Positions 1-64,000 of a DNA stretch of 64,000 nucleotides are shown piece by piece. The notes under the pieces are model-generated. The model ran no database searches and had not been told where the DNA came from. It worked only from the letters and a program-made list of their open reading frames with translations. A program made the translations under genes and the position numbers. The stretch is from Thermoanaerobacterium sp. RBIITD (lineage in GTDB: Bacteria > Bacillota > Thermoanaerobacteria > Thermoanaerobacterales > Thermoanaerobacteraceae), in assembly GCF_900205865.1 (NCBI RefSeq), contig NZ_LT906662.1, forward strand, positions 434,001 to 498,000, given 5' to 3'. Each line of letters starts with the position of its first letter. The stretch's first letter is position 1.

Positions 1-332
1 ATCACTGCTCCGATTAGATATTCCGATGTATTAAGGTATGTCTCTATATTTAATGACCACTGTTTTTTCATCTCTTTCGATACTTTTGCATAGCCGTAAC
101 CTGGTAAGTCAGCAAGATAAAATGATTTATTTATAAGGTAAAAATTTATTCCTTGCGTCTTACCAGGTCTTGCGCTAACCCTTGCAAAATTTCTTCTATT
201 TATAATTGTGTTAATGAATGAAGATTTACCTACATTAGACCTTCCAATTACCGCTATCTGTGGCAATTTATCATTGGGATATTGGCTCTTGTTAAATGCG
301 GTAATATTAAGTTCCACTGACTTTATTAGCAT
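1..332 (-). CDS. engB: Ribosome biogenesis GTP-binding protein, 5' part (partial)
   Basis: EngB (YihA/YsxC) is a small essential GTPase that acts in assembly of the large ribosomal subunit. The visible 110 N-terminal residues contain the P-loop [10 protein letters not shown], the switch region RPGKTQG and the G3 motif [10 protein letters not shown]. The ATG at 332 follows a GGAGGAG-type ribosome site. The start lies inside the end of lon (26-bp overlap), so translation is probably coupled. The rest of the gene lies beyond the left edge. The lon-engB order is usual in Firmicutes. Confidence 0.95.
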
Positions 333-2655
333 CTTGCTTCTCCTCCACTAATGACATTTTTAAGACTTCATCTATACTTGAAACGAATTTAAATTCCAGC
401 TTCTTCTTTACACTTTGCGGTATTTCATCAAGGTCCCTTTTATTTTCAATAGGGGCAATAATCTTGGTAATACCTGCTCTATGTGCAGCTAATACTTTTT
501 CCTTTAAGCCTCCAATCGGCAGAACTTTTCCTGTCAGGGTTATTTCGCCCGTCATTGCAATATCACCTTTTACAGGTACTTTTTTAATAGCCGATACCAT
601 TGCAGTAACCATTGTTATACCTGCTGACGGACCGTCTTTTGGTATGGCTCCCTCCGGTACATGTACATGTATGTCAAGTTTTTTATAAAAATCACTATCG
701 ATACCTAATATATCAGCATTTGCTCTTATATAACTGAACCCGGCCTGTGCAGATTCTTTCATAACATCCCCAAGCTGACCAGTTAATGTAAGTTTCCCAC
801 TTCCCGGCATTGTAGATGCCTCTACTGTTAGAGTATCTCCACCTACTCTTGTCCATGCAAGACCCGTTACCATGCCTATTTTATTTTTTAAATTGGCTTT
901 ATCAATCCTATATATGGGCTTCCCAAGATATCTCTGCAAATTCTGTTTTCCTACCTTTACGGACTTATCACCATCTTCAATTATCTTTTTTATAGACTTT
1001 CTGACGACTTTTGCTATATTCTGTTCTAAGGCCCTTACACCAGCTTCTCTTGTGTATTCAGAAATGATTCCTATTATTGCAGAATCCTGTATCTTTATAA
1101 CATTATCACCTACACCGTGTTCTTTTAAAATTTTTGGAACTAAATAACCCTTAGCAATGTGTAATTTTTCAAGTTCTGTATATCCTGATACATATATGAC
1201 TTCCATCCTGTCTAAAAGTGGTGCCGGTATAGTATCTAAGGTATTTGCCGTTGTTATAAACAATACTTTTGATAAGTCAAATGGTAGGTCAAGGTAGTGA
1301 TCTCTATATGTTGAATTTTGCTCTGGATCCAAAACTTCTAACATGGCTGATGCAGGGTCACCTCTAAAGTCTGAGCTCATTTTGTCTATTTCATCCAATA
1401 AGAAAACCGGGTTTTTTGATCCAGCAATTTTTAATGAATTAATTATTCCACCTGGTATAGCACCGACATATGTCCTCCTATGTCCTCTTATTTCTGCTTC
1501 ATCCCTTACACCGCCAAGTGACATTCTTACAAATTTTCTATTCATAGCGCGGGCTATCGATCTCCCAAGGGACGTTTTGCCAACGCCAGGCGGGCCAACA
1601 AGGCAGAGAATTGGGCTTTTCATTTTTTCATGATAGCTTCTAACAGCTAAAAATTCCAAAATTCTCTCTTTTACTTTCTCAAGCCCATAATGATCTTCAT
1701 TTAATATTTTTTCTGCCCTTTTTAGATCAAGTATATCTTTTGTTTCTTCATTCCATGGAAGGTCAAGTATCCAATCTATATATGTCCTTATAACAGAGCT
1801 TTCAGCAGAGCCTGGGCTCATGCGGCTAAATCTTTTGAGTTCTTCTAGAGCCTTTTCCTTAACTTCATCAGGTAGATTCTTTTTCGCAATCTTTTCTTCA
1901 TATTCTTCTACTTCCTGGTCTATCTCGTCAGATTCTCCAAGCTCAGCCTTTATTGCTCTTAGCTGCTCTCTCAAATAATACTCTTTTTGAACTTTATCAA
2001 TCTGCTTGTGAACTCTCATGTTTATTTTTTTCTCAATATCAAGTATATCGAGTTCTTTTAATAAAAATTCTAGTAGCTTTTCTAGTCTTGCTTTTACATC
2101 AAAGCATTCTAATAACTCCTGGTTCTGGCTTTGATTTAAATTTATATATTCTGTTATGACATCAGATAATCTTCCCGGATCTTCTATTGATACAACATTA
2201 TACAAATTATCTAATGATAGTTTCGAAGTTAGGCTAATATAATCTTCAAAGGCCGATATTACACTTCTCATCAGTGCTTCTATCTCACTGTCTTTTTGAA
2301 GTTCAGCATCATCTACTCTTTCAATAACCTCTACTTCAAAAAAGCTCTCGGAACTTATCAAATTCTTTAATTCTGCTCTGCTGATTCCTTCTACAAGTAC
2401 TCTAACAACTTCACCTGGAAGTTTCAGCATCTGCTTCACTTTTGTTATTGTTCCGACATTGTATATATCATCAATCGAAGGGTCATCGATTTCTGCTTCT
2501 TTTTGTGTAACTAAAAAAACAAGTTGATTGCGAAGCATAGCTTCTTCAATAGCTTTGACAGATTTTCCTCTTCCTACATCAAAATGTAAAACCATGTATG
2601 GAAAAACCGTAAGTCCCCTCAGCGGCACCATAGGTAATATATATTTTTTGTCCAT
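307..2655 (-). CDS. lon: ATP-dependent Lon protease (LonA type)
   Basis: Cytosolic AAA+ serine protease that degrades misfolded and regulatory proteins. The 782 residues match LonA length: N-terminal substrate domain (about 1-200), coiled-coil linker, AAA+ domain with Walker [10 protein letters not shown] and Walker B FLLDEIDK, and a C-terminal protease domain. The catalytic serine lies in PKDGPSAG (near 680) and the lysine near 720. The ATG follows GAGGTGA. It sits downstream of the clpX and LonB-like genes and overlaps engB. No HrcA or CtsR box was recognised. Confidence 0.98.
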
Positions 2656-2733
2656 AAAGTCACCTCGTTCATCCTGTTATACATTTTTAATATATATATT
2701 ATACCTTAAATCCTTTTAATCTCAAAAAATATA

Positions 2734-3603
2734 TTATTTCAAAATATTTTCTAAATCCTCTTCAATTATTATTTTTCTTTCATCTTTAAGAGCATGAATA
2801 GCCGCATGCTGCAAAATATTGATTGCGTCATTGCCACTCTTTGCTATATCACCTACAATGCTATAGACATTTTGTTGAATATCAAAAAGGCCTTTTTTCG
2901 CGGTATTCTTAAATATTTCTATTATTTCATCCCTACTTTGCTCTTTAAAGTATACTAAATCACACATATCTAATAAGTCATGTGGCAAGACTTTATAGTC
3001 ATTAACAGTAACAGCTAAGCAAAAATCAGCGGGAAAACCGTATTTGAATACATATTCCATATGTTCAGGGATCATTCTTGTTTCAAAGGGCTTTTTTAAT
3101 AATACCTTTTTTTCTTTCGCAACATCAACCAATTTCTTAATTAACTTATTGCCCATAAAATCAATATTATCGACATATATAATTCCCTTATTTGCAAATG
3201 TTACTGCACCCATTTTGGGCCTAGGTATTTTAAATATCCCACTTCCATCAGGTACATAAACGCTACCAAAAAGTGTATCATTGATAAAATCTTCTGTATG
3301 GGATTTTTTAGGATAGTACTCCACAAATTTTGATTGACTATTGAAAAAATTATTACCTTTATTTTGTATTTCCTTAAAGCAAACTCTTAATATATCTTTT
3401 TTCTCTATCCCATCAGGGCCTAATAGCGCTATATTTTTAGGTCTATTGAGTCTGAGATCATACAATATTCTTTCTGTGGCTTCCTCTTGTCCTATAATAT
3501 CGTCAAGTGTCTTAATCCTAGTTTTCTCTTCTAATGGTTCAATCAGTCTATCTTGAATTAACTGTTGTCGTTTTTCACATTTTATTTTTATGTTTTCTGG
3601 CAT
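2734..3603 (-). CDS. Truncated LonB-like AAA+ protein with degenerate ATPase motifs, no protease domain
   Basis: The position between clpX and lon is where clostridia and bacilli carry lonB. The sequence resembles the N-terminal half of LonB: it has the TLDDIIGQ start of the AAA+ fold and a GFPADFCLAV segment like GLPADFRLVG. It is only 289 residues against about 550, and the Lon peptidase domain is absent. The Walker A site is degraded (GPDGIEKKD, with no GK[ST]), and the Walker B acidic pair is altered (IIYVDNID in place of the usual FIDEI). ATP hydrolysis is therefore unlikely. The start at 3603 is chosen for its perfect AGGAGG site; an upstream start at 3678 would leave this unused. It may be a conserved pseudo-ATPase adaptor or a decaying gene. 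Confidence 0.75.
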   Translation of the reverse strand: MPENIKIKCEKRQQLIQDRLIEPLEEKTRIKTLDDIIGQEEATERILYDLRLNRPKNIALLGPDGIEKKDILRVCFKEIQNKGNNFFNSQSKFVEYYPKKSHTEDFINDTLFGSVYVPDGSGIFKIPRPKMGAVTFANKGIIYVDNIDFMGNKLIKKLVDVAKEKKVLLKKPFETRMIPEHMEYVFKYGFPADFCLAVTVNDYKVLPHDLLDMCDLVYFKEQSRDEIIEIFKNTAKKGLFDIQQNVYSIVGDIAKSGNDAINILQHAAIHALKDERKIIIEEDLENILK

Positions 3604-3653
3604 AAAAAGCCTCCTTCTATACGCATAGTATGTGTAGGAAGGAGGCTTTTTAT
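3602..3653 (-). promoter_or_regulatory. Hairpin between clpX and the LonB-like gene that buries its ribosome site
   Basis: A 14-bp perfect inverted repeat (arms 3604-3617 and 3638-3651, GAAGGAGGCTTTTT in the downstream arm) extends to 16 bp with the flanking AT pairs. The 3' arm contains the AGGAGG of the LonB-like gene, and the ATG follows at once. The T5 run after the stem also makes it look like an intrinsic terminator for clpX. It could act as terminator, as translational lock, or as both. Confidence 0.7.
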
Positions 3654-3684
3654 ATATTTCAAAAATAATGCTTATCATTATGAC

Positions 3685-4959
3685 TTATGAGGCAGATTCC
3701 GATTTTTTTATCCTCTTTTTTGTTTTCTGTACCTCTGAATATACTATAGTAGGCGGTGCATTATTTATGACAGTTTCCTCGGTTATAATACATTTTTCAA
3801 TGTTATCGCTCGATGGAATCTCATACATTACATCGAGCATAAGCTCTTCTAATATAGACCTCAAACCTCTTGCACCGGTCTTCCTGTCTATTGCCTTTTG
3901 TGCAATGACATTTAGAGCTTTTTTCTCAAACTCAAGTTTTACACCGTCTAATTCAAATAACTTTTCATATTGTTTTGTAAGAGCATTTTTAGGCTCTGTT
4001 AAAATACGTATAAGCGCATCTTTATCTAGTGAGTCAAGCGTAACAACAATCGGCAATCTTCCAATAAATTCGGGTATCAAACCGAATTTAAGCAAATCTT
4101 CAGGCATTATGTTCTTTAAGATTTCGCCTATCTTTTTTTCTTGTTTGCTAACAACTTCAGAGCCAAATCCTAAGGACTTTTTACCTATTCGCGATTCAAT
4201 TATCTTTTCGATACCATCAAATGCACCGCCGACAATAAACAATATATTTGTTGTGTCTATCTGTATAAATTCCTGATGTGGATGTTTTCTTCCACCTTGT
4301 GGCGGAACATTTGCAACAGTTCCCTCAAGAATCTTTAATAAAGCCTGTTGCACGCCTTCACCTGATACATCCCTCGTAATCGAAGGATTTTCTGATTTTC
4401 TCGCTATTTTATCAACTTCATCAATATATACTATACCTTTTTCTGCTTTTTCTATATCATAATCTGCAGCCTGGATGAGCTTTAAAAGGATATTTTCTAC
4501 ATCTTCACCGACATAACCAGCTTCAGTAAGCGATGTAGCATCAGCAATTGCAAATGGTACATTTAACATCCTTGCGAGTGTCTGGGCAAGAAGTGTCTTA
4601 CCAGATCCTGTAGGCCCAAGCATAAGAATATTACTCTTTTGCAGCTCCACATCATCAGACTTTACTCTGCTGTTTATTCTTTTATAATGATTGTATACAG
4701 CTACTGCTAAGGCCTTTTTTGCCTTGTCTTGACCTATTACATATTGATCTAAAAAATCTTTAATTTCCTTTGGTTTTGGGAGTTCACCGATCTCTACATC
4801 TATATTTTCTTCAAATTCTTCATCGATGATCTCCTGGCATAGCTCTATACATTCGTCACATATATATACACCGGGACCAGCAACCAATCTTTTTACCTGG
4901 TCCTGTGATTTACCGCAAAATGAACATTTTAGTTGTTTTTGGTTATCATATTTAGCCAT
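3685..4959 (-). CDS. clpX: ClpX, ATPase subunit of the ClpXP protease
   Basis: AAA+ unfoldase that feeds substrates to ClpP. 424 residues, normal length. The N-terminal zinc-binding domain has C12, C15, C34 and C37. Further motifs are Walker A GPTGSGKT, Walker B VYIDEVDK and the pore loop GYVGEDV. The ATG follows AGAGGTGG. It lies 20 bp downstream of clpP in the tig-clpP-clpX operon. Confidence 0.98.
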
Positions 4960-4979
4960 TTTTCCACCTCTTTTGGGGC

Positions 4980-5564
4980 TTATTTTCTATTAACCAATAT
5001 ATCATCAATGAGCCCATATGCTTTGGCCTCATCTGGATCCATGAAAAAGTCCCTCTCTGTATCTCTTTGAATTTTTTCCAGTGGCTGACCAGTTCTCTCT
5101 GAAAGTATTTTATTTAGCTTATCTTTCATCTTGATAATTCTCTCTGCATGTATTTTAATGTCTGTAGCCTGTCCTTGTGTACCACCGAGCGGCTGGTGAA
5201 TCATTATTTCACTATTTGGCAGTGCAAATCTTTTGCCTTTCGCCCCGGCAGCAAGTAAAAAGGCTCCCATTGATGCAGCCATTCCAACACACATTGTAAC
5301 TACATCTGGTTTTATATACTGCATTGTGTCATATATTGCAAAGCCAGAACTAATTGAACCGCCTGGACTATTTATATATAGCCAAATATCTTTATCAGGA
5401 TCTTCTCCTTCAAGGAAAAGAAGCTGTGCTACTACAAGACTTGCTGTGACATCATTGATCTCATCGCCAAGGAAAACAATCCTATCTTTTAAGAGTCTTG
5501 AAAATATATCGTATGAACGTTCTCCTCTATTTGTCTGTTCAACTACAATAGGTACTAAACTCAT
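4980..5564 (-). CDS. clpP: ClpP, proteolytic subunit of Clp protease
   Basis: Serine peptidase that forms the tetradecameric barrel used by ClpX. 194 residues with the complete triad: S98 in GMAASMGA, H123 in MIHQPLGG and D172 in ERDFFMD. It starts 5 bp after the tig stop and lies directly upstream of clpX. The ATG has a GGAGTGATAT-type ribosome site that overlaps the end of tig. Confidence 0.98.
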
Positions 5565-5569
5565 TTATA

Positions 5570-6868
5570 TCACTCCTCTTTACTTATTATTTTACTATTA
5601 TCAAAGATAAAGTCAATCGTCTTAAAATATACTATATCTTCTTTTATATTATTTATTTGGTTTTCATTAAGTTCTTTCTTTAAATCTTCTACAGATATGT
5701 TGTAATTTTTTGCCATTTCACTTATTCTATTCTCAACTTCTTCATCTGTAGCTTCAATATTTTCATTCTTGCCAATTTTGTCTATAACAAGCTGTGTCTT
5801 TACCCTTAATGCAGCATCATCATGCATTTCTTTCCTTAAGTCATCTTTACTTTTTCCTGTTATCTCAAGGTACTTGTCGAGATTTAAACCTTGATATCTC
5901 AAGTTGTAATCGAGGTCTCTCAATGAAATGTCTATCTGTCTATCTATCATTACTTCCGGTATTTCAACTTTTGCATTTTCGACAACAGTTTTAACTGCGT
6001 TATCTTTCATCTCATTTTCTGCATTTTTATTGTATTGCTCTTGGATTTCTTTTTTTATGCTGTCTTTTAATTCATCAAGTGTATCAAACTCACTGACATC
6101 TTTTGCAAAGTCATCATTTAATTCAGGCAGCTCTTTATATTTTATTGAGTTTAATTTTACTTTAAAAACTGCGTCTTTCCCTTTTAAATTTTCTACTCTA
6201 TAATCTTCAGGAAACTTTACATTCACATCAAATTCATCATTAACATTATGACCAACAATTTGTTCTTCAAAGCCTGGTATGAATGTCTTGGAACCAAGCT
6301 CAAGTGAGTAATTATCGCTTTTACCACCTTCAAATGGAACACCATCGATAAAACCTTCAAAGCTTATATCTACAATGTCACCCATCTGTGCCGCTCTATC
6401 TTCTACAGGTATTACTCTCGCATTTTTTTCTCTCATCTGCTCTAATCTATTTGTAACATCCTCGTCTTTTACATTATACTCTACTTTTTTAACTTCTATA
6501 CCTTTATATTGTCCAAGTTCTACATCTGGCAGAACAGGAACTACTGCTTCTATTATTAAGTCTTTACCTTTTCCGATTTGAATAATATCTATATTTGGGC
6601 TATCTACAGGCTCGATTTTGAATGAGTCTAGTGCCTCTTGATATGCATCAGGAAACACGTGCTCAATAGCATCCTCATATAATACACCTTCGCCATAATA
6701 CCTTTCAACAATAATTCTTGGTGCTTTTCCACGTCTAAAGCCAGGGATATTAAACTTACCAACATTCTTTTTGTATGAATAATTTAAACCTTCTTCGAAT
6801 TTTTCTTTTGGAATATTTAATTCAATTGTAGCAACACTTTTTTCTAATTTCTTTAGATTACTGCTCAT
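5570..6868 (-). CDS. tig: Trigger factor
   Basis: Ribosome-associated chaperone and peptidyl-prolyl isomerase. The N-terminal ribosome-binding domain has the signature GFRRGKAP (around residue 45). An FKBP-type PPIase domain (about 150-245) and an alpha-helical C-terminal domain follow. The start at 6868 (MSSNLKKLEKS) is preceded by AGGAGG at good spacing; an upstream ATG at 6889 would lack this and add seven unusual residues. 432 residues is normal. It is first in the operon with clpP and clpX. Confidence 0.97.
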   Translation of the reverse strand: MSSNLKKLEKSVATIELNIPKEKFEEGLNYSYKKNVGKFNIPGFRRGKAPRIIVERYYGEGVLYEDAIEHVFPDAYQEALDSFKIEPVDSPNIDIIQIGKGKDLIIEAVVPVLPDVELGQYKGIEVKKVEYNVKDEDVTNRLEQMREKNARVIPVEDRAAQMGDIVDISFEGFIDGVPFEGGKSDNYSLELGSKTFIPGFEEQIVGHNVNDEFDVNVKFPEDYRVENLKGKDAVFKVKLNSIKYKELPELNDDFAKDVSEFDTLDELKDSIKKEIQEQYNKNAENEMKDNAVKTVVENAKVEIPEVMIDRQIDISLRDLDYNLRYQGLNLDKYLEITGKSKDDLRKEMHDDAALRVKTQLVIDKIGKNENIEATDEEVENRISEMAKNYNISVEDLKKELNENQINNIKEDIVYFKTIDFIFDNSKIISKEE

Positions 6869-6917
6869 TAAGTAAATCCTCCTATTCATATGTTTAAACG
6901 TTAAATAACTTCTATTT

Positions 6918-6945
6918 ATTATAACATAAAAAAATTTTTATTCAA
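6918..6945 (-). promoter_or_regulatory. tig: Likely promoter of the tig-clpP-clpX operon
   Basis: On the minus strand, TTGAAT (6940-6945) and TATAAT (6918-6923) are separated by 16 bp, with TG one base before the -10 (extended -10). It lies about 50 bp upstream of tig. No CtsR operator was recognised. Confidence 0.7.
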
Positions 6946-7077
6946 ACGTCTTTACTTTTATTTTATCATTTTTTAACAAAAAAGAAACTACTTTTATTAG
7001 AATTTAGCAAATTTTTCTATTTAAACATTGTAACGGTTAGTTTGTTTTATCTATCTTCATAATTTTACACCACCAAA

Positions 7078-7911
7078 TTATTCTTTATATGCTTCACGTA
7101 ACATCTTAATTTCATCTTTATAACCAGATAAATCATTTGGTGTTTCTAAAATAAATGGTAAGTGTCTCAATTTGGGATGATTAATTATTTTAATAATTGC
7201 TTCCATCCCAATAAAGCCGTTGCCAATCTTTTCATGGCGATCCTTATGACTTCCGAAAGGGTTTTTGCTATCATTTAAGTGTATTGCATATAATTTATCA
7301 AGGCCAATGATTCTGTCAAATTCAGCCAAAACACCATCCAAATCATTAACTATGTCATAACCAGCATCATAAATATGACAAGTATCAAGACATACACCCA
7401 TTTTATCGATAAGAGTAACCCCATTTAAAATTTGTTTTATTTCTTCAAAACTTCGGCCTATTTCTGTTCCTTTGCCAGCCATTGTCTCAAGTAATACAAT
7501 AGTAGTTTGTTCTGGTTTTAGTATAGTGTTAAGCATATTTATTATATATTCTATACCTACTTCTACCCCTTGTTTTACATGACTTCCAGGATGAAAGTCA
7601 TAAAGGTTATATGGTAGATATTCCATTCTCTCTAAATCCTCTGCCATAACTTCCATTGCAAATCTCCTTGCACTTTCGTCTTGTGAACATGGGTTTAGTG
7701 TATATGGCGCATGTGCTACAATCTTTGAAAAGTTATTCTCCTTTGCAATTTCTAGAAAAACCTCACAATCCTTTGGATCTATTTCTTTTGCTTTACTGCC
7801 CCTCGGATTGCGGGTAAAAAATTGCAATGTATTTGCATTCAGCTGAATAGCTTCCTTTCCCATAGCAGCATATCCTTTTGATACTGACAAATGACAACCT
7901 ATATTTAACAT
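7078..7911 (-). CDS. nfo: Endonuclease IV (AP endonuclease)
   Basis: Zn-dependent AP endonuclease of base excision repair, TIM-barrel fold. The 277 residues show the family start [11 protein letters not shown] and metal-ligand motifs including [61 protein letters not shown] and a C-terminal LETPN. It is a single gene, separated from tig by 160 bp of AT-rich sequence. Confidence 0.97.
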
Positions 7912-8017
7912 AATTACCTCCTAATTATCGTTTCTCTAATCTCCTATGCCTTTTTAACTTTCTTTTTCTACTCATTCAATCATCTTCTATTTACCCCAGG
8001 ATCGCTAATCTTAATAG

Positions 8018-10444
8018 CTATTCACATTCATTAATATATCGCACACGATTCCTGCCGGCAACCTTTGCCTCATACATCATATTGTCTGCCTTATTCACCA
8101 ATGTATCAACCGAGTCCCCCGGACAGTAACCGGCAACCCCGAAACTGGCCGTTGCATGACCCACACCCGGTATATACATGCAGCTTAAATTTTCCCGCAG
8201 CTCTTCCGCTAAGCATGCTGCATTTTTTACCGTTGTATCCGGAAGAAGTATAACAAATTCCTCTCCGCCCCAGCGGGCCAGAGTATCTATTTTGCGGATC
8301 CTGTTCTTAATCAGTTTTGCTATACTTTTAAGAACTAAATCACCGGCGTTATGGCCAAAACGGTCATTGATGCTCTTAAAGCGATCTATATCCAGCATTA
8401 TCAGGGAAAACTTTCTATCTGTTCGTTTGGTGCGCTCTATTTCTTCTTCCAATTTTTGTGTAAAATAACGGCGGTTATAGGCATTTGTCAAAGCGTCAGT
8501 AACAGATAAATGGCGAAGTTCTTCTTCTATTTTTTTGTACCTGGTGACATCAGTGGCATAATGAAGATAGACATCCTCCCCCAAGGGTATCCACCACGTA
8601 TCCCATATACTACCCGCCAGCTCCACTTCGCTGTTTATCGGTTCATTTCTGTCCAAGGCTTCGTCTCCGCGACAGAAATAGCATTTAGTACCGGGCAAAG
8701 GGATGCCTGTTTTTTTTAATGCCTCTCTGTATTCATCCGGCAGGTATTTCCCGCCATGGATGCCTTTCCAGCAATAATCCACATTTTTTGTCCCAAATAA
8801 TGACACCGCTGCTTTATTCCGTGCCAGAATACGGCGCTCCCTTGAAACAAGCCAGGCCGGACTGGGAATGCCCTCCAGCATAAGGCGAAACCTTTTTTCT
8901 TTTTGTCTGTTTGCCTCTTCCAGTTGTTTTCTTTCAGTTATATCATCAATAATTATCTGAGCGCCTATCACCGTATTTCTATCTACCAGTGGTTTAACAT
9001 GAGCTCGCAACCATACTTTCTTGCCCCATTTGGATTCATAATTCATTTCATATGTGCCGGGCTTATTATTTTGCAAACATTCTTCAAGTTTTCTTGAAAG
9101 ACCATGTCTGACCAATAAAGGGAATGTTAAAAGATTAATCTTTTTTGTTTCCTCAATACCTGGGGAGCCAAGTATTTCTAATGTTTTTTGATTTACATAA
9201 ATAACATTGCCTTCTTTATCACATCTTAAAATTCCAATCGGGGCATTCTCGGCTAATTCCAAATATTGTTTATGGCTATACTCAAGTTCCTCCTCCCGCT
9301 GTTTGCGTTCGCTGATGTCGCGCACAATTCCCACCGCATGCCAGACATTCCTAATTCTCAAAGCGGACAGCGAAAGCTCAATATCAAGTTCTCGTCCGTC
9401 TTTATGCTTAGCTTTCAAATCAATTATTTTCCCCACAGCATTGCCTTTTCCGGTTAATTGAAAATGCTTGAAAGCCTGACGATAAAGCTTATAAAAGCAT
9501 TCATCCGGCACCAACAGCCGGTGCAATTCCTTTCCCAGTATTTCTTCCTGGGAGTAGCCAAAGAGCTGCTCAGCTGCAAGGTTCCAAAAAGTTACATTTC
9601 CCTGCTCGTCAAGCATGACGATAGCGTCCCGGACAGCGTCCATAATGGCACTTAATGTCGCCTCCTTTTCCAGCAGCTCTTCTTTCATTTCTCTGCGTTC
9701 AGTCAGGTCAATAACCAACTCCAGACATAATTTTTCTCCCTCGTAATCAAAAATCTGCAAATTTATTTCCACAGGATACAGGAACCCGTCCTTCCGGCGG
9801 TGCACTGTTTCAAACAAGACCTGCTCCTGTTCCCCGCTGACTAGTGAGTTAAGGAGTTTTTGAAAACTCTTTATGTCAAATTCTGGTTTGAGATCGAGGG
9901 GAGTCATGGTATTTAGTTCTTCGATTGTATATCCTAGATTCTTTCTGGCAATGCGGTTTACAGCAACAAATTTTAGGGACTTCGGATGAAAAATATAGAG
10001 TTCATTCAGGGAGTTTTCAAAAAGCCGTTCAAACATTCTGGCATGGGAATTTGCTTCATGAAGTTTCAAAGCCATTTCCACTGCGGATAGCAACGCATAT
10101 TTGTCAGATCCCTTAACAACAAATCCGTAACCTTTAACAGCTTTAATATTTTCCAGTATTTCTCTAGAAGTATTGGCTGTCAAAAATATTACGGGAATGT
10201 CCCGGGATTTAATTATTCTGCGTGCAGCATCTATTCCGTCCATTTCCCCCGCCAATTCGATATCCATCAGAACCAGGTCTGGCGGAAAGACGCCACTTAT
10301 CTTTTGTAATGCTTCTTCCCCTGTAACAGCGGTTTCCACATCATAGCCGTTGCTATGTAGAAGATCCGAAATAACCAGCTGCGTTAAGCGGCTGTCTTCT
10401 ACCTGCAATATTTTTTTCCTTTTTTGCATATTTTCTATGTGCAA
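8018..10444 (-). CDS. Response regulator-PAS(x4)-GGDEF diguanylate cyclase
   Basis: Predicted cytosolic c-di-GMP synthase; no membrane segment is seen. It has a receiver domain (about 10-125; phospho-acceptor Asp in LVLMDIE), four PAS-like domains (about 135-640) and a GGDEF domain with GGEEF (about 720). An RxxD inhibitory site (RKID) lies five residues before GGEEF, so product inhibition is likely. The last PAS carries Cys-rich YCWKGIHGG and CYFCRGDE segments that could bind metal or cofactor. Fusion of a receiver directly to PAS and GGDEF suggests a partner histidine kinase elsewhere. Codons look more GC-rich than in neighbouring genes, which may mean transfer. A second ATG five codons in is possible. 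Confidence 0.9.
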   Translation of the reverse strand: MHIENMQKRKKILQVEDSRLTQLVISDLLHSNGYDVETAVTGEEALQKISGVFPPDLVLMDIELAGEMDGIDAARRIIKSRDIPVIFLTANTSREILENIKAVKGYGFVVKGSDKYALLSAVEMALKLHEANSHARMFERLFENSLNELYIFHPKSLKFVAVNRIARKNLGYTIEELNTMTPLDLKPEFDIKSFQKLLNSLVSGEQEQVLFETVHRRKDGFLYPVEINLQIFDYEGEKLCLELVIDLTERREMKEELLEKEATLSAIMDAVRDAIVMLDEQGNVTFWNLAAEQLFGYSQEEILGKELHRLLVPDECFYKLYRQAFKHFQLTGKGNAVGKIIDLKAKHKDGRELDIELSLSALRIRNVWHAVGIVRDISERKQREEELEYSHKQYLELAENAPIGILRCDKEGNVIYVNQKTLEILGSPGIEETKKINLLTFPLLVRHGLSRKLEECLQNNKPGTYEMNYESKWGKKVWLRAHVKPLVDRNTVIGAQIIIDDITERKQLEEANRQKEKRFRLMLEGIPSPAWLVSRERRILARNKAAVSLFGTKNVDYCWKGIHGGKYLPDEYREALKKTGIPLPGTKCYFCRGDEALDRNEPINSEVELAGSIWDTWWIPLGEDVYLHYATDVTRYKKIEEELRHLSVTDALTNAYNRRYFTQKLEEEIERTKRTDRKFSLIMLDIDRFKSINDRFGHNAGDLVLKSIAKLIKNRIRKIDTLARWGGEEFVILLPDTTVKNAACLAEELRENLSCMYIPGVGHATASFGVAGYCPGDSVDTLVNKADNMMYEAKVAGRNRVRYINECE

Positions 10445-10937
10445 TTTTTATCGCCTCTCAGACTGTAGATTTTTACAGTTTTCTCCTTCATTTATTTATT
10501 TAGGCTGCTTTCCTCTGATTAAACATTTGTTTTATTTTAACTTGAATTCGGCAGGTAAATTATCAAAATACCTAAATAGGCTATTTGATAGCTAAATAAA
10601 ATGAATATTTTTTTACAAAATATATATGGAGATTTCCCCTTTTCTGATAAAATTTAAGGGAATCTCCATAATAAGAGTTTAACACTTAGTGTCCTAAAAG
10701 AAAAGAGGTTTTTAAAAAGTTTAACATTAAAAAGAGGAATATAAAAGTGCAATTTAGATGTATTCTTACTGCACCTTCTTTTTTATTTATGTTTTAAATG
10801 ATAAATGATATCAAGTTAAATTTTTTGACATTAAATCTGTAATGCTAACGTAAATCGAGAATAAGTTATTTTTATACTAAATTAATTTGAGAATATGGTA
10901 CAAAAATGGTTTAAACTATGCTCATTTAATTTGAGTC
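10445..10937. other. Intergenic region with two hairpins, no gene seen
   Basis: AT-rich spacer between the divergent GGDEF and marR genes. It holds an imperfect hairpin (10625-10641 with 10656-10670, core GGAGATT/AATCTCC). Around 10747-10790 a weaker stem (GTGCA/TGCAC) followed by a T run resembles a plus-strand terminator. No convincing coding sequence was found. Confidence 0.5.
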
Positions 10938-10965
10938 TTGACAATTAATGTATACATACTATACA
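10938..10965 (+). promoter_or_regulatory. marR promoter with operator over the -10
   Basis: A consensus TTGACA (10938-10943) and TATACA (10960-10965) with a 16-bp spacer. The near-palindrome GTATAC-ATA-CTATAC (10950-10964) covers the -10 and matches the palindrome before the downstream transporter gene, so it is a likely autoregulatory operator. The expected transcript start lies only a few bases before the marR ATG. Confidence 0.75.
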
Positions 10966-10974
10966 ATAGTAAAT

Positions 10975-11421
10975 ATGAAAAAAGATATAAACAAAATATG
11001 CGAATTGCTTCTAAATGTAATATGCGAATTTTACGAAAACGACAGCAAGGCCCGTACTTTCGGTACTGATACGGAGCTTTACCATTCCGAAATACACATG
11101 CTCCAGTGCATTCAGGATAATCCAGGCCTGCATATTTCTGCTATTGCACGCAAATTAGGTATTACAAGGGGTGCGGCGTCACAAACTGTGAAAAGACTTG
11201 AGCGCAAGCAAATGATTGTAAAGGAGATGAACCAGACCAGAGGATCTAAAGTCGTCATGCACCTCACTCCAAAAGGGGAAACAGCTTGTTTCAACCACAA
11301 GTGTGCACACGAAAAGTATAACACAATTATATCCCAAATTCTAACCGGATCGGACGAAGAACAATTAAAGTTCCTGACGGATTTTCTCTTGCAGTTTGAA
11401 AAAACGTTAAAAGAAAAGTGA
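10975..11421 (+). CDS. MarR-family transcriptional regulator
   Basis: 148-residue winged-helix repressor. The recognition region is LHISAIARKLGITRGAASQT followed by a KRLERKQMIVKE wing, typical of MarR. The ATG at 10975 is the first one compatible with the promoter, because an ATG at 10948 would lie inside it. No ribosome site precedes it, so the mRNA may be nearly leaderless. The MFS gene follows, and a matching operator lies between them, so it probably represses itself and the exporter. Confidence 0.88.
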   Translation: MKKDINKICELLLNVICEFYENDSKARTFGTDTELYHSEIHMLQCIQDNPGLHISAIARKLGITRGAASQTVKRLERKQMIVKEMNQTRGSKVVMHLTPKGETACFNHKCAHEKYNTIISQILTGSDEEQLKFLTDFLLQFEKTLKEK

Positions 11422-11438
11422 TTTTTTATATGTATAGT

Positions 11439-11453
11439 GTATAGTATCTATAC
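11439..11453. promoter_or_regulatory. Palindromic MarR operator before the MFS gene
   Basis: Perfect palindrome GTATAG-TAT-CTATAC just downstream of the marR stop and 26 bp before the transporter start. It shares the GTATA-N5-TATAC pattern with the site over the marR promoter. A partial copy (TGTATAGT) lies at 11431. Confidence 0.65.
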
Positions 11454-11478
11454 AAATACTCATAGGGGGGTTCTAAAA

Positions 11479-12660
11479 TTGAATAGTCAATCCAAGGAAA
11501 AACAATTTGTTATGACAAGATCGTTTATATTGTTGATGGCAGTTGTATGCGGCGTTTCCGTCGCAAATCTTTATTACATTCAGCCATTGGAAGCACAGAT
11601 TTCAGCTACATTTCATATTTCACAAGGCGCGGCGGGCATTGCAGCTATGCTGACGCAGGTAGGTTATGCATGCGGCCTTTTGCTGTTTGTTCCGCTCGGC
11701 GATATGTGCGAACGCCGTTCTCTTATTTTACATATGCTGCTTTTTGTCGCTATCTCACTACTTGCGGCTGCGTTATCGCCTTGTTATTTGGTTCTGCTCG
11801 TTGCCATGTTTACTATGGGGATTACGACGATCGTGCCACAGCTTATCGTACCATATGCAGCCCATCTTTCACGTCCGGAAGAACAAGGTAAAGTCATCGG
11901 CGACGTTATGAGTGGTCTGCTAATCGGAATCTTGATGTCTCGGACATTTAGCGGACTTGTCGGTGCAGTTTTGAACTGGCGGGCCGTTTATCTGTTTGCA
12001 ACCGGATTCATTATGATTCTTATGGTTCTGATCTGGTGTTATTTCCCCGAAAACCAGCCGTCCTCACAAATTTCGTATGGAGAGTTGCTTAAATCCATAC
12101 CACACCTTATAAAAAGTGAACGTCCCTTGCGCGAATCGGCGATTAACGGCTTTTTTATGTTTGGTTCTTTCAGCGCATTCTGGACTTCTTTGATCTTCCT
12201 GCTTGAAACACCGGTATATCGCATGGGCACGAGGGAGGCCGGTTTGTTTGGGCTGGCAGGAGTAGCTGGTGCACTCGCGGCACCTTTGATTGGGAAGGGA
12301 GCCGACACAAAAAGCCCACGCTTTACAGTAGGCATTGGTGTAATACTATCGACGCTTGCCTATCTGTGCTTTAGCCTATTCGGGTATCAAATTTGGGGCC
12401 TTATCATCGGTGTTATCGTGCTTGATCTTGGCAATCAGTGTGGACAGGTTTCCAATCAGGCAAGGGTCCAAGCACTTGGTGACTCAACACGCAGTCGCAA
12501 TAATACCGTGTTCATGTTTTCGTATTTTATCGGCGGGGCGGCAGGTTCTTTCCTTGGTACCCTTTGTTGGCAGCATTACGGATGGTACGGCGTTTGCATG
12601 GTAGGACTTGCTTTCCAATTTGCTGCGATAATTACTCATTTTTTGATTTACAGAAAGTGA
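11479..12660 (+). CDS. MFS efflux transporter
   Basis: 393-residue inner-membrane permease with about 12 hydrophobic segments. It has the MFS motif-A-like loop PLGDMCERR after the second segment. The start is taken as TTG 11479, placed 9 bp after a GGGGGGT ribosome site; reading from 11437 would pass through the operator palindrome. It forms a pair with the marR gene, an arrangement typical of drug or metabolite efflux. The substrate cannot be told from sequence. Confidence 0.87.
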   Translation: MNSQSKEKQFVMTRSFILLMAVVCGVSVANLYYIQPLEAQISATFHISQGAAGIAAMLTQVGYACGLLLFVPLGDMCERRSLILHMLLFVAISLLAAALSPCYLVLLVAMFTMGITTIVPQLIVPYAAHLSRPEEQGKVIGDVMSGLLIGILMSRTFSGLVGAVLNWRAVYLFATGFIMILMVLIWCYFPENQPSSQISYGELLKSIPHLIKSERPLRESAINGFFMFGSFSAFWTSLIFLLETPVYRMGTREAGLFGLAGVAGALAAPLIGKGADTKSPRFTVGIGVILSTLAYLCFSLFGYQIWGLIIGVIVLDLGNQCGQVSNQARVQALGDSTRSRNNTVFMFSYFIGGAAGSFLGTLCWQHYGWYGVCMVGLAFQFAAIITHFLIYRK

Positions 12661-12671
12661 AATGGCATTTT

Positions 12672-12895
12672 TAGTTTTACTAAATCATATTGAGGATATC
12701 GTCTAATGATTCTAATATCTTAATGCCTGTGTTAAAAATACTTTCTACTGTATCATAGCCAGATCCTAATGCTGCTGATAATACTTCTTAATTTTTTCTT
12801 CAAATCCATAAGTTTCTGTATCTGATTGTGCTATTATCATTTGATGAACATTATTTTCACAAACTATTATGGTATCCATATATTCTCTTGTTCTC
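12672..12895 (-). pseudogene. Unrecognised gene remnant
   Basis: On the minus strand the sequence reads as a plausible protein tail (MDTIIVCENNVHQM..., then LSAALGSGYDTVES and LDDILNMI before a TAG), but the two parts lie in different frames around 12785. No family was recognised. It has no evident start site and is probably a decayed gene end. Confidence 0.35.
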
Positions 12896-13026
12896 GTTAT
12901 ATTTCATAACCCTTTAAAAAATATTTTGAAGGCTTTTAAATGGCTATTACCATAGTATTTTTAAGTTCATAGTGGTATAATCTAATAGTAAATGATTTAA
13001 AAAATCATATAGTTAGCGTTTTAATT

Positions 13027-13115
13027 CCACTAGGGGTGCTCGCCAGAGCTGAGAGAAAGGTGCGTCCTTTCAACCCTTGAACTTGATCCGGTTAGGACCG
13101 GCGTAGGGAAGTGGT
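13027..13115 (+). ncRNA. TPP riboswitch (THI element)
   Basis: All conserved blocks are present: GGGGTGC, the GCTGAGAG thi-box, ACCCTTGAAC, TGATCCGGTTAG, and ACCGGCGTAGGGAAGTGG. It binds thiamin pyrophosphate and switches off thiC. It lies directly upstream of a terminator-like hairpin and thiC. Confidence 0.97.
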
Positions 13116-13116
13116 T

Positions 13117-13150
13117 AAACCATGTGCCTTGCGGTCCATGGTTTTTATTT
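13117..13150 (+). terminator. Riboswitch-controlled terminator
   Basis: An 8-bp stem AAACCATG/CATGGTTT (13117-13124 and 13137-13144) is followed by a T-rich run. Its 5' side abuts the aptamer's closing stem, as expected for an expression platform that terminates when TPP is bound. Confidence 0.8.
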
Positions 13151-13172
13151 ATTTTGGAAAGGAGAAGATATC

Positions 13173-14474
13173 ATGACACAGATTGAATACGCTAAAAGGG
13201 GTATATTAAGTGACGAGATGAAAGCAGTGGCCCAACAGGAGGGTGTGACGGAAGAGTTTATATTGGAAGGCGTCGCCGCAGGTCGTATTGTAATACCTTG
13301 TAATCAACATCACGGCGGTTTAAAACCCTGTGGCATAGGAGGGGGATTGTCCACAAAAGTTAACGCCAATATAGGGACCTCTGAGGAATACCCCGACCTG
13401 GACAAAGAGCTGGTAAAATTGGACGTAGCGCTAAAAGCTGGAGCTGATGCGGTTATGGACCTAAGCACAGGAGGCGATGTAAATGCAACTCGCAAGGAGA
13501 TTGTACGGCATTGTGAGGTTCCAATAGGCACGGTGCCTTTGTATCAGGCGGCTGTAGTAGCTATGGAGAGGTATGGGAGTATTGTAAAAATGTCAGAGGA
13601 AGATATCTTTGAGGTCATAGAACAGCAGGCCAGGGATGGAGTCGACTTTATGACTGTACATTGTGGCCTGACGATGGATTCCCTAGAGAGCTTAAGGCAG
13701 CAGGGCAGAGTTATGGACGTGGTGAGCCGTGGTGGCTCATTTATAGTTGGTTGGATGCTGTATCATCAAAGAGAAAATCCTCTATTTGAGCATTTTGATA
13801 GACTGCTGGATATAGCGAAAGAGCACGATGTCACCCTGAGCCTTGGGGATGGATTGAGGCCTGGATGTATAGCGGACGCTACCGACAGGGGTCAGATACA
13901 TGAACTCTTGATATTGGGGCAATTGGTCAAAAGATGCCGGGATGCGGGCGTACAGGTCATGATAGAAGGACCCGGCCATGTCCCTTTAGATCAGATAGAG
14001 GCCAACGTAAAATTGCAAAAGAGCTTGTGCGATGGTGCGCCTTTTTATGTGTTGGGGCCGCTGGTTACAGACATAGCACCTGGGTACGATCACATAGTGG
14101 CCGCTATAGGCGGGGCCATAGCGGCGTCCTGTGGAGCTGATTTCCTATGTTATGTGACACCTGCAGAGCATCTGGGCCTTCCGGATTTAAATGATGTAAA
14201 AGAAGGGGTAATAGCTTCCAAGATTGCGGCTCACGCCGCGGACGTGGTAAAAGGTATTAAAAAAGCCAAGGATAGGGATTTAGCCATGGCTATAGCTAGG
14301 AAAAAACTGGATTGGGAGGCGCAGGTACGGCTTTCCTTAGACCCGGAAAAGGCGTCAAGGTATCGTCAAAGTAAAAATATTTCTAATCAAAATACGTGTA
14401 GCATGTGCGGCAGGTTTTGCGCTATGAAAATTGTGAGCGAATACCTGGAGTGTGAAAATGTCTCTAAATGCTAG
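13173..14474 (+). CDS. thiC: Phosphomethylpyrimidine synthase ThiC
   Basis: Radical SAM enzyme that converts aminoimidazole ribotide to HMP phosphate in thiamin synthesis. 433 residues is the short form without the long N-terminal extension. The C-terminal cluster motif reads CSMCGRFC, one residue shorter than the CX2CX4C of E. coli. The start at 13173 follows AAAGGAG; an upstream ATG at 13122 lies inside the terminator hairpin. No other thi gene is nearby. Codons look more GC-rich than the surroundings. Regulation is by the upstream TPP riboswitch. Confidence 0.97.
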
Positions 14475-14513
14475 CTTAGTGTATAATTTTTGTAGTTGAT
14501 AAAAAATAGAAAA

Positions 14514-14541
14514 TAGGAAGGTACCAAAAAATACCTTCCTA
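14514..14541 (+). terminator. Hairpin after thiC
   Basis: Perfect 10-bp stem TAGGAAGGTA/TACCTTCCTA with an 8-base A-rich loop, 40 bp after the thiC stop. The T run is poor, so termination is likely but not certain. Confidence 0.6.
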
Positions 14542-14838
14542 TAACATGAATCATCCGTTATACTGTTTATTTGAGAAACCAGAGCAAAAGGGTGTGATTA
14601 CATGCTCGAATTAAGTTTAAATAAAAATAAATGAAAGATATATTATTCCTTCATCCATTATTAGTGGCGGTACATCTGTTTTAAAAAGTAAATAATGATA
14701 CGGTTGTGTATCATCTATCCATTTTGCTTTATAGTAGCCATATTCAAATAGGTATCACTATGGATTTATATTCACGTGTTTCAATCGATAAAGAAAAAGA
14801 AGCAATAAAAAAATGGAAAAACCATTCCATTAATTTTT

Positions 14839-14922
14839 TGGTGCGGATGAAGGGATTTGAACCCCCACGTCAAAGACACTAGATCCTAAGTCTAGCGCGT
14901 CTGCCAGTTCCGCCACATCCGC
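14839..14922 (-). tRNA. tRNA-Leu(TAG)
   Basis: Cloverleaf with acceptor GCGGATG/CATCCGC, anticodon stem CTAGA/TCTAG around loop CTTAGGA (anticodon TAG), a long variable arm, T-loop GTTCAAATC and encoded CCA. It stands apart from the main tRNA cluster of this window. Confidence 0.95.
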
Positions 14923-14931
14923 ATATTAAAA

Positions 14932-14978
14932 TGGTACTCCATCAGGAACTCGAACCCGGGCCCCACTGATTAAGAATC
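14932..14978 (-). repeat. 3'-half remnant of tRNA-Lys(CTT), old integration scar
   Basis: About 47 bp match the 3' half of the tRNA-Lys gene at 54341-54416 with several mismatches, and stop in the anticodon loop. The next bases (GAATC, where the intact gene has GAGTC) and about 45 bp beyond resemble the flank of the copy at 37215. It is not a working tRNA, because it lacks the 5' half. It is best read as one end of a lost element of the same family. Confidence 0.65.
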
Positions 14979-15572
14979 TCAACAATGGTATTATAATTGA
15001 TATTTTTTGAAATGTCAAGAGTATGCATTATCCTACAGCTATGTATTATTGATTTATGATAATGTCTTAGTATATCACATTTGATTATGTCTTTTAAATA
15101 AAACTGTTTTTTACAAGTATCTGATAATCTGATGTGTACATATTGCCATATTTTTTACACCTTATGCGTAATAAGTACATTTTCACCATATATACATGGT
15201 TCTAAAGGTTCTATATAGTCGTGCCTGATTACACTAAGTCTTGATAGGTTAACATTATTGATGCTTATTTGCTAATAAGTCTCAATTAAAAAGAAAGTTT
15301 TACCTCATCAGTTGAAAATAGCCGTATCTCATATGGATCAAAATAAACTACAATGGTCGTAAAAGTTTTGACATGTTGCACGAAAAGATATTACTGCTTG
15401 AAAAAAGCATAAAATCAACTAACTTTGGAAAGAGCCAAAGATATATTGACATTTATAACTAAATTTTAAAGATAACCTTTTAATAAAGTTTTTTATATTA
15501 ATAAATGTCCAATATAAATTTACATATATTCTCACTAATGAAATATCACTATTTATTGTTTGAATATATTGT
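14979..15572. mobile_element. Spacer with an IS end copy, no gene seen
   Basis: 15040-15150 is an imperfect copy (block TATGATAATGTCT and later TCTGATGTGTACAT) of the sequence at 20205-20320 next to an IS21 istB relic, so it is probably a solo IS21-type end. The rest is AT-rich, and I see no coding sequence. Confidence 0.45.
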
Positions 15573-15628
15573 AAAAAGCCTCTTTCTTGGTTTACATATA
15601 ACATTTCTCACCAAGAAAGAGGCTTTTT
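15573..15628 (-). terminator. Terminator of nfnAB
   Basis: Perfect 19-bp stem (15573-15591 with 15610-15628; core GCCTCTTTCTTGGT) ending in a T run on the minus strand, 20 bp after the nfnB stop. Confidence 0.93.
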
Positions 15629-15648
15629 AATTTACAAAAATATTTTAC

Positions 15649-17040
15649 TTATTTATTGCTTAAATATTCATGTATAGCAGCTGCCGCTTTTTTACCTGCA
15701 CCCATAGCCAATATAACTGTAGCTGCACCTGTTACAGCATCACCACCGGCATATACTCCTCTACGACTAGTCTCCAATGTTTCCTCATTAACAATTATTC
15801 CGCCCCATTTTTGCTTTTCAAGCCCCTCTGTCGTCGATGTGATTAGTGGGTTTGGACTTTGACCTATGGCTATAATAACTGTATCTACATCTATTACATG
15901 CTCTGAACCTTTTTCAGGAACAGGTCTTTTCCTTCCTGATTCATCAGGTTCACCTAATACAATATTTATGCACTCGATGCCTTTTACATATCCATTATCA
16001 TCTCCAATTATTCTCACAGGATTTGTCAAAAGCTTAAATATAATTCCTTCTTCTTTCGCATGGTGAATTTCTTCTAACCTTGCTGGCATTTCTTCTTCTG
16101 ATCTTCTATATACGATATACACTTCATCTGCTCCCATGCGCTTAGCAGACCTTGCAGCATCCATTGCTACATTGCCGCCGCCTACGACAGCAACCTTTTT
16201 ACCCACCTTAACAGGTGTAGGATGATTAGGAAAATCATAAGCTTTCATTAAATTAATTCTTGTCAAAAATTCATTTGAAGAGTATACACCATTTAAATTT
16301 TCACCTGGTATACCCATAAACTTTGGCAAACCAGCACCTGTGCCAATAAATACAGCTTCAAATCCCATATCAAAAAGGTCATCTATTGTGAGTATCTTCC
16401 CTATTACCATATTTGTCTCTATTTTGACGCCCATTCCTCTTAAGGAATCTATCTCTCTTTGTACAATCTCTTTAGGTAGCCTAAACTCAGGAATACCATA
16501 CATGAGAACGCCACCAGGTGTATGAAATGCTTCAAAAATAGTTACATCATAACCTAATTTAGCAAGGTCACCAGCACATGAAAGTCCTGCAGGTCCTGAA
16601 CCGATTACGGCAACTTTCTTACCATTTGATGGTAGTTCCACTTTATCATCAGTATTTTTTTTCATATGCCAATCTGCTACAAACCTTTCAAGTCTCCCTA
16701 TAGCAACAGGTTCTCCCTTTTTGCCTCTTGTACATAATGATTCGCACTGGCTTTCTTGTGGACACACCCTTCCACATACTGCTGGCAAATTATTAGTCTC
16801 TTTTATTTTTTGATATGCTCCTTCAAAGTCTCCATCGACTATATGCTTTATAAATTTAGGTATTTGTACATGTACAGGGCAGCCATTGACGCAGGGCTGG
16901 TTTTTGCACTGTATACACCTTTCTGCTTCCTCTACAGCCATTTTCTCATCGTAGCCCAGTGCAACTTCTTTAAAATTTTTATTCCTTATTTCTGGTTCCT
17001 GCTCAGGCATTTGAACTTTCTTTGTCGACATGTTAGCCAT
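15649..17040 (-). CDS. nfnB: NfnB-type large subunit of NADH-dependent ferredoxin:NADP+ oxidoreductase (GltA-like)
   Basis: 463-residue flavoprotein of the glutamate-synthase small-subunit family. It has N-terminal cysteines CIQCKNQPCVNGCP for iron-sulfur clusters, an FAD site VAVIGSGPAGLSCAG (about 145) and an NADPH site VAVVGGGNVAMDAARS (about 285). In anaerobic clostridia this subunit pairs with NfnA in flavin-based electron bifurcation between NADPH, NADH and ferredoxin. The adjacent upstream nfnA-like gene (8-bp overlap) favours Nfn over true glutamate synthase; no large gltB gene is present. A sulfide dehydrogenase role cannot be excluded. Confidence 0.88.
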   Translation of the reverse strand: MANMSTKKVQMPEQEPEIRNKNFKEVALGYDEKMAVEEAERCIQCKNQPCVNGCPVHVQIPKFIKHIVDGDFEGAYQKIKETNNLPAVCGRVCPQESQCESLCTRGKKGEPVAIGRLERFVADWHMKKNTDDKVELPSNGKKVAVIGSGPAGLSCAGDLAKLGYDVTIFEAFHTPGGVLMYGIPEFRLPKEIVQREIDSLRGMGVKIETNMVIGKILTIDDLFDMGFEAVFIGTGAGLPKFMGIPGENLNGVYSSNEFLTRINLMKAYDFPNHPTPVKVGKKVAVVGGGNVAMDAARSAKRMGADEVYIVYRRSEEEMPARLEEIHHAKEEGIIFKLLTNPVRIIGDDNGYVKGIECINIVLGEPDESGRKRPVPEKGSEHVIDVDTVIIAIGQSPNPLITSTTEGLEKQKWGGIIVNEETLETSRRGVYAGGDAVTGAATVILAMGAGKKAAAAIHEYLSNK

Positions 17041-17887
17041 TTAAGATGCCTCCTAACTTGCACTGATGTTCATATATTTCCAATTCTTTCTTTTCCATAT
17101 CTTTATACATTGATTGACGTCTCATAGCTTCATCAAAATCCACTTTATGTCCATCAAAAGCAGGTCCATCAACACAAGCAAATTTTATTTCACTGCCTAC
17201 AGTGACTCTGCACCCTCCACACATACCCGTTCCATCTATCATAATAGGATTCATGCTGACCATTGTAGGTATATCATATTCTTTTGTGATCTGACAAACC
17301 ATTTTCATCATGATCAATGGGCCTATTGCTATGACTTCGTCGTATTTATTGCCTTTGTCTATTAATTCTTTTAATACATCTGTCACAAAACCTTTGTGTC
17401 CCTTGCTGCCATCATCTGTAGTGATGTAAAGATTATCGCTGACAGCTCTCATTTCATCTTCAAGTATGACATATTCTGCGCTTCTTCCACCGATTATGCT
17501 ATCGATGATTGCACCATCTCTCTTTAACATCTTGACCTTAGGATATAGCGGTGCAACTCCAACGCCTCCACCTATAGCTAAAACCCTCTTAGTATCAGAA
17601 GAAAATTCTACGGGTTTGCCAAGTGGGCCTACGAAATCATGTAATTTATCACCGACATTTAATTTGCCTAATGCTTTAGTACTCATACCAACTTCTTGAA
17701 ATATAATAGTAATAGTACCCTTTTCAGCATCATAATCAGCTATAGTCAGTGGAATGCGTTCACCCTTTTCATCAACCCTCACTATGACAAATTGACCTGG
17801 TTTAGCTTTCTTTGCCATAAGCGGAGAATTTATAACCATCAATTTTACAGTCGGATTCAATTGCTTTTTCTCCAATATTTCATACAT
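17033..17887 (-). CDS. nfnA: NfnA-type small subunit, FAD/NAD-binding ferredoxin reductase
   Basis: 284 residues related to the PyrK-type dihydroorotate dehydrogenase electron-transfer subunit. An FAD domain (PGQFVIVRVDEKGERIPLTI) is followed by an NAD domain (VLAIGGGVGVAPLYP). A C-terminal [2Fe-2S] site has cysteines in GTGMCGGCRVTVG and KFACVDGP. It overlaps nfnB by 8 bp and is first in the two-gene operon. Confidence 0.88.
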   Translation of the reverse strand: MYEILEKKQLNPTVKLMVINSPLMAKKAKPGQFVIVRVDEKGERIPLTIADYDAEKGTITIIFQEVGMSTKALGKLNVGDKLHDFVGPLGKPVEFSSDTKRVLAIGGGVGVAPLYPKVKMLKRDGAIIDSIIGGRSAEYVILEDEMRAVSDNLYITTDDGSKGHKGFVTDVLKELIDKGNKYDEVIAIGPLIMMKMVCQITKEYDIPTMVSMNPIMIDGTGMCGGCRVTVGSEIKFACVDGPAFDGHKVDFDEAMRRQSMYKDMEKKELEIYEHQCKLGGILNG

Positions 17888-18850
17888 AGTTTATTTTACA
17901 CCTCCATAATATATGGTAGCAAAAATATGTCTGGTTGTATAACAGACATACAATAATTATTTTATTAATGGTATAGTTTTAATACTATCTTAAATGCATT
18001 ATATAATTCTTACCAAATATTTCGTAAGTTTTTAATGCATCCTTCAGTGAAAAATTATGATTAATAATGCTTAAAATTTATTTTTGCACATTATAAATTG
18101 TATTAATTAAAGCATTCTGTTTGCTTTTAGCCAAACTTTAGAATAACCTCAATTTTTTCTGTATTTTATTTTTTGTTCATGTATACCACAATAATTCTAC
18201 AAATTTCTCAGGCTCCTTTTCGTTCTTTTCTTTGCATATTAATTTACGACTTCCTTTTGTCTTCAACCCTGCTTTCTTGGTATGTCTTAACTTTTTCTTG
18301 TTCCTGCTTTATTATTCTTTTTACTAGTTCATGTATTACATTCCATACACTTTTGAGTAGCTGGTATCTTGCCAAGTAAGATCTTTAATATTCTTTCTGC
18401 TTTACGGTAAGATACGTTACGTACGCTTTCTACAATTTTCTCAAGCAAATGCACAGGCATAAAACTTATAATTTCCATCTTAAGGTAATCATCCAACAAG
18501 TACATAAAACATTTCTTCCCATTTTCATCCCTATAACTCTGCTAAACTTAACAGGACATATCAGTGTCTTTACACATGTTTTTCCCTCTAGTCGGTATTT
18601 TACTTTGTTATTTCATTACCTCTTCGTTAATGGCCTCAGATTTAGCTTTCATTGTGGAACGCCAAAGTTTTTAAGCAGTATAATAAATTTCCAAGCTTAG
18701 AATTTATGGCATTTTCATACACACTATTCTCCAGCTTAGTTACAACCCTGTAACAATTTTTTTGTTATCATTTTTATACAGGGTAACTATGTTTAGGCTA
18801 CCGTAAGAAAGTGGCAGCCTTATTTTATCACCAATATTAATTTTAATATA
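17888..18850 (-). pseudogene. ISLre2-family (UPF0236) transposase remnant within a spacer
   Basis: About 18170-18680 on the minus strand reads, in shifting frames, as an ISLre2 transposase core: RLEGKTCVKTL, then CFMYLLDDYLKME, then VSYRKAERILKILLGK and SVWNVIHELVKRI. Several frameshifts and stops break it, and no intact ends were found. The stretch 17888-18170 contains only AT-rich promoter-like sequence for nfnA. Confidence 0.6.
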
Positions 18851-18851
18851 A

Positions 18852-18892
18852 AATCCCCCACCTATAGAAGATGGGAGACTTTTTTTAAGCTT
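18852..18892 (-). terminator. Probable terminator of the alcohol dehydrogenase gene
   Basis: Imperfect stem (TCCCCCACCT region with AGATGGGAGA) flanked by A and T runs on both sides, directly after the dehydrogenase stop. It could work in both directions. Confidence 0.55.
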
Positions 18893-18903
18893 CCCGTTAA
18901 ATT

Positions 18904-20103
18904 TTAAAAAGATTCTTCATAAATCCTGGCAATAACATCTTCTGTGGCTTCCACTGGTGCAATAGAAAGCAATCCATCTAGAGAAGGTGTAGTTTTAGCA
19001 AGCTTCACAAGAATTGGAAGATCTTCTTTTGTGAATCCAAAGTTCGAAAGTTTTTGAGTACATCCTACATTAAAGAGCCATTCTTCAACTTTTTTTGCTA
19101 CATATTCTGCTTCGGCAGGCAGACCTTTTAATCCAGGTACTATAGGACTGTATATTTCAGCCAGGATTTCTGCAGTAGCTGGATAAATAGCCTTTATCAC
19201 AGCAGGTAATATGGCGCCAAGACCAAGACCATGGGCTAACTCAGGTTTTACTGCACTCAAAGGATGCTCTAGTGCATGGGTAAAATGCAAAAGTCCATTG
19301 TCAAAAGAGATACCAGCTAAAGCAGAAGCGTAAAGCAAATAGTATCTCGCCACAACGTTTTCAGGATCATTTACAACTGCAGGCAGATAGCGAACTATCA
19401 ATCTTACTGTTTCTTTTGCCGTGAGAATGCTATAAGGCGATGCTTCAAGAGTAGTAGCAGCTTCAGTAACATGATTTAATGCATCTATTGTAACCGCTAT
19501 TGTCTGTTTTTTGTCAAGCTTTGTCATAAGTGAAGGATCATCTATGGCATACATAGGGTACAGGCAATCATAGGCCACGGCAGGCTTATAATTTTTTTCT
19601 GGTATTGTAGCTACCGCAAATCTGTCTACTTCAGTACCAGTACCGTGAGTAAGGTTTATAGCTATAATAGGAACAGCTTTTTCGGGTATGAATTTTTGTT
19701 CATAAAGTTCTCTTGCATTTTTATCAGTGTACTCCAGCAACACAGCTACACTTTTCGCAGTATCTATAGGGCTACCACCGCCAATTCCGATAACAGCTTT
19801 TGCCCCGGTTTCACGGCCGATTTTGGCTGCTTCATCAATCATATCAACAGTAGGATTCGGCCCTACTTTGTCATAAAGTGAATATTTTAATTCGAGTGTT
19901 TCAAGAGTTGGTTTTACCACATCCCAAGCTCCACTGGCTTTATAAGAACCTTTTCCCGTTATAAGAATAACATTATTGATACCTTTGTTTTTAAGAACCT
20001 CCAGAATATCTTTTATCTTTTTTATACTACCTATTCCAAAATAAGTCGTATTTTTACAGCGAAGCTCAAAAACTTTATTTGGATTTATTTTTGTTTCCCA
20101 CAT
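18904..20103 (-). CDS. Iron-containing alcohol dehydrogenase
   Basis: 399-residue group III (Fe) NAD(P)-dependent alcohol dehydrogenase. It has a nucleotide-binding GIGGGSPIDTAKS (about 107-119) and metal-ligand segments DALNHVTEA, HFTHALEHP and AHGLGLG, giving the usual Asp/His set together with the Asp in YAIDDP. It probably interconverts an aldehyde and an alcohol in fermentation; the substrate is unknown. It is monocistronic and its ATG follows a TAGGAGGC site. The region upstream carries an IS21 relic. Confidence 0.92.
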   Translation of the reverse strand: MWETKINPNKVFELRCKNTTYFGIGSIKKIKDILEVLKNKGINNVILITGKGSYKASGAWDVVKPTLETLELKYSLYDKVGPNPTVDMIDEAAKIGRETGAKAVIGIGGGSPIDTAKSVAVLLEYTDKNARELYEQKFIPEKAVPIIAINLTHGTGTEVDRFAVATIPEKNYKPAVAYDCLYPMYAIDDPSLMTKLDKKQTIAVTIDALNHVTEAATTLEASPYSILTAKETVRLIVRYLPAVVNDPENVVARYYLLYASALAGISFDNGLLHFTHALEHPLSAVKPELAHGLGLGAILPAVIKAIYPATAEILAEIYSPIVPGLKGLPAEAEYVAKKVEEWLFNVGCTQKLSNFGFTKEDLPILVKLAKTTPSLDGLLSIAPVEATEDVIARIYEESF

Positions 20104-20204
20104 TTTAATAGCCTCCTATTGTTAAATTTATAACATTCTCTGTACATAATTATAATATTATTTCAGGAAATAGTCAACCTTAAGTTATAATATTATAGTA
20201 ATGA

Positions 20205-20844
20205 TTATGATTGACCTATGATAATGTCTCTTAATATAACACATTTAATAACGTCCTTAAATAGAAAAAAATACCTGTTTAGTACAGGCATATTAATATT
20301 CTGATGTGTACATTTTTCCGCACTTTTCACAAGGACTTTTTAAACTATCAATATATTATTGCTTTAAATTTAGATTTTGCAATACGTATCGAGGTAATGA
20401 AAAAGGACACGTTGAAAGAAGCATAGAATTTATAAGAAGAAAGGCATAAAAGCTTGTTTAGCAGGATATAGAGTACTATTCACAGCAATTCCAACTTTAA
20501 TAAATCAATTAAAAGAAAATAGGTCAGAGAGAACATTACATACTTTTGAAAACAAATTTGCAAAATACGATCTTGTGATAGCGGATAAACTCAGGTTTAT
20601 CTCTTTTGATAAAGAAGGGTCTGAGTTTTTATTTACAAACTTATCATTAAGAGCAGGAAGAAAATCAACGATAATAACAACAAACTTATCATTTGAAAGG
20701 TGGGCTGAAATATTCCAAGACCCAGTTATGACAGCAGCGATGGTAGATAGACTAACACATAAAGCCTATTTAGTAAATATGAATGGAAATTCATATAGAC
20801 TTAAAGAAACGGAGGAATGGATAAAGAGTCAGAATATTGCTTGA
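20205..20844 (+). pseudogene. IS21-family remnant: end sequence, istA tail and istB ATPase
   Basis: 20205-20320 resembles 15040-15150 and is probably an IS end. 20388-20450 reads GNEKGHVERSIEFIRRK, the C-terminal part of IstA. 20450-20844 reads as IstB from mid-domain (LAGYRVLFTAIPTLINQL, STIITTNLSFERW, LNMNGNSYRLKE-like end). The P-loop region is lost, and the Walker B Asp-Glu has become Asp-Lys (VIADKLRF). An internal deletion has removed most of istA. Not functional. Confidence 0.75.
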
Positions 20845-20982
20845 TTTTTTATACACTAAGTGGAGGTAAATTCAATTGAAATTTGGAGTATTTTTCACTT
20901 GACAAATATAGGCTATCTGGCTATATCCTTTTTAAAAAATTCCATTATTCATATCAAAATTTATTGTTTTAAAAAAATATGT

Positions 20983-21096
20983 TATAATTAAAATATAAAT
21001 AAATAACTTTGCAAATACTAATTTAAGGAGGATAATGTGCAAGTAAAATATTGGAATTTACGTACACCAAAAAGAGCACTTAGTAAAGCTGCCTAA
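20983..21096 (+). CDS. Possible 19-aa peptide with promoter and strong ribosome site
   Basis: An extended -10 (TGTTATAAT, -10 at 20983-20988) is followed by AAGGAG (21025-21030) and a GTG at 21037 that opens a 20-codon frame to 21096 (ending KRALSKAA). The peptide is basic and matches nothing I recognise. Expression signals are better than chance, but it lies between IS relics and could be a leader left by one of them. Confidence 0.35.
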
Positions 21097-21194
21097 AATC
21101 CAAATAATGTAAATATATAGAGATGTTAAGTAATTTTTGGAGGGATGACTGTATAACCTTCTTTTTCTAAAAACTTAATAGCGTTTTTAATACA

Positions 21195-21800
21195 TTACTG
21201 CCTATGTCTTTGATAAAGTCTTTCTGGTATGTTAGTGTAATCAGTGTCAGAAGGATTGAAAAGTTCTTTTTTCAAAAACATATGGTAGATAAAGGTTAGC
21301 ATCATGCGAGCAATAGCAACAATGACACGTTTATGACCGCGGCGCTTTTTAATACGGTCATATTTAAACTTAAAATAAGGGTTCTTTTTATCCCTAATTG
21401 CTGCATTGGCACATTGTATTAAAAGTAGTTTTAAGTAAACTCCTGCACTTCCGTTGTTTTTTGGAGTAAGACCAGCCAATGAGCAAAGGTGCTTATCAGA
21501 TTTAAAAGCTGTCGTGCCTGTGCCAATTTCAGCAATGATATAAGTTGCCGATTTTTCGGTTATGCCGTGAAGAGTAACAGCGATATCAATTAAGTTTTGA
21601 TAAGGTTTGGCCATCTGTGAAATGGCTTTGTCTAAGTCAGAAACACACTGATTAATAAAATCATAGTGCTTTTATGCAAAATTTCATCTTGACTGACTGA
21701 TCATCTTTTAATTCGTATCCAATAATTGACCGGATGACTTCGTCAGCCTTTTTCTTCAGGCTTTTGCGCAAAAGTGACTTGTTTAGTGTACGTGATGATA
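21195..21800 (-). pseudogene. IS110-family transposase remnant
   Basis: 21195-21614 reads as the C-terminal transposase_20 domain (ATYIIAEIGTGTTAF, LCSLAGLTPKNNGSAG, FIYHMFLKK). Upstream pieces (LRKSLKKKADEVIRSII, FINQCVSDLDKAISQ) lie in other frames around 21660. The N-terminal DEDD region is missing here; a short IS110-like start occurs at 23734. Confidence 0.75.
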
Positions 21801-22008
21801 GTCATCTTATTTGTGCTTGAAAAGATATTCTGCACATGTTAAAATACGGACTTGATTCCAATAACTGAAGGAAACAATTCTACTTCCTCCTCCGTGCTTT
21901 GTAGTATATCTATATATTTTATAATAAATTATATCAAAAAAATCTCGCTCAGTTGCACACTTTCATTACGATTTGTGCCTGAGCGAAGCGAAAGGAATGT
22001 GTGTTATT

Positions 22009-22626
22009 ATGAAAGATTTAAAGGAAATATATGAAGAAAGGCGTTCTGTCAATTTCTTTGACAAAAATAAGGATTTGGATGAGGAGACATTGAAAAAAAT
22101 AATAGACTTAGCTGTATTGACACCATCAGCATTTAATCTTCAGCCATGGGAAATAATCGCAGTAAAAACACTAGAAGCAAAAGAAAAACTCTACAATGTA
22201 GCATTGAAACAGCCAAAAATTCTTGATGCACCTGTTACACTAATTATGCTTGGAGACAAAAACGGCTTTACAGAAAATAATCCTGCATGGTGGTACATGA
22301 AAGATGTTGGAATGCCTGAAGATAAAATACTTGGAAACATTGAATTTGCAAAGAATGTATTATACAATACAGATTTAAAAGCAAATAATTTCGCTGTCAG
22401 AAATACATCGTTTCTATGCATGTCAATAATGTATGCGGCTAAATACTATGGTGTTGACTCACATGCAATGATTGGCTTTGAAGAAGATAAACTTAAAGAA
22501 GCTTTTGGAATACCGAATAACAAAGTAGTTGTATTATTAATTTCACTTGGATATTTTGATGACAGCAAAACATTGTACCCGAGGCTAAAGCGCAACGGAT
22601 ATGATAAAATTGTAAAAATTGTATGA
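22009..22626 (+). CDS. Nitroreductase-family flavoprotein
   Basis: 205-residue FMN-dependent oxidoreductase. It has an N-terminal FMN-binding RRSVNFF segment, the LTPSAFNLQPWEII motif (about 40-53) and a C-terminal region typical of the NfsB/NADH oxidase-like family. ATG 22009 follows AAAGGA; ATG 21973 is in frame but has no ribosome site. It is monocistronic. The physiological substrate is unknown. Confidence 0.88.
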   Translation: MKDLKEIYEERRSVNFFDKNKDLDEETLKKIIDLAVLTPSAFNLQPWEIIAVKTLEAKEKLYNVALKQPKILDAPVTLIMLGDKNGFTENNPAWWYMKDVGMPEDKILGNIEFAKNVLYNTDLKANNFAVRNTSFLCMSIMYAAKYYGVDSHAMIGFEEDKLKEAFGIPNNKVVVLLISLGYFDDSKTLYPRLKRNGYDKIVKIV

Positions 22627-22629
22627 AAA

Positions 22630-22735
22630 AATCATAACCATCCGCAAAACGGGTGGTTTACATTAGCCCTATAAGGGCATAGTACTAGCTATGTCTTAAG
22701 AGACGTTAAACAACTACATATGGAGTTTGGAAGCT
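22630..22735 (+). repeat. Three consecutive small hairpins, possible IS200/IS605-type end
   Basis: Three hairpins occur in 70 bp: AACCATCCG/CGGGTGGTT (22636 on), GCCCT/AGGGC and CATAG/CTATG. The first probably ends nitroreductase transcription. The series resembles subterminal hairpins of IS200/IS605 elements, but no transposase lies nearby. Confidence 0.35.
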
Positions 22736-22787
22736 TATAAAATCGGTGCTTGACTCAGGATGCCTTAAGTGATTTTAAAAAAATATA

Positions 22788-22814
22788 GCGGTTGCAATTT
22801 AAACCGCTATAAAC
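22788..22814 (-). terminator. Terminator of the VOC gene
   Basis: Perfect 10-bp stem TATAGCGGTT/AACCGCTATA followed by a T run on the minus strand. It overlaps the stop codon of the gene. Confidence 0.88.
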
Positions 22815-23211
22815 CTTGCCTTTCGGAATAATTTAAAGACCAAGTTATGCCATATGGGTCAATTATATTTGCATGATAAGCACCCCAAAATGTTTTTTGT
22901 AGTTTAAATTTAACTATTCCTTTTTCTCTAAGCTTTGAATATAATCTATCTATCTCTTCTTTGCTGTCCAATTCAAGAATTAATTCTGGGTTGCTGACTG
23001 CTTTTTGAGGATCTAATTTATCAACGAAATATAATACACAATTCTCATTTATGTGTAACTCCGAATGTATAATTTTACCTTCATAGCCCTTAAACATTTC
23101 AATACCATCGGCAAATTGAACATTTTTTATCTCGCCACCAAAAAGTTCTTTGTAATATTCAATTGCTTCTTTGCAATTGTCAATATAAATATTGGGAGTA
23201 ATTCTTTTCAT
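22807..23211 (-). CDS. VOC-family (PhnB/glyoxalase-like) protein
   Basis: 134-residue small metalloprotein-fold protein with paired beta-alpha-beta-beta-beta units. Features typical of PhnB-like VOC proteins are TPNIYIDNCKEAIEYYKELFGG, FKGYEGKIIHSEL and WGAYHANIIDPYGITWSL. The start at 23211 (MKRITPN) follows AGGAGGG; longer frames lack this. The function is unknown, and resistance or isomerase roles occur in the family. Confidence 0.83.
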   Translation of the reverse strand: MKRITPNIYIDNCKEAIEYYKELFGGEIKNVQFADGIEMFKGYEGKIIHSELHINENCVLYFVDKLDPQKAVSNPELILELDSKEEIDRLYSKLREKGIVKFKLQKTFWGAYHANIIDPYGITWSLNYSERQGL

Positions 23212-23289
23212 TAATATAACCCTCCTATATTTTAGTTTATCAAAACATAGCAATATTATACTACATTTTATTACAAACTGACTACTCCC

Positions 23290-23690
23290 CTCCACAAGTG
23301 ACGAGGGTTCTGTTTGCTTGAAGGTGGTGATAGTTCAGGCTTTGTGTCGTCTCAACCTTTTCCCCTATTCTAAACCGTACGTGAGACTTTCGCCTCACAC
23401 GGCTTTCCACCGATTAGTTCCTAATGACACAGATTTTAGTGTTACCACTATCACCTGTCTGTAATAATTCCTTCATAATAATTGTTATTCCTTAAACTGT
23501 CCTTCGAAATCTATCTTGTTGTTTATATACATAAGGTATCGCTTCCTTATGGTTCATTACCCATATTTCAGGGACTTTCAAGAATTAGCATTTTGAGAAT
23601 TATTACAAGTGTTAACCGCCTGGTATCCTTCGCCATTGTCCTATGTTTCCATAGCGAGTACTAACGGATCTTTAATCATATCTTTCTCCT
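23290..23690 (-). mobile_element. Group II intron 3' relic with domain V
   Basis: 23372-23405 (minus) forms a typical 34-nt domain V: it begins AAGCCGTG with the catalytic AGC, has a GCGAAAGT tetraloop and ends ACGTACGGTTT. The upstream GGTGGAAAGCC context and the following stem fit the 3' end of an intron. No reverse-transcriptase gene remains. Upstream sequence to 23690 looks like degraded intron. Confidence 0.7.
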
Positions 23691-23733
23691 TGTCTCCATT
23701 ATTATTGATGTATAACCAGCTGTAATATTAAAC

Positions 23734-23844
23734 ATGATAAAATCTAACGCAACATCAATTAATAAAGAATTTATACATGTTGGGATAGATAATTTTGCAA
23801 GTATAAATGCTAAAATAAAATTGAGCCAAATAAAGCATAAGTGA
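23734..23844 (+). pseudogene. Possible IS110 transposase N-terminal fragment
   Basis: A 36-codon frame reads NKEFIHVGIDNFASIN, similar to the FIHVGIDxxK start of IS110-type transposases, then stops. The rest of the gap (23845-24150) is AT-rich with no gene seen. Confidence 0.35.
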
Positions 23845-24152
23845 TTATAAAAAAGTGATCCACATTAATCAAAAATCCTTCCCTTTTTCGGATAGTTTTA
23901 TTTTATCACTAACATTAGAGGAAAAACGCGTAACAAACTAGAAGATATAAAACTATCAATCAGTGATAGAATGAACAAATACTTATTTGTTTTATTTTCC
24001 TCAATACAAATTATAACGTTTATTTCTTTGCAAATATGATCATGATTTTAATTAAATATTCCATTTTTAATGTTTACATTAAAACAAGATAAACACATGT
24101 AAAAAACAAAAAAATGCTGATACAATTTTTATGATGTACCAGCATTTTTTAG

Positions 24153-24962
24153 TCATTTCTGTCTTAAAGATTGTTTACTTTCAATGAATTCTTCTACGGT
24201 CAAAAACGTATCCTTATATCCTAATTTATTGCATAATTGAGTTACATGAGGAGGCTCGAGATATGCGCTATAGAGTATATCCGCGTGAGAATAAACTTCT
24301 TTCGTATTCCCGTCCATTAATACTTTACCGTTTTGAAATACTATAACTCTTTCAAACGATTCTGCTACAAAATCCATATCGTGAATTATAGTAAGCACGA
24401 GTTTTCCGTTTTCTTTAAGATTTTTAATTATTGCCTTTATTTTCTCCCTTCCGACATAATCTTGGGCTATTGTAGGTTCATCAAATATGATTATTTCAGG
24501 TTTCATAGCGATTATAGATGCTATGCTTATAAGCTTCCTTTCTGATAAGCTAAGGTCATATGGATTTTTATTATAAATGTCTTTACATCCTACCATTTCC
24601 AAAGCTTTAATAGAATTTTCTTCAGCTTCTTCATGATCCTGTCCTATATTTAACGGGCCAAACATTACTTCATCTAAAACTTTATTCTTAAAAATCTGGT
24701 CATTCGGGTTTTGAAAAACCAATCCTATATATTTTGCAAGTTCCGCAGCAGTTGTCTCTTTAGTATTCTTGCCTAATATCAAAATATCACCTGCGTCAGG
24801 TTTTAAAAGACCTTTTAACAGTTTTACAAAAGTAGTCTTCCCAGCACCATTTTGCCCTATTATAGCAGTAGATTCTTTATCAAATGACAAATTTATACCT
24901 TTTAATATTTCTTCGCCTTTATTATATGAAAAATGTAAATCTTTAACTTCTATCCTACCCAT
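24153..24962 (-). CDS. ECF transporter ATP-binding protein (second)
   Basis: 269-residue ABC ATPase of the EcfA/CbiO type. Walker A is GQNGAGKTT, the signature is LSLSERKL (weakly canonical), Walker B is IIIFDEPT and the H-loop is TIIHDMD. It overlaps the first ATPase gene by 8 bp and is last in the crp-udp-S-T-A-A' operon. It pairs with the upstream ATPase to power the S/T membrane complex. Confidence 0.92.
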   Translation of the reverse strand: MGRIEVKDLHFSYNKGEEILKGINLSFDKESTAIIGQNGAGKTTFVKLLKGLLKPDAGDILILGKNTKETTAAELAKYIGLVFQNPNDQIFKNKVLDEVMFGPLNIGQDHEEAEENSIKALEMVGCKDIYNKNPYDLSLSERKLISIASIIAMKPEIIIFDEPTIAQDYVGREKIKAIIKNLKENGKLVLTIIHDMDFVAESFERVIVFQNGKVLMDGNTKEVYSHADILYSAYLEPPHVTQLCNKLGYKDTFLTVEEFIESKQSLRQK

Positions 24963-25797
24963 TTATTTTCACCACCGCATCGTATGCCTCATCTAAGGTC
25001 ACAGGATAAAAACCTTCTTCATCTTTTATATCAAATGCTCTACAAATCCTTGTAAATGCAGGAGCTAAAACTCCATATTCTTTTAAATCCCCTCTTGAAA
25101 AAACTTTTTTAGGTGTATCAAAATCGATAATCTTTCCTTGATACATCAACATAACTCTGTCAGAATATCGAGCAATCTTTTCAATTTTATGCTCAACCAT
25201 TATAACCGTCATGCCTTCATGACTTAAAGCCTGAATGGCTTTAAAAACCTCTTCAGATCCTTGAGGGTCAAGCTGGGATGTAGGCTCATCCAATACTATT
25301 ATTTCTGGTTTCATTGCAATGATGCCGGCAATTGCCATCCTCTGCATCTGACCTCCAGATAGATCAAAAGGATTTCTATCTTTATATTTATATATATCAA
25401 GCAGAGATAATGCATAATCTATTCTATCAATCATTTCATTTCTGCTTAATCCCATATTCTCAAGCCCAAATGCTATTTCTTCATAAACCGTAAGCTTTGC
25501 TCCTGTAACCTGTGTAAACGGATTTTGAAATACCATGCCTACTTTTAATGCTAACTCACTTATATCGCTTTTAATGACTTCTCTTCCATCAATCAATACT
25601 TTACCGCCGTAAGCTCCACGGTAAAAATGCGGCACCAATCCAACTAAAGACTGGCATAGAGTGGACTTTCCAGCAAGGTTTTGACCTATAATACCTATGA
25701 ATTCTCCTTCATTTACTTCAAATGAAACACCATCTAATGCAAGCTTATCAGTTAACGGATATTTATACTTCAAATTTTCAACAACTATTTTTTTCAT
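24955..25797 (-). CDS. ECF transporter ATP-binding protein (first)
   Basis: 280-residue ABC ATPase. Walker A GQNLAGKST has an unusual Leu where most members have Gly. The signature is LSGGQMQRM, Walker B IIVLDEPT and the H-loop MVEHKIE. The start at 25797 follows GGAGG; an extra upstream 16 codons would run into ecfT. It overlaps ecfT by 4 bp. Confidence 0.92.
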   Translation of the reverse strand: MKKIVVENLKYKYPLTDKLALDGVSFEVNEGEFIGIIGQNLAGKSTLCQSLVGLVPHFYRGAYGGKVLIDGREVIKSDISELALKVGMVFQNPFTQVTGAKLTVYEEIAFGLENMGLSRNEMIDRIDYALSLLDIYKYKDRNPFDLSGGQMQRMAIAGIIAMKPEIIVLDEPTSQLDPQGSEEVFKAIQALSHEGMTVIMVEHKIEKIARYSDRVMLMYQGKIIDFDTPKKVFSRGDLKEYGVLAPAFTRICRAFDIKDEEGFYPVTLDEAYDAVVKING

Positions 25798-26561
25798 GAT
25801 AATATCCTCCAAAGTATTGTCAAAATAGTAATCAAAATCAGGCATATCCTAAATACTCTAGAATAAGGAGACTTAAACTCTTCATTTAAAAATGTCTTTT
25901 TATTCTTTGAATTAAAGCCCCTTACCTCAAGAGCCATAGCCCTTTCTCTTGTAGCAATCAAAGAATTCATAACTACAGGTCCAATTAATGGGAAAAAAGC
26001 TTTAATCCTCGTAGAAAGCTTACCTTCTGTTTCCAGGCCGCGCGCTCTTTGAGCATCGGTTATAGTGCCCATAGTAGCGGTCATCTCAGGTATAATCTGA
26101 AGAACTGAATTTAAAACATAACCTATTTTAGGTGACAATCCTTTCCTTACTAAAGATTCGATGAGATCTGAAGGCTTCGTCGTAAGCACAAGTATTGAAA
26201 ATGCAAACAAAATATTTAATACACGTGCACATATTTCAAATGCATAATTTAATCCTTCTTTATAAAAAGTAAGAGGACCTATACTTAATACCGCTGTCTT
26301 ATTATCGATTTTAAATAATCCCTGAATTATAACGACAGTAACAAGTATTATTGCGCTGAAACTGATAATAGGTAATACTTTTTTGAATATCCCTCCGGAT
26401 AATATAATCAATAGGCTTATTGCAATAAGCACATAAGCTACAAACTGCATAGGTGCTATTATCGGAATTAATATTACGGTTAAAATATAAAACAATTTTG
26501 TTATAGGATCAACCTTATATATGAATGTATCTTTTGGTACATATAGTGTTATAGCCTTCAA
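25794..26561 (-). CDS. ECF transporter transmembrane protein EcfT
   Basis: 255-residue membrane protein with about five hydrophobic segments. The two coupling-helix motifs of EcfT are present: AQRARGLE and ALEVRGF. It couples ATP hydrolysis to the substrate-binding S protein. It is encoded between the S and ATPase genes. Confidence 0.92.
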   Translation of the reverse strand: MKAITLYVPKDTFIYKVDPITKLFYILTVILIPIIAPMQFVAYVLIAISLLIILSGGIFKKVLPIISFSAIILVTVVIIQGLFKIDNKTAVLSIGPLTFYKEGLNYAFEICARVLNILFAFSILVLTTKPSDLIESLVRKGLSPKIGYVLNSVLQIIPEMTATMGTITDAQRARGLETEGKLSTRIKAFFPLIGPVVMNSLIATRERAMALEVRGFNSKNKKTFLNEEFKSPYSRVFRICLILITILTILWRILS

Positions 26562-26611
26562 TATTTATCACCATCCTCTTTTTTGATCAGCTAATAATAT
26601 CCATTATCATA

Positions 26612-26659
26612 AGGGCACATCATTCCCCATAAATAAGACTTAAAGAAATAATGTGCCCT
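26612..26659 (-). terminator. Hairpin between S and T genes
   Basis: 9-bp perfect stem AGGGCACAT/ATGTGCCCT with a 30-nt loop. T-rich sequence follows on the plus strand, less so on the minus strand. It could lower expression of the T and A genes relative to S. Confidence 0.5.
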
Positions 26660-26700
26660 ATTTTTAGGTATTTATAAATGATTTTGTGAATTAATCTTAA

Positions 26701-27303
26701 TTAAAGCGTTTCTATTTCGTCATCATTGCTATATAGCACTGTAAGTTTTTGTGGAAGCCCTTTAAATATTCCATAGCTAATAATTAAAGTAGCTAGTTTG
26801 TCAGGAAGATCGACTACGAACTCATCTAAAAATGATGAAATCCATACTGGGAATTTGTTAGCAGACAAAAATGCAAATAATGTATCTCCCCAAACATTTC
26901 CTGTCTGTCCGCCCCAGAAACCTATATTTATCGGAGTTGAAACGATCGCAGATACAAGAGCAACTATCAAACCTGCTACTATAACTTTCCCAAAATTTTT
27001 AAACATACCTTTCTTTGCCATAATACCAATTGCAAGACCTATTGCTATACTAGTTAGAGCATAAATAAAAGATATTGGATCAGCTGTAAGACCATATATT
27101 ACATTATTGATAGCTCCGCAAATTGATCCAATTATTGGGCCTGCCAACATACTCGCCAACATTGTGCCTATTGAGTCAAGCCAAAGCGGTAGTTTTAAAA
27201 CTTGTGCAAACATTTTGCCGATGTAATTAATACCTACAGCGGCAGGGATAAGAACTAATGATGCCGTAGAAAATTTAACTGACCAAATGCTTTTTCCCCT
27301 CAT
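26701..27303 (-). CDS. ECF transporter S component
   Basis: 200-residue membrane protein with about six hydrophobic helices. A cytosolic/membrane pattern LPLWLDSIGTMLASMLAGP and GAINNVIYGL is typical of a clostridial ECF S-component family. It gives the transporter its substrate specificity. The nucleoside-phosphorylase gene directly upstream suggests a nucleoside or related substrate (inference). Confidence 0.82.
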   Translation of the reverse strand: MRGKSIWSVKFSTASLVLIPAAVGINYIGKMFAQVLKLPLWLDSIGTMLASMLAGPIIGSICGAINNVIYGLTADPISFIYALTSIAIGLAIGIMAKKGMFKNFGKVIVAGLIVALVSAIVSTPINIGFWGGQTGNVWGDTLFAFLSANKFPVWISSFLDEFVVDLPDKLATLIISYGIFKGLPQKLTVLYSNDDEIETL

Positions 27304-27355
27304 TATAATTCCTCCTTTTTTATTAATATTGGGATTAACATTTTAAATCCCACTA

Positions 27356-28096
27356 TTATCTGTTTAAACGCACAATCGCTTCAAGGGCAGTAAGTATTTC
27401 TCTTTCTTCGCCTAAAGCCATCGCATCTTTTCCATCTACATATTCGTTGATGCCTTCTTCAAGATTACCCTCATAAGCGACGACAACATTAAGTATTGAT
27501 GCAGTCTTAATCCCTCTAAGCCTGCCGATTACAAACAATGGTGCGCTTTCCATATCAGCAGCTAAAACACCTTTAGTCGACCAAAACCTATCTATTTCAT
27601 CCTCCTTATCAGTATAAAAACTGTCATGGCTTCTTATTATCCCACAGTGATAAGTAGCTCCAAGGCTTTTTGCGCTTTCTATAATATTCTCCAGCAAATA
27701 ATTATCAGGTACAGCAGGATAACTTTTTTCAATATATGTGGCAGAGGTTCCTTCATCTCTTACAGCTCCTAAAGCCATAACTAAATCTCCTAATTTAATA
27801 TTAGGCTGAAGTGCACCGCAGCTTCCTATACGTATCATAGCTTTTACTCCTAGATTTTTCAACTCTTCAACAGCTATACCAAGCGATGGCCCTCCTATAC
27901 CTGTGGAAGTTACAAGAATCTTCACACCTTTATAAAAACCCGAAACCGTTTTAAATTCCCTGTTATATGCCACATCCTTAGTATTTTCAAGGAACTCCTT
28001 AACCCTTTCTACTCTCTTTGGATCACCTGGAAGTATCGCATAATCTGCGCTTTCATCTATACCAAACCTTATATGCGGTTGAATTTCATATACCAT
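27356..28096 (-). CDS. Uridine/nucleoside phosphorylase (PNP_UDP_1 family)
   Basis: 246-residue hexameric-type nucleoside phosphorylase. It has the phosphate-binding LPGDPKRV start, an IRIGSCGALQ motif, substrate residues in MESAPLFVIG, and the STGIGGPS loop. It cleaves a nucleoside with phosphate to base and pentose-1-phosphate. It lies upstream of the S component, so imported nucleoside is probably catabolised. Uridine is the most likely substrate, but purine nucleosides cannot be excluded. Confidence 0.87.
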   Translation of the reverse strand: MVYEIQPHIRFGIDESADYAILPGDPKRVERVKEFLENTKDVAYNREFKTVSGFYKGVKILVTSTGIGGPSLGIAVEELKNLGVKAMIRIGSCGALQPNIKLGDLVMALGAVRDEGTSATYIEKSYPAVPDNYLLENIIESAKSLGATYHCGIIRSHDSFYTDKEDEIDRFWSTKGVLAADMESAPLFVIGRLRGIKTASILNVVVAYEGNLEEGINEYVDGKDAMALGEEREILTALEAIVRLNR

Positions 28097-28138
28097 AATT
28101 TATCTTCCTCTCCCTCAGTATAATTTGCTACATCTTAA

Positions 28139-28837
28139 TCATTCAAACCTACTTTTCTTTTCTTCTCTTATTAGTTCATCCATATCTTTTATTATTATGC
28201 ATGTATTATTTACATCTATGATATTCTTTTCTTTGAGAAACTGCAATATGCGATTTATGCTTCTTTGGGTAACTGCAAATTTCTCGCTTAATTGTTTCTT
28301 TTCTATATTGACTATGATATTTTTCTTATAATTTGGATTTTTATATCCAACGCTTATTAGATAATTACATACTCTATTCTTTAATGAATATAATGTATCC
28401 TCACCAGCTTTTTTTGATAGATTATAAAATTGTTTACACAACGTGTGCATTACATAATTATTGATATTTTTATCTATCTCAATCCATTTCAAAAAATATT
28501 CTCGTTTTAAGCGTAGAATTCTTACTGGGCTTAAAGCTTGAACAGAACAGATATAAGGTTTTTTATCAAATATCTCTAACTCTCCTATATAATACCCTCG
28601 GGTATAAACTGCCTGCGAATACTTTTTACCATTTTCTGCGACTATATATACATCTACTGAGCCACTTACGATTATATAAAAATAATCATACACTTCACCT
28701 TGATTGCATATTACAGTTCCCTTTGCATAATCCTTTATTTCCCACTGTTTTAATATTTCATATGGACAGTCTTTTAAAATTTTAAAAATTTCAGCGTTAT
28801 TTTCAATAATATCAATGATATTATGTATTGTCATCAT
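28139..28837 (-). CDS. Crp/Fnr-family transcriptional regulator
   Basis: 232 residues: a cyclic-nucleotide-binding-like beta barrel (about 20-125; YDYFYIIVSGSVDVYIVAENG) and a C-terminal winged helix (about 165-225; EKKQLSEKFAVTQRSINRILQFL). No Cys cluster for oxygen sensing was seen. It is the first gene upstream of the phosphorylase/ECF genes and may control them. Confidence 0.85.
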   Translation of the reverse strand: MMTIHNIIDIIENNAEIFKILKDCPYEILKQWEIKDYAKGTVICNQGEVYDYFYIIVSGSVDVYIVAENGKKYSQAVYTRGYYIGELEIFDKKPYICSVQALSPVRILRLKREYFLKWIEIDKNINNYVMHTLCKQFYNLSKKAGEDTLYSLKNRVCNYLISVGYKNPNYKKNIIVNIEKKQLSEKFAVTQRSINRILQFLKEKNIIDVNNTCIIIKDMDELIREEKKSRFE

Positions 28838-29013
28838 TATCTAACTCCATTAATATAATAGAACATTTTAAATACAAATACAAAGGACATATGTCCTAAA
28901 TTCAAAATATACATACCCTAACTTTCAATTTTAAATATATTTTTTAAGAAAAATGTCTTAAACGTACAAATTGCTCATGAAACTTATCTATAATACTCAT
29001 TATTTAACAAATA
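28838..29013. other. Promoter region upstream of the crp-type gene
   Basis: AT-rich 176 bp before an IS3 relic. It contains AGGACATATGTCCTAA (28881-28896), a palindrome (GGACATATGTCC) about 50 bp before the regulator start that may be its operator. Confidence 0.45.
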
Positions 29014-29460
29014 TGAACTTGTGTCAATAGAGTAGCCACAAAAAGTTTAATTTTTTACGCCATTAGAAGAGCAGTTTTATATACCTCTCGTGGGGTTCTG
29101 TAATTAATAGCACTATGAATCCTTCTTCGGTTGTACCAAGATTCTATATGTTCAAAGACTGCTCTTCGAGCATCATTAAAATCATAGTATTTGTGATGAT
29201 TAACCACTTCCTTTTTTAATAACGCTGTATTCTTTTAAGAGAAATATGTTTTCCACGGTCTTTTAAAACTTTTTGGATTTTAGGAGCACCATAACGACAT
29301 CTGCTTTCAGTAAATCTTTTTATTTCAGCTTTCAACTTATCTGCTTCTACCTGCTTAAATTCTTCCGAATATCGAATACCGTTTTTGGACACTGTTTAAC
29401 ACTCACATTTCCTTAAATTATCCTATCGTGTTAAACTTTTCGTTTCTACACTTATATACT
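29014..29460 (-). pseudogene. IS3-family transposase remnant
   Basis: The minus strand reads OrfB pieces: EIKRFTESRCRYGAPKIQKV near 29300 and HYNRR-type end FEHIESWYNRRRIHSAINY with RTPREVYKTALLMA at 29060-29200. The catalytic DDE middle is deleted. The outer bases AGTAGCCACAAAAAGTTTAA at 29032 look like an IS terminus. Confidence 0.78.
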
Positions 29461-29479
29461 AACACCAATAAAATTTATA

Positions 29480-30045
29480 TAAAATTAATTAATTGATTTA
29501 ACCTTATTATATGTTTTATATATCAGTGCTACAGTAACCTCTGCAATTCCACATAGTATAAAAATTGCCTTTGCGCTAAATACACCTGTTAAAGCGCCAC
29601 CTATTCCTAAGGATATTATCGATAAAGGATCGACTAATGAACCTAAAAATCCATAAACCTTGCCTCTATTATCGTCATTAGTATTTTCTTGTATTTATTG
29701 TATCTGTAAGTGTTTCAAATACTACAAATATTACGCCTAAGAAAGTAAAAAGTATTGATGATAATAAAAATATTTTGCTGTTTGAAAATGCAATAAGAGT
29801 AATTTATTCTAATAAAGGCAATTAAAATCGCAATTATGATAAATGTAAGACTATCTATTAAAAAAGATATATCATTACCAAATATCGAAACAATTATACC
29901 ACCTATAGAATACCCCACTATCATATTTATACTTGATAAACTGCTTCTAAAGCTATTTGCCTCTAAAAGATGGTCTTTGTCAACCAAAAGCGGAACAATT
30001 GAACTTCTGGCGGGATATTCAAATCTGGTTGTTCAATATTATAAT
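29480..30045 (-). pseudogene. MFS transporter remnant
   Basis: Reads in shifting frames as the C-terminal two thirds of an MFS_3 permease: EYPARSSIVPLLVDKDHLLE, SIGGIIVSIFGNDISFLIDS and a tail GALTGVFSAKAIFILCG. The N-terminus is missing; the sequence joins directly to the uppS relic. It resembles the intact MFS gene at 47646. Confidence 0.7.
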
Positions 30046-30696
30046 ACCAATTTATTGTCTTATCAATTATATCACTTAGTGTAATTATGTTAATACACGA
30101 GAAATTAATGCTATACCATAAATCAAAAATTTTAATTAAAAATCTTGATAAATCATCTGATGAAGGGCTTAGCTCATCATTATTGTAAAAACAAGGTATA
30201 AAATCAATTAATTTTATTTTGCCGTCTAATAAAGATTTGCCTATTTTTTTAACAGCATTGACTATTTCATTTCTTCCACCGTAGTTTAGAGCTATATTTA
30301 AAACAAGACCAGTATTATTCTTAGTTATATTTTCTGATTCTTTTATTTTAATTCTACATTTCTCAGGTATTTTTGACAGGTCACCAATAAAATTTAATTT
30401 TACATCATTTTCATTTAATTCATCTATTTCACGCTCCAGATATTCTATTAATAGATTCATTAATCCATTTACCTCTTCTGCAGGTCTCTTCCAATTTTCT
30501 GTTGAAAAAGCATATAAGGTCAAATATTTAATGCCAATTTCAGATGATGCTTTAACAACCCTTTTTACAGCTTCCATTCCAGCTCTATGACCAAGAGTCC
30601 TTATAAATCCTCTTTTTTTTTTGCCCATCTGCCATTGCCATCCATGATAATTGCTACGTGTTTTGGAATATTGTTCATATCTAATTTTTTTCCCAT
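30046..30696 (-). pseudogene. Undecaprenyl diphosphate synthase-like relic
   Basis: Starts [20 protein letters not shown], then NGRWAKK, breaks at an A10 run near 30610, and continues [26 protein letters not shown] and LNIALNYGGRNEI, the conserved cis-prenyltransferase blocks. The C-terminal RxSxxRxSNF substrate region is eroded (KFLIYGIA is recognisable out of frame) and the end runs into the MFS relic. The A-run frameshift could be a sequencing error; the eroded end is real decay. It belonged to the lipid cluster upstream. Confidence 0.72.
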
Positions 30697-30812
30697 CTCG
30701 TGAGCAGTATTTTTCTTTCGATTTATAATAAATTCCTCCTCGTATAATATAATTGTATATAAAATTTCTAGTTAAGGTTGTAAACCTCAACTAGAAATTT
30801 TAAACCTTTTGC

Positions 30813-32177
30813 TTATTTCATTCCCTGTGCTTCATCAGAATGATGGATGGACAGATTCACTTTTTTCTCCCGAATTTCGTCCGCTACTTTACCCCAATTA
30901 TCTGCTACTACTCTTAAATCATTATAAAGGTTCTTAATGTGGGAGGCCTCACTAGCTTCTGTATGTTTAGCACCTGACTCCTCAACAATCTCTAAAAGCT
31001 TTTCTGGATTGTCAATTAGAGGACAGGGCCTTAACATGTTTTGATTAAAAGGTTGTCTCTTTCTATATGCCTTCATAATAGGAGACTGCAATGCTTCAAG
31101 CAGACTTACTTCATTTATATTAACATTGGAATAATGGATAAAAGCACAAGGCTCAACTTCTCCTGCTGCATTTATGTGTAGATACCTTCTTCCTCCTGCA
31201 ATACATCCTCCACTGTATTCGCCATCATTCCAGAAATCTATGGCAAAAAGCTCTTTTGTAGCTCTTATATAATTTATCCTTTCATACATGTACTTTCTTT
31301 GCTCTGGTGTAACCATAAATTTTACGTCGGGATCTCTACCAATAGGAATATACGTAAAGTACCAAGCAAAATATGCACCCTTATCTATCATCATATCTAT
31401 AAATTCATCGCTAGAAATTTCTTCTACATTTGTCCTGGTATATGTAGCCGAATAACCAAATAAAACTCCGTTTTCTCTCATTAAATCCATAGCTTTCATT
31501 ATTTTTTCAAAAGTTCCTTCTCCACGAATAGCATCATTATTATCTTTAAATCCATTTATACTTATTGCAAAAGTAATATTACCAACTCTTTTAACTTCTT
31601 TTACCATCTCTTCATCAATGAGAGTACCGTTCGTAAATAAAAGGAATACTTGATTTTTATGTCTTTCAGCAAGCTTTACAATATCTTTCATTCTAACAGT
31701 AGGCTCTCCGCCAGATAAAACTATAAAATATATACCTAACTCTTCAGCTTCTGTACACACTCTGTCCATCACTTCAAAAGAAAGATTATGTGGTTTGTAC
31801 TGACCAGCCCAGCATCCAACGCACCTCAGATTACAAGCTTCAGTTGGATCCATCAAAATTGCCCATGGTACGGACACTTCCAACTTTTCTTCCCATTCTT
31901 CTTGCTTTGGAATCCCTTTTAAATTAGCATTGACGAAAAAGTCGATTACAAATGTCTTTAAAATATTTTTGTCAATATTTTTCAATCCCTTTAAAGTAAA
32001 TTTATACCAGTTGCTATCTTTGTTATTTAAAAATTCTCTTACACTTTCTATTTGCTGCTTATGTCTTGGCATTATTGCGACTTTTTTCATAAGATTTGCT
32101 AATGTGTCTAAATTTTTTTCTGGGTTCTTATCTACATAATCAATGATAGTACTTACAATTGGATCAACAATGTTCAT
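30813..32177 (-). CDS. Radical SAM/SPASM-like protein of a lipid gene cluster
   Basis: 454 residues. A helical N-terminal domain (1-105) is followed by a radical SAM core with CNLRCVGC (CX3CX2C, about 119-126) and GGEP. The C-terminal cysteines GGCIAGGRRYLHI, EPCAFIHY and RPCPLIDNPE suggest an auxiliary cluster. The family is common in clostridia and its function is not established to my knowledge. Context with PlsC, patatin, YidC and UppS genes points to lipid or envelope chemistry. A membrane-spanning-lipid (tail-coupling) synthase role is an attractive guess for a thermophile but is inference only. Confidence 0.82.
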   Translation of the reverse strand: MNIVDPIVSTIIDYVDKNPEKNLDTLANLMKKVAIMPRHKQQIESVREFLNNKDSNWYKFTLKGLKNIDKNILKTFVIDFFVNANLKGIPKQEEWEEKLEVSVPWAILMDPTEACNLRCVGCWAGQYKPHNLSFEVMDRVCTEAEELGIYFIVLSGGEPTVRMKDIVKLAERHKNQVFLLFTNGTLIDEEMVKEVKRVGNITFAISINGFKDNNDAIRGEGTFEKIMKAMDLMRENGVLFGYSATYTRTNVEEISSDEFIDMMIDKGAYFAWYFTYIPIGRDPDVKFMVTPEQRKYMYERINYIRATKELFAIDFWNDGEYSGGCIAGGRRYLHINAAGEVEPCAFIHYSNVNINEVSLLEALQSPIMKAYRKRQPFNQNMLRPCPLIDNPEKLLEIVEESGAKHTEASEASHIKNLYNDLRVVADNWGKVADEIREKKVNLSIHHSDEAQGMK

Positions 32178-32470
32178 AATGATTCACCCTCCATATTTTT
32201 ATTATTATTGCGAAACCCCAAAAAGCTTTAAGATATTGAGGCTTCAGATATATTTTCAAAGGATTTCCTTTACCTTTTCAAAATTATATAACATAGAAAA
32301 ATATTAAATCCTAATATAAGTAAAGGCATCCTTATGAAAATCAAATTTAAACAGCTAAATAACAATGATGTATTTTCTGATATTTAATTGCTTATGAAGT
32401 AAATAAACTTAAATCTATTCAATTATGATATTACTTTATCATGCATTTTTAAAATTTTACGCTCTTATGC

Positions 32471-33370
32471 CTATCCTGTTATTTTTTGTAATCTTTTCTC
32501 TTCTTTATCTTTTTCTATCTTTGAACTATTTTTAATAATAAATTTATCCATGAACAATTGTTGTAATGTTTGATATATATTACCTACTATCCAATACAAT
32601 CCTAAACCAGCAGGTACAGTAAAAGAGATAATTCCCGTCATAATTGGAGCAAATAAATTCATACTCATTTGCATAGAATATTGCATTTGATTTTCACTTG
32701 TTTCTTGAGATTTCTGCGTTGAATATTTTATAGATATATAAGTAGTAATGGCAGATAATACCGGTATTAATAATAAAGCCGTATTTTCGACACTCATTTG
32801 ATGAAGATTTGAAATTGGCACTAATCCTAAATTTATTCCGAAAAAATTCGTATTCAGTAGATCATCTCTATTCAGCATCTGGCTCACATTTGGCAACTTG
32901 TCGAGATGTTTACTATAGTAATTTATTATACTTAAATCAGGCATATTTGCTATCTTATCTGGCCCCAGCGGAATGCTTTCAAACAACTTTTGAATAACAT
33001 CAGGTGCTTTTCTAAACATATATTTTAATGGCTGTGATATTACATAATATAGCGAAAATAAAATGGGCATTTGTATTAGTAATGGTAAAAATCCACTTGC
33101 AGGATTAATTTTATTTTCATAATACAACTTCATTATTTCTTGATTTAGTTTCTCATTATCATTTTTATATTTTTTCTGTATTTTCTGTATTTGTGGTTGA
33201 ATTTCATTTATTTTTGACATAGCTTTATACTGCTTAATGTATAAAGGCAACAACAATGTCCTTACAATAATAGTTAAAAAAATGATAGCTAATCCATAAT
33301 TTTTAAATGCTAAAACTTCATATATAAATTTCAAAAGATAACCTATTGGAACTGCAATAAAATCTAACAT
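32471..33370 (-). CDS. YidC/Oxa1-family membrane insertase paralogue
   Basis: 299-residue integral membrane protein with a core of about five hydrophobic segments. Family regions are NYGLAIIFLTIIVRTLLLPLY, the basic helix QPQIQKIQKKYKND, NPASGFLPLLIQMPILFSLYYVI and a final VPAGLGLYWIVGNIYQTLQQ. It lacks an obvious lipobox. Its place in a TetR-controlled lipid cluster, away from rnpA/rpmH, suggests a specialised second copy. Confidence 0.9.
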   Translation of the reverse strand: MLDFIAVPIGYLLKFIYEVLAFKNYGLAIIFLTIIVRTLLLPLYIKQYKAMSKINEIQPQIQKIQKKYKNDNEKLNQEIMKLYYENKINPASGFLPLLIQMPILFSLYYVISQPLKYMFRKAPDVIQKLFESIPLGPDKIANMPDLSIINYYSKHLDKLPNVSQMLNRDDLLNTNFFGINLGLVPISNLHQMSVENTALLLIPVLSAITTYISIKYSTQKSQETSENQMQYSMQMSMNLFAPIMTGIISFTVPAGLGLYWIVGNIYQTLQQLFMDKFIIKNSSKIEKDKEEKRLQKITG

Positions 33371-33709
33371 TATTTTCTCCTTTCTTAAATATCATAATGG
33401 CATATTTTGATCTTAAATGGATTATAACTGACTTAATATATTTTTAATTAACTCTCAATTATTTACTTTATTGGATTACACAATAGCACAATATCTGTCT
33501 ACAAAAGATAACATAAAAGTTTCTTCTTTGTATTTTGATAATTTTAAAAGTTATAAGATCTTTTATAAAACTTATTTTTATGGTTTAAATTTAAATCGGA
33601 CGTTCGTCTTAAACAATATTAATATAAAATTCTTATATGTCAATGATTAATCATCACAAATGCCATTTTCACCACATGTACAGGTCTTATTATCTGCTTT
33701 AGTTCTTTA
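33371..33709. other. Spacer upstream of the yidC-like gene, with a putative TetR operator
   Basis: AT-rich 339 bp with no coding sequence seen. The GGACGTTCGTCT at 33598-33609 (GACG-TT-CGTC palindrome) resembles the site upstream of the tetR gene (9 of 12 bases). A promoter for the yidC-radical SAM genes probably lies here. Confidence 0.5.
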
Positions 33710-34621
33710 TTACTTCTCTCTATAAAACATTTCCGACTTGCGTAAATCTTCGTATACTTCCTGGATAACAGGTTCTGCGGCTTTTAAGCCCAAGTTTATG
33801 CATTTTTCCGCATGATCAAATCTGTACCATCGGATATCATTTACCTTTGGTTTTATTACATAAACTTTCTTCTCAAAATTTTTTTCTTTGTTATCTTCAT
33901 ATAAATCGTCGTTTAATAATTTCATAGTTGTTGCCGTAATAGTTATAATTTCCGGTAGTATCTTTTTTGAATTAAAGTATCTTTCAAAATATATTGTTCT
34001 ATTATTGCTTTGTAGAATTCTTTTAATGTTATTAACGAAATTATAAAATGACCTGTTAAATATTCTAATATCAATATTTGAGCTTACGTCTGAAATTATA
34101 ATTATATCTGCTCCTAATTTGAGAGCCAAATCTATTGCATCAAAATTAATAATTGAACCATCAACTAATTTAGTATTTTGAAATTCTACAGGTTCAAATA
34201 CAACAGGAATAGATATGCTTGCTCTTACTGCCTTTATTACTGAACCTTTTGAAAATATTATTTCTCTACCTTGTTTAATGTCTGTTGCTATCGCATAAAG
34301 AGGTATTTTGAGTTCATCAAAATCATTTTTCATATAACTAGATAAAAATTTTTCTATTTTGTCACCTTTTATAAATCCTTTTTGCGGAATATTTAAATCT
34401 AACATTTTAATAAGCTTTAAAAAATTAATATCTCTCACATCTTTAATTATCTTTTCCAAATCATTTCCTGAAGCATATATTGCACCAATCAGAGCTCCAA
34501 TACTTGTGCCTATTATAAAATCAATCGAAATATTTTCTTCCTCAAGTTTTTTCAACACACCAAGATGTGCATATCCTCTTGCAGCCCCTCCACCTAATAT
34601 TAACCCGACTTTTGGTCTCAT
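33710..34621 (-). CDS. Patatin-like phospholipase
   Basis: 303 residues. It has the oxyanion loop GGGAARGYAHLG (10-21), nucleophile GTSIG (about 39-43) and catalytic Asp in VDGS (about 153), where most members have DGG or DGA. It probably hydrolyses acyl esters of membrane lipids. It overlaps the plsC-like gene by 4 bp (ATGA), so the two are translationally coupled. No signal peptide. Confidence 0.9.
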   Translation of the reverse strand: MRPKVGLILGGGAARGYAHLGVLKKLEEENISIDFIIGTSIGALIGAIYASGNDLEKIIKDVRDINFLKLIKMLDLNIPQKGFIKGDKIEKFLSSYMKNDFDELKIPLYAIATDIKQGREIIFSKGSVIKAVRASISIPVVFEPVEFQNTKLVDGSIINFDAIDLALKLGADIIIISDVSSNIDIRIFNRSFYNFVNNIKRILQSNNRTIYFERYFNSKKILPEIITITATTMKLLNDDLYEDNKEKNFEKKVYVIKPKVNDIRWYRFDHAEKCINLGLKAAEPVIQEVYEDLRKSEMFYREK

Positions 34622-35229
34622 TTCACATCACCTTTTACCAATTTATTTAAACTATCTACAATTGAACATGTCATGCTTTCAATATCATCCACGGGGTATA
34701 TAATGCAACCAACATTTATTATAATTTTCCCTATACGTGGAATAAAACTTCCTTTAGGTAAAATATTTTTAGTTCCAATTATAGCAACAGGTAATACCGG
34801 TACTTTTGCTTTTACAGAGAAAAATGATGCTCCAGACTTTATATTTACAATTTCATCTGTTTTGTACAAACCACCTTCAGGAAAAATCATTAGAATACCG
34901 TTATTTTTTAACACATCCAATGCGTCCTTTACAGTTTTTCTTGAGCTAACTGTCTTTCTATATGTACTTACGGGGATAGCTTTTATTTTTTTTAACACAA
35001 ATCCTACACCTAAAACGTCAAATAAATATGCTGCTGAAAAAAATGTCAGTCTAAAATTAAAAGCTGCAACTATAACCAGTCCATCCAACAGACTGGAATG
35101 ATTAGCAACAATGATAAGCGGTCCATTAGCTGGAATATTTTCAATCCCTATTATTTGCATCTTCCATACATATCTAAATAATACACGCAATGTGCTTCTT
35201 ACTAAATTGTAAAAATTAAAGCCCTTCAT
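34618..35229 (-). CDS. 1-acyl-glycerol-3-phosphate acyltransferase-like (PlsC family)
   Basis: 203 residues. It has the acyltransferase motif NHSSLLDG (HX4D) near 39-44, a FPEGG block near 116, and the later VPVLPVAIIGT block. An N-terminal hydrophobic segment anchors it to the membrane. It is encoded between the TetR gene and the patatin gene, suggesting remodelling of phospholipid acyl chains. Confidence 0.9.
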   Translation of the reverse strand: MKGFNFYNLVRSTLRVLFRYVWKMQIIGIENIPANGPLIIVANHSSLLDGLVIVAAFNFRLTFFSAAYLFDVLGVGFVLKKIKAIPVSTYRKTVSSRKTVKDALDVLKNNGILMIFPEGGLYKTDEIVNIKSGASFFSVKAKVPVLPVAIIGTKNILPKGSFIPRIGKIIINVGCIIYPVDDIESMTCSIVDSLNKLVKGDVK

Positions 35230-35249
35230 ATTTCCTCCAGTATATTTTT

Positions 35250-35822
35250 CTACTCAAAAATAATCTGAACAGCATTAAGTGCATCTGATATATCCCCTTC
35301 ATCGGAGTCCAAAATTACTTGTATTGCCGTACCGAACATTGCTCCAAGTATCATCCTCGCCACCGATTTTGAAGAATAATTTATTAAATTGTCTTTCAAA
35401 TTGCTTTTATTTAAAATTTTTTCTTCTATCATATTTGATAATTCATTAAACAAATTTCTCAATAAGGTATTAAAAGAAGATGACCATATAGCCAGTCCGG
35501 TTAAGTCGTATAATAATCTGAATAATTCAGGATTATTATTTAGCATTTCTTTAAAAAATTTAATAAGAGATGACATTTTGTCACGGGCTGTTCCTCCTAT
35601 ATCCAAAGCTTCATTTATTTCATGTAAATACTTATTTATCATCATTTTTATTACTTCAGCAAAAAGACCTTCTTTATTTCCAAAATAATAATTTAATTGG
35701 CTTAATACAACACCTGCCTCATTTGCAATATCCCTCAATGAAACATTGGCATATCCTTTTTTTGAAATACATTTATATGCAGCATTTAATATTTTTTGTG
35801 GTTGATTTAATTTATCCTCCAT
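35250..35822 (-). CDS. TetR/AcrR-family regulator
   Basis: 190 residues. The N-terminal HTH (about 8-55) reads ILNAAYKCISKKGYANVSLRDIANEAGVVLSQLNYYFGNKEGLF, and an all-helical ligand domain follows. It is first in the plsC-patatin operon and probably represses the whole lipid cluster through GGACG-type sites. Many such regulators sense fatty acyl ligands, which would fit here (inference). Confidence 0.9.
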   Translation of the reverse strand: MEDKLNQPQKILNAAYKCISKKGYANVSLRDIANEAGVVLSQLNYYFGNKEGLFAEVIKMMINKYLHEINEALDIGGTARDKMSSLIKFFKEMLNNNPELFRLLYDLTGLAIWSSSFNTLLRNLFNELSNMIEEKILNKSNLKDNLINYSSKSVARMILGAMFGTAIQVILDSDEGDISDALNAVQIIFE

Positions 35823-35916
35823 ACAAATTCCTCTTTCTATATTAGTTAATATTAAAGAAGCCCTGAGCTAATATGGAAATTATTAAAACTAAAAACATTC
35901 TTTTTTAAATTAGTTC

Positions 35917-35928
35917 AGACATCCGTCC
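35917..35928. promoter_or_regulatory. Putative TetR operator before tetR
   Basis: AGACATCCGTCC, about 95 bp upstream of tetR. It matches the reverse complement of the site at 33598-33609 (AGACGAACGTCC) at 9 of 12 positions. Confidence 0.5.
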
Positions 35929-36115
35929 TATACACATTATATTATCAAAAGACTCTAAAGTCAATATAAAACTATAAATGCTGTTAAATATTTTCCCATT
36001 GTGCTATAAATGTGTATTTTATGTCTATGTTACACTAAAATCACCCCAGTATTTCAGTTGAAAAATCCCCCACATTAAGATAGAATTTCTCTCATGTAAT
36101 AAAATACATGAGGGA

Positions 36116-36310
36116 GTGGTGGAGTTTAATCAATTGTTAAACAAACAAGAAATTATATTATCATATATTAGAGATGGTAAATCTCAAAGACAGATATCTA
36201 GAGAAACTGGTATTGATAGAAAAGTTATTAGAAAATATATTAAAAAATATGAAGAAAAGAGAAGGGACTTGATAAATAAAGGGAAAATAGAAGGAAATGC
36301 CGATATTTAA
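36116..36310 (+). pseudogene. IS21 IstA N-terminal fragment
   Basis: 64 codons with an HTH (ILSYIRDGKSQRQISRETG, then DRKVIRKYIKKYEE) typical of the IstA start, then a stop and loss of homology. A CTCATGT/ACATGAG hairpin lies just upstream, as in an IS end. The remainder of the element is gone. Confidence 0.65.
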
Positions 36311-36354
36311 GAAATTATTGATGACATATTAGCAGTCTTTTTAATGCGTGGTTT

Positions 36355-36447
36355 TCAATCCTTAATATCCCTTAATAGTGTTAGGATCTCATCTTCTGTC
36401 ATTTCTTTTTTTGTTTCCATTTTTCCATTCACTCCTTCAATTAACAT
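36355..36447 (-). CDS. Small 30-aa ORF after the excisionase relic
   Basis: Starts 3 bp after the stop of the excisionase-like relic, whose last codons supply an AGGAGG. The acidic/basic peptide ends TEDEILTLLRDIKD. It is not recognised. In the intact element a comparable tiny ORF follows the xis-like gene (40167), so this is probably a leftover of a related island. Confidence 0.4.
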   Translation of the reverse strand: MLIEGVNGKMETKKEMTEDEILTLLRDIKD

Positions 36448-36449
36448 TT

Positions 36450-36649
36450 TTAAGCCTCCTTTTTCCAACCGCCATCAAATGCTTTACCACCATTATCAAT
36501 CCATTCTTGCAATTTATCAGGATCTACTCTCAATTGACGTCCTATACGGACTATTGGAATAATGCCTTCCATTGCCAATGCGTAAACCCGATCCTCCTTT
36601 AAGTCAAGTATTCTTGCAACCTCCGGCAGTCTTAATAGTTTTTAACCAT
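36450..36649 (-). pseudogene. Excisionase-like HTH protein, frameshifted second copy
   Basis: From the fifth codon it reads LLRLPEVARILDLKEDRVYA, then IGRQLRVDPDKLQEW and GGWKKEA, close to the intact protein at 39930-40130. A one-base loss in the A run at codon 3-4 breaks the frame. It has a good AGGAGG. It lies outside the 37.2-54.4 kb element, so it marks an older related insertion. Confidence 0.72.
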
Positions 36650-36699
36650 TTGAATTTACCTCCTTTTTGTATTCTTGATATTTTTTTGAGTATATAAAA

Positions 36700-36800
36700 A
36701 GCCAGAGTCCTTAAGCTAGACCAATAATCATATCTTTTGTATTACATTAGTAATACAAAAAGATATTTTTTTTATTGGCCCTAGCACTAAGGCTCTGGCT
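36700..36800. repeat. 101-bp imperfect inverted repeat
   Basis: The arms run from AGCCAGAG (36700) to CTCTGGCT (36793). The inner part pairs as CCAATAA/TTATTGG, then ATATCTTTTGTATTAC with its complement, around a 3-base ATT centre. A further GGCTCTGGCTCT copy follows at 36829. It could be a MITE, a bidirectional terminator or a long-hairpin RNA. No gene is seen from 36650 to 37214; a smaller GGTAT/ATACC hairpin lies near 37108. Confidence 0.6.
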
Positions 36801-37214
36801 CTCTATATTACCCTATTAAGATAATGGGGCTCTGGCTCTTAATACATTATATTAATTTTTATTCTTTGAGATAATTATATATCATTTTAAATGTTTCTAC
36901 AACTATTTTTTATTATTAGATTAGACATTTTTATCTTAAAATATATCAATACATATTAGGACATTAAATATACTATATATAGCTTAAAACCTTAAGTTTT
37001 ACTAACTTCAATATGCTCTGTGGATTTTTGTACACATAGTTACAATTAACCAATACAATTTACTTCTTGCATAATTATTAAATCTAATACTTTTTAAAAA
37101 TAAAAAAAGGTATTCGCCATTTAACGGATACCCCTTCATTTTCACATTAACTAATTACACTTTTTATTTTTTAAGCACTTTTCAAGCACTTTTTTTATAT
37201 TCAATCTTTAAAAA

Positions 37215-37258
37215 TGGTGCGCCATCAGGGACTCGAACTCGGGGCCCGCTGATTAAGA
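37215..37258 (-). repeat. Left attachment repeat (tRNA-Lys 3' half)
   Basis: 44 bp identical, apart from one base, to the CCA end through anticodon loop of tRNA-Lys(CTT) at 54341-54384, in the same orientation. The tRNA 5' half is absent. This is the expected left att of an element that integrated into the tRNA 3' half. Confidence 0.85.
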
Positions 37259-37387
37259 ATCCCTCCAACGATATTTTATCCTATATTTTTTAAAATAGCA
37301 AAAGTTTCTTTGAGACTTGATATATAAGGCTTTTAAGTACTTTGTTAAAAAATTGAAATTGCTTAAAATAACTTAGAATTTTTTTAG

Positions 37388-37408
37388 TTCGCATACATTT
37401 CGCATACA
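37388..37408. repeat. Left arm-type double repeat
   Basis: Two tandem TTCGCATACA units (second preceded by an extra T). The same 21 bp occur at 54273-54293 just inside the other end. The placement suggests arm-type binding sites for the integrase or excisionase. Confidence 0.6.
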
Positions 37409-37442
37409 TAAAAAAGATATTCATTTCAAAAATCAATTTGTC

Positions 37443-38282
37443 CTAATTCATCAATTTTTTTATCTCCTCTTTCGATAATTCTGTAATCTTCGCTATTTTA
37501 TCGATGTCCATACCTTCTTCTAATAGTTTTTTTGCAATCTTTATGCTTTTTCCTTTCTCACCTTCTTCAATACCTTTTTTGATACCTTTTTCTATACCTT
37601 TTTCAATTATCATTTTGTATGTTTCTGAATCTTCAATCCTAAACATTTTTACCACCTCCATAAAAGCTTTTTCGATAACTTCTCTTTTATAAACTATACC
37701 TGATAATATTTCAGCCTTAAATGCTATGTCTTTCTTTTTGTTTATGTCTACAGGAATATTTTTTATAGCTTCAACACATCTTTCCAAATATTTTTCTCTC
37801 TCTTCTTTCCTTCTATTTTTGTCCATCAATGGAAGAAGCAAATATAAATCATAATAATCTGTCTCTACAACATCAGTATATTTTATGTCACCAACGTTTA
37901 TTATCCTGTATCTATAGTTTAATGTGTTTTGTTCTCCAAAGTCGTAGCTTAAGCTATTTGCCATTTTCACATTGTCTTTTCCTATATAAACAACTATCTG
38001 ATATGGTAAGAGATTATGCTTTTCCATTATCTCAAGCGAATATCTTAGCATCCTATAAGACATTTTTCCGTCATTTTCTGATTGAAATTCTATGTGCACA
38101 GCGACATTTCCTTTATCTGTAGTGCATTTGAATATCATATCGCTGTCCCTTCTCTCAACTCTTGCAAATTCTATATTAAGTTCATCAATTTTTGTATATT
38201 GCAATCCAAGAAAATAACTCATTATGTCATCAGCCATATCAGAAAAAATATTTTTCATCGATATATCGTATTTTTGTGCCAT
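37443..38282 (-). CDS. Rpn/PD-(D/E)XK nuclease-family protein
   Basis: 279-residue member of the recombination-promoting nuclease/putative transposase family. The core has DSDMIFKC followed by VAVHIEFQSE, the Asp and (D/E)xQ-type residues of the PD-(D/E)XK fold. The C-terminus is a helical repeat rich in IEKGIEKGIKKGIEEGE, typical of the family. The start at 38282 follows GGAAGGAAG. It is the first gene inside the left end of the element, on the opposite strand to the replication genes. The role is uncertain. Confidence 0.8.
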   Translation of the reverse strand: MAQKYDISMKNIFSDMADDIMSYFLGLQYTKIDELNIEFARVERRDSDMIFKCTTDKGNVAVHIEFQSENDGKMSYRMLRYSLEIMEKHNLLPYQIVVYIGKDNVKMANSLSYDFGEQNTLNYRYRIINVGDIKYTDVVETDYYDLYLLLPLMDKNRRKEEREKYLERCVEAIKNIPVDINKKKDIAFKAEILSGIVYKREVIEKAFMEVVKMFRIEDSETYKMIIEKGIEKGIKKGIEEGEKGKSIKIAKKLLEEGMDIDKIAKITELSKEEIKKLMN

Positions 38283-38546
38283 TTTTCTTCCTTCCATTTC
38301 TCTTCATCTCACCTTTATTATATCATATGAACATAAAAAAACAGATTATTTTCACTTGCATATTCTTATTTATCCTTCTTTCCTAATTGGAATTTCCTCA
38401 TGTTTGATTTTACAAATATTTTTAGCTTATATACATCCATTTATAAAAATCTATATATTGTATTTATGAAAATTTAGATATCATTATATGGTATAATATA
38501 TGTATGATTGTATATAAAAAATAAAGTAAAAATGAGGTGATTTAGA

Positions 38547-39854
38547 ATGGTAAAATCACTATATACAACAAATAAAGCCAATAGCTATTATTCTTTTTAT
38601 CAATACAATTTAATATTAAAATTTTTATATGCTATTGAAACCTTTGCACCTGAAGTAATAAATGATCTGCAATTAATATTAGATATCTACAAAAAAGATA
38701 GTAAAACACTTGATTTAGTTATTCCTGAAATTCATGATTTTAGAACAACTAACAGATATGAGTACCCAAAACTTGAAGATTTTTGGAAAACTTTCAAAAA
38801 AAACATAAGTAATATAAACTCGAAAAAAGTAAAGCAACAAGATATAGAAAAAATTAAAAAATTTGAATATGCTTTAGAAACATGGAGAGACAAATATAAT
38901 TTAAACAATGAAAATGGTTTTTACGAAGGATTGGCATTAATTGCAATAGTAATAACTGCAAAATATATGCTTAATGATAGTTTATATTATGAAAATGGAT
39001 TCTTTTATGAGAAAAAAACTGATGAATTAATTTATATGTTACCTATGGCCGGCCGTATAGATATCCCTGAAATAGAAGATGCACCGGTCGAGATAAAAGA
39101 AAAAAGAAAAGATAAAAATTATATAAGTTTATCACTTTTTCTTGATATTGATTCCGATCTTATTCGAAATGTAAAAAAAGATAAAACAAAGCCATATTTT
39201 ATTTTCGCATTTACACCATTTTGTCCGTATAATCCCTATAAACTTCATTTTGGCAATCATGAGGATAACTTAGATTACGAAAATGCTGAAGAATTTGAAA
39301 TGCTGCTCTTTAATGATTATGCCAAAGCTTCCATTTTAAATTATGCAGACAAAGATTATTGTGCATTAAACTTAGATAAAAAATATATAAAAAATAAAGA
39401 ATTGAAAAAAAATATATCTAAATTTTCTAAACTCTCAATAGCAGATGTTGAAGCATTACCCTGGGATGAAAAATTTGAATTAATGCCTTGGCATGAAACA
39501 AGCAATTTATATTGGGATCCTACCTTAGAAACATGGGAAGATTTTAATAAAAAAATTGATGCTTTATTTAACCGTTATAAGGAGCTTTATAAGAAAAGAA
39601 CAGAAGAATTTTTAAGACAAAATAATTTTGTCAAAGGCAAAGAAAAGCGCAAGGATGAGCATTTTAAATGGCTTGTATTGTACCAAGTTAAATACAATGA
39701 ACCTGAACAAATAACACAAATGATTACTAACGAAGATCCAAAAGGTAATATTGTTATAGGACTAGATGCTGTAAAAGATGCTTTAAAAAATACAGCTGAA
39801 ATAGTTGGATTAAATCCAAGAGGCAAATTGTTAAAAAATGTAAGAATTAGATAA
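38547..39854 (+). CDS. Hypothetical protein, element replication region
   Basis: 435 residues, not recognised. It is soluble-looking and rich in Lys, Asp, Tyr and aromatic residues. An acidic central part includes PWDEKFELMPWHETSNLYWD, and the C-terminal part NEDPKGNIVIGLDAVKDALK could be a small helical domain. The ATG follows a GAGGTGAT site. It is first in a run of genes ending with the primase/helicase, so a role in replication or copy control of the island is possible. Confidence 0.6.
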   Translation: MVKSLYTTNKANSYYSFYQYNLILKFLYAIETFAPEVINDLQLILDIYKKDSKTLDLVIPEIHDFRTTNRYEYPKLEDFWKTFKKNISNINSKKVKQQDIEKIKKFEYALETWRDKYNLNNENGFYEGLALIAIVITAKYMLNDSLYYENGFFYEKKTDELIYMLPMAGRIDIPEIEDAPVEIKEKRKDKNYISLSLFLDIDSDLIRNVKKDKTKPYFIFAFTPFCPYNPYKLHFGNHEDNLDYENAEEFEMLLFNDYAKASILNYADKDYCALNLDKKYIKNKELKKNISKFSKLSIADVEALPWDEKFELMPWHETSNLYWDPTLETWEDFNKKIDALFNRYKELYKKRTEEFLRQNNFVKGKEKRKDEHFKWLVLYQVKYNEPEQITQMITNEDPKGNIVIGLDAVKDALKNTAEIVGLNPRGKLLKNVRIR

Positions 39855-39929
39855 AAAATTTGTAATTCCAGACTCAGCACCTTTTTAGGTTTATTATTTA
39901 ATTAGTAAATCTAAGGAGGTGTTTATTTT

Positions 39930-40130
39930 ATGGATAAAAAATTATTAAGACTTCCTGAAGTGGCAGAAATATTAGATTTAAAGGAAGACAGAGTATATGC
40001 TTTGGCAAGAGAAGGCATTTTGCCTGTGGTTCATGTAGGCCGCCAGCTACGAGTAGATCCCGATAAATTACAAGAATGGATTAACAATGGTGGAAAAGCA
40101 TATAATGGCGGCTGGAAAAAATCAAGTTAA
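39930..40130 (+). CDS. Excisionase-like HTH protein
   Basis: 66 residues with the MerR/AlpA-type winged-helix pattern LLRLPEVAEILDLKEDRVYA and a VGRQLRVDPDKLQEWI end, as in phage and island excisionases or activators. A strong AAGGAGGTG precedes it. A frameshifted homologue lies at 36450-36649. Confidence 0.82.
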   Translation: MDKKLLRLPEVAEILDLKEDRVYALAREGILPVVHVGRQLRVDPDKLQEWINNGGKAYNGGWKKSS

Positions 40131-40166
40131 AACAGGCTTTATACTAAATTAAGGAAGGGATCTGCA

Positions 40167-40217
40167 ATGGACAAAAATACCATAGAAAAATCTATGGCAA
40201 ATAAAAAAATAAATTGA
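40167..40217 (+). CDS. 16-aa ORF coupled to the primase gene
   Basis: ATG after AAGGAAGG, ending TTGA where TTG is the primase start (4-bp overlap). The peptide (MDKNTIEKSMANKKIN) is unlikely to have its own function. It probably couples translation of the primase gene, which has only a TTG start. Confidence 0.45.
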   Translation: MDKNTIEKSMANKKIN

Positions 40218-40813
40218 GTACTAAATATACTATAAGTAATGTGTTTAAATATGTCAAATCTAATATTTCCCTATTACAGGCTATAGAACTTTACGGTTTT
40301 ATGCCTGTAAAAAAAGGTTCTCATTATTTTATACTTTGTCCATTTCATGCAGATAAGAATCCTTCCTTAGCAATCTATGAAGATGTCTATCATTGCTTTG
40401 GGTGCCAAGCCCATGGCGATGTTATAGACTTTGTTTCAAGATATTTTAACTTAACACAGCCAGAGGCATTAGAAAAGCTTGCACAGGATTTCGGCATAAA
40501 TCTACCCAATGAAAAGCAAAAAAAGAAATTCAAAAGACAAGCTCTTAAAATGCGAAATGACGACAAGCTATATAAAGAATACATTCGCAAATACAATGAA
40601 GTATATGACTACTTATGTAAGCTTAATCAGTTATACACAAAAATAAAGCAAGTTGTTGAAAATCCTGAAGACATAAATACACCTGAATTTATTGAAGCAT
40701 GTCATATGCAGGACTTAATACAGTACTGGATAGATTTACTCCTTGAAGGCAGCACCGAAGACAAAATACACGTAATAAAGGAGGTGTTAGATTGGAAAGC
40801 AAAGATGAAATAA
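40214..40813 (+). CDS. CHC2 zinc-finger primase-like protein
   Basis: 199 residues. The N-terminal CHC2 zinc finger of DnaG-type primases is clear: LCPFHADKNPSL and VYHCFGCQAHGDVIDFV. The TOPRIM catalytic domain is missing, so this is a stand-alone finger domain, usual in islands and phages where the polymerase/helicase part is separate. The TTG start overlaps the 16-aa ORF, and the end overlaps the helicase gene by 22 bp. Confidence 0.87.
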   Translation: MSTKYTISNVFKYVKSNISLLQAIELYGFMPVKKGSHYFILCPFHADKNPSLAIYEDVYHCFGCQAHGDVIDFVSRYFNLTQPEALEKLAQDFGINLPNEKQKKKFKRQALKMRNDDKLYKEYIRKYNEVYDYLCKLNQLYTKIKQVVENPEDINTPEFIEACHMQDLIQYWIDLLLEGSTEDKIHVIKEVLDWKAKMK

Positions 40814-42667
40814 TTAAAGCAATAAAAGAGGCACATGCTGAGCCTTTATTCAATGAAGAAAGCGAACAAGAACATTTTTCTCCATATGAAATAAGCAAAA
40901 ACATGATTTACCACGTAAAGATAACGAAAGATGGAGTTGCATACATGCCACTGTGCAATTTTGAAGCACATATCGCTGAAGAAATCATTAAAGACGACGG
41001 CTTAGAAACAAAGACATACTTTAGAATTAAAGGTACAACAAAAAATGGCACTCCTTTAAAAGAGATAATTGTACAATCAGATAAATTCGCAGGCTTAAAC
41101 TGGGTAACTGCAAACTGGGGAAATCGAGCCATAATATACGCAGGAAGCAGCATAAAAGATCATTTAAGAACTGCAATACAAATCTTAAGTGGCGATAGTG
41201 TGAAAAGAAGAACGATATATACGCATTTAGGCTGGAGAAAAATAAATAATAAATGGGTCTATCTATACAATGGTGGTGCAATAAGTCAATATGGAGAAGA
41301 AAACAATATAGAAGTAGAACTGGAAAGCTGCCTTAAAGATTACAGACTTGAATTGCCAAAAGATGACGATGAATTAAAAGATTGTATTTCGAAATCATTG
41401 GAATTTTTAAATTTAGCTAAGCCGGAAATAACTTTCCCGTTTTTAGCTGGAATATATTTAGCACCATTAGGAGAAATGTTAAACATCGATATGAGTCTAT
41501 TTATAGCAGGTCCAACTGGTAGTCAAAAAAGCGAAATAACTGCCTTAGCGCAGTCACATTATGGTCGAAATTTTAACGGCAAGAATTTACCTACCAGTTG
41601 GGAAAGCACAGAAAACTTCCTTGAAAAATTATCATTCCTAGCAAAAGATGCGGTGCTTACTATAGATGATTTTGCACCGCATGGAAGTATTGGAGACATT
41701 CAAAAATTAAACAAAAAGGCAGATTTTATTTTCCGAAATCAAGGCAATGGCTCAGGTAAAGGTCGAATGAACAGTGATATATCTTTAAGACCTTCATACA
41801 AATCAAAGACATTATTAATTTCCAGCGGTGAAGATGTACCAACTGGACAGAGTCTAGTTGCAAGACTTGTTGTTATAGAGATTAACCATGGTGATATCGA
41901 TCTTGAAAAACTAAGCATCTTACAGGAATATGCAAGAAATGGCGTATTTGCGAAGGCGATGGGTGGTTATATCAAGTGGTTAAGCACAAGAATTGACTTG
42001 TACAAAAAAACATTGCCAAAAAAGAAAAACGCATTAAGAGACTCAATACGCAAAAGATATTGTATGCCACGACAGAACACCAGACAATATTTCACACCTT
42101 TTGATAGGTTTAGAGGTATTCCTCATATTTGCTAAAGAAAAAGGAGTAGTATCGGAAGATGAGGCAAAAGACATTTACGGAAATGGATTCAATGCTTTAC
42201 TGAAAATTGGTGAGCAACAATCGCAGTTTCTAAAATCAGAAGACTTAATCGATAGCTTTTATTCTCTGTTAATTGCAGCTATAACAGCAGGAAAGGCACA
42301 TGTAAGCAAAGCTGAAGATGATGGAATACCAGAAAATCCAGAGCAATGGGGCTGGATTAAAGATGAAAAAGGCGTTTGGAAGGAAAAAGGCACTTTAATA
42401 GGTTGGATCTCAAAAGATTATCTTTTGTTAGAAGGTGATATTGCATACATGATTGTGGAAGAAATGGCCAAAAAGCAAAATACTACACTGCCTGTATCAC
42501 AAAGGACTTTATGGAAGAGAATGCAGCAGCGAGGAATGCTGATAACCGAAGAAGGCAGAAATACAGTAAGAGAATATATAAACGGCAAGCAAAAAAGAGT
42601 CAAAAAAATTCCTCTAGATAAGTTATATTTTATAACTGGACTTAGTGGTCTAGACCCAGTTAAATAG
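40792..42667 (+). CDS. DUF927-type primase-associated helicase/ATPase, one frameshift
   Basis: About 624 residues if a frameshift at the A4 run near 42052 is corrected. The first frame (to 42135) carries Walker A GPTGSQKSE (Gln before Lys is unusual but occurs in this group), an IDDFAPHG Walker B-like segment and VARLVVIEI. After correction the chain continues DIVCHDRTPDNISHLLIGLE. The second frame (from 42101) gives the C-terminal part with SQRTLWKRMQQRGML. It pairs with the CHC2 protein as the island's replication module. The break may be a sequencing error. Confidence 0.78.
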
Positions 42668-42827
42668 CGACTTCCATCAAGTCCAGAAATTATATAAACC
42701 GGTCATATAACTGGACTTATACAATTAAGACCAGTTATGTGACCACATTAAGACAAAAGTGGACTTAAAAAACAGCTTAAAAATCAACAATATCAGGCAT
42801 TTAAGTACAGTAAGTCCACTAAGTCCA
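42637..42827. repeat. Iteron-like TGGACTTA repeats, candidate replication origin
   Basis: Six copies of TGGACTT or its complement in 190 bp: 42637, 42712 and 42760 (plus), 42679, 42811 and 42820 (minus). A larger inverted repeat ATAACTGG/CCAGTTAT lies at 42706-42738. The cluster begins at the helicase gene end and reaches into a short AT-rich gap, the usual place for an origin served by an element-encoded initiator. Confidence 0.5.
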
Positions 42828-42922
42828 CTTTTACAATAAGACCATATATAAATTTAAAAAATATTAGTATTTTCACAACTAAATACGATAAATCGTATCG
42901 CTGAAGGAGGTGAAGTTAATAT

Positions 42923-43189
42923 ATGAATTGCAACAACGAAGAAATGACTCGTGATGATTTTGATTCATTAGCCGGACTTTTAATACAAAAAAATCGTGCT
43001 TTAATGAAAATTATTGATAATAACCAAGATGCCAAATATTATAAAAAAATCATCGACATAATCGACTCTTATATATATGAGATAATTGGTATTGAAGAAG
43101 AAAATATAAACAAATTAGTCGACGCCATTTTAGAATTACTTGTAAAAATTCAAAAAGAAGAAGAAATAACGCAAAAGGAAAATAAATAA
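42923..43189 (+). CDS. Hypothetical 88-aa protein
   Basis: Acidic, helical small protein (TRDDFDSLAGLLIQKNRALM) ending in a Lys/Glu-rich tail. Very strong GAAGGAGGTG ribosome site. Not recognised. It lies between the iterons and the structured-RNA region. Confidence 0.6.
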   Translation: MNCNNEEMTRDDFDSLAGLLIQKNRALMKIIDNNQDAKYYKKIIDIIDSYIYEIIGIEEENINKLVDAILELLVKIQKEEEITQKENK

Positions 43190-43253
43190 AATCTTTAGTT
43201 ACTGCTAACCATACCCTATGCTTTAAACCGCATAAGGTATTTAAATATTTATA

Positions 43254-43282
43254 TTGAATTTTCTGAATATTTGTTATATAAT
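43254..43282 (+). promoter_or_regulatory. Promoter of the structured RNA
   Basis: TTGAAT (43254-43259), a 17-bp spacer, and TATAAT (43277-43282). The expected start is near 43290. No ORF of useful size follows; the next sequence is the structured region. Confidence 0.72.
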
Positions 43283-43289
43283 AATGTTG

Positions 43290-43860
43290 GATAAAAAGAA
43301 AACAAGCATAAAAATAAAATGCGCTATGCATCATTCTCTTTCCTCTACGGTTGAAATATCCGGACCTTCAGAAAGCATTTTAGCGAGTATCAGAGGATTA
43401 ACTTTCTGCCGCTAAAGTTGATTCCTTTGCATCTATCCGGATATTTCATAAAAGAGAATGTAATGGAAGGTTGCTTGATTTTCTTGAAACTGCTTATATA
43501 AGCATAAATGACCTCATGTATTTACACCAGCGGCAAAGCCCTATGGCTCACGGGCTTGGATATGAGCAGACGGAATTTTAAAGCATCAGTTATCCGACAT
43601 GATAAAATACACCACAGCAATCTCATAAGCTATATCGCAAAAATCACTGCAGAAGTAATTTCTATCATGCTATGCGGATAATGCATTTAGAGAAGATAAA
43701 GCGGCTTACCGGCTTTATCTACGACATAATCTTGACTGGTAATGATGTTTTAACAAAGGCTAAGTTTACTTTATAGATATAAAACTTACTCACGCAGCGA
43801 TAATAAGGGAATATAAACGGCGAAGCTGGTTATATTCCTCAGTTAAGCACATCTTTTAGT
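43290..43860 (+). ncRNA. Candidate large structured non-coding RNA (~570 nt)
   Basis: There are no long ORFs on either strand, but complementary segments are abundant. They are a 10-bp helix 43332-43341/43451-43460; a nested perfect 12-bp helix 43353-43364/43436-43447; inside it an interleaved pair CAGAAAG/CTTTCTG (43369, 43402) and TTTAGCG/CGCTAAA (43379, 43410), which is a pseudoknot; 43536-43541/43552-43557; a two-part helix 43590-43604/43663-43681; 43694-43702/43712-43720 (9 bp); and 43808-43816/43830-43838 (9 bp). The size and the phage/island context recall the ornate RNA classes ROOL and GOLLD. Membership is not shown. Confidence 0.65.
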
Positions 43861-43867
43861 ATTATTC

Positions 43868-44134
43868 AGAAATGGAAGGTGGTCACTTTGACCACTTTCC
43901 AAATACAGAAAATAGAAAGCTCATACTGGAAAATTTTCGGAAATTTCAAGTGGCAACTTTTGCTCCTTGACAAATACAAATAATGGAAATCAAAAAACAG
44001 CAGAAAAAATATCTAAAACTGTAGAATATGCGCCAAGAACAATAAGAAACTGTGGCAATTTTGCAGAAACATTTGAAATGACTTTATCAATTATGTTAGA
44101 AATATACTGCATTGATAACACCGGCTTTTATTGA
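43868..44134 (+). pseudogene. ParB-like/phage replisome gene remnant with hairpin repeats
   Basis: From 43982 the frame reads NGNQKTAEKISKTVEYAPRT, then IRNCGNFAETFEMT, the HTH part of ParB-like or phage replication-initiation proteins, ending at 44134. Upstream pieces are in other frames. The 5' part contains two copies (43868-43917, 43940-43995) of a hairpin repeat whose third, inverted copy is at 44392-44470. From 44135 to 44390 I see no gene. Confidence 0.45.
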
Positions 44135-44391
44135 TATTATGCCTTTAAAGGAAACATACTCGCTTAAAATGATAACTGACCTCTACTTTAAACATGAAAT
44201 ATGTTAACATTTTTTACACAATAATTCTATTTAAGTACTGTTATATGTGCTTTCATCACTGTTATCAATACAAATATTTTCTGCAATTTAAAATGGATAT
44301 GTAGATTATGGATTATTTCGTATTTTACCTATAAATAAAAGCAGAATTGACAGTTTTAGAACGTGCTGAAAATCTTAAAAGAAGAATGGAA

Positions 44392-44470
44392 ATGTTCATA
44401 TCTTCCATTATCTGTATTTGGAAAGTTGCAACTTTTGCAACTTTCCATTTCCGAAATTTTCCCAAATAGA
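44392..44470 (-). repeat. Third, inverted copy of the CTT-loop hairpin repeat
   Basis: The core is a perfect 12-bp stem GGAAAGTTGCAA/TTGCAACTTTCC around a CTT loop (44421-44447). The flanks match those of the copies at 43868 and 43945 in inverted orientation (CGGAAAT before, AAATACAGATAATGGAA after). The stems differ between copies yet stay paired. It ends just before the recombinase start. Confidence 0.55.
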
Positions 44471-44482
44471 GGAGTGATTTTA

Positions 44483-45376
44483 ATGGGCAGACAAGGAAGC
44501 ATTTTTTATAGGCTGCTTAACAATTTAAAAGAACAGCAATCATTTGGAAAAAGTAAATATGCTGTTAAGAAAAAGGCTAGAGAAGAAGCGATAAAGAACG
44601 GACTTCATGGTCAGGATGTATTTAATGCTATGAATGATGCAGTTTTTAATGCAGGTATCTTCTCTGTACAGACTTATGCAACTTATCGTAATGAAGTTAA
44701 AAAATTTGCTGATTGGTGCAAATCCAAAGGTGTAAAAAATAAAGATTTTGATAAAACAAAGGACATGGTATCAGACTATTTAAGTGAAAAAATATCACTG
44801 GGTCAATCAGCATGGTCTATAAAGGTTGCAAGAGCAGCTCTTAGAAAAGCATACAAAGATAATAGCCTCGCTGATGACATTAAAATACCTGAAAGAAAAT
44901 TAAAAGATATAACGAGATCAAGACTTGAAAGACCTGATGATAAAAAAATTAACTTGGACAACTACAAAGATTTAATAGATTTCTGTAAATCATCTGGCTT
45001 AAGAAGGCGTGAAGTATCAGCTATCACTGCAAATGATATTTATAAAAAAGATGATAGACTATATGTTCATGTCAAAAACGGTAAAGGCGGTAAGACAAGA
45101 GAAGTTCCTGTACTGAAAAAATATCAGCCTAAAATAGAAAGCATATTAGAAAAAGCTAAGGATAGAGGAAATGAAAGACTATTTACAAGAATTCCAGAAC
45201 ATCTTGATATACACAGCATGAGACGTGAATACGCTCAAGACAGGTTTATAGAAATCAGAGGAAGGCAATATAAAAAACATACAAGAGATAAAAGAGATAG
45301 AGAAGCAGTAAGAGAAGTAAGCAGAAATTTAGGTCATAACCGTGAAAATGTAACAGTATCACATTATTTGTCATAA
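44483..45376 (+). CDS. Tyrosine recombinase, internal to the element
   Basis: 297 residues. A core-binding domain (about 65-150) precedes the catalytic domain with all key residues: Arg in SGLRRREVSA, HSMRREYAQ (HxxR), LGHNRENVT and the C-terminal SHYLS tyrosine. It differs from the tRNA-adjacent integrase in sequence and lacks an arm-binding N-domain. The ATG at 44483 follows GAGGAGTG. Adjacent hairpin repeats could be its substrates (inference). Confidence 0.85.
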   Translation: MGRQGSIFYRLLNNLKEQQSFGKSKYAVKKKAREEAIKNGLHGQDVFNAMNDAVFNAGIFSVQTYATYRNEVKKFADWCKSKGVKNKDFDKTKDMVSDYLSEKISLGQSAWSIKVARAALRKAYKDNSLADDIKIPERKLKDITRSRLERPDDKKINLDNYKDLIDFCKSSGLRRREVSAITANDIYKKDDRLYVHVKNGKGGKTREVPVLKKYQPKIESILEKAKDRGNERLFTRIPEHLDIHSMRREYAQDRFIEIRGRQYKKHTRDKRDREAVREVSRNLGHNRENVTVSHYLS

Positions 45377-45415
45377 AGAAATAAAGGTGGTTGATCACGC
45401 CACCTTTATTTCTTT
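45375..45415. terminator. Bidirectional terminator after the recombinase
   Basis: Perfect 16-bp stem AAAGAAATAAAGGTGG/CCACCTTTATTTCTTT with a 9-nt loop. The left arm begins inside the last codon of the gene. Confidence 0.88.
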
Positions 45416-45757
45416 AGTGGAAATATACCCACATTTTTTTGTTACTAACATCCATCTTTTTGCAATTTAAAACTAATTCACCTTTAAAAAACTTTTTATT
45501 TCCACCTTTGATTATATTATGCCACATAACAAATAAAATGTCAATAGAATTTTATAAATATTTTTACTATTTTATCAAATATATTTTCTTTACTTCAAGC
45601 TTCCAAAAAAATAGCACGTCTGCGAAGAATGAGCAGAGGTGCGTTATAAATTCGGATTTTTGATTTGAGCAGAGCGAAAATGAAAAATCCGTACCGTATT
45701 TTATAAATCTAATTTCTACTGTTCAACATGATAGTGGTGGAAATTACTTTTTAAAAT
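45416..45757. other. Spacer with two further hairpins
   Basis: GCAC-g-TCTGC/GCAGA-g-GTGC near 45616-45646, and CGGATTTTT/AAAAATCCG near 45653-45692. Both could be terminators facing the peptide locus. No gene was seen. Confidence 0.5.
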
Positions 45758-45815
45758 AATGCAATAAATATAAAAAAATATATTGCATTCAATTTTTGAT
45801 ATGATATGATATAAT
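45758..45815 (+). promoter_or_regulatory. Promoter and putative operator of the 44-aa propeptide
   Basis: An extended -10 TGATATAAT (-10 at 45810-45815). A perfect inverted repeat AATGCAATA/TATTGCATT (45758-45766, 45781-45789) lies where the -35 would be, a likely binding site for a regulator such as the element's HTH-TPR protein. Confidence 0.5.
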
Positions 45816-45866
45816 AAAATTAATAATATGAAAAATTTGGTTTAAGTTTAAGGGGGAAAAACTTAA

Positions 45867-46001
45867 ATGAATAAAAAAATAAAAATATTAATTTTATTTA
45901 CATTAATGTTTGCGGTTTTGACACTTGTAATTAGCATAATTCCACTTGAAGATCCACCTGCTTTAACTTTGAATAGTTCGAGTGTTTGCAATGTCGTTTA
46001 A
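45867..46001 (+). CDS. 44-aa secreted propeptide, probable signalling peptide
   Basis: Strong AGGGGG site 10 bp before the ATG. The architecture is a basic start (MNKKIKIL), a hydrophobic core to about residue 25, then a short polar tail (PLEDPPALTL, NSSSVCNVV). This is the layout of Phr/PapR/NprX-type propeptides, exported by Sec, trimmed and re-imported to bind RRNPP regulators. Such a regulator lies at 48975. The C-terminal residues around SSVCNVV are the most likely mature signal. A radical-SAM substrate role for its single Cys is an alternative. Confidence 0.6.
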   Translation: MNKKIKILILFTLMFAVLTLVISIIPLEDPPALTLNSSSVCNVV

Positions 46002-46112
46002 TATGATAATGGTGTAACGATTTGGCAATACTATTATAGTTGCAGTACTAACTAATAGTTCATTTGATTTTCGGGTTATATTCTAAATTTAATTAATTTT
46101 TGAAATAATATT

Positions 46113-46126
46113 TACCATTAATGGTA
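46113..46126. promoter_or_regulatory. Palindrome in the promoter of the 18-aa ORF
   Basis: TACCATTAATGGTA, a perfect 14-bp palindrome. It overlaps a weak promoter (TTTACC at 46111 with TATAAA 16 bp downstream) about 50 bp before the ORF. A probable operator. Confidence 0.5.
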
Positions 46127-46174
46127 TATTTATATAAAATCGCGCGATTAAACCCAATGGAAGGAGGAAATTTT

Positions 46175-46231
46175 ATGAAAAAATCACCTATTATTAGGCA
46201 AATGGTTGTTGGCTGTGACAATGTCCATTAA
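46175..46231 (+). CDS. 18-aa peptide with one Cys, possible RiPP precursor or signal
   Basis: MKKSPIIRQMVVGCDNVH, preceded by a near-perfect GGAAGGAGG. Its own promoter region and terminator make it a compact expression unit directly upstream of radical SAM, PqqD-like and exporter genes. The strength of the ribosome site argues for real translation. It may be a precursor modified by the enzyme, or a leader peptide that controls the terminator behind it. Confidence 0.5.
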   Translation: MKKSPIIRQMVVGCDNVH

Positions 46232-46243
46232 AATTTTTTGAGT

Positions 46244-46290
46244 TATATAACAAGCCTCAAACAATATCTGTAATTGAGGCTTGTTATATA
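46244..46290 (+). terminator. Strong terminator/attenuator between the 18-aa ORF and the radical SAM gene
   Basis: Perfect 17-bp stem (core AACAAGCCTCAA/TTGAGGCTTGTT) with a 13-nt loop and AT-rich tail. It would give abundant peptide transcript and limited read-through into the modifying enzyme, as in many RiPP operons. Confidence 0.88.
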
Positions 46291-46346
46291 TATAAAAAAT
46301 TTAAACAGATTAACAGATTATAATTATTTTAGATAGAGGTGTTTTA

Positions 46347-47377
46347 ATGAATAGAATTTTAAAAGCTCCTGAAATGGTAACTTGGGAAATAACAAGTAAA
46401 TGCAACTTAAAATGCAAACATTGTTCTAATTCTTTAGGAACTGATAACATTTCTGATTTAACTTTAGAAAAATGCAAATTAATTATTGATAAATTATTTG
46501 AAGCTGGTGTGTTTAAAATTAGTATCGAAGGTGGTGAACCTTTTGTCAGAAATGATATTTTTCAAATTTTATCATATTTAAATAAAAAAGGTTATATCCC
46601 TCGCATAACAACAAATGCTACGTTGATTACTGATAATATTGCCAAAGAGTTGTCCAAATATAATATTGGATTAGTGCAAATTAGTTTAGATGGACCAAAT
46701 AAAATAGTTTATTCAGGAATAAGGAGATCAAGAGAAGCTTTTACAAAGGCTTTAAATGGGATTAATAACTTAAAAAAGTATAATATTAAAATATCGATTG
46801 CTATGGTGTTAATGAGAGAGAATATTGATTATATTTTAGATTTGTTAAACTTAGCAAAATCACTAAATGTTGATGCCCTGTTGGTAGAGGTAATAGATCT
46901 TTTTGCCCTACTTCACAACAGCTAAAAAAAGCTTACGAACTTATATTAGATTACGAAAGTAAAAATGGTAATTTAATGATTATAAAACCACAAAAGCTAC
47001 TTTCAGTTTTATTAAAAAATGATAAAGAAAACAATAAAATTAGCTTATTACAATATATTAACCATGAAAATAAAGTAATATGTGAAGCTGGAAACGTGAT
47101 TGCTCATATAAAATCTAATGGCGATGTTACCCCTTGTGTTTATTTTAGAGAGAAAAGCTTTATATGCGGAAATATTCTATGCCAAGATTTTACAGATATT
47201 TGGATAAACTCAAATACGATGAACCAATTTAGGAAATTAGAATCCATTCAAGGTAAATGTAACAAATGTAAAATTTTTAGTACGTGTATGGGCGGCTGCA
47301 GAGCATATGCATATTATACTACAGGCTTTTTAAATGGATTTGATAATAGGTGTTGGAATATTGAGGAGGAGAATTAA
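46347..47377 (+). CDS. Radical SAM/SPASM peptide-modifying enzyme, one frameshift
   Basis: About 343 residues if one T is added to the T5 run at 46900. The first frame (46347-46925) has CNLKCKHC (CX3CX2C, about 18-25), a GGEP motif and LDGPNK. The second frame (readable from 46906; ATG-bounded from 46976) has the SPASM domain with VTPCVYFREK, KCNKCKIFSTCMGGC and a final NRCWN. It is PqqE/sactisynthase-like. It is coupled with a PqqD-like protein and exporter. The break at a homopolymer may be a sequencing error; otherwise the locus is inactive. Confidence 0.8.
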
Positions 47378-47653
47378 TTGAGGTATAAAAAGAATAATTA
47401 TGTTTTTATTAGAAAAGAAAATGATGAAGAGTATTTATTATATAATTCAAAAAAAAATGAGACGTTGTTAATGAATGATATTGGATATATTATTTTCGAG
47501 TTTGCATTAAAATATGAAAATTTAGACGAAATCATTTATAATGTTTGTAAAGTTACAGGAGACGATATAGATTCTGCAAAAGATACAATTAAAAATTTTA
47601 TTGATGAACTTATTGATAAAGAAATAATTATAAAGGTGGAAAAATATGAGTAG
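47378..47653 (+). CDS. PqqD-like RiPP recognition protein
   Basis: 91 residues with the PqqD fold pattern: beta strands YVFIRKENDEEYLLYNSKKN, LLMNDIGYIIFEFALK, then helices ending in FIDELIDKEIII. Such proteins bind a precursor leader peptide and deliver it to the radical SAM enzyme. TTG start after GGAGGAG. It begins directly after the radical SAM stop and overlaps the MFS gene by 8 bp. Confidence 0.8.
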   Translation: MRYKKNNYVFIRKENDEEYLLYNSKKNETLLMNDIGYIIFEFALKYENLDEIIYNVCKVTGDDIDSAKDTIKNFIDELIDKEIIIKVEKYE

Positions 47654-48815
47654 AAATATCTTTCTTTTCATATCATCACAGGTAATTTCTGATATAGGGG
47701 ATTGGATAGATAGAATTGCTGTTTTAACATTAGTGTACAACATTAATAACTCATCTGTAGATATGTCGTTTTTGTCTATTATGATGTTATTGCCCTCATT
47801 AATATTTGGGGTATTTGCCGGGAAAATAGTTGATATTCATAATAAGAAGAAAATTTTAATTTTAGGAGATTTTTTAAGATCTATTTTAGTTTTTTTGATA
47901 CCTTTTTTTAAAGAATATGTTTTTATTATAATTTTTATTGTATCTACTATTTCTATATTCTATGATACAGCTAAAAGTAGCATATTGCCGGAACTAGTTA
48001 AAAAAGATAGATTAAGACAAGTCAATAGTTTAAGCAGTTCATATAGCTCATTAATGATGGTATTAGGACCCTCAATTAGTGGCTTTATTATTTCAAAATT
48101 TGATATTAAATATTGCTTTTATATTGATTCCTTGACATTTCTATTATCTATGATAATGATCTTTTTGATAAAGTTGTATAAATATGAATTCAAAAAAGAT
48201 GTGGAATTGTATCGAACAGAAAAGATTTCATTTATCGAAGGATTAAAGTATATAAATGGCAATCGTATAATTTTCAATACATTAGCAATAAATACGATAG
48301 TTGGATTAGCCGCTGGCATGTTGAATGGATTACTAATCATGTACGTTTATAAATTTTTAAAAACAGATTCGCAAGGATATGGGTCAATTCTTACTTTCAA
48401 AGGGTTAGCAATGATTCTGACTTCACTTGTTTTATATAAATATCTAAAAAATGTGTCGATGGATGCTATTTTTAAATTAGGATTAATAGGGTTAGGAATT
48501 TCTACTACTGTATTTCCACTAAATACGTTATTCATTTTAGCAATTTTGATACAATTTTTTAATGGAATGTTTAATGCATTATATTCCATTTCAAGGACTA
48601 CGATCATACAAGAAAACTGTGATAAACAATACCTTGGGAGGACATTTAGCATGAATACAATGTTAACAAATATAACATCGATTATTTCATTAGCATTTGG
48701 GGGTATTTCAGCAGAATTTTTTGGCGTGAGGGCAGTACTGTTAATAGGCGGTTTTATAGTATTAATTAGCGGATTTGTTGCACGAAATAAAATACATTTA
48801 GAATTAACATCTTAA
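47646..48815 (+). CDS. MFS exporter of the peptide locus
   Basis: 389-residue MFS_3-type permease with about 12 hydrophobic segments. It has SQVISDIGDWIDRIA at the start, motif-A-like FAGKIVDIHNKKK and TAKSSILPELVKKD. Its overlap with the PqqD-like gene suggests it exports or gives immunity to the modified peptide. A relic of a related permease lies at 29480-30045. Confidence 0.82.
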   Translation: MSRNIFLFISSQVISDIGDWIDRIAVLTLVYNINNSSVDMSFLSIMMLLPSLIFGVFAGKIVDIHNKKKILILGDFLRSILVFLIPFFKEYVFIIIFIVSTISIFYDTAKSSILPELVKKDRLRQVNSLSSSYSSLMMVLGPSISGFIISKFDIKYCFYIDSLTFLLSMIMIFLIKLYKYEFKKDVELYRTEKISFIEGLKYINGNRIIFNTLAINTIVGLAAGMLNGLLIMYVYKFLKTDSQGYGSILTFKGLAMILTSLVLYKYLKNVSMDAIFKLGLIGLGISTTVFPLNTLFILAILIQFFNGMFNALYSISRTTIIQENCDKQYLGRTFSMNTMLTNITSIISLAFGGISAEFFGVRAVLLIGGFIVLISGFVARNKIHLELTS

Positions 48816-48822
48816 AAAAACA

Positions 48823-48899
48823 AAAGACTATCTATATGATCTAATGAAATAAAAAATATAAGTTCATTAAATGTTTTATTTTTTATAATAATAGTCTTT
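48823..48899 (+). terminator. Terminator after the peptide operon
   Basis: AAAGACTAT/ATAGTCTTT outer stem with an AT-rich inner stem, 8 bp after the MFS stop. A TATAAT at 48915-48920 starts the next unit. Confidence 0.55.
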
Positions 48900-48974
48900 A
48901 GAAGTCATTTATTGTATAATAGATATTAATTTAAGACTTAAGATAGTATATAAAAAAGAAAGTGGGAAATCTAT

Positions 48975-50270
48975 ATGGAATTTTCAACTCAAGGTGAAAG
49001 GCTAAAGAAAATTAGGAAAATGCTTAAGATGAAACAAAGAGAACTACAGGATAAAAACATTACCAGAGGTTTTATAAGCATGATTGAAAGTGGTAGAAGC
49101 ACCATGAGCAAAGAAACAGCTTCTGCCATTGCAAAGAAACTTAATAAAAGAGCCAAAGAAATTGGCATAAATCTAAATATAGATGGTAAATACCTTTTAA
49201 TGACACCTGCTGAAGAAGCCGAATACTATTGTATCCAAAAATTAAAAGAGATTAACAATGAAGAGGATTTAAGCAAAGTAAATGGATTACTTGAAATTGC
49301 AGAAAAATACGGAAGAAAGCGAGTAAACGCACTGATAAGCATTAAAATTGGCGACATAATGTATAATGCAAATAAATATATAGATGCAATACTAAACTAC
49401 AACAAAGCTCTTGAACTATTGATGATGTATGGATTCAAGGAACAAATACCATACGTTTATAACATGTTAGGCGTTTGCAAGATGAATATAACCGATTATG
49501 CAGAAGCAATATTTTACTTTGATAAAGCCATGAGTTTTGCTGATGAAATAAACGATAAAAGTATAAGAAATAAAGCGATTTATAATATTTCATTATGTTA
49601 TAAACACATTGGCAAATATGATGTTGCAATAGAATATGTTGAGAAATTTCTTAAAGATTGTAATAAATCCCATGAACTTATTAACTATATTTATGCAAGT
49701 TCTATAAAAGCTAATTGCTTTAGGGCGATGGGGTTTCTTGAAAAATCTTTAGACGTATATAAAAATTTACTAAACGATGTTAATGATGAAGATTCAATAG
49801 CAGGATTTATTTACAGCAATATTGGCGAAATTTATGGAGATCTAAATGATTATGAAAAGTCTTTAGAGTATCTTCATAAAGCAGAGAAAATAAGGCGCAG
49901 CAAAGATGAAAAATCATTGTCCCATACACTTATTGAAAAAGCCAATGTGTTGTTTAAAATAGGAAATATCAAAGAATCTATAAGACTCATGGAAGAAGGC
50001 ATTTCGACAGCTAATAAAAACAATGACATAAAATACATTATAATAGGAAATTACAGATTGGCTGATATTTATAAGCAATTAAACGATAGAGAAAAAGCAA
50101 TAAACACATACAATAAAATATTGGAAGTCGCCAAAAATATAAACAGCATAAAAGAATTGCTAAAAATTCATATAAAGCTATCCATATTGTATTTAGAAGA
50201 TGATAATGTAGACAAGTGTAAAAATCATTTGAGTAAGGCTGATAAAATTGTAGAATCAGTGAGACCGTAA
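48975..50270 (+). CDS. HTH-TPR regulator of RRNPP type
   Basis: 431 residues. The N-terminal xre-type HTH (about 5-60) reads RLKKIRKMLKMKQRELQDKN, then RGFISMIESGRSTMS. About eight TPR-like repeats follow (KYIDAILNYNKALELL, DYAEAIFYFDKAMSF, DYEKSLEYLHKAEKI, REKAINTYNKILEVA). This is the PlcR/NprR/Rgg-like plan in which a re-imported peptide binds the TPR domain. It is encoded after the peptide/radical SAM operon and is the likely receptor for the 44-aa propeptide's product. Confidence 0.87.
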   Translation: MEFSTQGERLKKIRKMLKMKQRELQDKNITRGFISMIESGRSTMSKETASAIAKKLNKRAKEIGINLNIDGKYLLMTPAEEAEYYCIQKLKEINNEEDLSKVNGLLEIAEKYGRKRVNALISIKIGDIMYNANKYIDAILNYNKALELLMMYGFKEQIPYVYNMLGVCKMNITDYAEAIFYFDKAMSFADEINDKSIRNKAIYNISLCYKHIGKYDVAIEYVEKFLKDCNKSHELINYIYASSIKANCFRAMGFLEKSLDVYKNLLNDVNDEDSIAGFIYSNIGEIYGDLNDYEKSLEYLHKAEKIRRSKDEKSLSHTLIEKANVLFKIGNIKESIRLMEEGISTANKNNDIKYIIIGNYRLADIYKQLNDREKAINTYNKILEVAKNINSIKELLKIHIKLSILYLEDDNVDKCKNHLSKADKIVESVRP

Positions 50271-50305
50271 TATGTACAAATATTTTGAGGGGATAAATTT
50301 AAAAT

Positions 50306-50368
50306 ATGTCTCCTGAAATTCAGTTATATCAGGCAACAGAAGTTGCCGAAAATACTTATAAATATTAA
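50306..50368 (+). CDS. Possible 20-aa ORF after the regulator
   Basis: ATG after GAGGGGAT but with long spacing. Encodes MSPEIQLYQATEVAENTYKY and ends within the ribosome site of the next small ORF. Weakly supported. Confidence 0.25.
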   Translation: MSPEIQLYQATEVAENTYKY

Positions 50369-50379
50369 AGGAGAAAGAA

Positions 50380-50463
50380 ATGAATATTTTTTGCAATGTG
50401 CAATCTTTTTCTATTAATCTTCTATCAATCGGATATTTTTATAAAGCATCGTTGACTTTGTGA
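50380..50463 (+). CDS. Possible 27-aa peptide
   Basis: ATG 7 bp after AAAGGAG. Hydrophobic peptide starting MNIFCNVQSF. RRNPP systems often have their peptide gene just downstream of the regulator, so this is a second candidate ligand. It shares the tripeptide CNV with the 44-aa propeptide tail, perhaps by chance. Confidence 0.35.
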   Translation: MNIFCNVQSFSINLLSIGYFYKASLTL

Positions 50464-50537
50464 TATCATCGCTGCGCAGAGAGAATTGGGGGATTGATTG
50501 TGAAGAGAAAAATAATATTTTAAGGATGTGAAATAAG

Positions 50538-51844
50538 ATGATAAAATAAATAAGCAATTTGTCTTTGTTTGGTTTGCTGAATTAACATCTATTCTTGGAT
50601 GTGGTTTAACAGACTTTGGACTAAGTGTATGGATATATGAGAAAACAGGCAAAGCTACACCATTGGCTATTTCTATTCTTTTTTCAGTATTGCCTGCAAT
50701 ATTTCTTTCGCAGATTGCAGGTTTTGTTGCTGATAAGTTTAATACAAAAAGGGTAGTTATATTCTTTAATACAGGAGCTGCTATTGTGTCTTTCGCTTTT
50801 ATTTTTCTTTTAAGAAATAACTATTTTAACTTATTTGTTACTTACATAATTATTTTGTTGATTGCAGCATTTAATCTGTTTGAGAGTGCTGCCGTGCAAT
50901 CGTCAATTGTGTACATTGTAGACAAAGAAAATCCGAAAACAGCTAATGGTATGAATCAAGTAAGTGATTCCTTAAATAATTTATTGACACCTGTAATTGC
51001 AGGTATTTTATATACATTTATAGGATTACAGGGAACCATTATAATTGATCTGGTGACATATGTCATCTCAATGGCTATCTGGCTCATTTTCCCTGCAAAA
51101 ATATTTAATAAGGAATTTGAGAGTGAAAAGGCGAGGGAAGGCAAATGGAATTGGAATCAATTTATTAATAATTTGAATGATGGTTTTAAATTTATTTTTG
51201 CAAGAAAAGGACTTACATTATTGGTATTTCTCTTTGCAATTGCTAATTTCCTGAATAATCTTGCTGTTGTACACATTATTCCTTTAATGCTTTCAATTGG
51301 AAACAGCACTCAATTAGGTATTGTTCAGACATTTGGCGGAATTGGCATGTTTATTGGTAGTTTCATTGCCACATTACATAAAAGTGATGCTTCCTACACA
51401 AAAACGATAAAGAGCTGTATTCTTAGTGCGTCAGTTTTCTTACTTTTAATAGGAATTCGGGCATCGTTTATTGCCGTATCGCTTTGCAGGATGCTATTTT
51501 TGCTATTTATTCCGATTTCAAATGTGGCTGCGGGGACACTTTGGCAGTTAAAAACGCCTAAGGAACTGCAAGGACGTGTTTATACAGCAAGATCCATGAT
51601 TATTCGTTGTATTATGCCTGTGGCATATCTTATTGTAGGTCCTATTACAGATGTTGGCTTCAAAAACCTTCTTACTGTAGACAACAGATTCATTATTGTT
51701 ATTAAGAATCTATTAGGTGTAAGTGCGTTGAATTATCGATTGGTATTTATTCTATCTGGAATTACATTGTTTATTGTTGCATATTCCTTTTTTAAAAATA
51801 AATCTTTATCGTATATAGATAAATTGCCAGATTATGCAAAATAA
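50538..51844 (+). CDS. MFS transporter, start codon frameshifted
   Basis: About 435 residues if one A is added to the A4 run at 50545; the start then reads MIKINKQFVFVWFAELTSIL, the usual MFS_3 N-terminus. As given, the only start codon in the main frame is a TTG at 50663, which would cut off the first two helices. A macrolide-efflux-like permease with GFVADKFNTKR (motif A). AAGGATG precedes the ATG. The break is probably a sequencing error. Confidence 0.72.
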
Positions 51845-52340
51845 AATCATCTTGTTAAACTAAATTTGATTATTGATATAAAACTAATGATAGATTTTTG
51901 GGATAAAACACTGTAAAAGACTGCTATGAAGATTGCTAATGATTTGTTAATTATATGCTAATGCAGAATTCAAATAGTTGTACAAAACAAAATATAAAAG
52001 TAGTAAACGTATGAAAACAGTCGGACATGGTAAAATAATTTCCACATGTTAAACTTCTTTTGTGGAAGATACTGCAAATAAATTAGGCATAATACCAAGA
52101 ACCGTTCTTCAAGAAATTCAAATAGCCGAAAAAAGGTGGCAAAGTTAAAGAAATAATTGAAAAACATACCTATACACCAAAACAGACTTACTTGAACAGC
52201 AAGAATAGGCGACAGTACAAAATAAAAAGGTTACAAAAAAAAATATTGCAAACAAGTTGATAATAATATGATCCAATTTAAAACCGTAATCAAAAATGGT
52301 ATATGCCATAGAGCATATACCTTCAAATATGCTTTCTTAC
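51845..52340 (+). pseudogene. ParB-like gene remnant in a degraded stretch
   Basis: 52051-52148 reads TSFVEDTANKLGIIPRTVLQ then EIQIAEK, the HTH of ParB/phage-type proteins. Further pieces follow in other frames to about 52260. No start or end is intact. Other bases in this gap are AT-rich and show no gene. Confidence 0.5.
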
Positions 52341-52343
52341 TGA

Positions 52344-52368
52344 TGCACCCGACAGGATTTGAATCTGT
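52344..52368 (-). repeat. tRNA T-arm/acceptor remnant
   Basis: GCACCCG then ACAGG-ATTTGAA-TCTGT on the plus strand is the 3' acceptor strand and T-arm of a tRNA, perhaps tRNA-Arg. The other half is missing. It may be the attachment scar of another element nested here. Confidence 0.45.
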
Positions 52369-52568
52369 GTTTTTTTGAATAGTATTACAGGAATAACAAT
52401 AATTGATAATATGAATTCAAAAACTAAATGTACAATAATTTTTTACCAAAATCATTTTTCTCATCAATAATTTTCATCCCTTTCATTCCGTTCAGATAAC
52501 AAAAGGTTCATTTTTACTTATAATTTCACTCACGTACATAATTAAAAGCACCATGCAATTTAAAGATG

Positions 52569-52733
52569 TTAATTATTACTTTCAACAAATCTTTTTAATT
52601 CTGTTTCAGATATGCGCCATAAATCACCTACTTTGATAGCTTTAAGTTTACCTTCACGTATCCACTTGTAAACGGTATTTATTTTTACTTTAAATTTTTC
52701 CGCTATCTCCTGCGGCGTATAGTAATTATCCAT
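52569..52733 (-). CDS. Excisionase-family HTH protein
   Basis: 54 residues: YYTPQEIAEKFKVKINTVYK then WIREGKLKAIKVGDLWRISE, the helix_turn_helix excisionase (MerR/AlpA-like) family at normal length. The start at 52733 follows AGAGGTGAT. It is divergent from the integrase, a usual arrangement for directionality control. Confidence 0.85.
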   Translation of the reverse strand: MDNYYTPQEIAEKFKVKINTVYKWIREGKLKAIKVGDLWRISETELKRFVESNN

Positions 52734-52812
52734 AGTATCACCTCTGTAATAGTATATTAGCATAAATAATAGTAGGTATCAATAGAAATTAAAAAATTTT
52801 CAAAAAAATATA

Positions 52813-52841
52813 TTGACTTCATAAATAAATCGTATTATATT
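52813..52841 (+). promoter_or_regulatory. Integrase promoter and AT-rich repeats
   Basis: TTGACT, a 17-bp spacer and TATATT. The following 60 bp hold several AAATAAT-type direct repeats (52842-52900), possible binding sites for the excisionase or integrase. Confidence 0.6.
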
Positions 52842-52912
52842 AAATAATGATAAATAATATTAAATACCATTATATAATATCAAATAATATTATAGTATTG
52901 GAGGTAATAGAA

Positions 52913-53021
52913 ATGAAAAATAAAATTTATAGATGATATAAATTCATTAACAAAAAAATTTGTAATTTATGATAAAACCATAAAAATAATTTGGATATTT
53001 AAAAGATTAAAAATACTATAG
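52913..53021 (+). CDS. Small ORF before the integrase, frameshifted in an A run
   Basis: GGAGGT precedes the ATG. As written it stops after 7 codons. Removing one A from the A5 run gives about 35 codons (KFIDDINSLTKKFVIYDKTI onward). Unknown; likely a small element protein. Confidence 0.35.
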
Positions 53022-53057
53022 AAAAATTACAGATAAATTTCTAAGGAGGTTTTGTAT

Positions 53058-54271
53058 ATGAGGCAACGTGGAAGTATTAGAGAAATGTGTGAAGGAAGAT
53101 TTCGCATAGCAATATATCTAGGTATTGATACTAATGGAAAACGCAAATATTATTATGAAACAATACATTGCAGCAACAAGAAAGAGGCGCAAAAATATTT
53201 AACACAAAAATTGAACGAGATAGACAATGGCGCTTTTATCAAACCTGTAAATATGACATTAAGAGAATACCTTGACGAATGGGAAGAAAATACTTTAAAA
53301 GCACGTGTAAGGCCAAAAACATATAAAAGCTATAAACAGCTTATAGAACTTTATATTAAGCCTCATTTGGAAAATTTTAAAATTAAAGATATAAACTCTC
53401 TACTAATACAAAATATGTACACAGCTATGATAACCAAAGGTCTTTCACCAAGAACTGTCAGATCTACACATACAGTTTTAAAAAATGCATTAAATCAGGC
53501 TATTAAATGGCAGATAATGAAAACTAATCCATGTGACAATGTCGATCTACCAAAGCAAGCACGATGAGAAATGAAAGTGTTAACGCCAGAGCAAGCCAAA
53601 AAGTTTTTAGAAGCTTGTGCTTATAACAGATGGGGTGTATTGTTTGAACTACTTTTAACATCAGGTATGAGACCAGAAGAAGCACTTGGTCTTAAATGGG
53701 AAGATGTAGATTTCAAAAATAATCGTATCCACGTTAAAAGAGTCTTAACAAGGACAAAAGAAGGATGGAATCTTGAAGAACCAAAAACATCAAAAAGTAG
53801 AAGAACCATACCTCTTCCAAAAGAAGTAATAAAAAGTCTCAAAGAACATAAGAAAAATCAGGCTGAAGAAAAACTTAAAGCAAAAGAAACTTTAAATTAC
53901 GATAAAGATAAGGAAAAATTTACGTCAGAAGAATTGAAAGAAAAATTAAATGATCCAAAAATATATGTAGATTACGGATTTGTATTTGCCTCACAGAACG
54001 GTAGTCCACTAGAAGAAAGAAATGTATCACGATATTTTAAAGAACTTCTCAAAAAAGAAAATTTGCCTGATATAAGATTGTACGACTTAAGGCATACATG
54101 TGCCACTCTCTTATTGGCAGCAGGTGAAAATCCAAAAGTAGTTAAAATCCAAAAGTAGTTAGTGAAAGATTAGGACATGCCAGTATTACATTAACGCTTG
54201 ACACTTATTCTCATGTACTACCAGACATGCAGAAACAGGCAACAGATAAGCTTGAAAAAATGTTGTTTTAA
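53058..54271 (+). pseudogene. int: Element integrase (tyrosine recombinase), broken twice
   Basis: Tn916/phage-type integrase of about 400 residues: N-terminal arm-binding domain (RQRGSIREMCEGRFR), core-binding domain (TLREYLDEWEENTLKARV), catalytic domain with SGMRPEEALGL, YDLRHTCATLL, ERLGHASI and DTYSHV (nucleophile Tyr). An in-frame TGA at 53565 splits it after the core-binding domain. A 17-bp exact tandem duplication (54127-54143, 54144-54160) then shifts the frame before the LGH box. The start at 53058 follows AAGGAGGT. Located next to its tRNA target. Probably inactive now. Confidence 0.88.
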
Positions 54272-54272
54272 T

Positions 54273-54293
54273 TTCGCATACATTTCGCATACA
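54273..54293. repeat. Right arm-type double repeat
   Basis: Identical 21 bp to 37388-37408 (two TTCGCATACA units), between the integrase stop and the right attachment repeat. Confidence 0.6.
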
Positions 54294-54297
54294 AAAA

Positions 54298-54325
54298 GGG
54301 TATCGATAAAATATCGATACCCTTT
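54298..54325 (+). terminator. Integrase terminator
   Basis: Perfect 10-bp stem GGGTATCGAT/ATCGATACCC with AAAAT loop and a following T run. Confidence 0.88.
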
Positions 54326-54340
54326 AATTGGCTTAAATAC

Positions 54341-54416
<76 letters not shown>

Positions 54417-54424
54417 ACGTTTTT

Positions 54425-54500
54425 TGGAGCGGACAACGAGACTCGAACTCGCGACCCTCACCTTGGCAAGGTGATGCTCTACCAACTGAGCTATGTCCGC
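54425..54500 (-). tRNA. tRNA-Gly(GCC)
   Basis: Acceptor GCGGACA/TGTCCGC, anticodon stem CACCT around TTGCCAA-type loop (GCC), CCA encoded. Second gene of the cluster. Confidence 0.95.
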
Positions 54501-54508
54501 ATAGTAAA

Positions 54509-54594
54509 TGGTGCGGGAGAAGGGACTTGAACCCATATGCCTTTTGGGCACTAGAACCTGAATCTAGCGCGTCTGCCAATTCCGCCACTCCCGC
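54509..54594 (-). tRNA. tRNA-Leu(CAG)
   Basis: Class II tRNA with long variable arm. Acceptor GCGGGAG/CTCCCGC, anticodon loop TTCAGGT (CAG), T-loop GTTCAAGTC, CCA encoded. Confidence 0.95.
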
Positions 54595-54650
54595 ATTTAC
54601 GCCAGATTCTTCACCATCAAAACTTAACATTACAATATTATTATTTTATA

Positions 54651-54726
54651 TGGTGACCCATCCGCGATTCGAACGCGGGACACCCTGCTTAAAAGGCAGG
54701 TGCTCTGCCGACTGAGCTAATGGGTC
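54651..54726 (-). tRNA. tRNA-Lys(TTT)
   Basis: Acceptor GACCCAT/ATGGGTC, anticodon stem CTGCC/GGCAG-type with TTT anticodon, T-loop GTTCGAATC, CCA encoded. Confidence 0.95.
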
Positions 54727-54733
54727 ATAATAA

Positions 54734-54809
54734 TGGCTGGGATGGCAGGATTCGAACCTACGAACTGCCAGAGTCAAAGTCTGGTGCCTTACCACTTGGC
54801 TACATCCCA
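54734..54809 (-). tRNA. tRNA-Gln(TTG)
   Basis: Acceptor TGGGATG/CATCCCA, anticodon stem CAGAC with TTG anticodon, T-loop GTTCGAATC, CCA encoded. Confidence 0.95.
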
Positions 54810-54813
54810 TCAA

Positions 54814-54890
54814 TGGGGTGGGTAGTGGGATTCGAACCCACGACCTCCAGAGCCACAATCTGGCGCTCTAGCCAACTGAACTATACCCAC
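54814..54890 (-). tRNA. tRNA-His(GTG)
   Basis: Acceptor GTGGGTA/TACCCAC with an extra 5' G typical of tRNA-His encoded next to it. Anticodon GTG in CAGATTGTGGCTCTG, CCA encoded. Confidence 0.95.
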
Positions 54891-54909
54891 CATAATAAAT
54901 CAGAAAAAA

Positions 54910-54986
<77 letters not shown>

Positions 54987-54990
54987 ATAT

Positions 54991-55064
54991 TGGAGCGGGT
55001 GATGGGAATCGAACCCACGTAGCTAGCTTGGAAGGCTAGAACTCTACCATTGAGCTACACCCGC
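54991..55064 (-). tRNA. tRNA-Gly(TCC)
   Basis: Acceptor GCGGGTG/CACCCGC, anticodon TCC in TAGCCTTCCAAGCTA, T-loop GTTCGATTC, CCA encoded. First gene in transcription order of the cluster; all eight are on the minus strand with 5-57 bp gaps. Confidence 0.95.
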
Positions 55065-55151
55065 ATATGCAGTTGTCACACGCTTTCTGCCTCATTGCTC
55101 TGACAGTTTTAAATTATATCAGGAATATTTATCTTTGTCAACACCTAATAT

Positions 55152-55673
55152 TTAATTTTTTGCGCCGCTTCTTTTCTTTTCAATAGAAAATCCCATTTCA
55201 TCTATGTTTAAAATCTGCGGTACTATAATGCCATTTTCAATATTTACTATTGATATGGTCCTAAAAGAGCCCTCTCTCGGCATTGATGGGCTTCCAGGAT
55301 TTAAAACAAGTACATCGTGATGATTTTGGACTACAGGCACATGTGTATGCCCAAAAAACACCGCATCAACACCAAGCTCCCTCGCTTTTTCTAATATAAT
55401 ATTATTATCAAATTTTACATAATACCTATGACCATGTGTCAATAATATCTTTTTTCCGTCTAACTCTATTATCTTTTCATATTTATCCCCATCACCGAAA
55501 TCGCAATTTCCATATACATATTCCGTAGGAACACCAAATTCTTTACTTAAACTTATTGCATCCCTATAATAATCGCCAAGGTGTACTATATAATCAATGT
55601 TTTTGATATTCTTTAGAATATTTCTTACCGATTGTATCATTCCATGTGTGTCGCTTGTTACGAATAACCTCAT
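55152..55673 (-). CDS. YfcE/MJ0936-type phosphodiesterase
   Basis: 173-residue calcineurin-like metallophosphoesterase. Metal ligands are in FVTSDTHGM (Asp/His), HLGDYYRD, YGNCDFGD, LTHGHRYYV and FGHTHVP. The family hydrolyses phosphodiesters in vitro, and the cellular substrate is unknown. It overlaps rdgB by 4 bp (stop/start), so it is the last gene of rph-rdgB-yfcE. Confidence 0.92.
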   Translation of the reverse strand: MRLFVTSDTHGMIQSVRNILKNIKNIDYIVHLGDYYRDAISLSKEFGVPTEYVYGNCDFGDGDKYEKIIELDGKKILLTHGHRYYVKFDNNIILEKARELGVDAVFFGHTHVPVVQNHHDVLVLNPGSPSMPREGSFRTISIVNIENGIIVPQILNIDEMGFSIEKKRSGAKN

Positions 55674-56269
55674 TTAAAATCCTCCAAATTTTTTTCAAGA
55701 TAATTTCTTAACTTTATAAGTGCCATTGCCCTATGGCTTACTTCATTTTTTTCTTCGACTGAAAGCTCAGCTAAGGTTTTACCAAGCTTATCGACATAAA
55801 AAACCGGATCATAACCAAAACCATTTTCGCCTCGAGGGTTTTCTAATATTCTACCTTCTACTTTACCCTCTATTATAACCTCTTTTTCTTTATAAATCAA
55901 AGCTATTACAGTTTTAAAAGTAGCTCTCCTCTTATTTGCCGGGACACCTTCTAACATTTTTAGTAGTTTTTTATTGTTATCATCATATGTTGCATTTTCT
56001 CCGGCAAATCTCGCAGTATACACGCCAGGTTTACCATCTAAGTAATCAACAAATAAGCCTGTATCATCTGCTATTATTATATCATCTTTATAATTTTTAA
56101 GTGACCTTGCCTTAATAAGTGCATTTTCTTCGATTGTGCTACCAGTTTCTTCAACCTCATTATAAATCCCGATGTCTCCCATTGATAATACTTCGATATT
56201 ATCTTTCTTGAAAAAGTTTCTTATTTCCTCTACTTTATGTTCATTGTGGGTTGCTACTATTAGCTTCAT
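55670..56269 (-). CDS. rdgB: XTP/dITP diphosphatase (RdgB/HAM1)
   Basis: 199 residues. House-cleaning pyrophosphatase that removes inosine/xanthosine triphosphates. Motifs: [12 protein letters not shown] at the start, [24 protein letters not shown] and NGFGYDPVF, with [10 protein letters not shown] near the end. The start at 56269 (MKLIVATHN) is chosen because five extra residues from 56284 are not conserved. Overlaps rph by about 29 bp. Confidence 0.95.
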
Positions 56270-57014
56270 TATGTTCAGCTCCAATTTTTAATGATAGTTC
56301 ACCGAGTACATCTTTTTGTATTTCTATTATTTTTTTGAGTCCATTTTCCGCAAGTTCCATTAATTCTGTTAAATCACTTTTAGAAAATGGTCCTCCCTCA
56401 CCAGTACCCTGTACTTCTACAAATTCTCCTTTGTCTGTCATAACAATATTCATATCTACATGTGCATTGCAGTCTTCTAGATAACATAAATCGAGAAGCT
56501 TATTATTGCCTACCATTCCTACGCTGACAGCAGCAACAAAACTTTTTATCGGAAATTCATTAATAGTCCCTTTTTGCAAAAGTTTATACATAGCATCAAC
56601 AAGGGCTATAAATGAACCTGTTATAGAGGCTGTCCTTGTACCACCATCTGCTTGTATAACATCACAATCAATCCATACAGTCTTTTCACCAAGTACATCT
56701 AAATCGACGACAGCCCTTAGAGCTCTACCTATAAGTCTTTGGATTTCCATTGTGCGCCCTGATTGTTTCCCTTTAGTTGCCTCTCTTTGCGTTCTTGTTT
56801 CAGTTGCCCTCGGTATCATGGAATATTCACTGGTAATCCAGCCTTTTCCCGTACCCTTTTGAAATGGTGGAACTTTATCTTCTATTGATGCAGTACATAT
56901 TACCTTTGTATTTCCGACTTCTATTAATACAGATCCTTCAGCATATCTATTAAAATTTCTAGTTATCTTAATAGGTCTTAAATCTTTTGCGTCTCTTCCA
57001 TCTATTCTTTTCAT
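56241..57014 (-). CDS. rph: RNase PH
   Basis: 257 residues. Phosphorolytic 3'-5' exoribonuclease for tRNA 3' trimming. Conserved features are [29 protein letters not shown], the [15 protein letters not shown] block, [18 protein letters not shown] and [13 protein letters not shown]. First gene of the rph-rdgB-phosphodiesterase operon. Confidence 0.96.
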
Positions 57015-57136
57015 GTCTTCAGCCCTTTCATATTTTATAATATCATTTTAGCCTTGTTTTATTTTTATTATCCATCACATTAAATACAATATTATTTTAA
57101 AACCTTTTAAGATATTTTACAAGAAAACAAATGAAA

Positions 57137-57163
57137 AAAACAGGCTTAATTAATGCCTGTTTT
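57137..57163 (-). terminator. Terminator of the amidase gene
   Basis: 9-bp stem AAAACAGGC/GCCTGTTTT with a 9-nt loop and T run on the minus strand, at the stop codon. Confidence 0.9.
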
Positions 57164-58925
57164 AATTATTCATATAAACTGAACCAGATACAGTAGTTTG
57201 AACACTGCCATTTTTAACCTTATCAAAGTACTCGACTATTCCATTGTATATTCCCTGTGCAACCTTCCATTGAAAATTGTCATCTTGTAAAAGTTTCGCA
57301 TCAGATGGATTAGTAACAAATCCTGTTTCAACCAAAACTGCCGGCATTTTTGTCTGATTCAGAACAACTAAATTCGGTCTTTCTGATAGTCCTCTATCTG
57401 TTGTACTAATTTGTTTCATTAAATTGTCATGTATAATTTGTGCAAATGTCCTATTATCTCTAGTATCCCCTCTATCTCCATTTGGAAAATATAAAATAGT
57501 CGTTCCATTTGCGGATGGAGAATCAAAAGAATCAGAATGTATGCTTACAAAGACATCTGCGCCTGCATTATTCGCCTGATATGGTCTATCGTAAAGTCCA
57601 ACATCGACATCAGACTCCCTTGAAATCATAGTCCGGTAACCACCTTTTTCAAGGAGTGTTTTTAGTTTTAATCCTATGGCCAAATTAATATCCGCTTCAC
57701 GGATTCCACCAACACCTATTGCACCCGGATCTGAACCTCCATGTCCAGGATCAATATAAACGAGTTGTTTTTTGTTTGGATCTGGTTTAATTACAACCAT
57801 CACTATTCCTTGCCCCATAAGTTGAACATTAAAATCTGCTTTTATATTTGTATCTGCAACGACCCTTACAGTATTTTCATCAAGTTGTGAATACCGTATA
57901 TCTGTTATAATATTACCGCTGAATGGAATAGATCCTGCAAGTTTACCATCGGGCATATTTAATGACGTCTCTGGTATATCAATGATAATCTTATTGTCAC
58001 CATTTCTCAATGGATTAAAATGATTTGCGTCTGTTCTTATTACAAGTTGATCACCATTATCTACCTTTGTTGCGCTTATATTTGTTACCGTATTTTTTCC
58101 GATTTTAAAAGATATATTGAATTCCTTCTTATCCTGTGATTGTGTAATAGAAAATGGCATTTGATAATCCATATTCACTACAAGCCTTGTTATTGCCGTT
58201 GGTTCTAATTGATTTTGTCCAATGTAAGCTAAGTTGAGTCCATTTTTATTAATAGATATCTGCTTACTTGCAGAAGCATTAATAGCATTACTAAAATCAA
58301 AATAAACTCTTACACTTGTATCATCATTAACAGTGCCTTGTTTATATGATATAGGTCCATCCGCTTTAACAGTTATAGTATATACACCATTTGAGAATGT
58401 AGATGTAAAGTCAGTTATATTAATATTATTAACGGTTGGTAGTGATGAAACAGCTTTTTTTGTTGCTTGTATTAAATATTTATCGCCTATCCATTTTACA
58501 TCATAGCCGAGGTTTTCAAATAAAAAGCGCATAGGAACATATGATACTCCCCAGTTAACAATTCTTGCTGGTGCTGGTAGAGAAACTTTATTGCCATCTA
58601 CTATTGCATAATCCCTGCCTATAAAAAATTTAAAAACTTTGTCCTTTGTAATAGTTACTGTTTGTGTCGCAATATCCCAATCAACTTTAGCTCCTAACCC
58701 CTCTGCTATTGACCTTGCTGGGACAATAGTATTTCCATCTAATATGAGTGGTGGATTTGTACTTGTATTAAATGGCTTACCATCGACAGTAATAGTAACA
58801 TCCGGTGCGTTATAATTTATCATCTTATTATCAATAGGTATATATCCTTTATATGCATAGGCAGTTATGTAAAGTGTAGATAGTAACATTAGAAGCGCAA
58901 AAAATGTTATGACTTTTTTCAACAT
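57162..58925 (-). CDS. Secreted N-acetylmuramoyl-L-alanine amidase
   Basis: 587 residues. A signal peptide (KKVITFFALLMLLSTLYITA) is followed by a copper-amine-oxidase-N-like domain (about 45-165; LDGNTIVPARSIAEGLGA), two AMIN-like beta domains (about 175-370) and a C-terminal amidase_3 domain. The zinc site is in YIDPGHGGSDPGA, the Glu in IREADINLAI, and the later SIHSDSF and LVETGFV. It cleaves the peptide from peptidoglycan in the wall. The start at 58925 follows GGGGGG; earlier codons lack this. Confidence 0.93.
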   Translation of the reverse strand: MLKKVITFFALLMLLSTLYITAYAYKGYIPIDNKMINYNAPDVTITVDGKPFNTSTNPPLILDGNTIVPARSIAEGLGAKVDWDIATQTVTITKDKVFKFFIGRDYAIVDGNKVSLPAPARIVNWGVSYVPMRFLFENLGYDVKWIGDKYLIQATKKAVSSLPTVNNINITDFTSTFSNGVYTITVKADGPISYKQGTVNDDTSVRVYFDFSNAINASASKQISINKNGLNLAYIGQNQLEPTAITRLVVNMDYQMPFSITQSQDKKEFNISFKIGKNTVTNISATKVDNGDQLVIRTDANHFNPLRNGDNKIIIDIPETSLNMPDGKLAGSIPFSGNIITDIRYSQLDENTVRVVADTNIKADFNVQLMGQGIVMVVIKPDPNKKQLVYIDPGHGGSDPGAIGVGGIREADINLAIGLKLKTLLEKGGYRTMISRESDVDVGLYDRPYQANNAGADVFVSIHSDSFDSPSANGTTILYFPNGDRGDTRDNRTFAQIIHDNLMKQISTTDRGLSERPNLVVLNQTKMPAVLVETGFVTNPSDAKLLQDDNFQWKVAQGIYNGIVEYFDKVKNGSVQTTVSGSVYMNN

Positions 58926-59157
58926 TTTCCCCCCTTTGCGTATGTTATTTGATGTGTTTTGGAACATACTTTTATCATATTATATTTATATTACAGAAAG
59001 ATTACAAACACATTACAAATTTATTAACTTTATGATAAACTATACTATTTTGGTAAATAAATTTTATTATTTGTAAAAATTAAGGGCATAATTATATTTT
59101 ACTATGTAAATTAATATTTTCGCAAATCGAGGGAATATTATTCATGAGGTGAGTTAT

Positions 59158-59325
59158 ATGTCATATATAAATTGCAGTACAAATTGTGTTTATCAAGCTA
59201 ATGGCAAATGCTTCCTTTCAAAAATAGCTGATAATATGATATCCTCTGGTAACAATAGCGGATTTGCCTTATCACAGAATAGAAAAGATAATATTTCAGA
59301 TTGCTCATATTACAGAAAAAAATAA
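59158..59325 (+). CDS. 55-aa Cys-containing protein, DUF1540-like
   Basis: Reads SYINCSTNCVYQANGKCFLS with a further CSYYRKK end: four cysteines in a CX3CX7C...C pattern like small DUF1540-type proteins of spore-formers. GAGGTGA lies 5 bp before the ATG. Possibly a metal-binding or spore-associated protein. Divergent from the amidase gene. Confidence 0.65.
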   Translation: MSYINCSTNCVYQANGKCFLSKIADNMISSGNNSGFALSQNRKDNISDCSYYRKK

Positions 59326-59393
59326 ATAAAAACATTAAAATTATTTACTCATTAAAAAATTAATCATTATTAAATCATTATTATTAAAAAAAG

Positions 59394-59429
59394 AGATAAA
59401 ATAAGGAAGGATATTTCCTTATTTTATCT
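59394..59429. terminator. Bidirectional terminator
   Basis: Perfect 15-bp stem (59394-59408 with 59415-59429; core AAAATAAGGAA/TTCCTTATTTT) between the convergent small Cys protein and membrane protein genes. It overlaps the latter's stop. Confidence 0.88.
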
Positions 59430-60998
59430 TATAACAAATGGCGCATAAAATAAATTAGTTAAAATGGCGTCTATTATCAGCATAAATGTAAACGCTGCAA
59501 AATTTGAATTGAACTTTTTCCCACCAAAATAAATCTTTGTTAAAATAAATGATATTACTGTAAATACAAGTGGCATTAGTATAAAATTATACGGAAATGC
59601 AAAACCATGTATGTTTATTTTTATAGATTGCGGTGGATAAAAAATATATTTTGATATACTATATATTATTGAGCCTATATAAAATGACAAAATAGCTTCG
59701 TTTCTAAATTTTTTAGGCTCGAATAACAGTATTACAACAAACCATCCGTAGGCAGGTAATGAACCTGCAATTATGAATATGAGTCCAAGAAGCAGTGAAG
59801 CAGCATTTCTTTGAATTGATGTGCTTACAGCATATTGCTTATCTACTAACCTTATATTATTTAAAATTTCTTTATATACTTTATTTGTAGATGCAGCATA
59901 TACATCATATCTTTCAAATCCTCCAGCTTCAATCCATGTAAGATATTCATCATTTTGTATTTTTAGCAACGTCGGCATAGATGCCCAAGTACCGGTTCTA
60001 GTCGCAAGTTCAGACATTATAGGCTTTCCATCTTTCCATTTTGAATATATTATTTCTGTAGATTCGTTTGGTTGATTTCCGAAATTACTTAATACGACAT
60101 TGCCAGATGCTGCTAGATAAACATTTCTATTATCATCTAAAACATCATAGCTACTTATATTTTGTACATTTCCAATCCTATTAATATTTAATACAACACT
60201 TTTGTCCCCCGAGTTATCTAAAACTCCATTTTTAAAATAAAAATAATTAAGTTTATAATCACTTTTAGATGTTAAATTATAAAATAGGTATATTCCACCA
60301 TCGTATGCTATTCTTAGGTTTTCTATATCTGTAAATGATGATATTGATAGTTTATGTAATGGATTCAAATTGTCCCATTTACTTCCGTCATATGTCAATA
60401 AATATATGAATCTATCATAATTAATTCCGGTCAATAAAGCAACATAGATTTTATTATTAATCTCCTTAACATCTATTTCCCTAATATTCTTAATTTGCTG
60501 TAGGTTTCCTGTCTGAGTTAGTCTATCATTTTCAAATTTGTATAAATAAACTCCACTGTCATTAAAAGCAATTATTTCATTGTTTATTATAGTATAACCG
60601 TTCAAATTTATTTCATAATTTATTAAATTTCCGCCATCTATATTTACAGACCATAATGAATTTTTTTTCAGAAAATATAGCCTTCCATTGTAAAATTTAA
60701 TATTGTTAATATCTGCTTCCTTTAAGCCATCCACATTAATGTATTTAGTTTCTATTTCTCTTGGATCTTTAATATTAATTAATTTTATTCTGTTATCTTC
60801 CGGCAATACAGTTAATATTTTACCATTATATGTAAATATATATGTCGATTTATTATATTTTTTCGATCCATATTTAAAATCCCTACTCCAGTCCATTGAT
60901 GGTGTTTGTGACACTGATAAAAGGTATTCATTATAATGAAAAATTATTAATGATACAGCAATCATAACTATTATTATTATAGAAATAAATCTCTTCAT
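59424..60998 (-). CDS. Hypothetical membrane-anchored protein
   Basis: 524 residues, not recognised. An N-terminal membrane segment or signal anchor (ISIIIIVMIAVSLIIF) is followed by about 370 extracytoplasmic residues of beta-rich repeats with many Asn/Tyr (FYNGRLYFLKKNSLWSVNID, a propeller-like pattern). Four to five hydrophobic helices close the protein (SLLLGLIFIIAGSLPAYGWF onward). The plan suggests a surface sensor or scaffold. It stands alone, with terminators on both sides. Confidence 0.65.
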   Translation of the reverse strand: MKRFISIIIIVMIAVSLIIFHYNEYLLSVSQTPSMDWSRDFKYGSKKYNKSTYIFTYNGKILTVLPEDNRIKLINIKDPREIETKYINVDGLKEADINNIKFYNGRLYFLKKNSLWSVNIDGGNLINYEINLNGYTIINNEIIAFNDSGVYLYKFENDRLTQTGNLQQIKNIREIDVKEINNKIYVALLTGINYDRFIYLLTYDGSKWDNLNPLHKLSISSFTDIENLRIAYDGGIYLFYNLTSKSDYKLNYFYFKNGVLDNSGDKSVVLNINRIGNVQNISSYDVLDDNRNVYLAASGNVVLSNFGNQPNESTEIIYSKWKDGKPIMSELATRTGTWASMPTLLKIQNDEYLTWIEAGGFERYDVYAASTNKVYKEILNNIRLVDKQYAVSTSIQRNAASLLLGLIFIIAGSLPAYGWFVVILLFEPKKFRNEAILSFYIGSIIYSISKYIFYPPQSIKINIHGFAFPYNFILMPLVFTVISFILTKIYFGGKKFNSNFAAFTFMLIIDAILTNLFYAPFVIR

Positions 60999-61079
60999 TT
61001 TCGATATTATTCACACTCCATTCTCCTAAATATGAAATATCAAAACGTATCATTATTTTACAGTCTGAAAATTATAGAC

Positions 61080-61106
61080 TAAAAAGGCACTCCTTCGAGT
61101 GCCTTA
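61080..61106 (-). terminator. Terminator after the opp ATPase genes
   Basis: Perfect 9-bp stem AAGGCACTC/GAGTGCCTT with a CTTC/GAAG tetraloop and T run, at the stop of the OppF-like gene. Confidence 0.93.
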
Positions 61107-62069
61107 TTTATCAAAGAGATGACATGCTACATGATGTCCACTGCCAACTTCTTTTAATGGTGGTATAACTTCGCTACAAATATCCATCGCATATTTACAT
61201 CTTGTTCTAAATCTGCAACCAGATGGTGGATTTATCGGGCTTGGCACATCACCTTCCAGAATAATACGCTCTCTATTCTTCTCAACTTCGGGATCTGGAA
61301 TTGGTACAGCCGACAGTAATGCCTGTGTATATGGATGAAGTGGATTTTTGTATAGCTCTCCACTCTGGGTTAATTCAACTATCACACCAAGATACATAAC
61401 AGCTACTCTATCGCTTATATGCCTTACCATACTTAAATCATGGGCAATAAAAAGATACGTAAGTCCTTTTTCCTGCTGTAGGTTCATTAATAAATTTACA
61501 ATTTGTGCCTGAATCGATACATCTAGTGCTGATATAGGTTCATCACACACGATAAATTGCGGTTCAATTGCCATGGCCCTTGCAATGCCGATTCTCTGCC
61601 TCTGTCCACCAGAAAATTCATGCGGAAACCTATTAGCATGTTCACGATTTAATCCGACAAGTTCTAGAAGATTGTATATTCTTTCTCTTCTTTCTTTACC
61701 ACTATATAGCCCATGTATATCTATTCCTTCACCAATAATATCTCCAACTGTCATACGTGGATTCAATGATGCATATGGATCTTGGAAAATCATCTGGGCT
61801 TTTCTTGCAAATTTTCTTCTTGTTTCATCATTCATATTATGGATGGGAATATCATCGAATACTACCGATCCACCTGTCGCTTCATAAAGCCCAATTATGG
61901 TTCTTCCGGTTGTAGATTTGCCACAGCCTGATTCACCAACAAGGCCTAATGTTTCGCCCTTTTTTATATTAAAACTCACATCATCAACGGCTTTTAAAAC
62001 ACCGCCGCTGACATGGAAGTATTTTTTCAAATTTTTAACTTCTAATATCACGTTATCCTTCACTTGCAT
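61104..62069 (-). CDS. oppF: Oligopeptide ABC transporter ATPase, OppF type
   Basis: 321 residues. Walker A is GESGCGKST, the signature FSGGQRQRI, Walker B FIVCDEPIS (Ile-Ser in place of Thr) and the H-loop IAHDL. It has the C-terminal oligopeptide-transporter domain with cysteines CRFRTRCKYAMDIC that may hold an iron-sulfur cluster. It works as a pair with OppD. Overlaps oppD by 17 bp. Confidence 0.92.
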   Translation of the reverse strand: MQVKDNVILEVKNLKKYFHVSGGVLKAVDDVSFNIKKGETLGLVGESGCGKSTTGRTIIGLYEATGGSVVFDDIPIHNMNDETRRKFARKAQMIFQDPYASLNPRMTVGDIIGEGIDIHGLYSGKERRERIYNLLELVGLNREHANRFPHEFSGGQRQRIGIARAMAIEPQFIVCDEPISALDVSIQAQIVNLLMNLQQEKGLTYLFIAHDLSMVRHISDRVAVMYLGVIVELTQSGELYKNPLHPYTQALLSAVPIPDPEVEKNRERIILEGDVPSPINPPSGCRFRTRCKYAMDICSEVIPPLKEVGSGHHVACHLFDK

Positions 62070-63087
62070 ACGCCTCCTTCTCTATAGGATTGTTTACCTT
62101 TGGCGCATATGGATGTTTAAGCCAGCATGCAACTTTATGTGATACGCTTTCCTCTGAATATTCAGGTGGTGCTTCATGGCATATTTTCATAGCATAATCA
62201 CATCTTGCAGCGAAAGGACATCCAACAGGCGGTGCAAACAAGTCAGGAGGTGTTCCTATTATTGGTACAAGCCTTTCCTTGTTTTGTGCATCAAGTCTTG
62301 GAACTGATTTTAATAGTCCCCATGTATACGGATGTTGAGGATGTTTAAATATTTCTTCTGCTGTACCTGTTTCAATAATCTTTCCTGCATACATTACGAT
62401 TATTCTCTCAGCAATATCCGCTACAACGCCTAAGTCATGCGTTATCATTATTATCGAAGTATTAAATTCCTTTTGTAAATCTTTCATTAAATCTAAAATC
62501 TGTGCTTGTATCGTAACATCCAATGCCGTTGTCGGTTCGTCAGCGATTAAAAGTTTCGGCTTACATGCGAGTGCTATAGCAATCATCGCTCTCTGCCTCA
62601 TTCCGCCGGAAAATTCATGTGGATACTGATTTATCCTTCTATCTGCATTCGGTATTCCAACAACATCTAGCATTTCTTTAGCCATTTTCATGGCTTCTGA
62701 TTTTGATACCTTCTGATGCTTTAAAATTACTTCCGCAATCTGCTTTCCAATTGTCATAGTTGGATTTAATGATGTCATAGGATCCTGGAATATCATACCT
62801 ATTTCAGAACCTCTAACTGTTTGCATCTGTCTTTCACTATATTTAGATATCTCTTTACCGTCAAATATTATCTTACCTGCTTTAAACCTCCCTGGTGGCT
62901 CTGGGTTAAGTCTCATTACAGCTTGCATTGTAACAGATTTTCCACAACCAGATTCGCCAACAATAGCTAAAGATTCACCTTTCATAACTTGAAAGCTAAC
63001 ATCTCTAACTGCCTTTACTTCGCCGGCATATGTGTCAAATGAATATTCTAGATTTTGTACATCCAATAAAATTTCCCTATCTTCCAA
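62053..63087 (-). CDS. oppD: Oligopeptide ABC transporter ATPase, OppD type
   Basis: 344 residues. Walker A is GESGCGKSV, the signature FSGGMRQRA, Walker B LLIADEPTT and the H-loop ITHDL. C-terminal Cys motif CPFAARCDYAMKIC. Encoded after the permease gene. In an organism using RRNPP peptides, such an Opp system could also import signals. Confidence 0.92.
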   Translation of the reverse strand: MEDREILLDVQNLEYSFDTYAGEVKAVRDVSFQVMKGESLAIVGESGCGKSVTMQAVMRLNPEPPGRFKAGKIIFDGKEISKYSERQMQTVRGSEIGMIFQDPMTSLNPTMTIGKQIAEVILKHQKVSKSEAMKMAKEMLDVVGIPNADRRINQYPHEFSGGMRQRAMIAIALACKPKLLIADEPTTALDVTIQAQILDLMKDLQKEFNTSIIMITHDLGVVADIAERIIVMYAGKIIETGTAEEIFKHPQHPYTWGLLKSVPRLDAQNKERLVPIIGTPPDLFAPPVGCPFAARCDYAMKICHEAPPEYSEESVSHKVACWLKHPYAPKVNNPIEKEAYASEG

Positions 63088-63101
63088 ATCTCTTACCCCC
63101 T

Positions 63102-64000
63102 TTAGCGGCGAAGTCTCGGATCGAGAGCATCTCTCAAACCGTCACCAAGCATATTAAATGCAAGCATTGTTATACTGATAAAAAATCCCGGTATAAATAG
63201 TTGCATTGGGTACATTAATAAAACTTGTGTAGCATCATTTGCAAGTGTTCCCCAACTTGCAAGTGGTGCTCTTATGCCAAGTCCTATATAACTTAAAAAT
63301 GCCTCTGCAAATATCGCATTCGGTACATCAAATGTCATTGAAACTATTATTGGTCCAAGTGTATTTGGTATAAGATGTCTTAATATTATTCTTCCTGGGC
63401 TCGCTCCAAGTGTCTTTGCCGCAAGAACAAACTCCTGTTCTTTTATCTGCAGTACCTGACCTCTAACTATTCTTGCCATACCAACCCATCCTGTCATAAC
63501 CATAGCGGTAATTATTGTCCAAAGTCCTTGTCCCATAACAACCATTAAAAGTATAACGAGTATTAAATATGGTATTCCATATAGTATATCAACAATACGC
63601 ATCATAATATTATCAACCTGTCCGCCAAGATAACCTGCTATACCACCATATGCAACACCTATTACAGCATCAAGTATAGCTATTATAACACCTATAAAAA
63701 GTGATACTCTTGCACCCATCCATACTCTAACAAATAAATCCCTACCAAGATAATCTGTCCCAAACCAGTGGACATTTGAAAATGGTTTATTTGTATTCAA
63801 TAAGTCCTGATGTGAATAATTAAAAGGCCTCATGTATGGTCCAAATATTGCCATTAAAACGAGCAATCCTAGAAATACTAAAGAAGCCATAGCAATTTTA
63901 TTCATCTTCAATCTGCGCCATGCATCCTGCCAGTAATTTATACTTGGTCGTACGATAGACTGGCTTTCTTCAGCATTAGCACCAACTATTTCAAATTTAT
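63102..64000 (-). CDS. oppC: Oligopeptide ABC transporter permease, OppC type (partial)
   Basis: At least 299 residues; the frame stays open to the window edge, so the start lies outside. It has an N-terminal helix (IAMASLVFLGLLVLMAIFGP), five further hydrophobic segments and the EAA-loop region EFVLAAKTLGASPGRIILRH typical of DppC/OppC. An internal ATG at 63911 is not the start, because conserved upstream residues (SINYWQDAWRRL) are in frame. Confidence 0.92.
   Translation of the reverse strand, partial: KFEIVGANAEESQSIVRPSINYWQDAWRRLKMNKIAMASLVFLGLLVLMAIFGPYMRPFNYSHQDLLNTNKPFSNVHWFGTDYLGRDLFVRVWMGARVSLFIGVIIAILDAVIGVAYGGIAGYLGGQVDNIMMRIVDILYGIPYLILVILLMVVMGQGLWTIITAMVMTGWVGMARIVRGQVLQIKEQEFVLAAKTLGASPGRIILRHLIPNTLGPIIVSMTFDVPNAIFAEAFLSYIGLGIRAPLASWGTLANDATQVLLMYPMQLFIPGFFISITMLAFNMLGDGLRDALDPRLRR

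What the first reader, a model, noticed from the sequence alone, without database searches (positions are those of the whole stretch)
43254..43900. Promoter-driven ~570-nt RNA with nested long helices and a pseudoknot on a mobile island
Seen: a consensus promoter (TTGAAT-17-TATAAT) feeds a region without useful ORFs but with many exact complementary segments. They include a perfect 12-bp helix (43353-43364/43436-43447) inside a 10-bp helix (43332-43341/43451-43460). These enclose two interleaved pairings, CAGAAAG...TTTAGCG...CTTTCTG...CGCTAAA, which is the order of a pseudoknot. More stems follow at 43590-43681, 43694-43720 and 43808-43838. Known: large ornate RNAs (ROOL, GOLLD, OLE, HEARO) sit in phages and islands of Firmicutes. 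Inference: this is a member of one of these classes, most likely ROOL by size and context, or a new class.
Basis: partly seen in the sequence, partly recalled or inferred. Interest (0 to 1): 0.88.

Follow-up and report, generated by a model that had tools for sequence, protein, structure and literature searches.

The report
Large structured RNA beside a recombinase
A mobile DNA island of a heat-loving bacterium carries what looks like a new kind of large folded RNA, about 570 letters long, next to the gene of the enzyme thought to move or maintain the island; folded RNA-like regions of different sequence sit before some relatives of that enzyme in other heat-loving bacteria, which hints that RNA and enzyme work together.

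Summary
The observation largely holds. At window 43254-43850 a consensus promoter leads into ~560 nt without a frame conserved in all copies but with the listed helices. Six copies in three genomes of the genus (intact ones 93-96% identical to the window's) all precede the same tyrosine recombinase (window 44483-45373). The RNA is more conserved than that gene's fourfold-degenerate sites (78-88%), the promoter is identical in all six, and the aligned fold beats column shuffles (z about -5; recombinase control -1). The pseudoknot is weak: one helix is complete only in the window copy. No Rfam family matches; ROOL was tested and not met. A second genus has an 840-nt region sharing two 3' segments. 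Relatives of the recombinase on Caldicellulosiruptor and, less clearly, Ammonifex plasmids are also preceded by conserved structured regions of unrelated sequence (Caldicellulosiruptor: 85% identity versus 44% at fourfold sites). Several other relatives lack one. I read it as a new class of large RNA tied to a recombinase clade, most likely acting with the recombinase in element maintenance or recombination; a very long regulatory leader is the main rival. No transcript evidence was available.

The parts
43254..43282 (+). sigma-70-type promoter TTGAAT-17-TATAAT of the RNA
   Evidence: identical with its spacer in 6 of 6 copies; promoter-like sites at the corresponding place in L039, L021 and L035
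43289..43855 (+). structured non-coding RNA, about 565 nt (5' end inferred from the promoter, 3' end from where conservation stops; a run of 4-7 T follows in the six copies)
43296..43485 (+). 5' domain: outer stem AAGAAAACAAGCA/TGCTTGATTTTCTT enclosing 43332-43341/43451-43460 and 43352-43364/43436-43448; possible pseudoknot inside (second helix not fully conserved)
43590..43681 (+). stem TTATCCG/CGGATAA with CATGATA/TATCATG
43685..43765 (+). conserved core: hairpin 43695-43719 plus ACGACATAA and ACTGGTAATGATGTTTTAACAAA; shared with another genus (L021 7331-7410)
43808..43838 (+). terminal hairpin GGAATATAAACGGCGAAGCTGGTTATATTCC, also found in L021
44483..45376 (+). tyrosine recombinase (Phage_integrase PF00589, Phage_int_SAM_1 PF02899; its plasmid relative is called Xer-like in print)
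43865..44464 (+). fast-changing spacer between RNA and recombinase with inverted copies of a GGAAAGTTGCAACTTTTGC-like element; missing in the second copy of the own genome
45609..45696 (+). folded repeat just after the recombinase, dispersed in the family's genomes
39930..40130 (+). island gene, HTH_17 (excisionase-like)
40214..42135 (+). island genes: CHC2 zinc-finger (primase-like) protein and DUF927 protein

Best explanation
The region encodes a large structured RNA from its own promoter (inferred), of a new class that travels with a clade of Xer-like tyrosine recombinases on plasmids and plasmid-like islands. I propose that the RNA folds into a compact particle and works with the recombinase encoded just downstream, as an RNA partner that helps it act on the element (multimer resolution, excision or copy maintenance). 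Shown: conservation of sequence, conservation of the fold above shuffles, a conserved promoter sequence, fixed position before the recombinase, co-occurrence, and a similar arrangement with unrelated sequences before some related recombinases. Inferred: transcription, RNA-protein partnership, and the role in element maintenance.
For: In 24 genomes of the order, the 4 with the RNA (G000, G003, G006, G011) are the 4 with the recombinase at E 1e-30; two stray RNA matches are set aside: G012, inside a 688-aa ORF, and G007, 49 nt at E 0.009, not looked into. All seven RNA loci lie before the recombinase on its strand. Selection: RNA 93-96% identical versus 78-88% at fourfold sites in four intact pairs; Caldicellulosiruptor pair 85% versus 44%. 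Structure, alignment z against column shuffles: window family -5.0 and -4.65; Caldicellulosiruptor pair -8.7 and -12.1 (144 pairs, 6 changed on both sides); Ammonifex block -4.5; recombinase controls -1.0, +0.7, and for Ammonifex -4.0 (whole) or -2.0/-3.5 (halves). In all three the sense strand has the lower z. Precedent for an effect on plasmids: deleting a long RNA of Lactobacillus salivarius lowered megaplasmid copy number (PMC5643018, passages). For pBAS2 the recombinase gene is stated to be necessary for replication and a 1.4-kb non-coding region is noted (PMC5779722, passages); plasmids with 531 or 851 bp of pBAS2 gave no transformants (PMC3643907, passages and one section).
Against: No transcript seen. 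Covariation in the window family is nearly nil (1 of 128 pairs). In the window family the antisense strand has slightly lower raw energies although the higher z in the alignment. Relatives of the recombinase without such a region exist: G220 (about 140 nt upstream), G246 (about 55 nt), two Streptococcus suis plasmids whose upstream regions fold no better than shuffles (z +0.25 each), and pRGI00233, whose upstream stretch reads as coding by eye. The Ammonifex case is not separated from its control. The regions of window, Caldicellulosiruptor and Ammonifex are not detectably homologous. No convincing guide-like match between the RNA and the element end was found.
Confidence: 0.42

Rival explanations
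1. A very long 5' leader that controls expression of the recombinase in cis (attenuation or translation control).
For: Same strand and directly upstream; in the second copy of the own genome only about 15 nt lie between the last hairpin and the stretch that carries the ribosome-binding site, and in Caldicellulosiruptor about 35-60 nt lie between the conserved region and the start codon. L021 has a terminator-like hairpin inside the region.
Against: In the window and the four other copies with an intact gene a fast-changing spacer of about 0.6-1.4 kb lies between RNA and gene. The pBAS2 shuttle vector was made by linearising the plasmid 'just upstream' of the recombinase ORF and adding about 4 kb, and it replicates (PMC3643907, passages; exact cut not seen). 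A length of 560-840 nt is extreme for a leader (recalled).
Confidence: 0.25
2. A trans-acting large RNA that merely travels on the element, ROOL- or GOLLD-like, with no link to the recombinase.
For: Size and mobile context resemble ROOL and GOLLD; for ROOL no protein partner has been identified and for both the function is unknown (PMC12286853, passages).
Against: Fixed neighbour: the recombinase in all seven loci, and other structured regions at the same place before some relatives of it.
Confidence: 0.18
3. A structured DNA site rather than an RNA: single-strand origin, folded recombination site, or cer/psi-like accessory region (the published suggestion for the pBAS2 non-coding region).
For: Plasmid context of the relatives; the published view of pBAS2 (PMC5779722, passages).
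Against: A promoter-like site leads into the region in the window family, L021 and both Caldicellulosiruptor plasmids. The lower z is on the recombinase-sense strand. In pATHE02 the rep gene lies on the other strand, which by the usual layout of rolling-circle plasmids (recalled) would put a single-strand origin on the other strand.
Confidence: 0.1
4. Chance folding in non-functional spacer.
For: A single-sequence z of -3 is reached by 2 of 40 background windows.
Against: Conservation above fourfold sites, alignment z, invariant promoter.
Confidence: 0.05

Closest known systems
ROOL RNA (RF03087)
   Same: about 570 nt, ornate, on mobile elements of Bacillota (context recalled and PMC12286853, passages), no partner known
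   Different: no covariance-model match; nearest tRNA genes are about 10 kb away; next to a tyrosine recombinase
OLE RNA
   Same: about 600 nt, Gram-positive extremophiles and anaerobes (PMC9723947, start of abstract in listing); gene lies near that of a partner protein (recalled)
   Different: no Rfam match; mobile element; different neighbour gene
HEARO (omega RNA) with IscB
   Same: structured RNA directly upstream of a mobile-element enzyme gene
   Different: smaller (211 positions); no match here, while the library finds HEARO before iscB in L054
Bridge RNA of IS110 elements
   Same: non-coding RNA encoded with a recombinase (PMC11208158, start of abstract in listing)
   Different: other recombinase type (recalled for IS110; here), much larger RNA, no convincing guide-like match
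pBAS2/pATHE02 Xer-like recombinase and its 1.4-kb non-coding region
   Same: its recombinase is a relative of the one here; conserved structured region directly upstream
   Different: suggested in print as an ArgR/cer-like DNA region, no RNA proposed in the passages seen; no sequence similarity to the window RNA

Membership tests
ROOL | match to covariance model RF03087 | tested here: not met
   not listed to E 10 in 43180-44500; own genome, nothing at E 1; control genomes silent too
ROOL | RNA-only cage | not testable with these tools
   needs cryo-EM
GOLLD, OLE, HEARO and the other Rfam 15 families | match at the curated score | tested here: not met
   (whole window); that GOLLD and OLE are in the library is recalled, HEARO is shown to be
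IS110 bridge RNA | IS110-type (DEDD) recombinase beside the RNA (recalled definition) | tested here: not met
   tyrosine recombinase
IS110 bridge RNA | loops complementary to donor and target DNA | tested here: inconclusive
   6 of 7 loci (L019 left out), RNA against 320-424 nt after the recombinase: longest exact matches 12 nt, an A/T-only run near RNA position 24 in L016 and L018; other matches 10 nt. True insertion ends were not mapped
Structured RNA class (comparative criteria) | compensatory changes | tested here: inconclusive
   window family 1 of 128 pairs changed on both sides; Caldicellulosiruptor 6 of 144, two sequences
Structured RNA class (comparative criteria) | no coding frame kept in all copies | tested here: met
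   (a 57-aa frame is shared by 3 of 6 copies only); length differences of 1 and 2 nt

The most novel reading that the evidence does not exclude
A tyrosine recombinase clade that works as a ribonucleoprotein: its members with this arrangement need a 500-900-nt structured RNA encoded just upstream, which replaces the usual accessory DNA-bending proteins or selects the DNA site.
Probability: 0.12. Interest if true: 0.95.

Novelty: new variant of a known kind. Interest (0 to 1): 0.66.

Why it matters
Large ornate bacterial RNAs are few, and the functions of the phage-borne ones, ROOL and GOLLD, are unknown (PMC12286853, passages). A class fixed to one recombinase clade, with a relative on the small, genetically tractable plasmid pBAS2, would make the question what a large ornate RNA does directly testable. 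None of the listings of the searches made here showed an RNA tied to a tyrosine recombinase; most subscription papers are not in that library.

Tried and rejected
Rejected: ROOL or another Rfam class. Rejected as homologue: the G012 hit, which lies in a 688-aa ORF. Rejected: a C. bescii chromosomal 33-nt match to the Caldicellulosiruptor RNA, next to a hairpin. Rejected: a recombination junction inside the 3' end of the recombinase gene; the remnants look like decayed genes. Left open: integron-like arrays of the folded repeat; ORFs beside it in four loci do not look like cassettes by eye.

Viral contigs: a 20-base core pattern gave 0, and two recombinase searches gave 4 and 15 pattern matches but no relative. 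Genome contigs: only two relatives, both T. saccharolyticum NTOU1. Model R1 in 398 genomes of the phylum (stricter filters): strong only in the own genome; 7 other genomes with E 0.0003-0.03 per genome, fewer than chance would give at the cut-off of 0.05, not followed up. Of the 22 plasmid records, 11 were read (10 as records, one as L035). One search (398 genomes of the phylum, E 1e-35) found the recombinase family in 7; G003, G006 and G011 are not among them, perhaps not drawn. Ammonifex is weak: recombinase control -4.0 against -4.5, and the last 620 nt alone give z -1.9, though 881 nt give -4.0. The pRGI00233 z of -3.2 is from a stretch that reads as coding, so a z of -3 alone is not used as evidence. 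One search used a wrongly recalled accession for GOLLD (it is a group II intron family). The 104-motif paper PMC2864571 was seen only in a listing.

Full report
What is there. Its relative G003, of the same genus, has contigs of the same lengths (11683 and 31764) as those of Thermoanaerobacterium saccharolyticum NTOU1 that carry the recombinase, so the window is very probably from Thermoanaerobacterium (inference). The region follows an 88-aa ORF without Pfam match and island genes for an HTH_17 protein, a CHC2 zinc-finger protein and a DUF927 protein, and precedes a tyrosine recombinase.

Homologues. The own genome holds a second copy (90%), and two other genomes of the genus hold two each (93-95%). 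All six precede the same recombinase gene. In the second own copy that gene is broken (2 TGA, 1 TAG, and a missing middle part) and about 15 nt separate the RNA from the block with the ribosome-binding site, whereas in the window a 631-nt spacer with inverted copies of a GGAAAGTTGCAACTTTTGC-like element lies between, and in the other four copies spacers of about 0.8-1.4 kb. Three of the five other copies (L017, L019, L020) share little or nothing of the window's upstream genes, so RNA and recombinase recur together in different surroundings. A seventh, distant copy lies in another genus of the family (G011, probably Thermoanaerobacter, recalled): an 840-nt region that folds strongly (z -4.9, 20 shuffles), shares window 43695-43761 and 43801-43837 and a weak match around the promoter (68% over 66 nt), has a TTGAAT-17-TATAAT site and precedes a recombinase of 72% identity. 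Across 24 genomes of the order the RNA and the recombinase (E 1e-30) co-occur in 4; in the other 20 neither is found, with two stray RNA matches set aside: one in G012 inside a 688-aa ORF, one in G007 at E 0.009 that was not looked into.

Selection and structure. Four copies with an intact gene are 95.7, 93.2, 93.7 and 93.9% identical to the window in the RNA, against 87.6, 78.4, 84.4 and 82.6% at fourfold-degenerate sites of the recombinase (86-90 sites). The promoter with its spacer is invariant in six of six. The consensus fold of six has 128 pairs, z -5.0 against 40 column shuffles (control on five recombinase genes -1.0); with 24 shuffles the sense strand gave -4.65 and the antisense strand -3.43, with 7 and 23 broken pairs; the raw consensus energy is slightly lower on the antisense strand (-117.6 versus -113.7). 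Covariation proper is lacking (1 pair). The single-sequence fold alone would not convince: z -3.0 on the sense strand, -3.3 on the antisense, with 2 of 40 background windows at or below -3.

Beyond the family. Relatives of the recombinase (26-40% identity) are found in 22 plasmid records and, as a profile search at E 1e-35, in 7 of 398 sampled genomes of the phylum including the own. I looked at what precedes them in 11 of the 22 records and in the new genomes. Caldicellulosiruptor bescii pATHE02 (pBAS2) and the C. diazotrophicus plasmid: about 540 nt from a near-perfect promoter (11 and 12 of 12 matches) to about 35-60 nt before the recombinase, 85% identical while fourfold sites are 44% identical (88 sites) and the stretch before the promoter 71%; 144 consensus pairs, 12 changed on one side and 6 on both; z -8.7 (40 shuffles) and -12.1 (24 shuffles), antisense -5.7, recombinase control +0.7. 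With two sequences the absence of broken pairs is by construction. Ammonifex degensii pADEG01 and genome G348: up to about 900 and 1,180 nt before the recombinase, a 438-column block at 80% identity, z -4.5 sense, -2.5 antisense, but recombinase controls -4.0 for the whole gene and -2.0 and -3.5 for its halves, so this case is only suggestive. Natranaerobius (z -3.9), Flavonifractor (-2.9, with a Pistol ribozyme match at L057 1602-1674), Vibrio pSIO1 (-6.6) and two S. suis plasmids (-3.0 each; pair z -2.9 sense, -2.4 antisense) have long upstream regions of unclear status. Against the pattern: G220 and G246 have no room for an RNA, two other S. suis plasmids have regions that fold no better than shuffles (z +0.25), and in pRGI00233 the stretch reads as coding (by eye). 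Covariance models of the window core and of the Caldicellulosiruptor core find only their own families among 15 sources. So the statement is that several members of one recombinase clade are preceded by large structured regions that differ in sequence, not that all are.

Mechanism. In known mobile elements a structured RNA encoded directly before an enzyme gene is often its working partner (omega RNA with IscB, bridge RNA with the IS110 recombinase, retron RNA with its reverse transcriptase; recalled). Here the neighbour is a Xer-like recombinase. For pBAS2 that recombinase is stated to be necessary for replication, citing earlier work, a 1.4-kb non-coding region is noted and read as a possible cer/psi-like site (PMC5779722, passages), and plasmids with only 531 or 851 bp of pBAS2 failed to transform (PMC3643907, one section and passages). 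The addition of about 4 kb just upstream of the recombinase ORF in the working vector pDCW89 speaks against an indispensable cis leader, with the caveat that I did not see the exact cut. Deletion of the L. salivarius long RNA lowered megaplasmid copy number; its authors allow that this may be indirect (PMC5643018, passages). I therefore favour an RNA that acts with the recombinase in element maintenance (0.42), ahead of a long leader (0.25), an unlinked ornate RNA (0.18) and a DNA site (0.10).

Novelty. Rfam gives no credible match to the window region, L021, both Caldicellulosiruptor plasmids or the Ammonifex region. Full-text searches of the held open library did not bring up such a class (listings; passages only of PMC11109978, PMC12286853, PMC5779722, PMC3643907 and PMC5643018, and one short section of PMC3643907). 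The paper on 224 candidate RNAs did not itself come up and most subscription papers are not held, so an earlier description cannot be excluded.

Noticed in passing
window 45609-45696: Folded ~90-nt repeat (GCACGTCTGC...GCAGAGGTGC plus CGGATTTTT...AAAAATCCG) shortly after the recombinase in 6 of 7 loci (not L019); similar copies are dispersed in 17 of 20 genomes of the family, 1-7 each, often in clusters. Recombinase C-terminal remnants precede it in L091, L095 and L111; in L082 the stretch that follows the recombinase does. Landing site, scar or MITE-like element is open.
   Followed up: partly
window 43865-44464: Inverted copies of a palindromic element like GGAAAGTTGCAACTTTTGCAACTTTCC between RNA and recombinase; could be recombinase arm-type sites or an inserted element.
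   Followed up: no
L057 1602-1674: Pistol ribozyme match (61.8 bits, cut-off 34.5) in the non-coding region before a relative of the recombinase on a Flavonifractor plasmid.
   Followed up: no
L061 348-565: PAGEV RNA on the Vibrio plasmid pSIO1, which also carries a distant relative of the recombinase.
   Followed up: no
window 46347-47377: Two ORFs that look like halves of one radical-SAM/SPASM protein, followed by a 91-aa ORF and a transporter-like ORF; looks like a peptide-modification cluster (by eye).
   Followed up: no
window 13022-13126 and 23327-23407: TPP riboswitch (+) and a group II intron match (-).
   Followed up: no
L021 2651-5314: The island of the distant homologue encodes an 887-aa protein that looks like fused topoisomerase VI B and A parts (by eye).
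   Followed up: no
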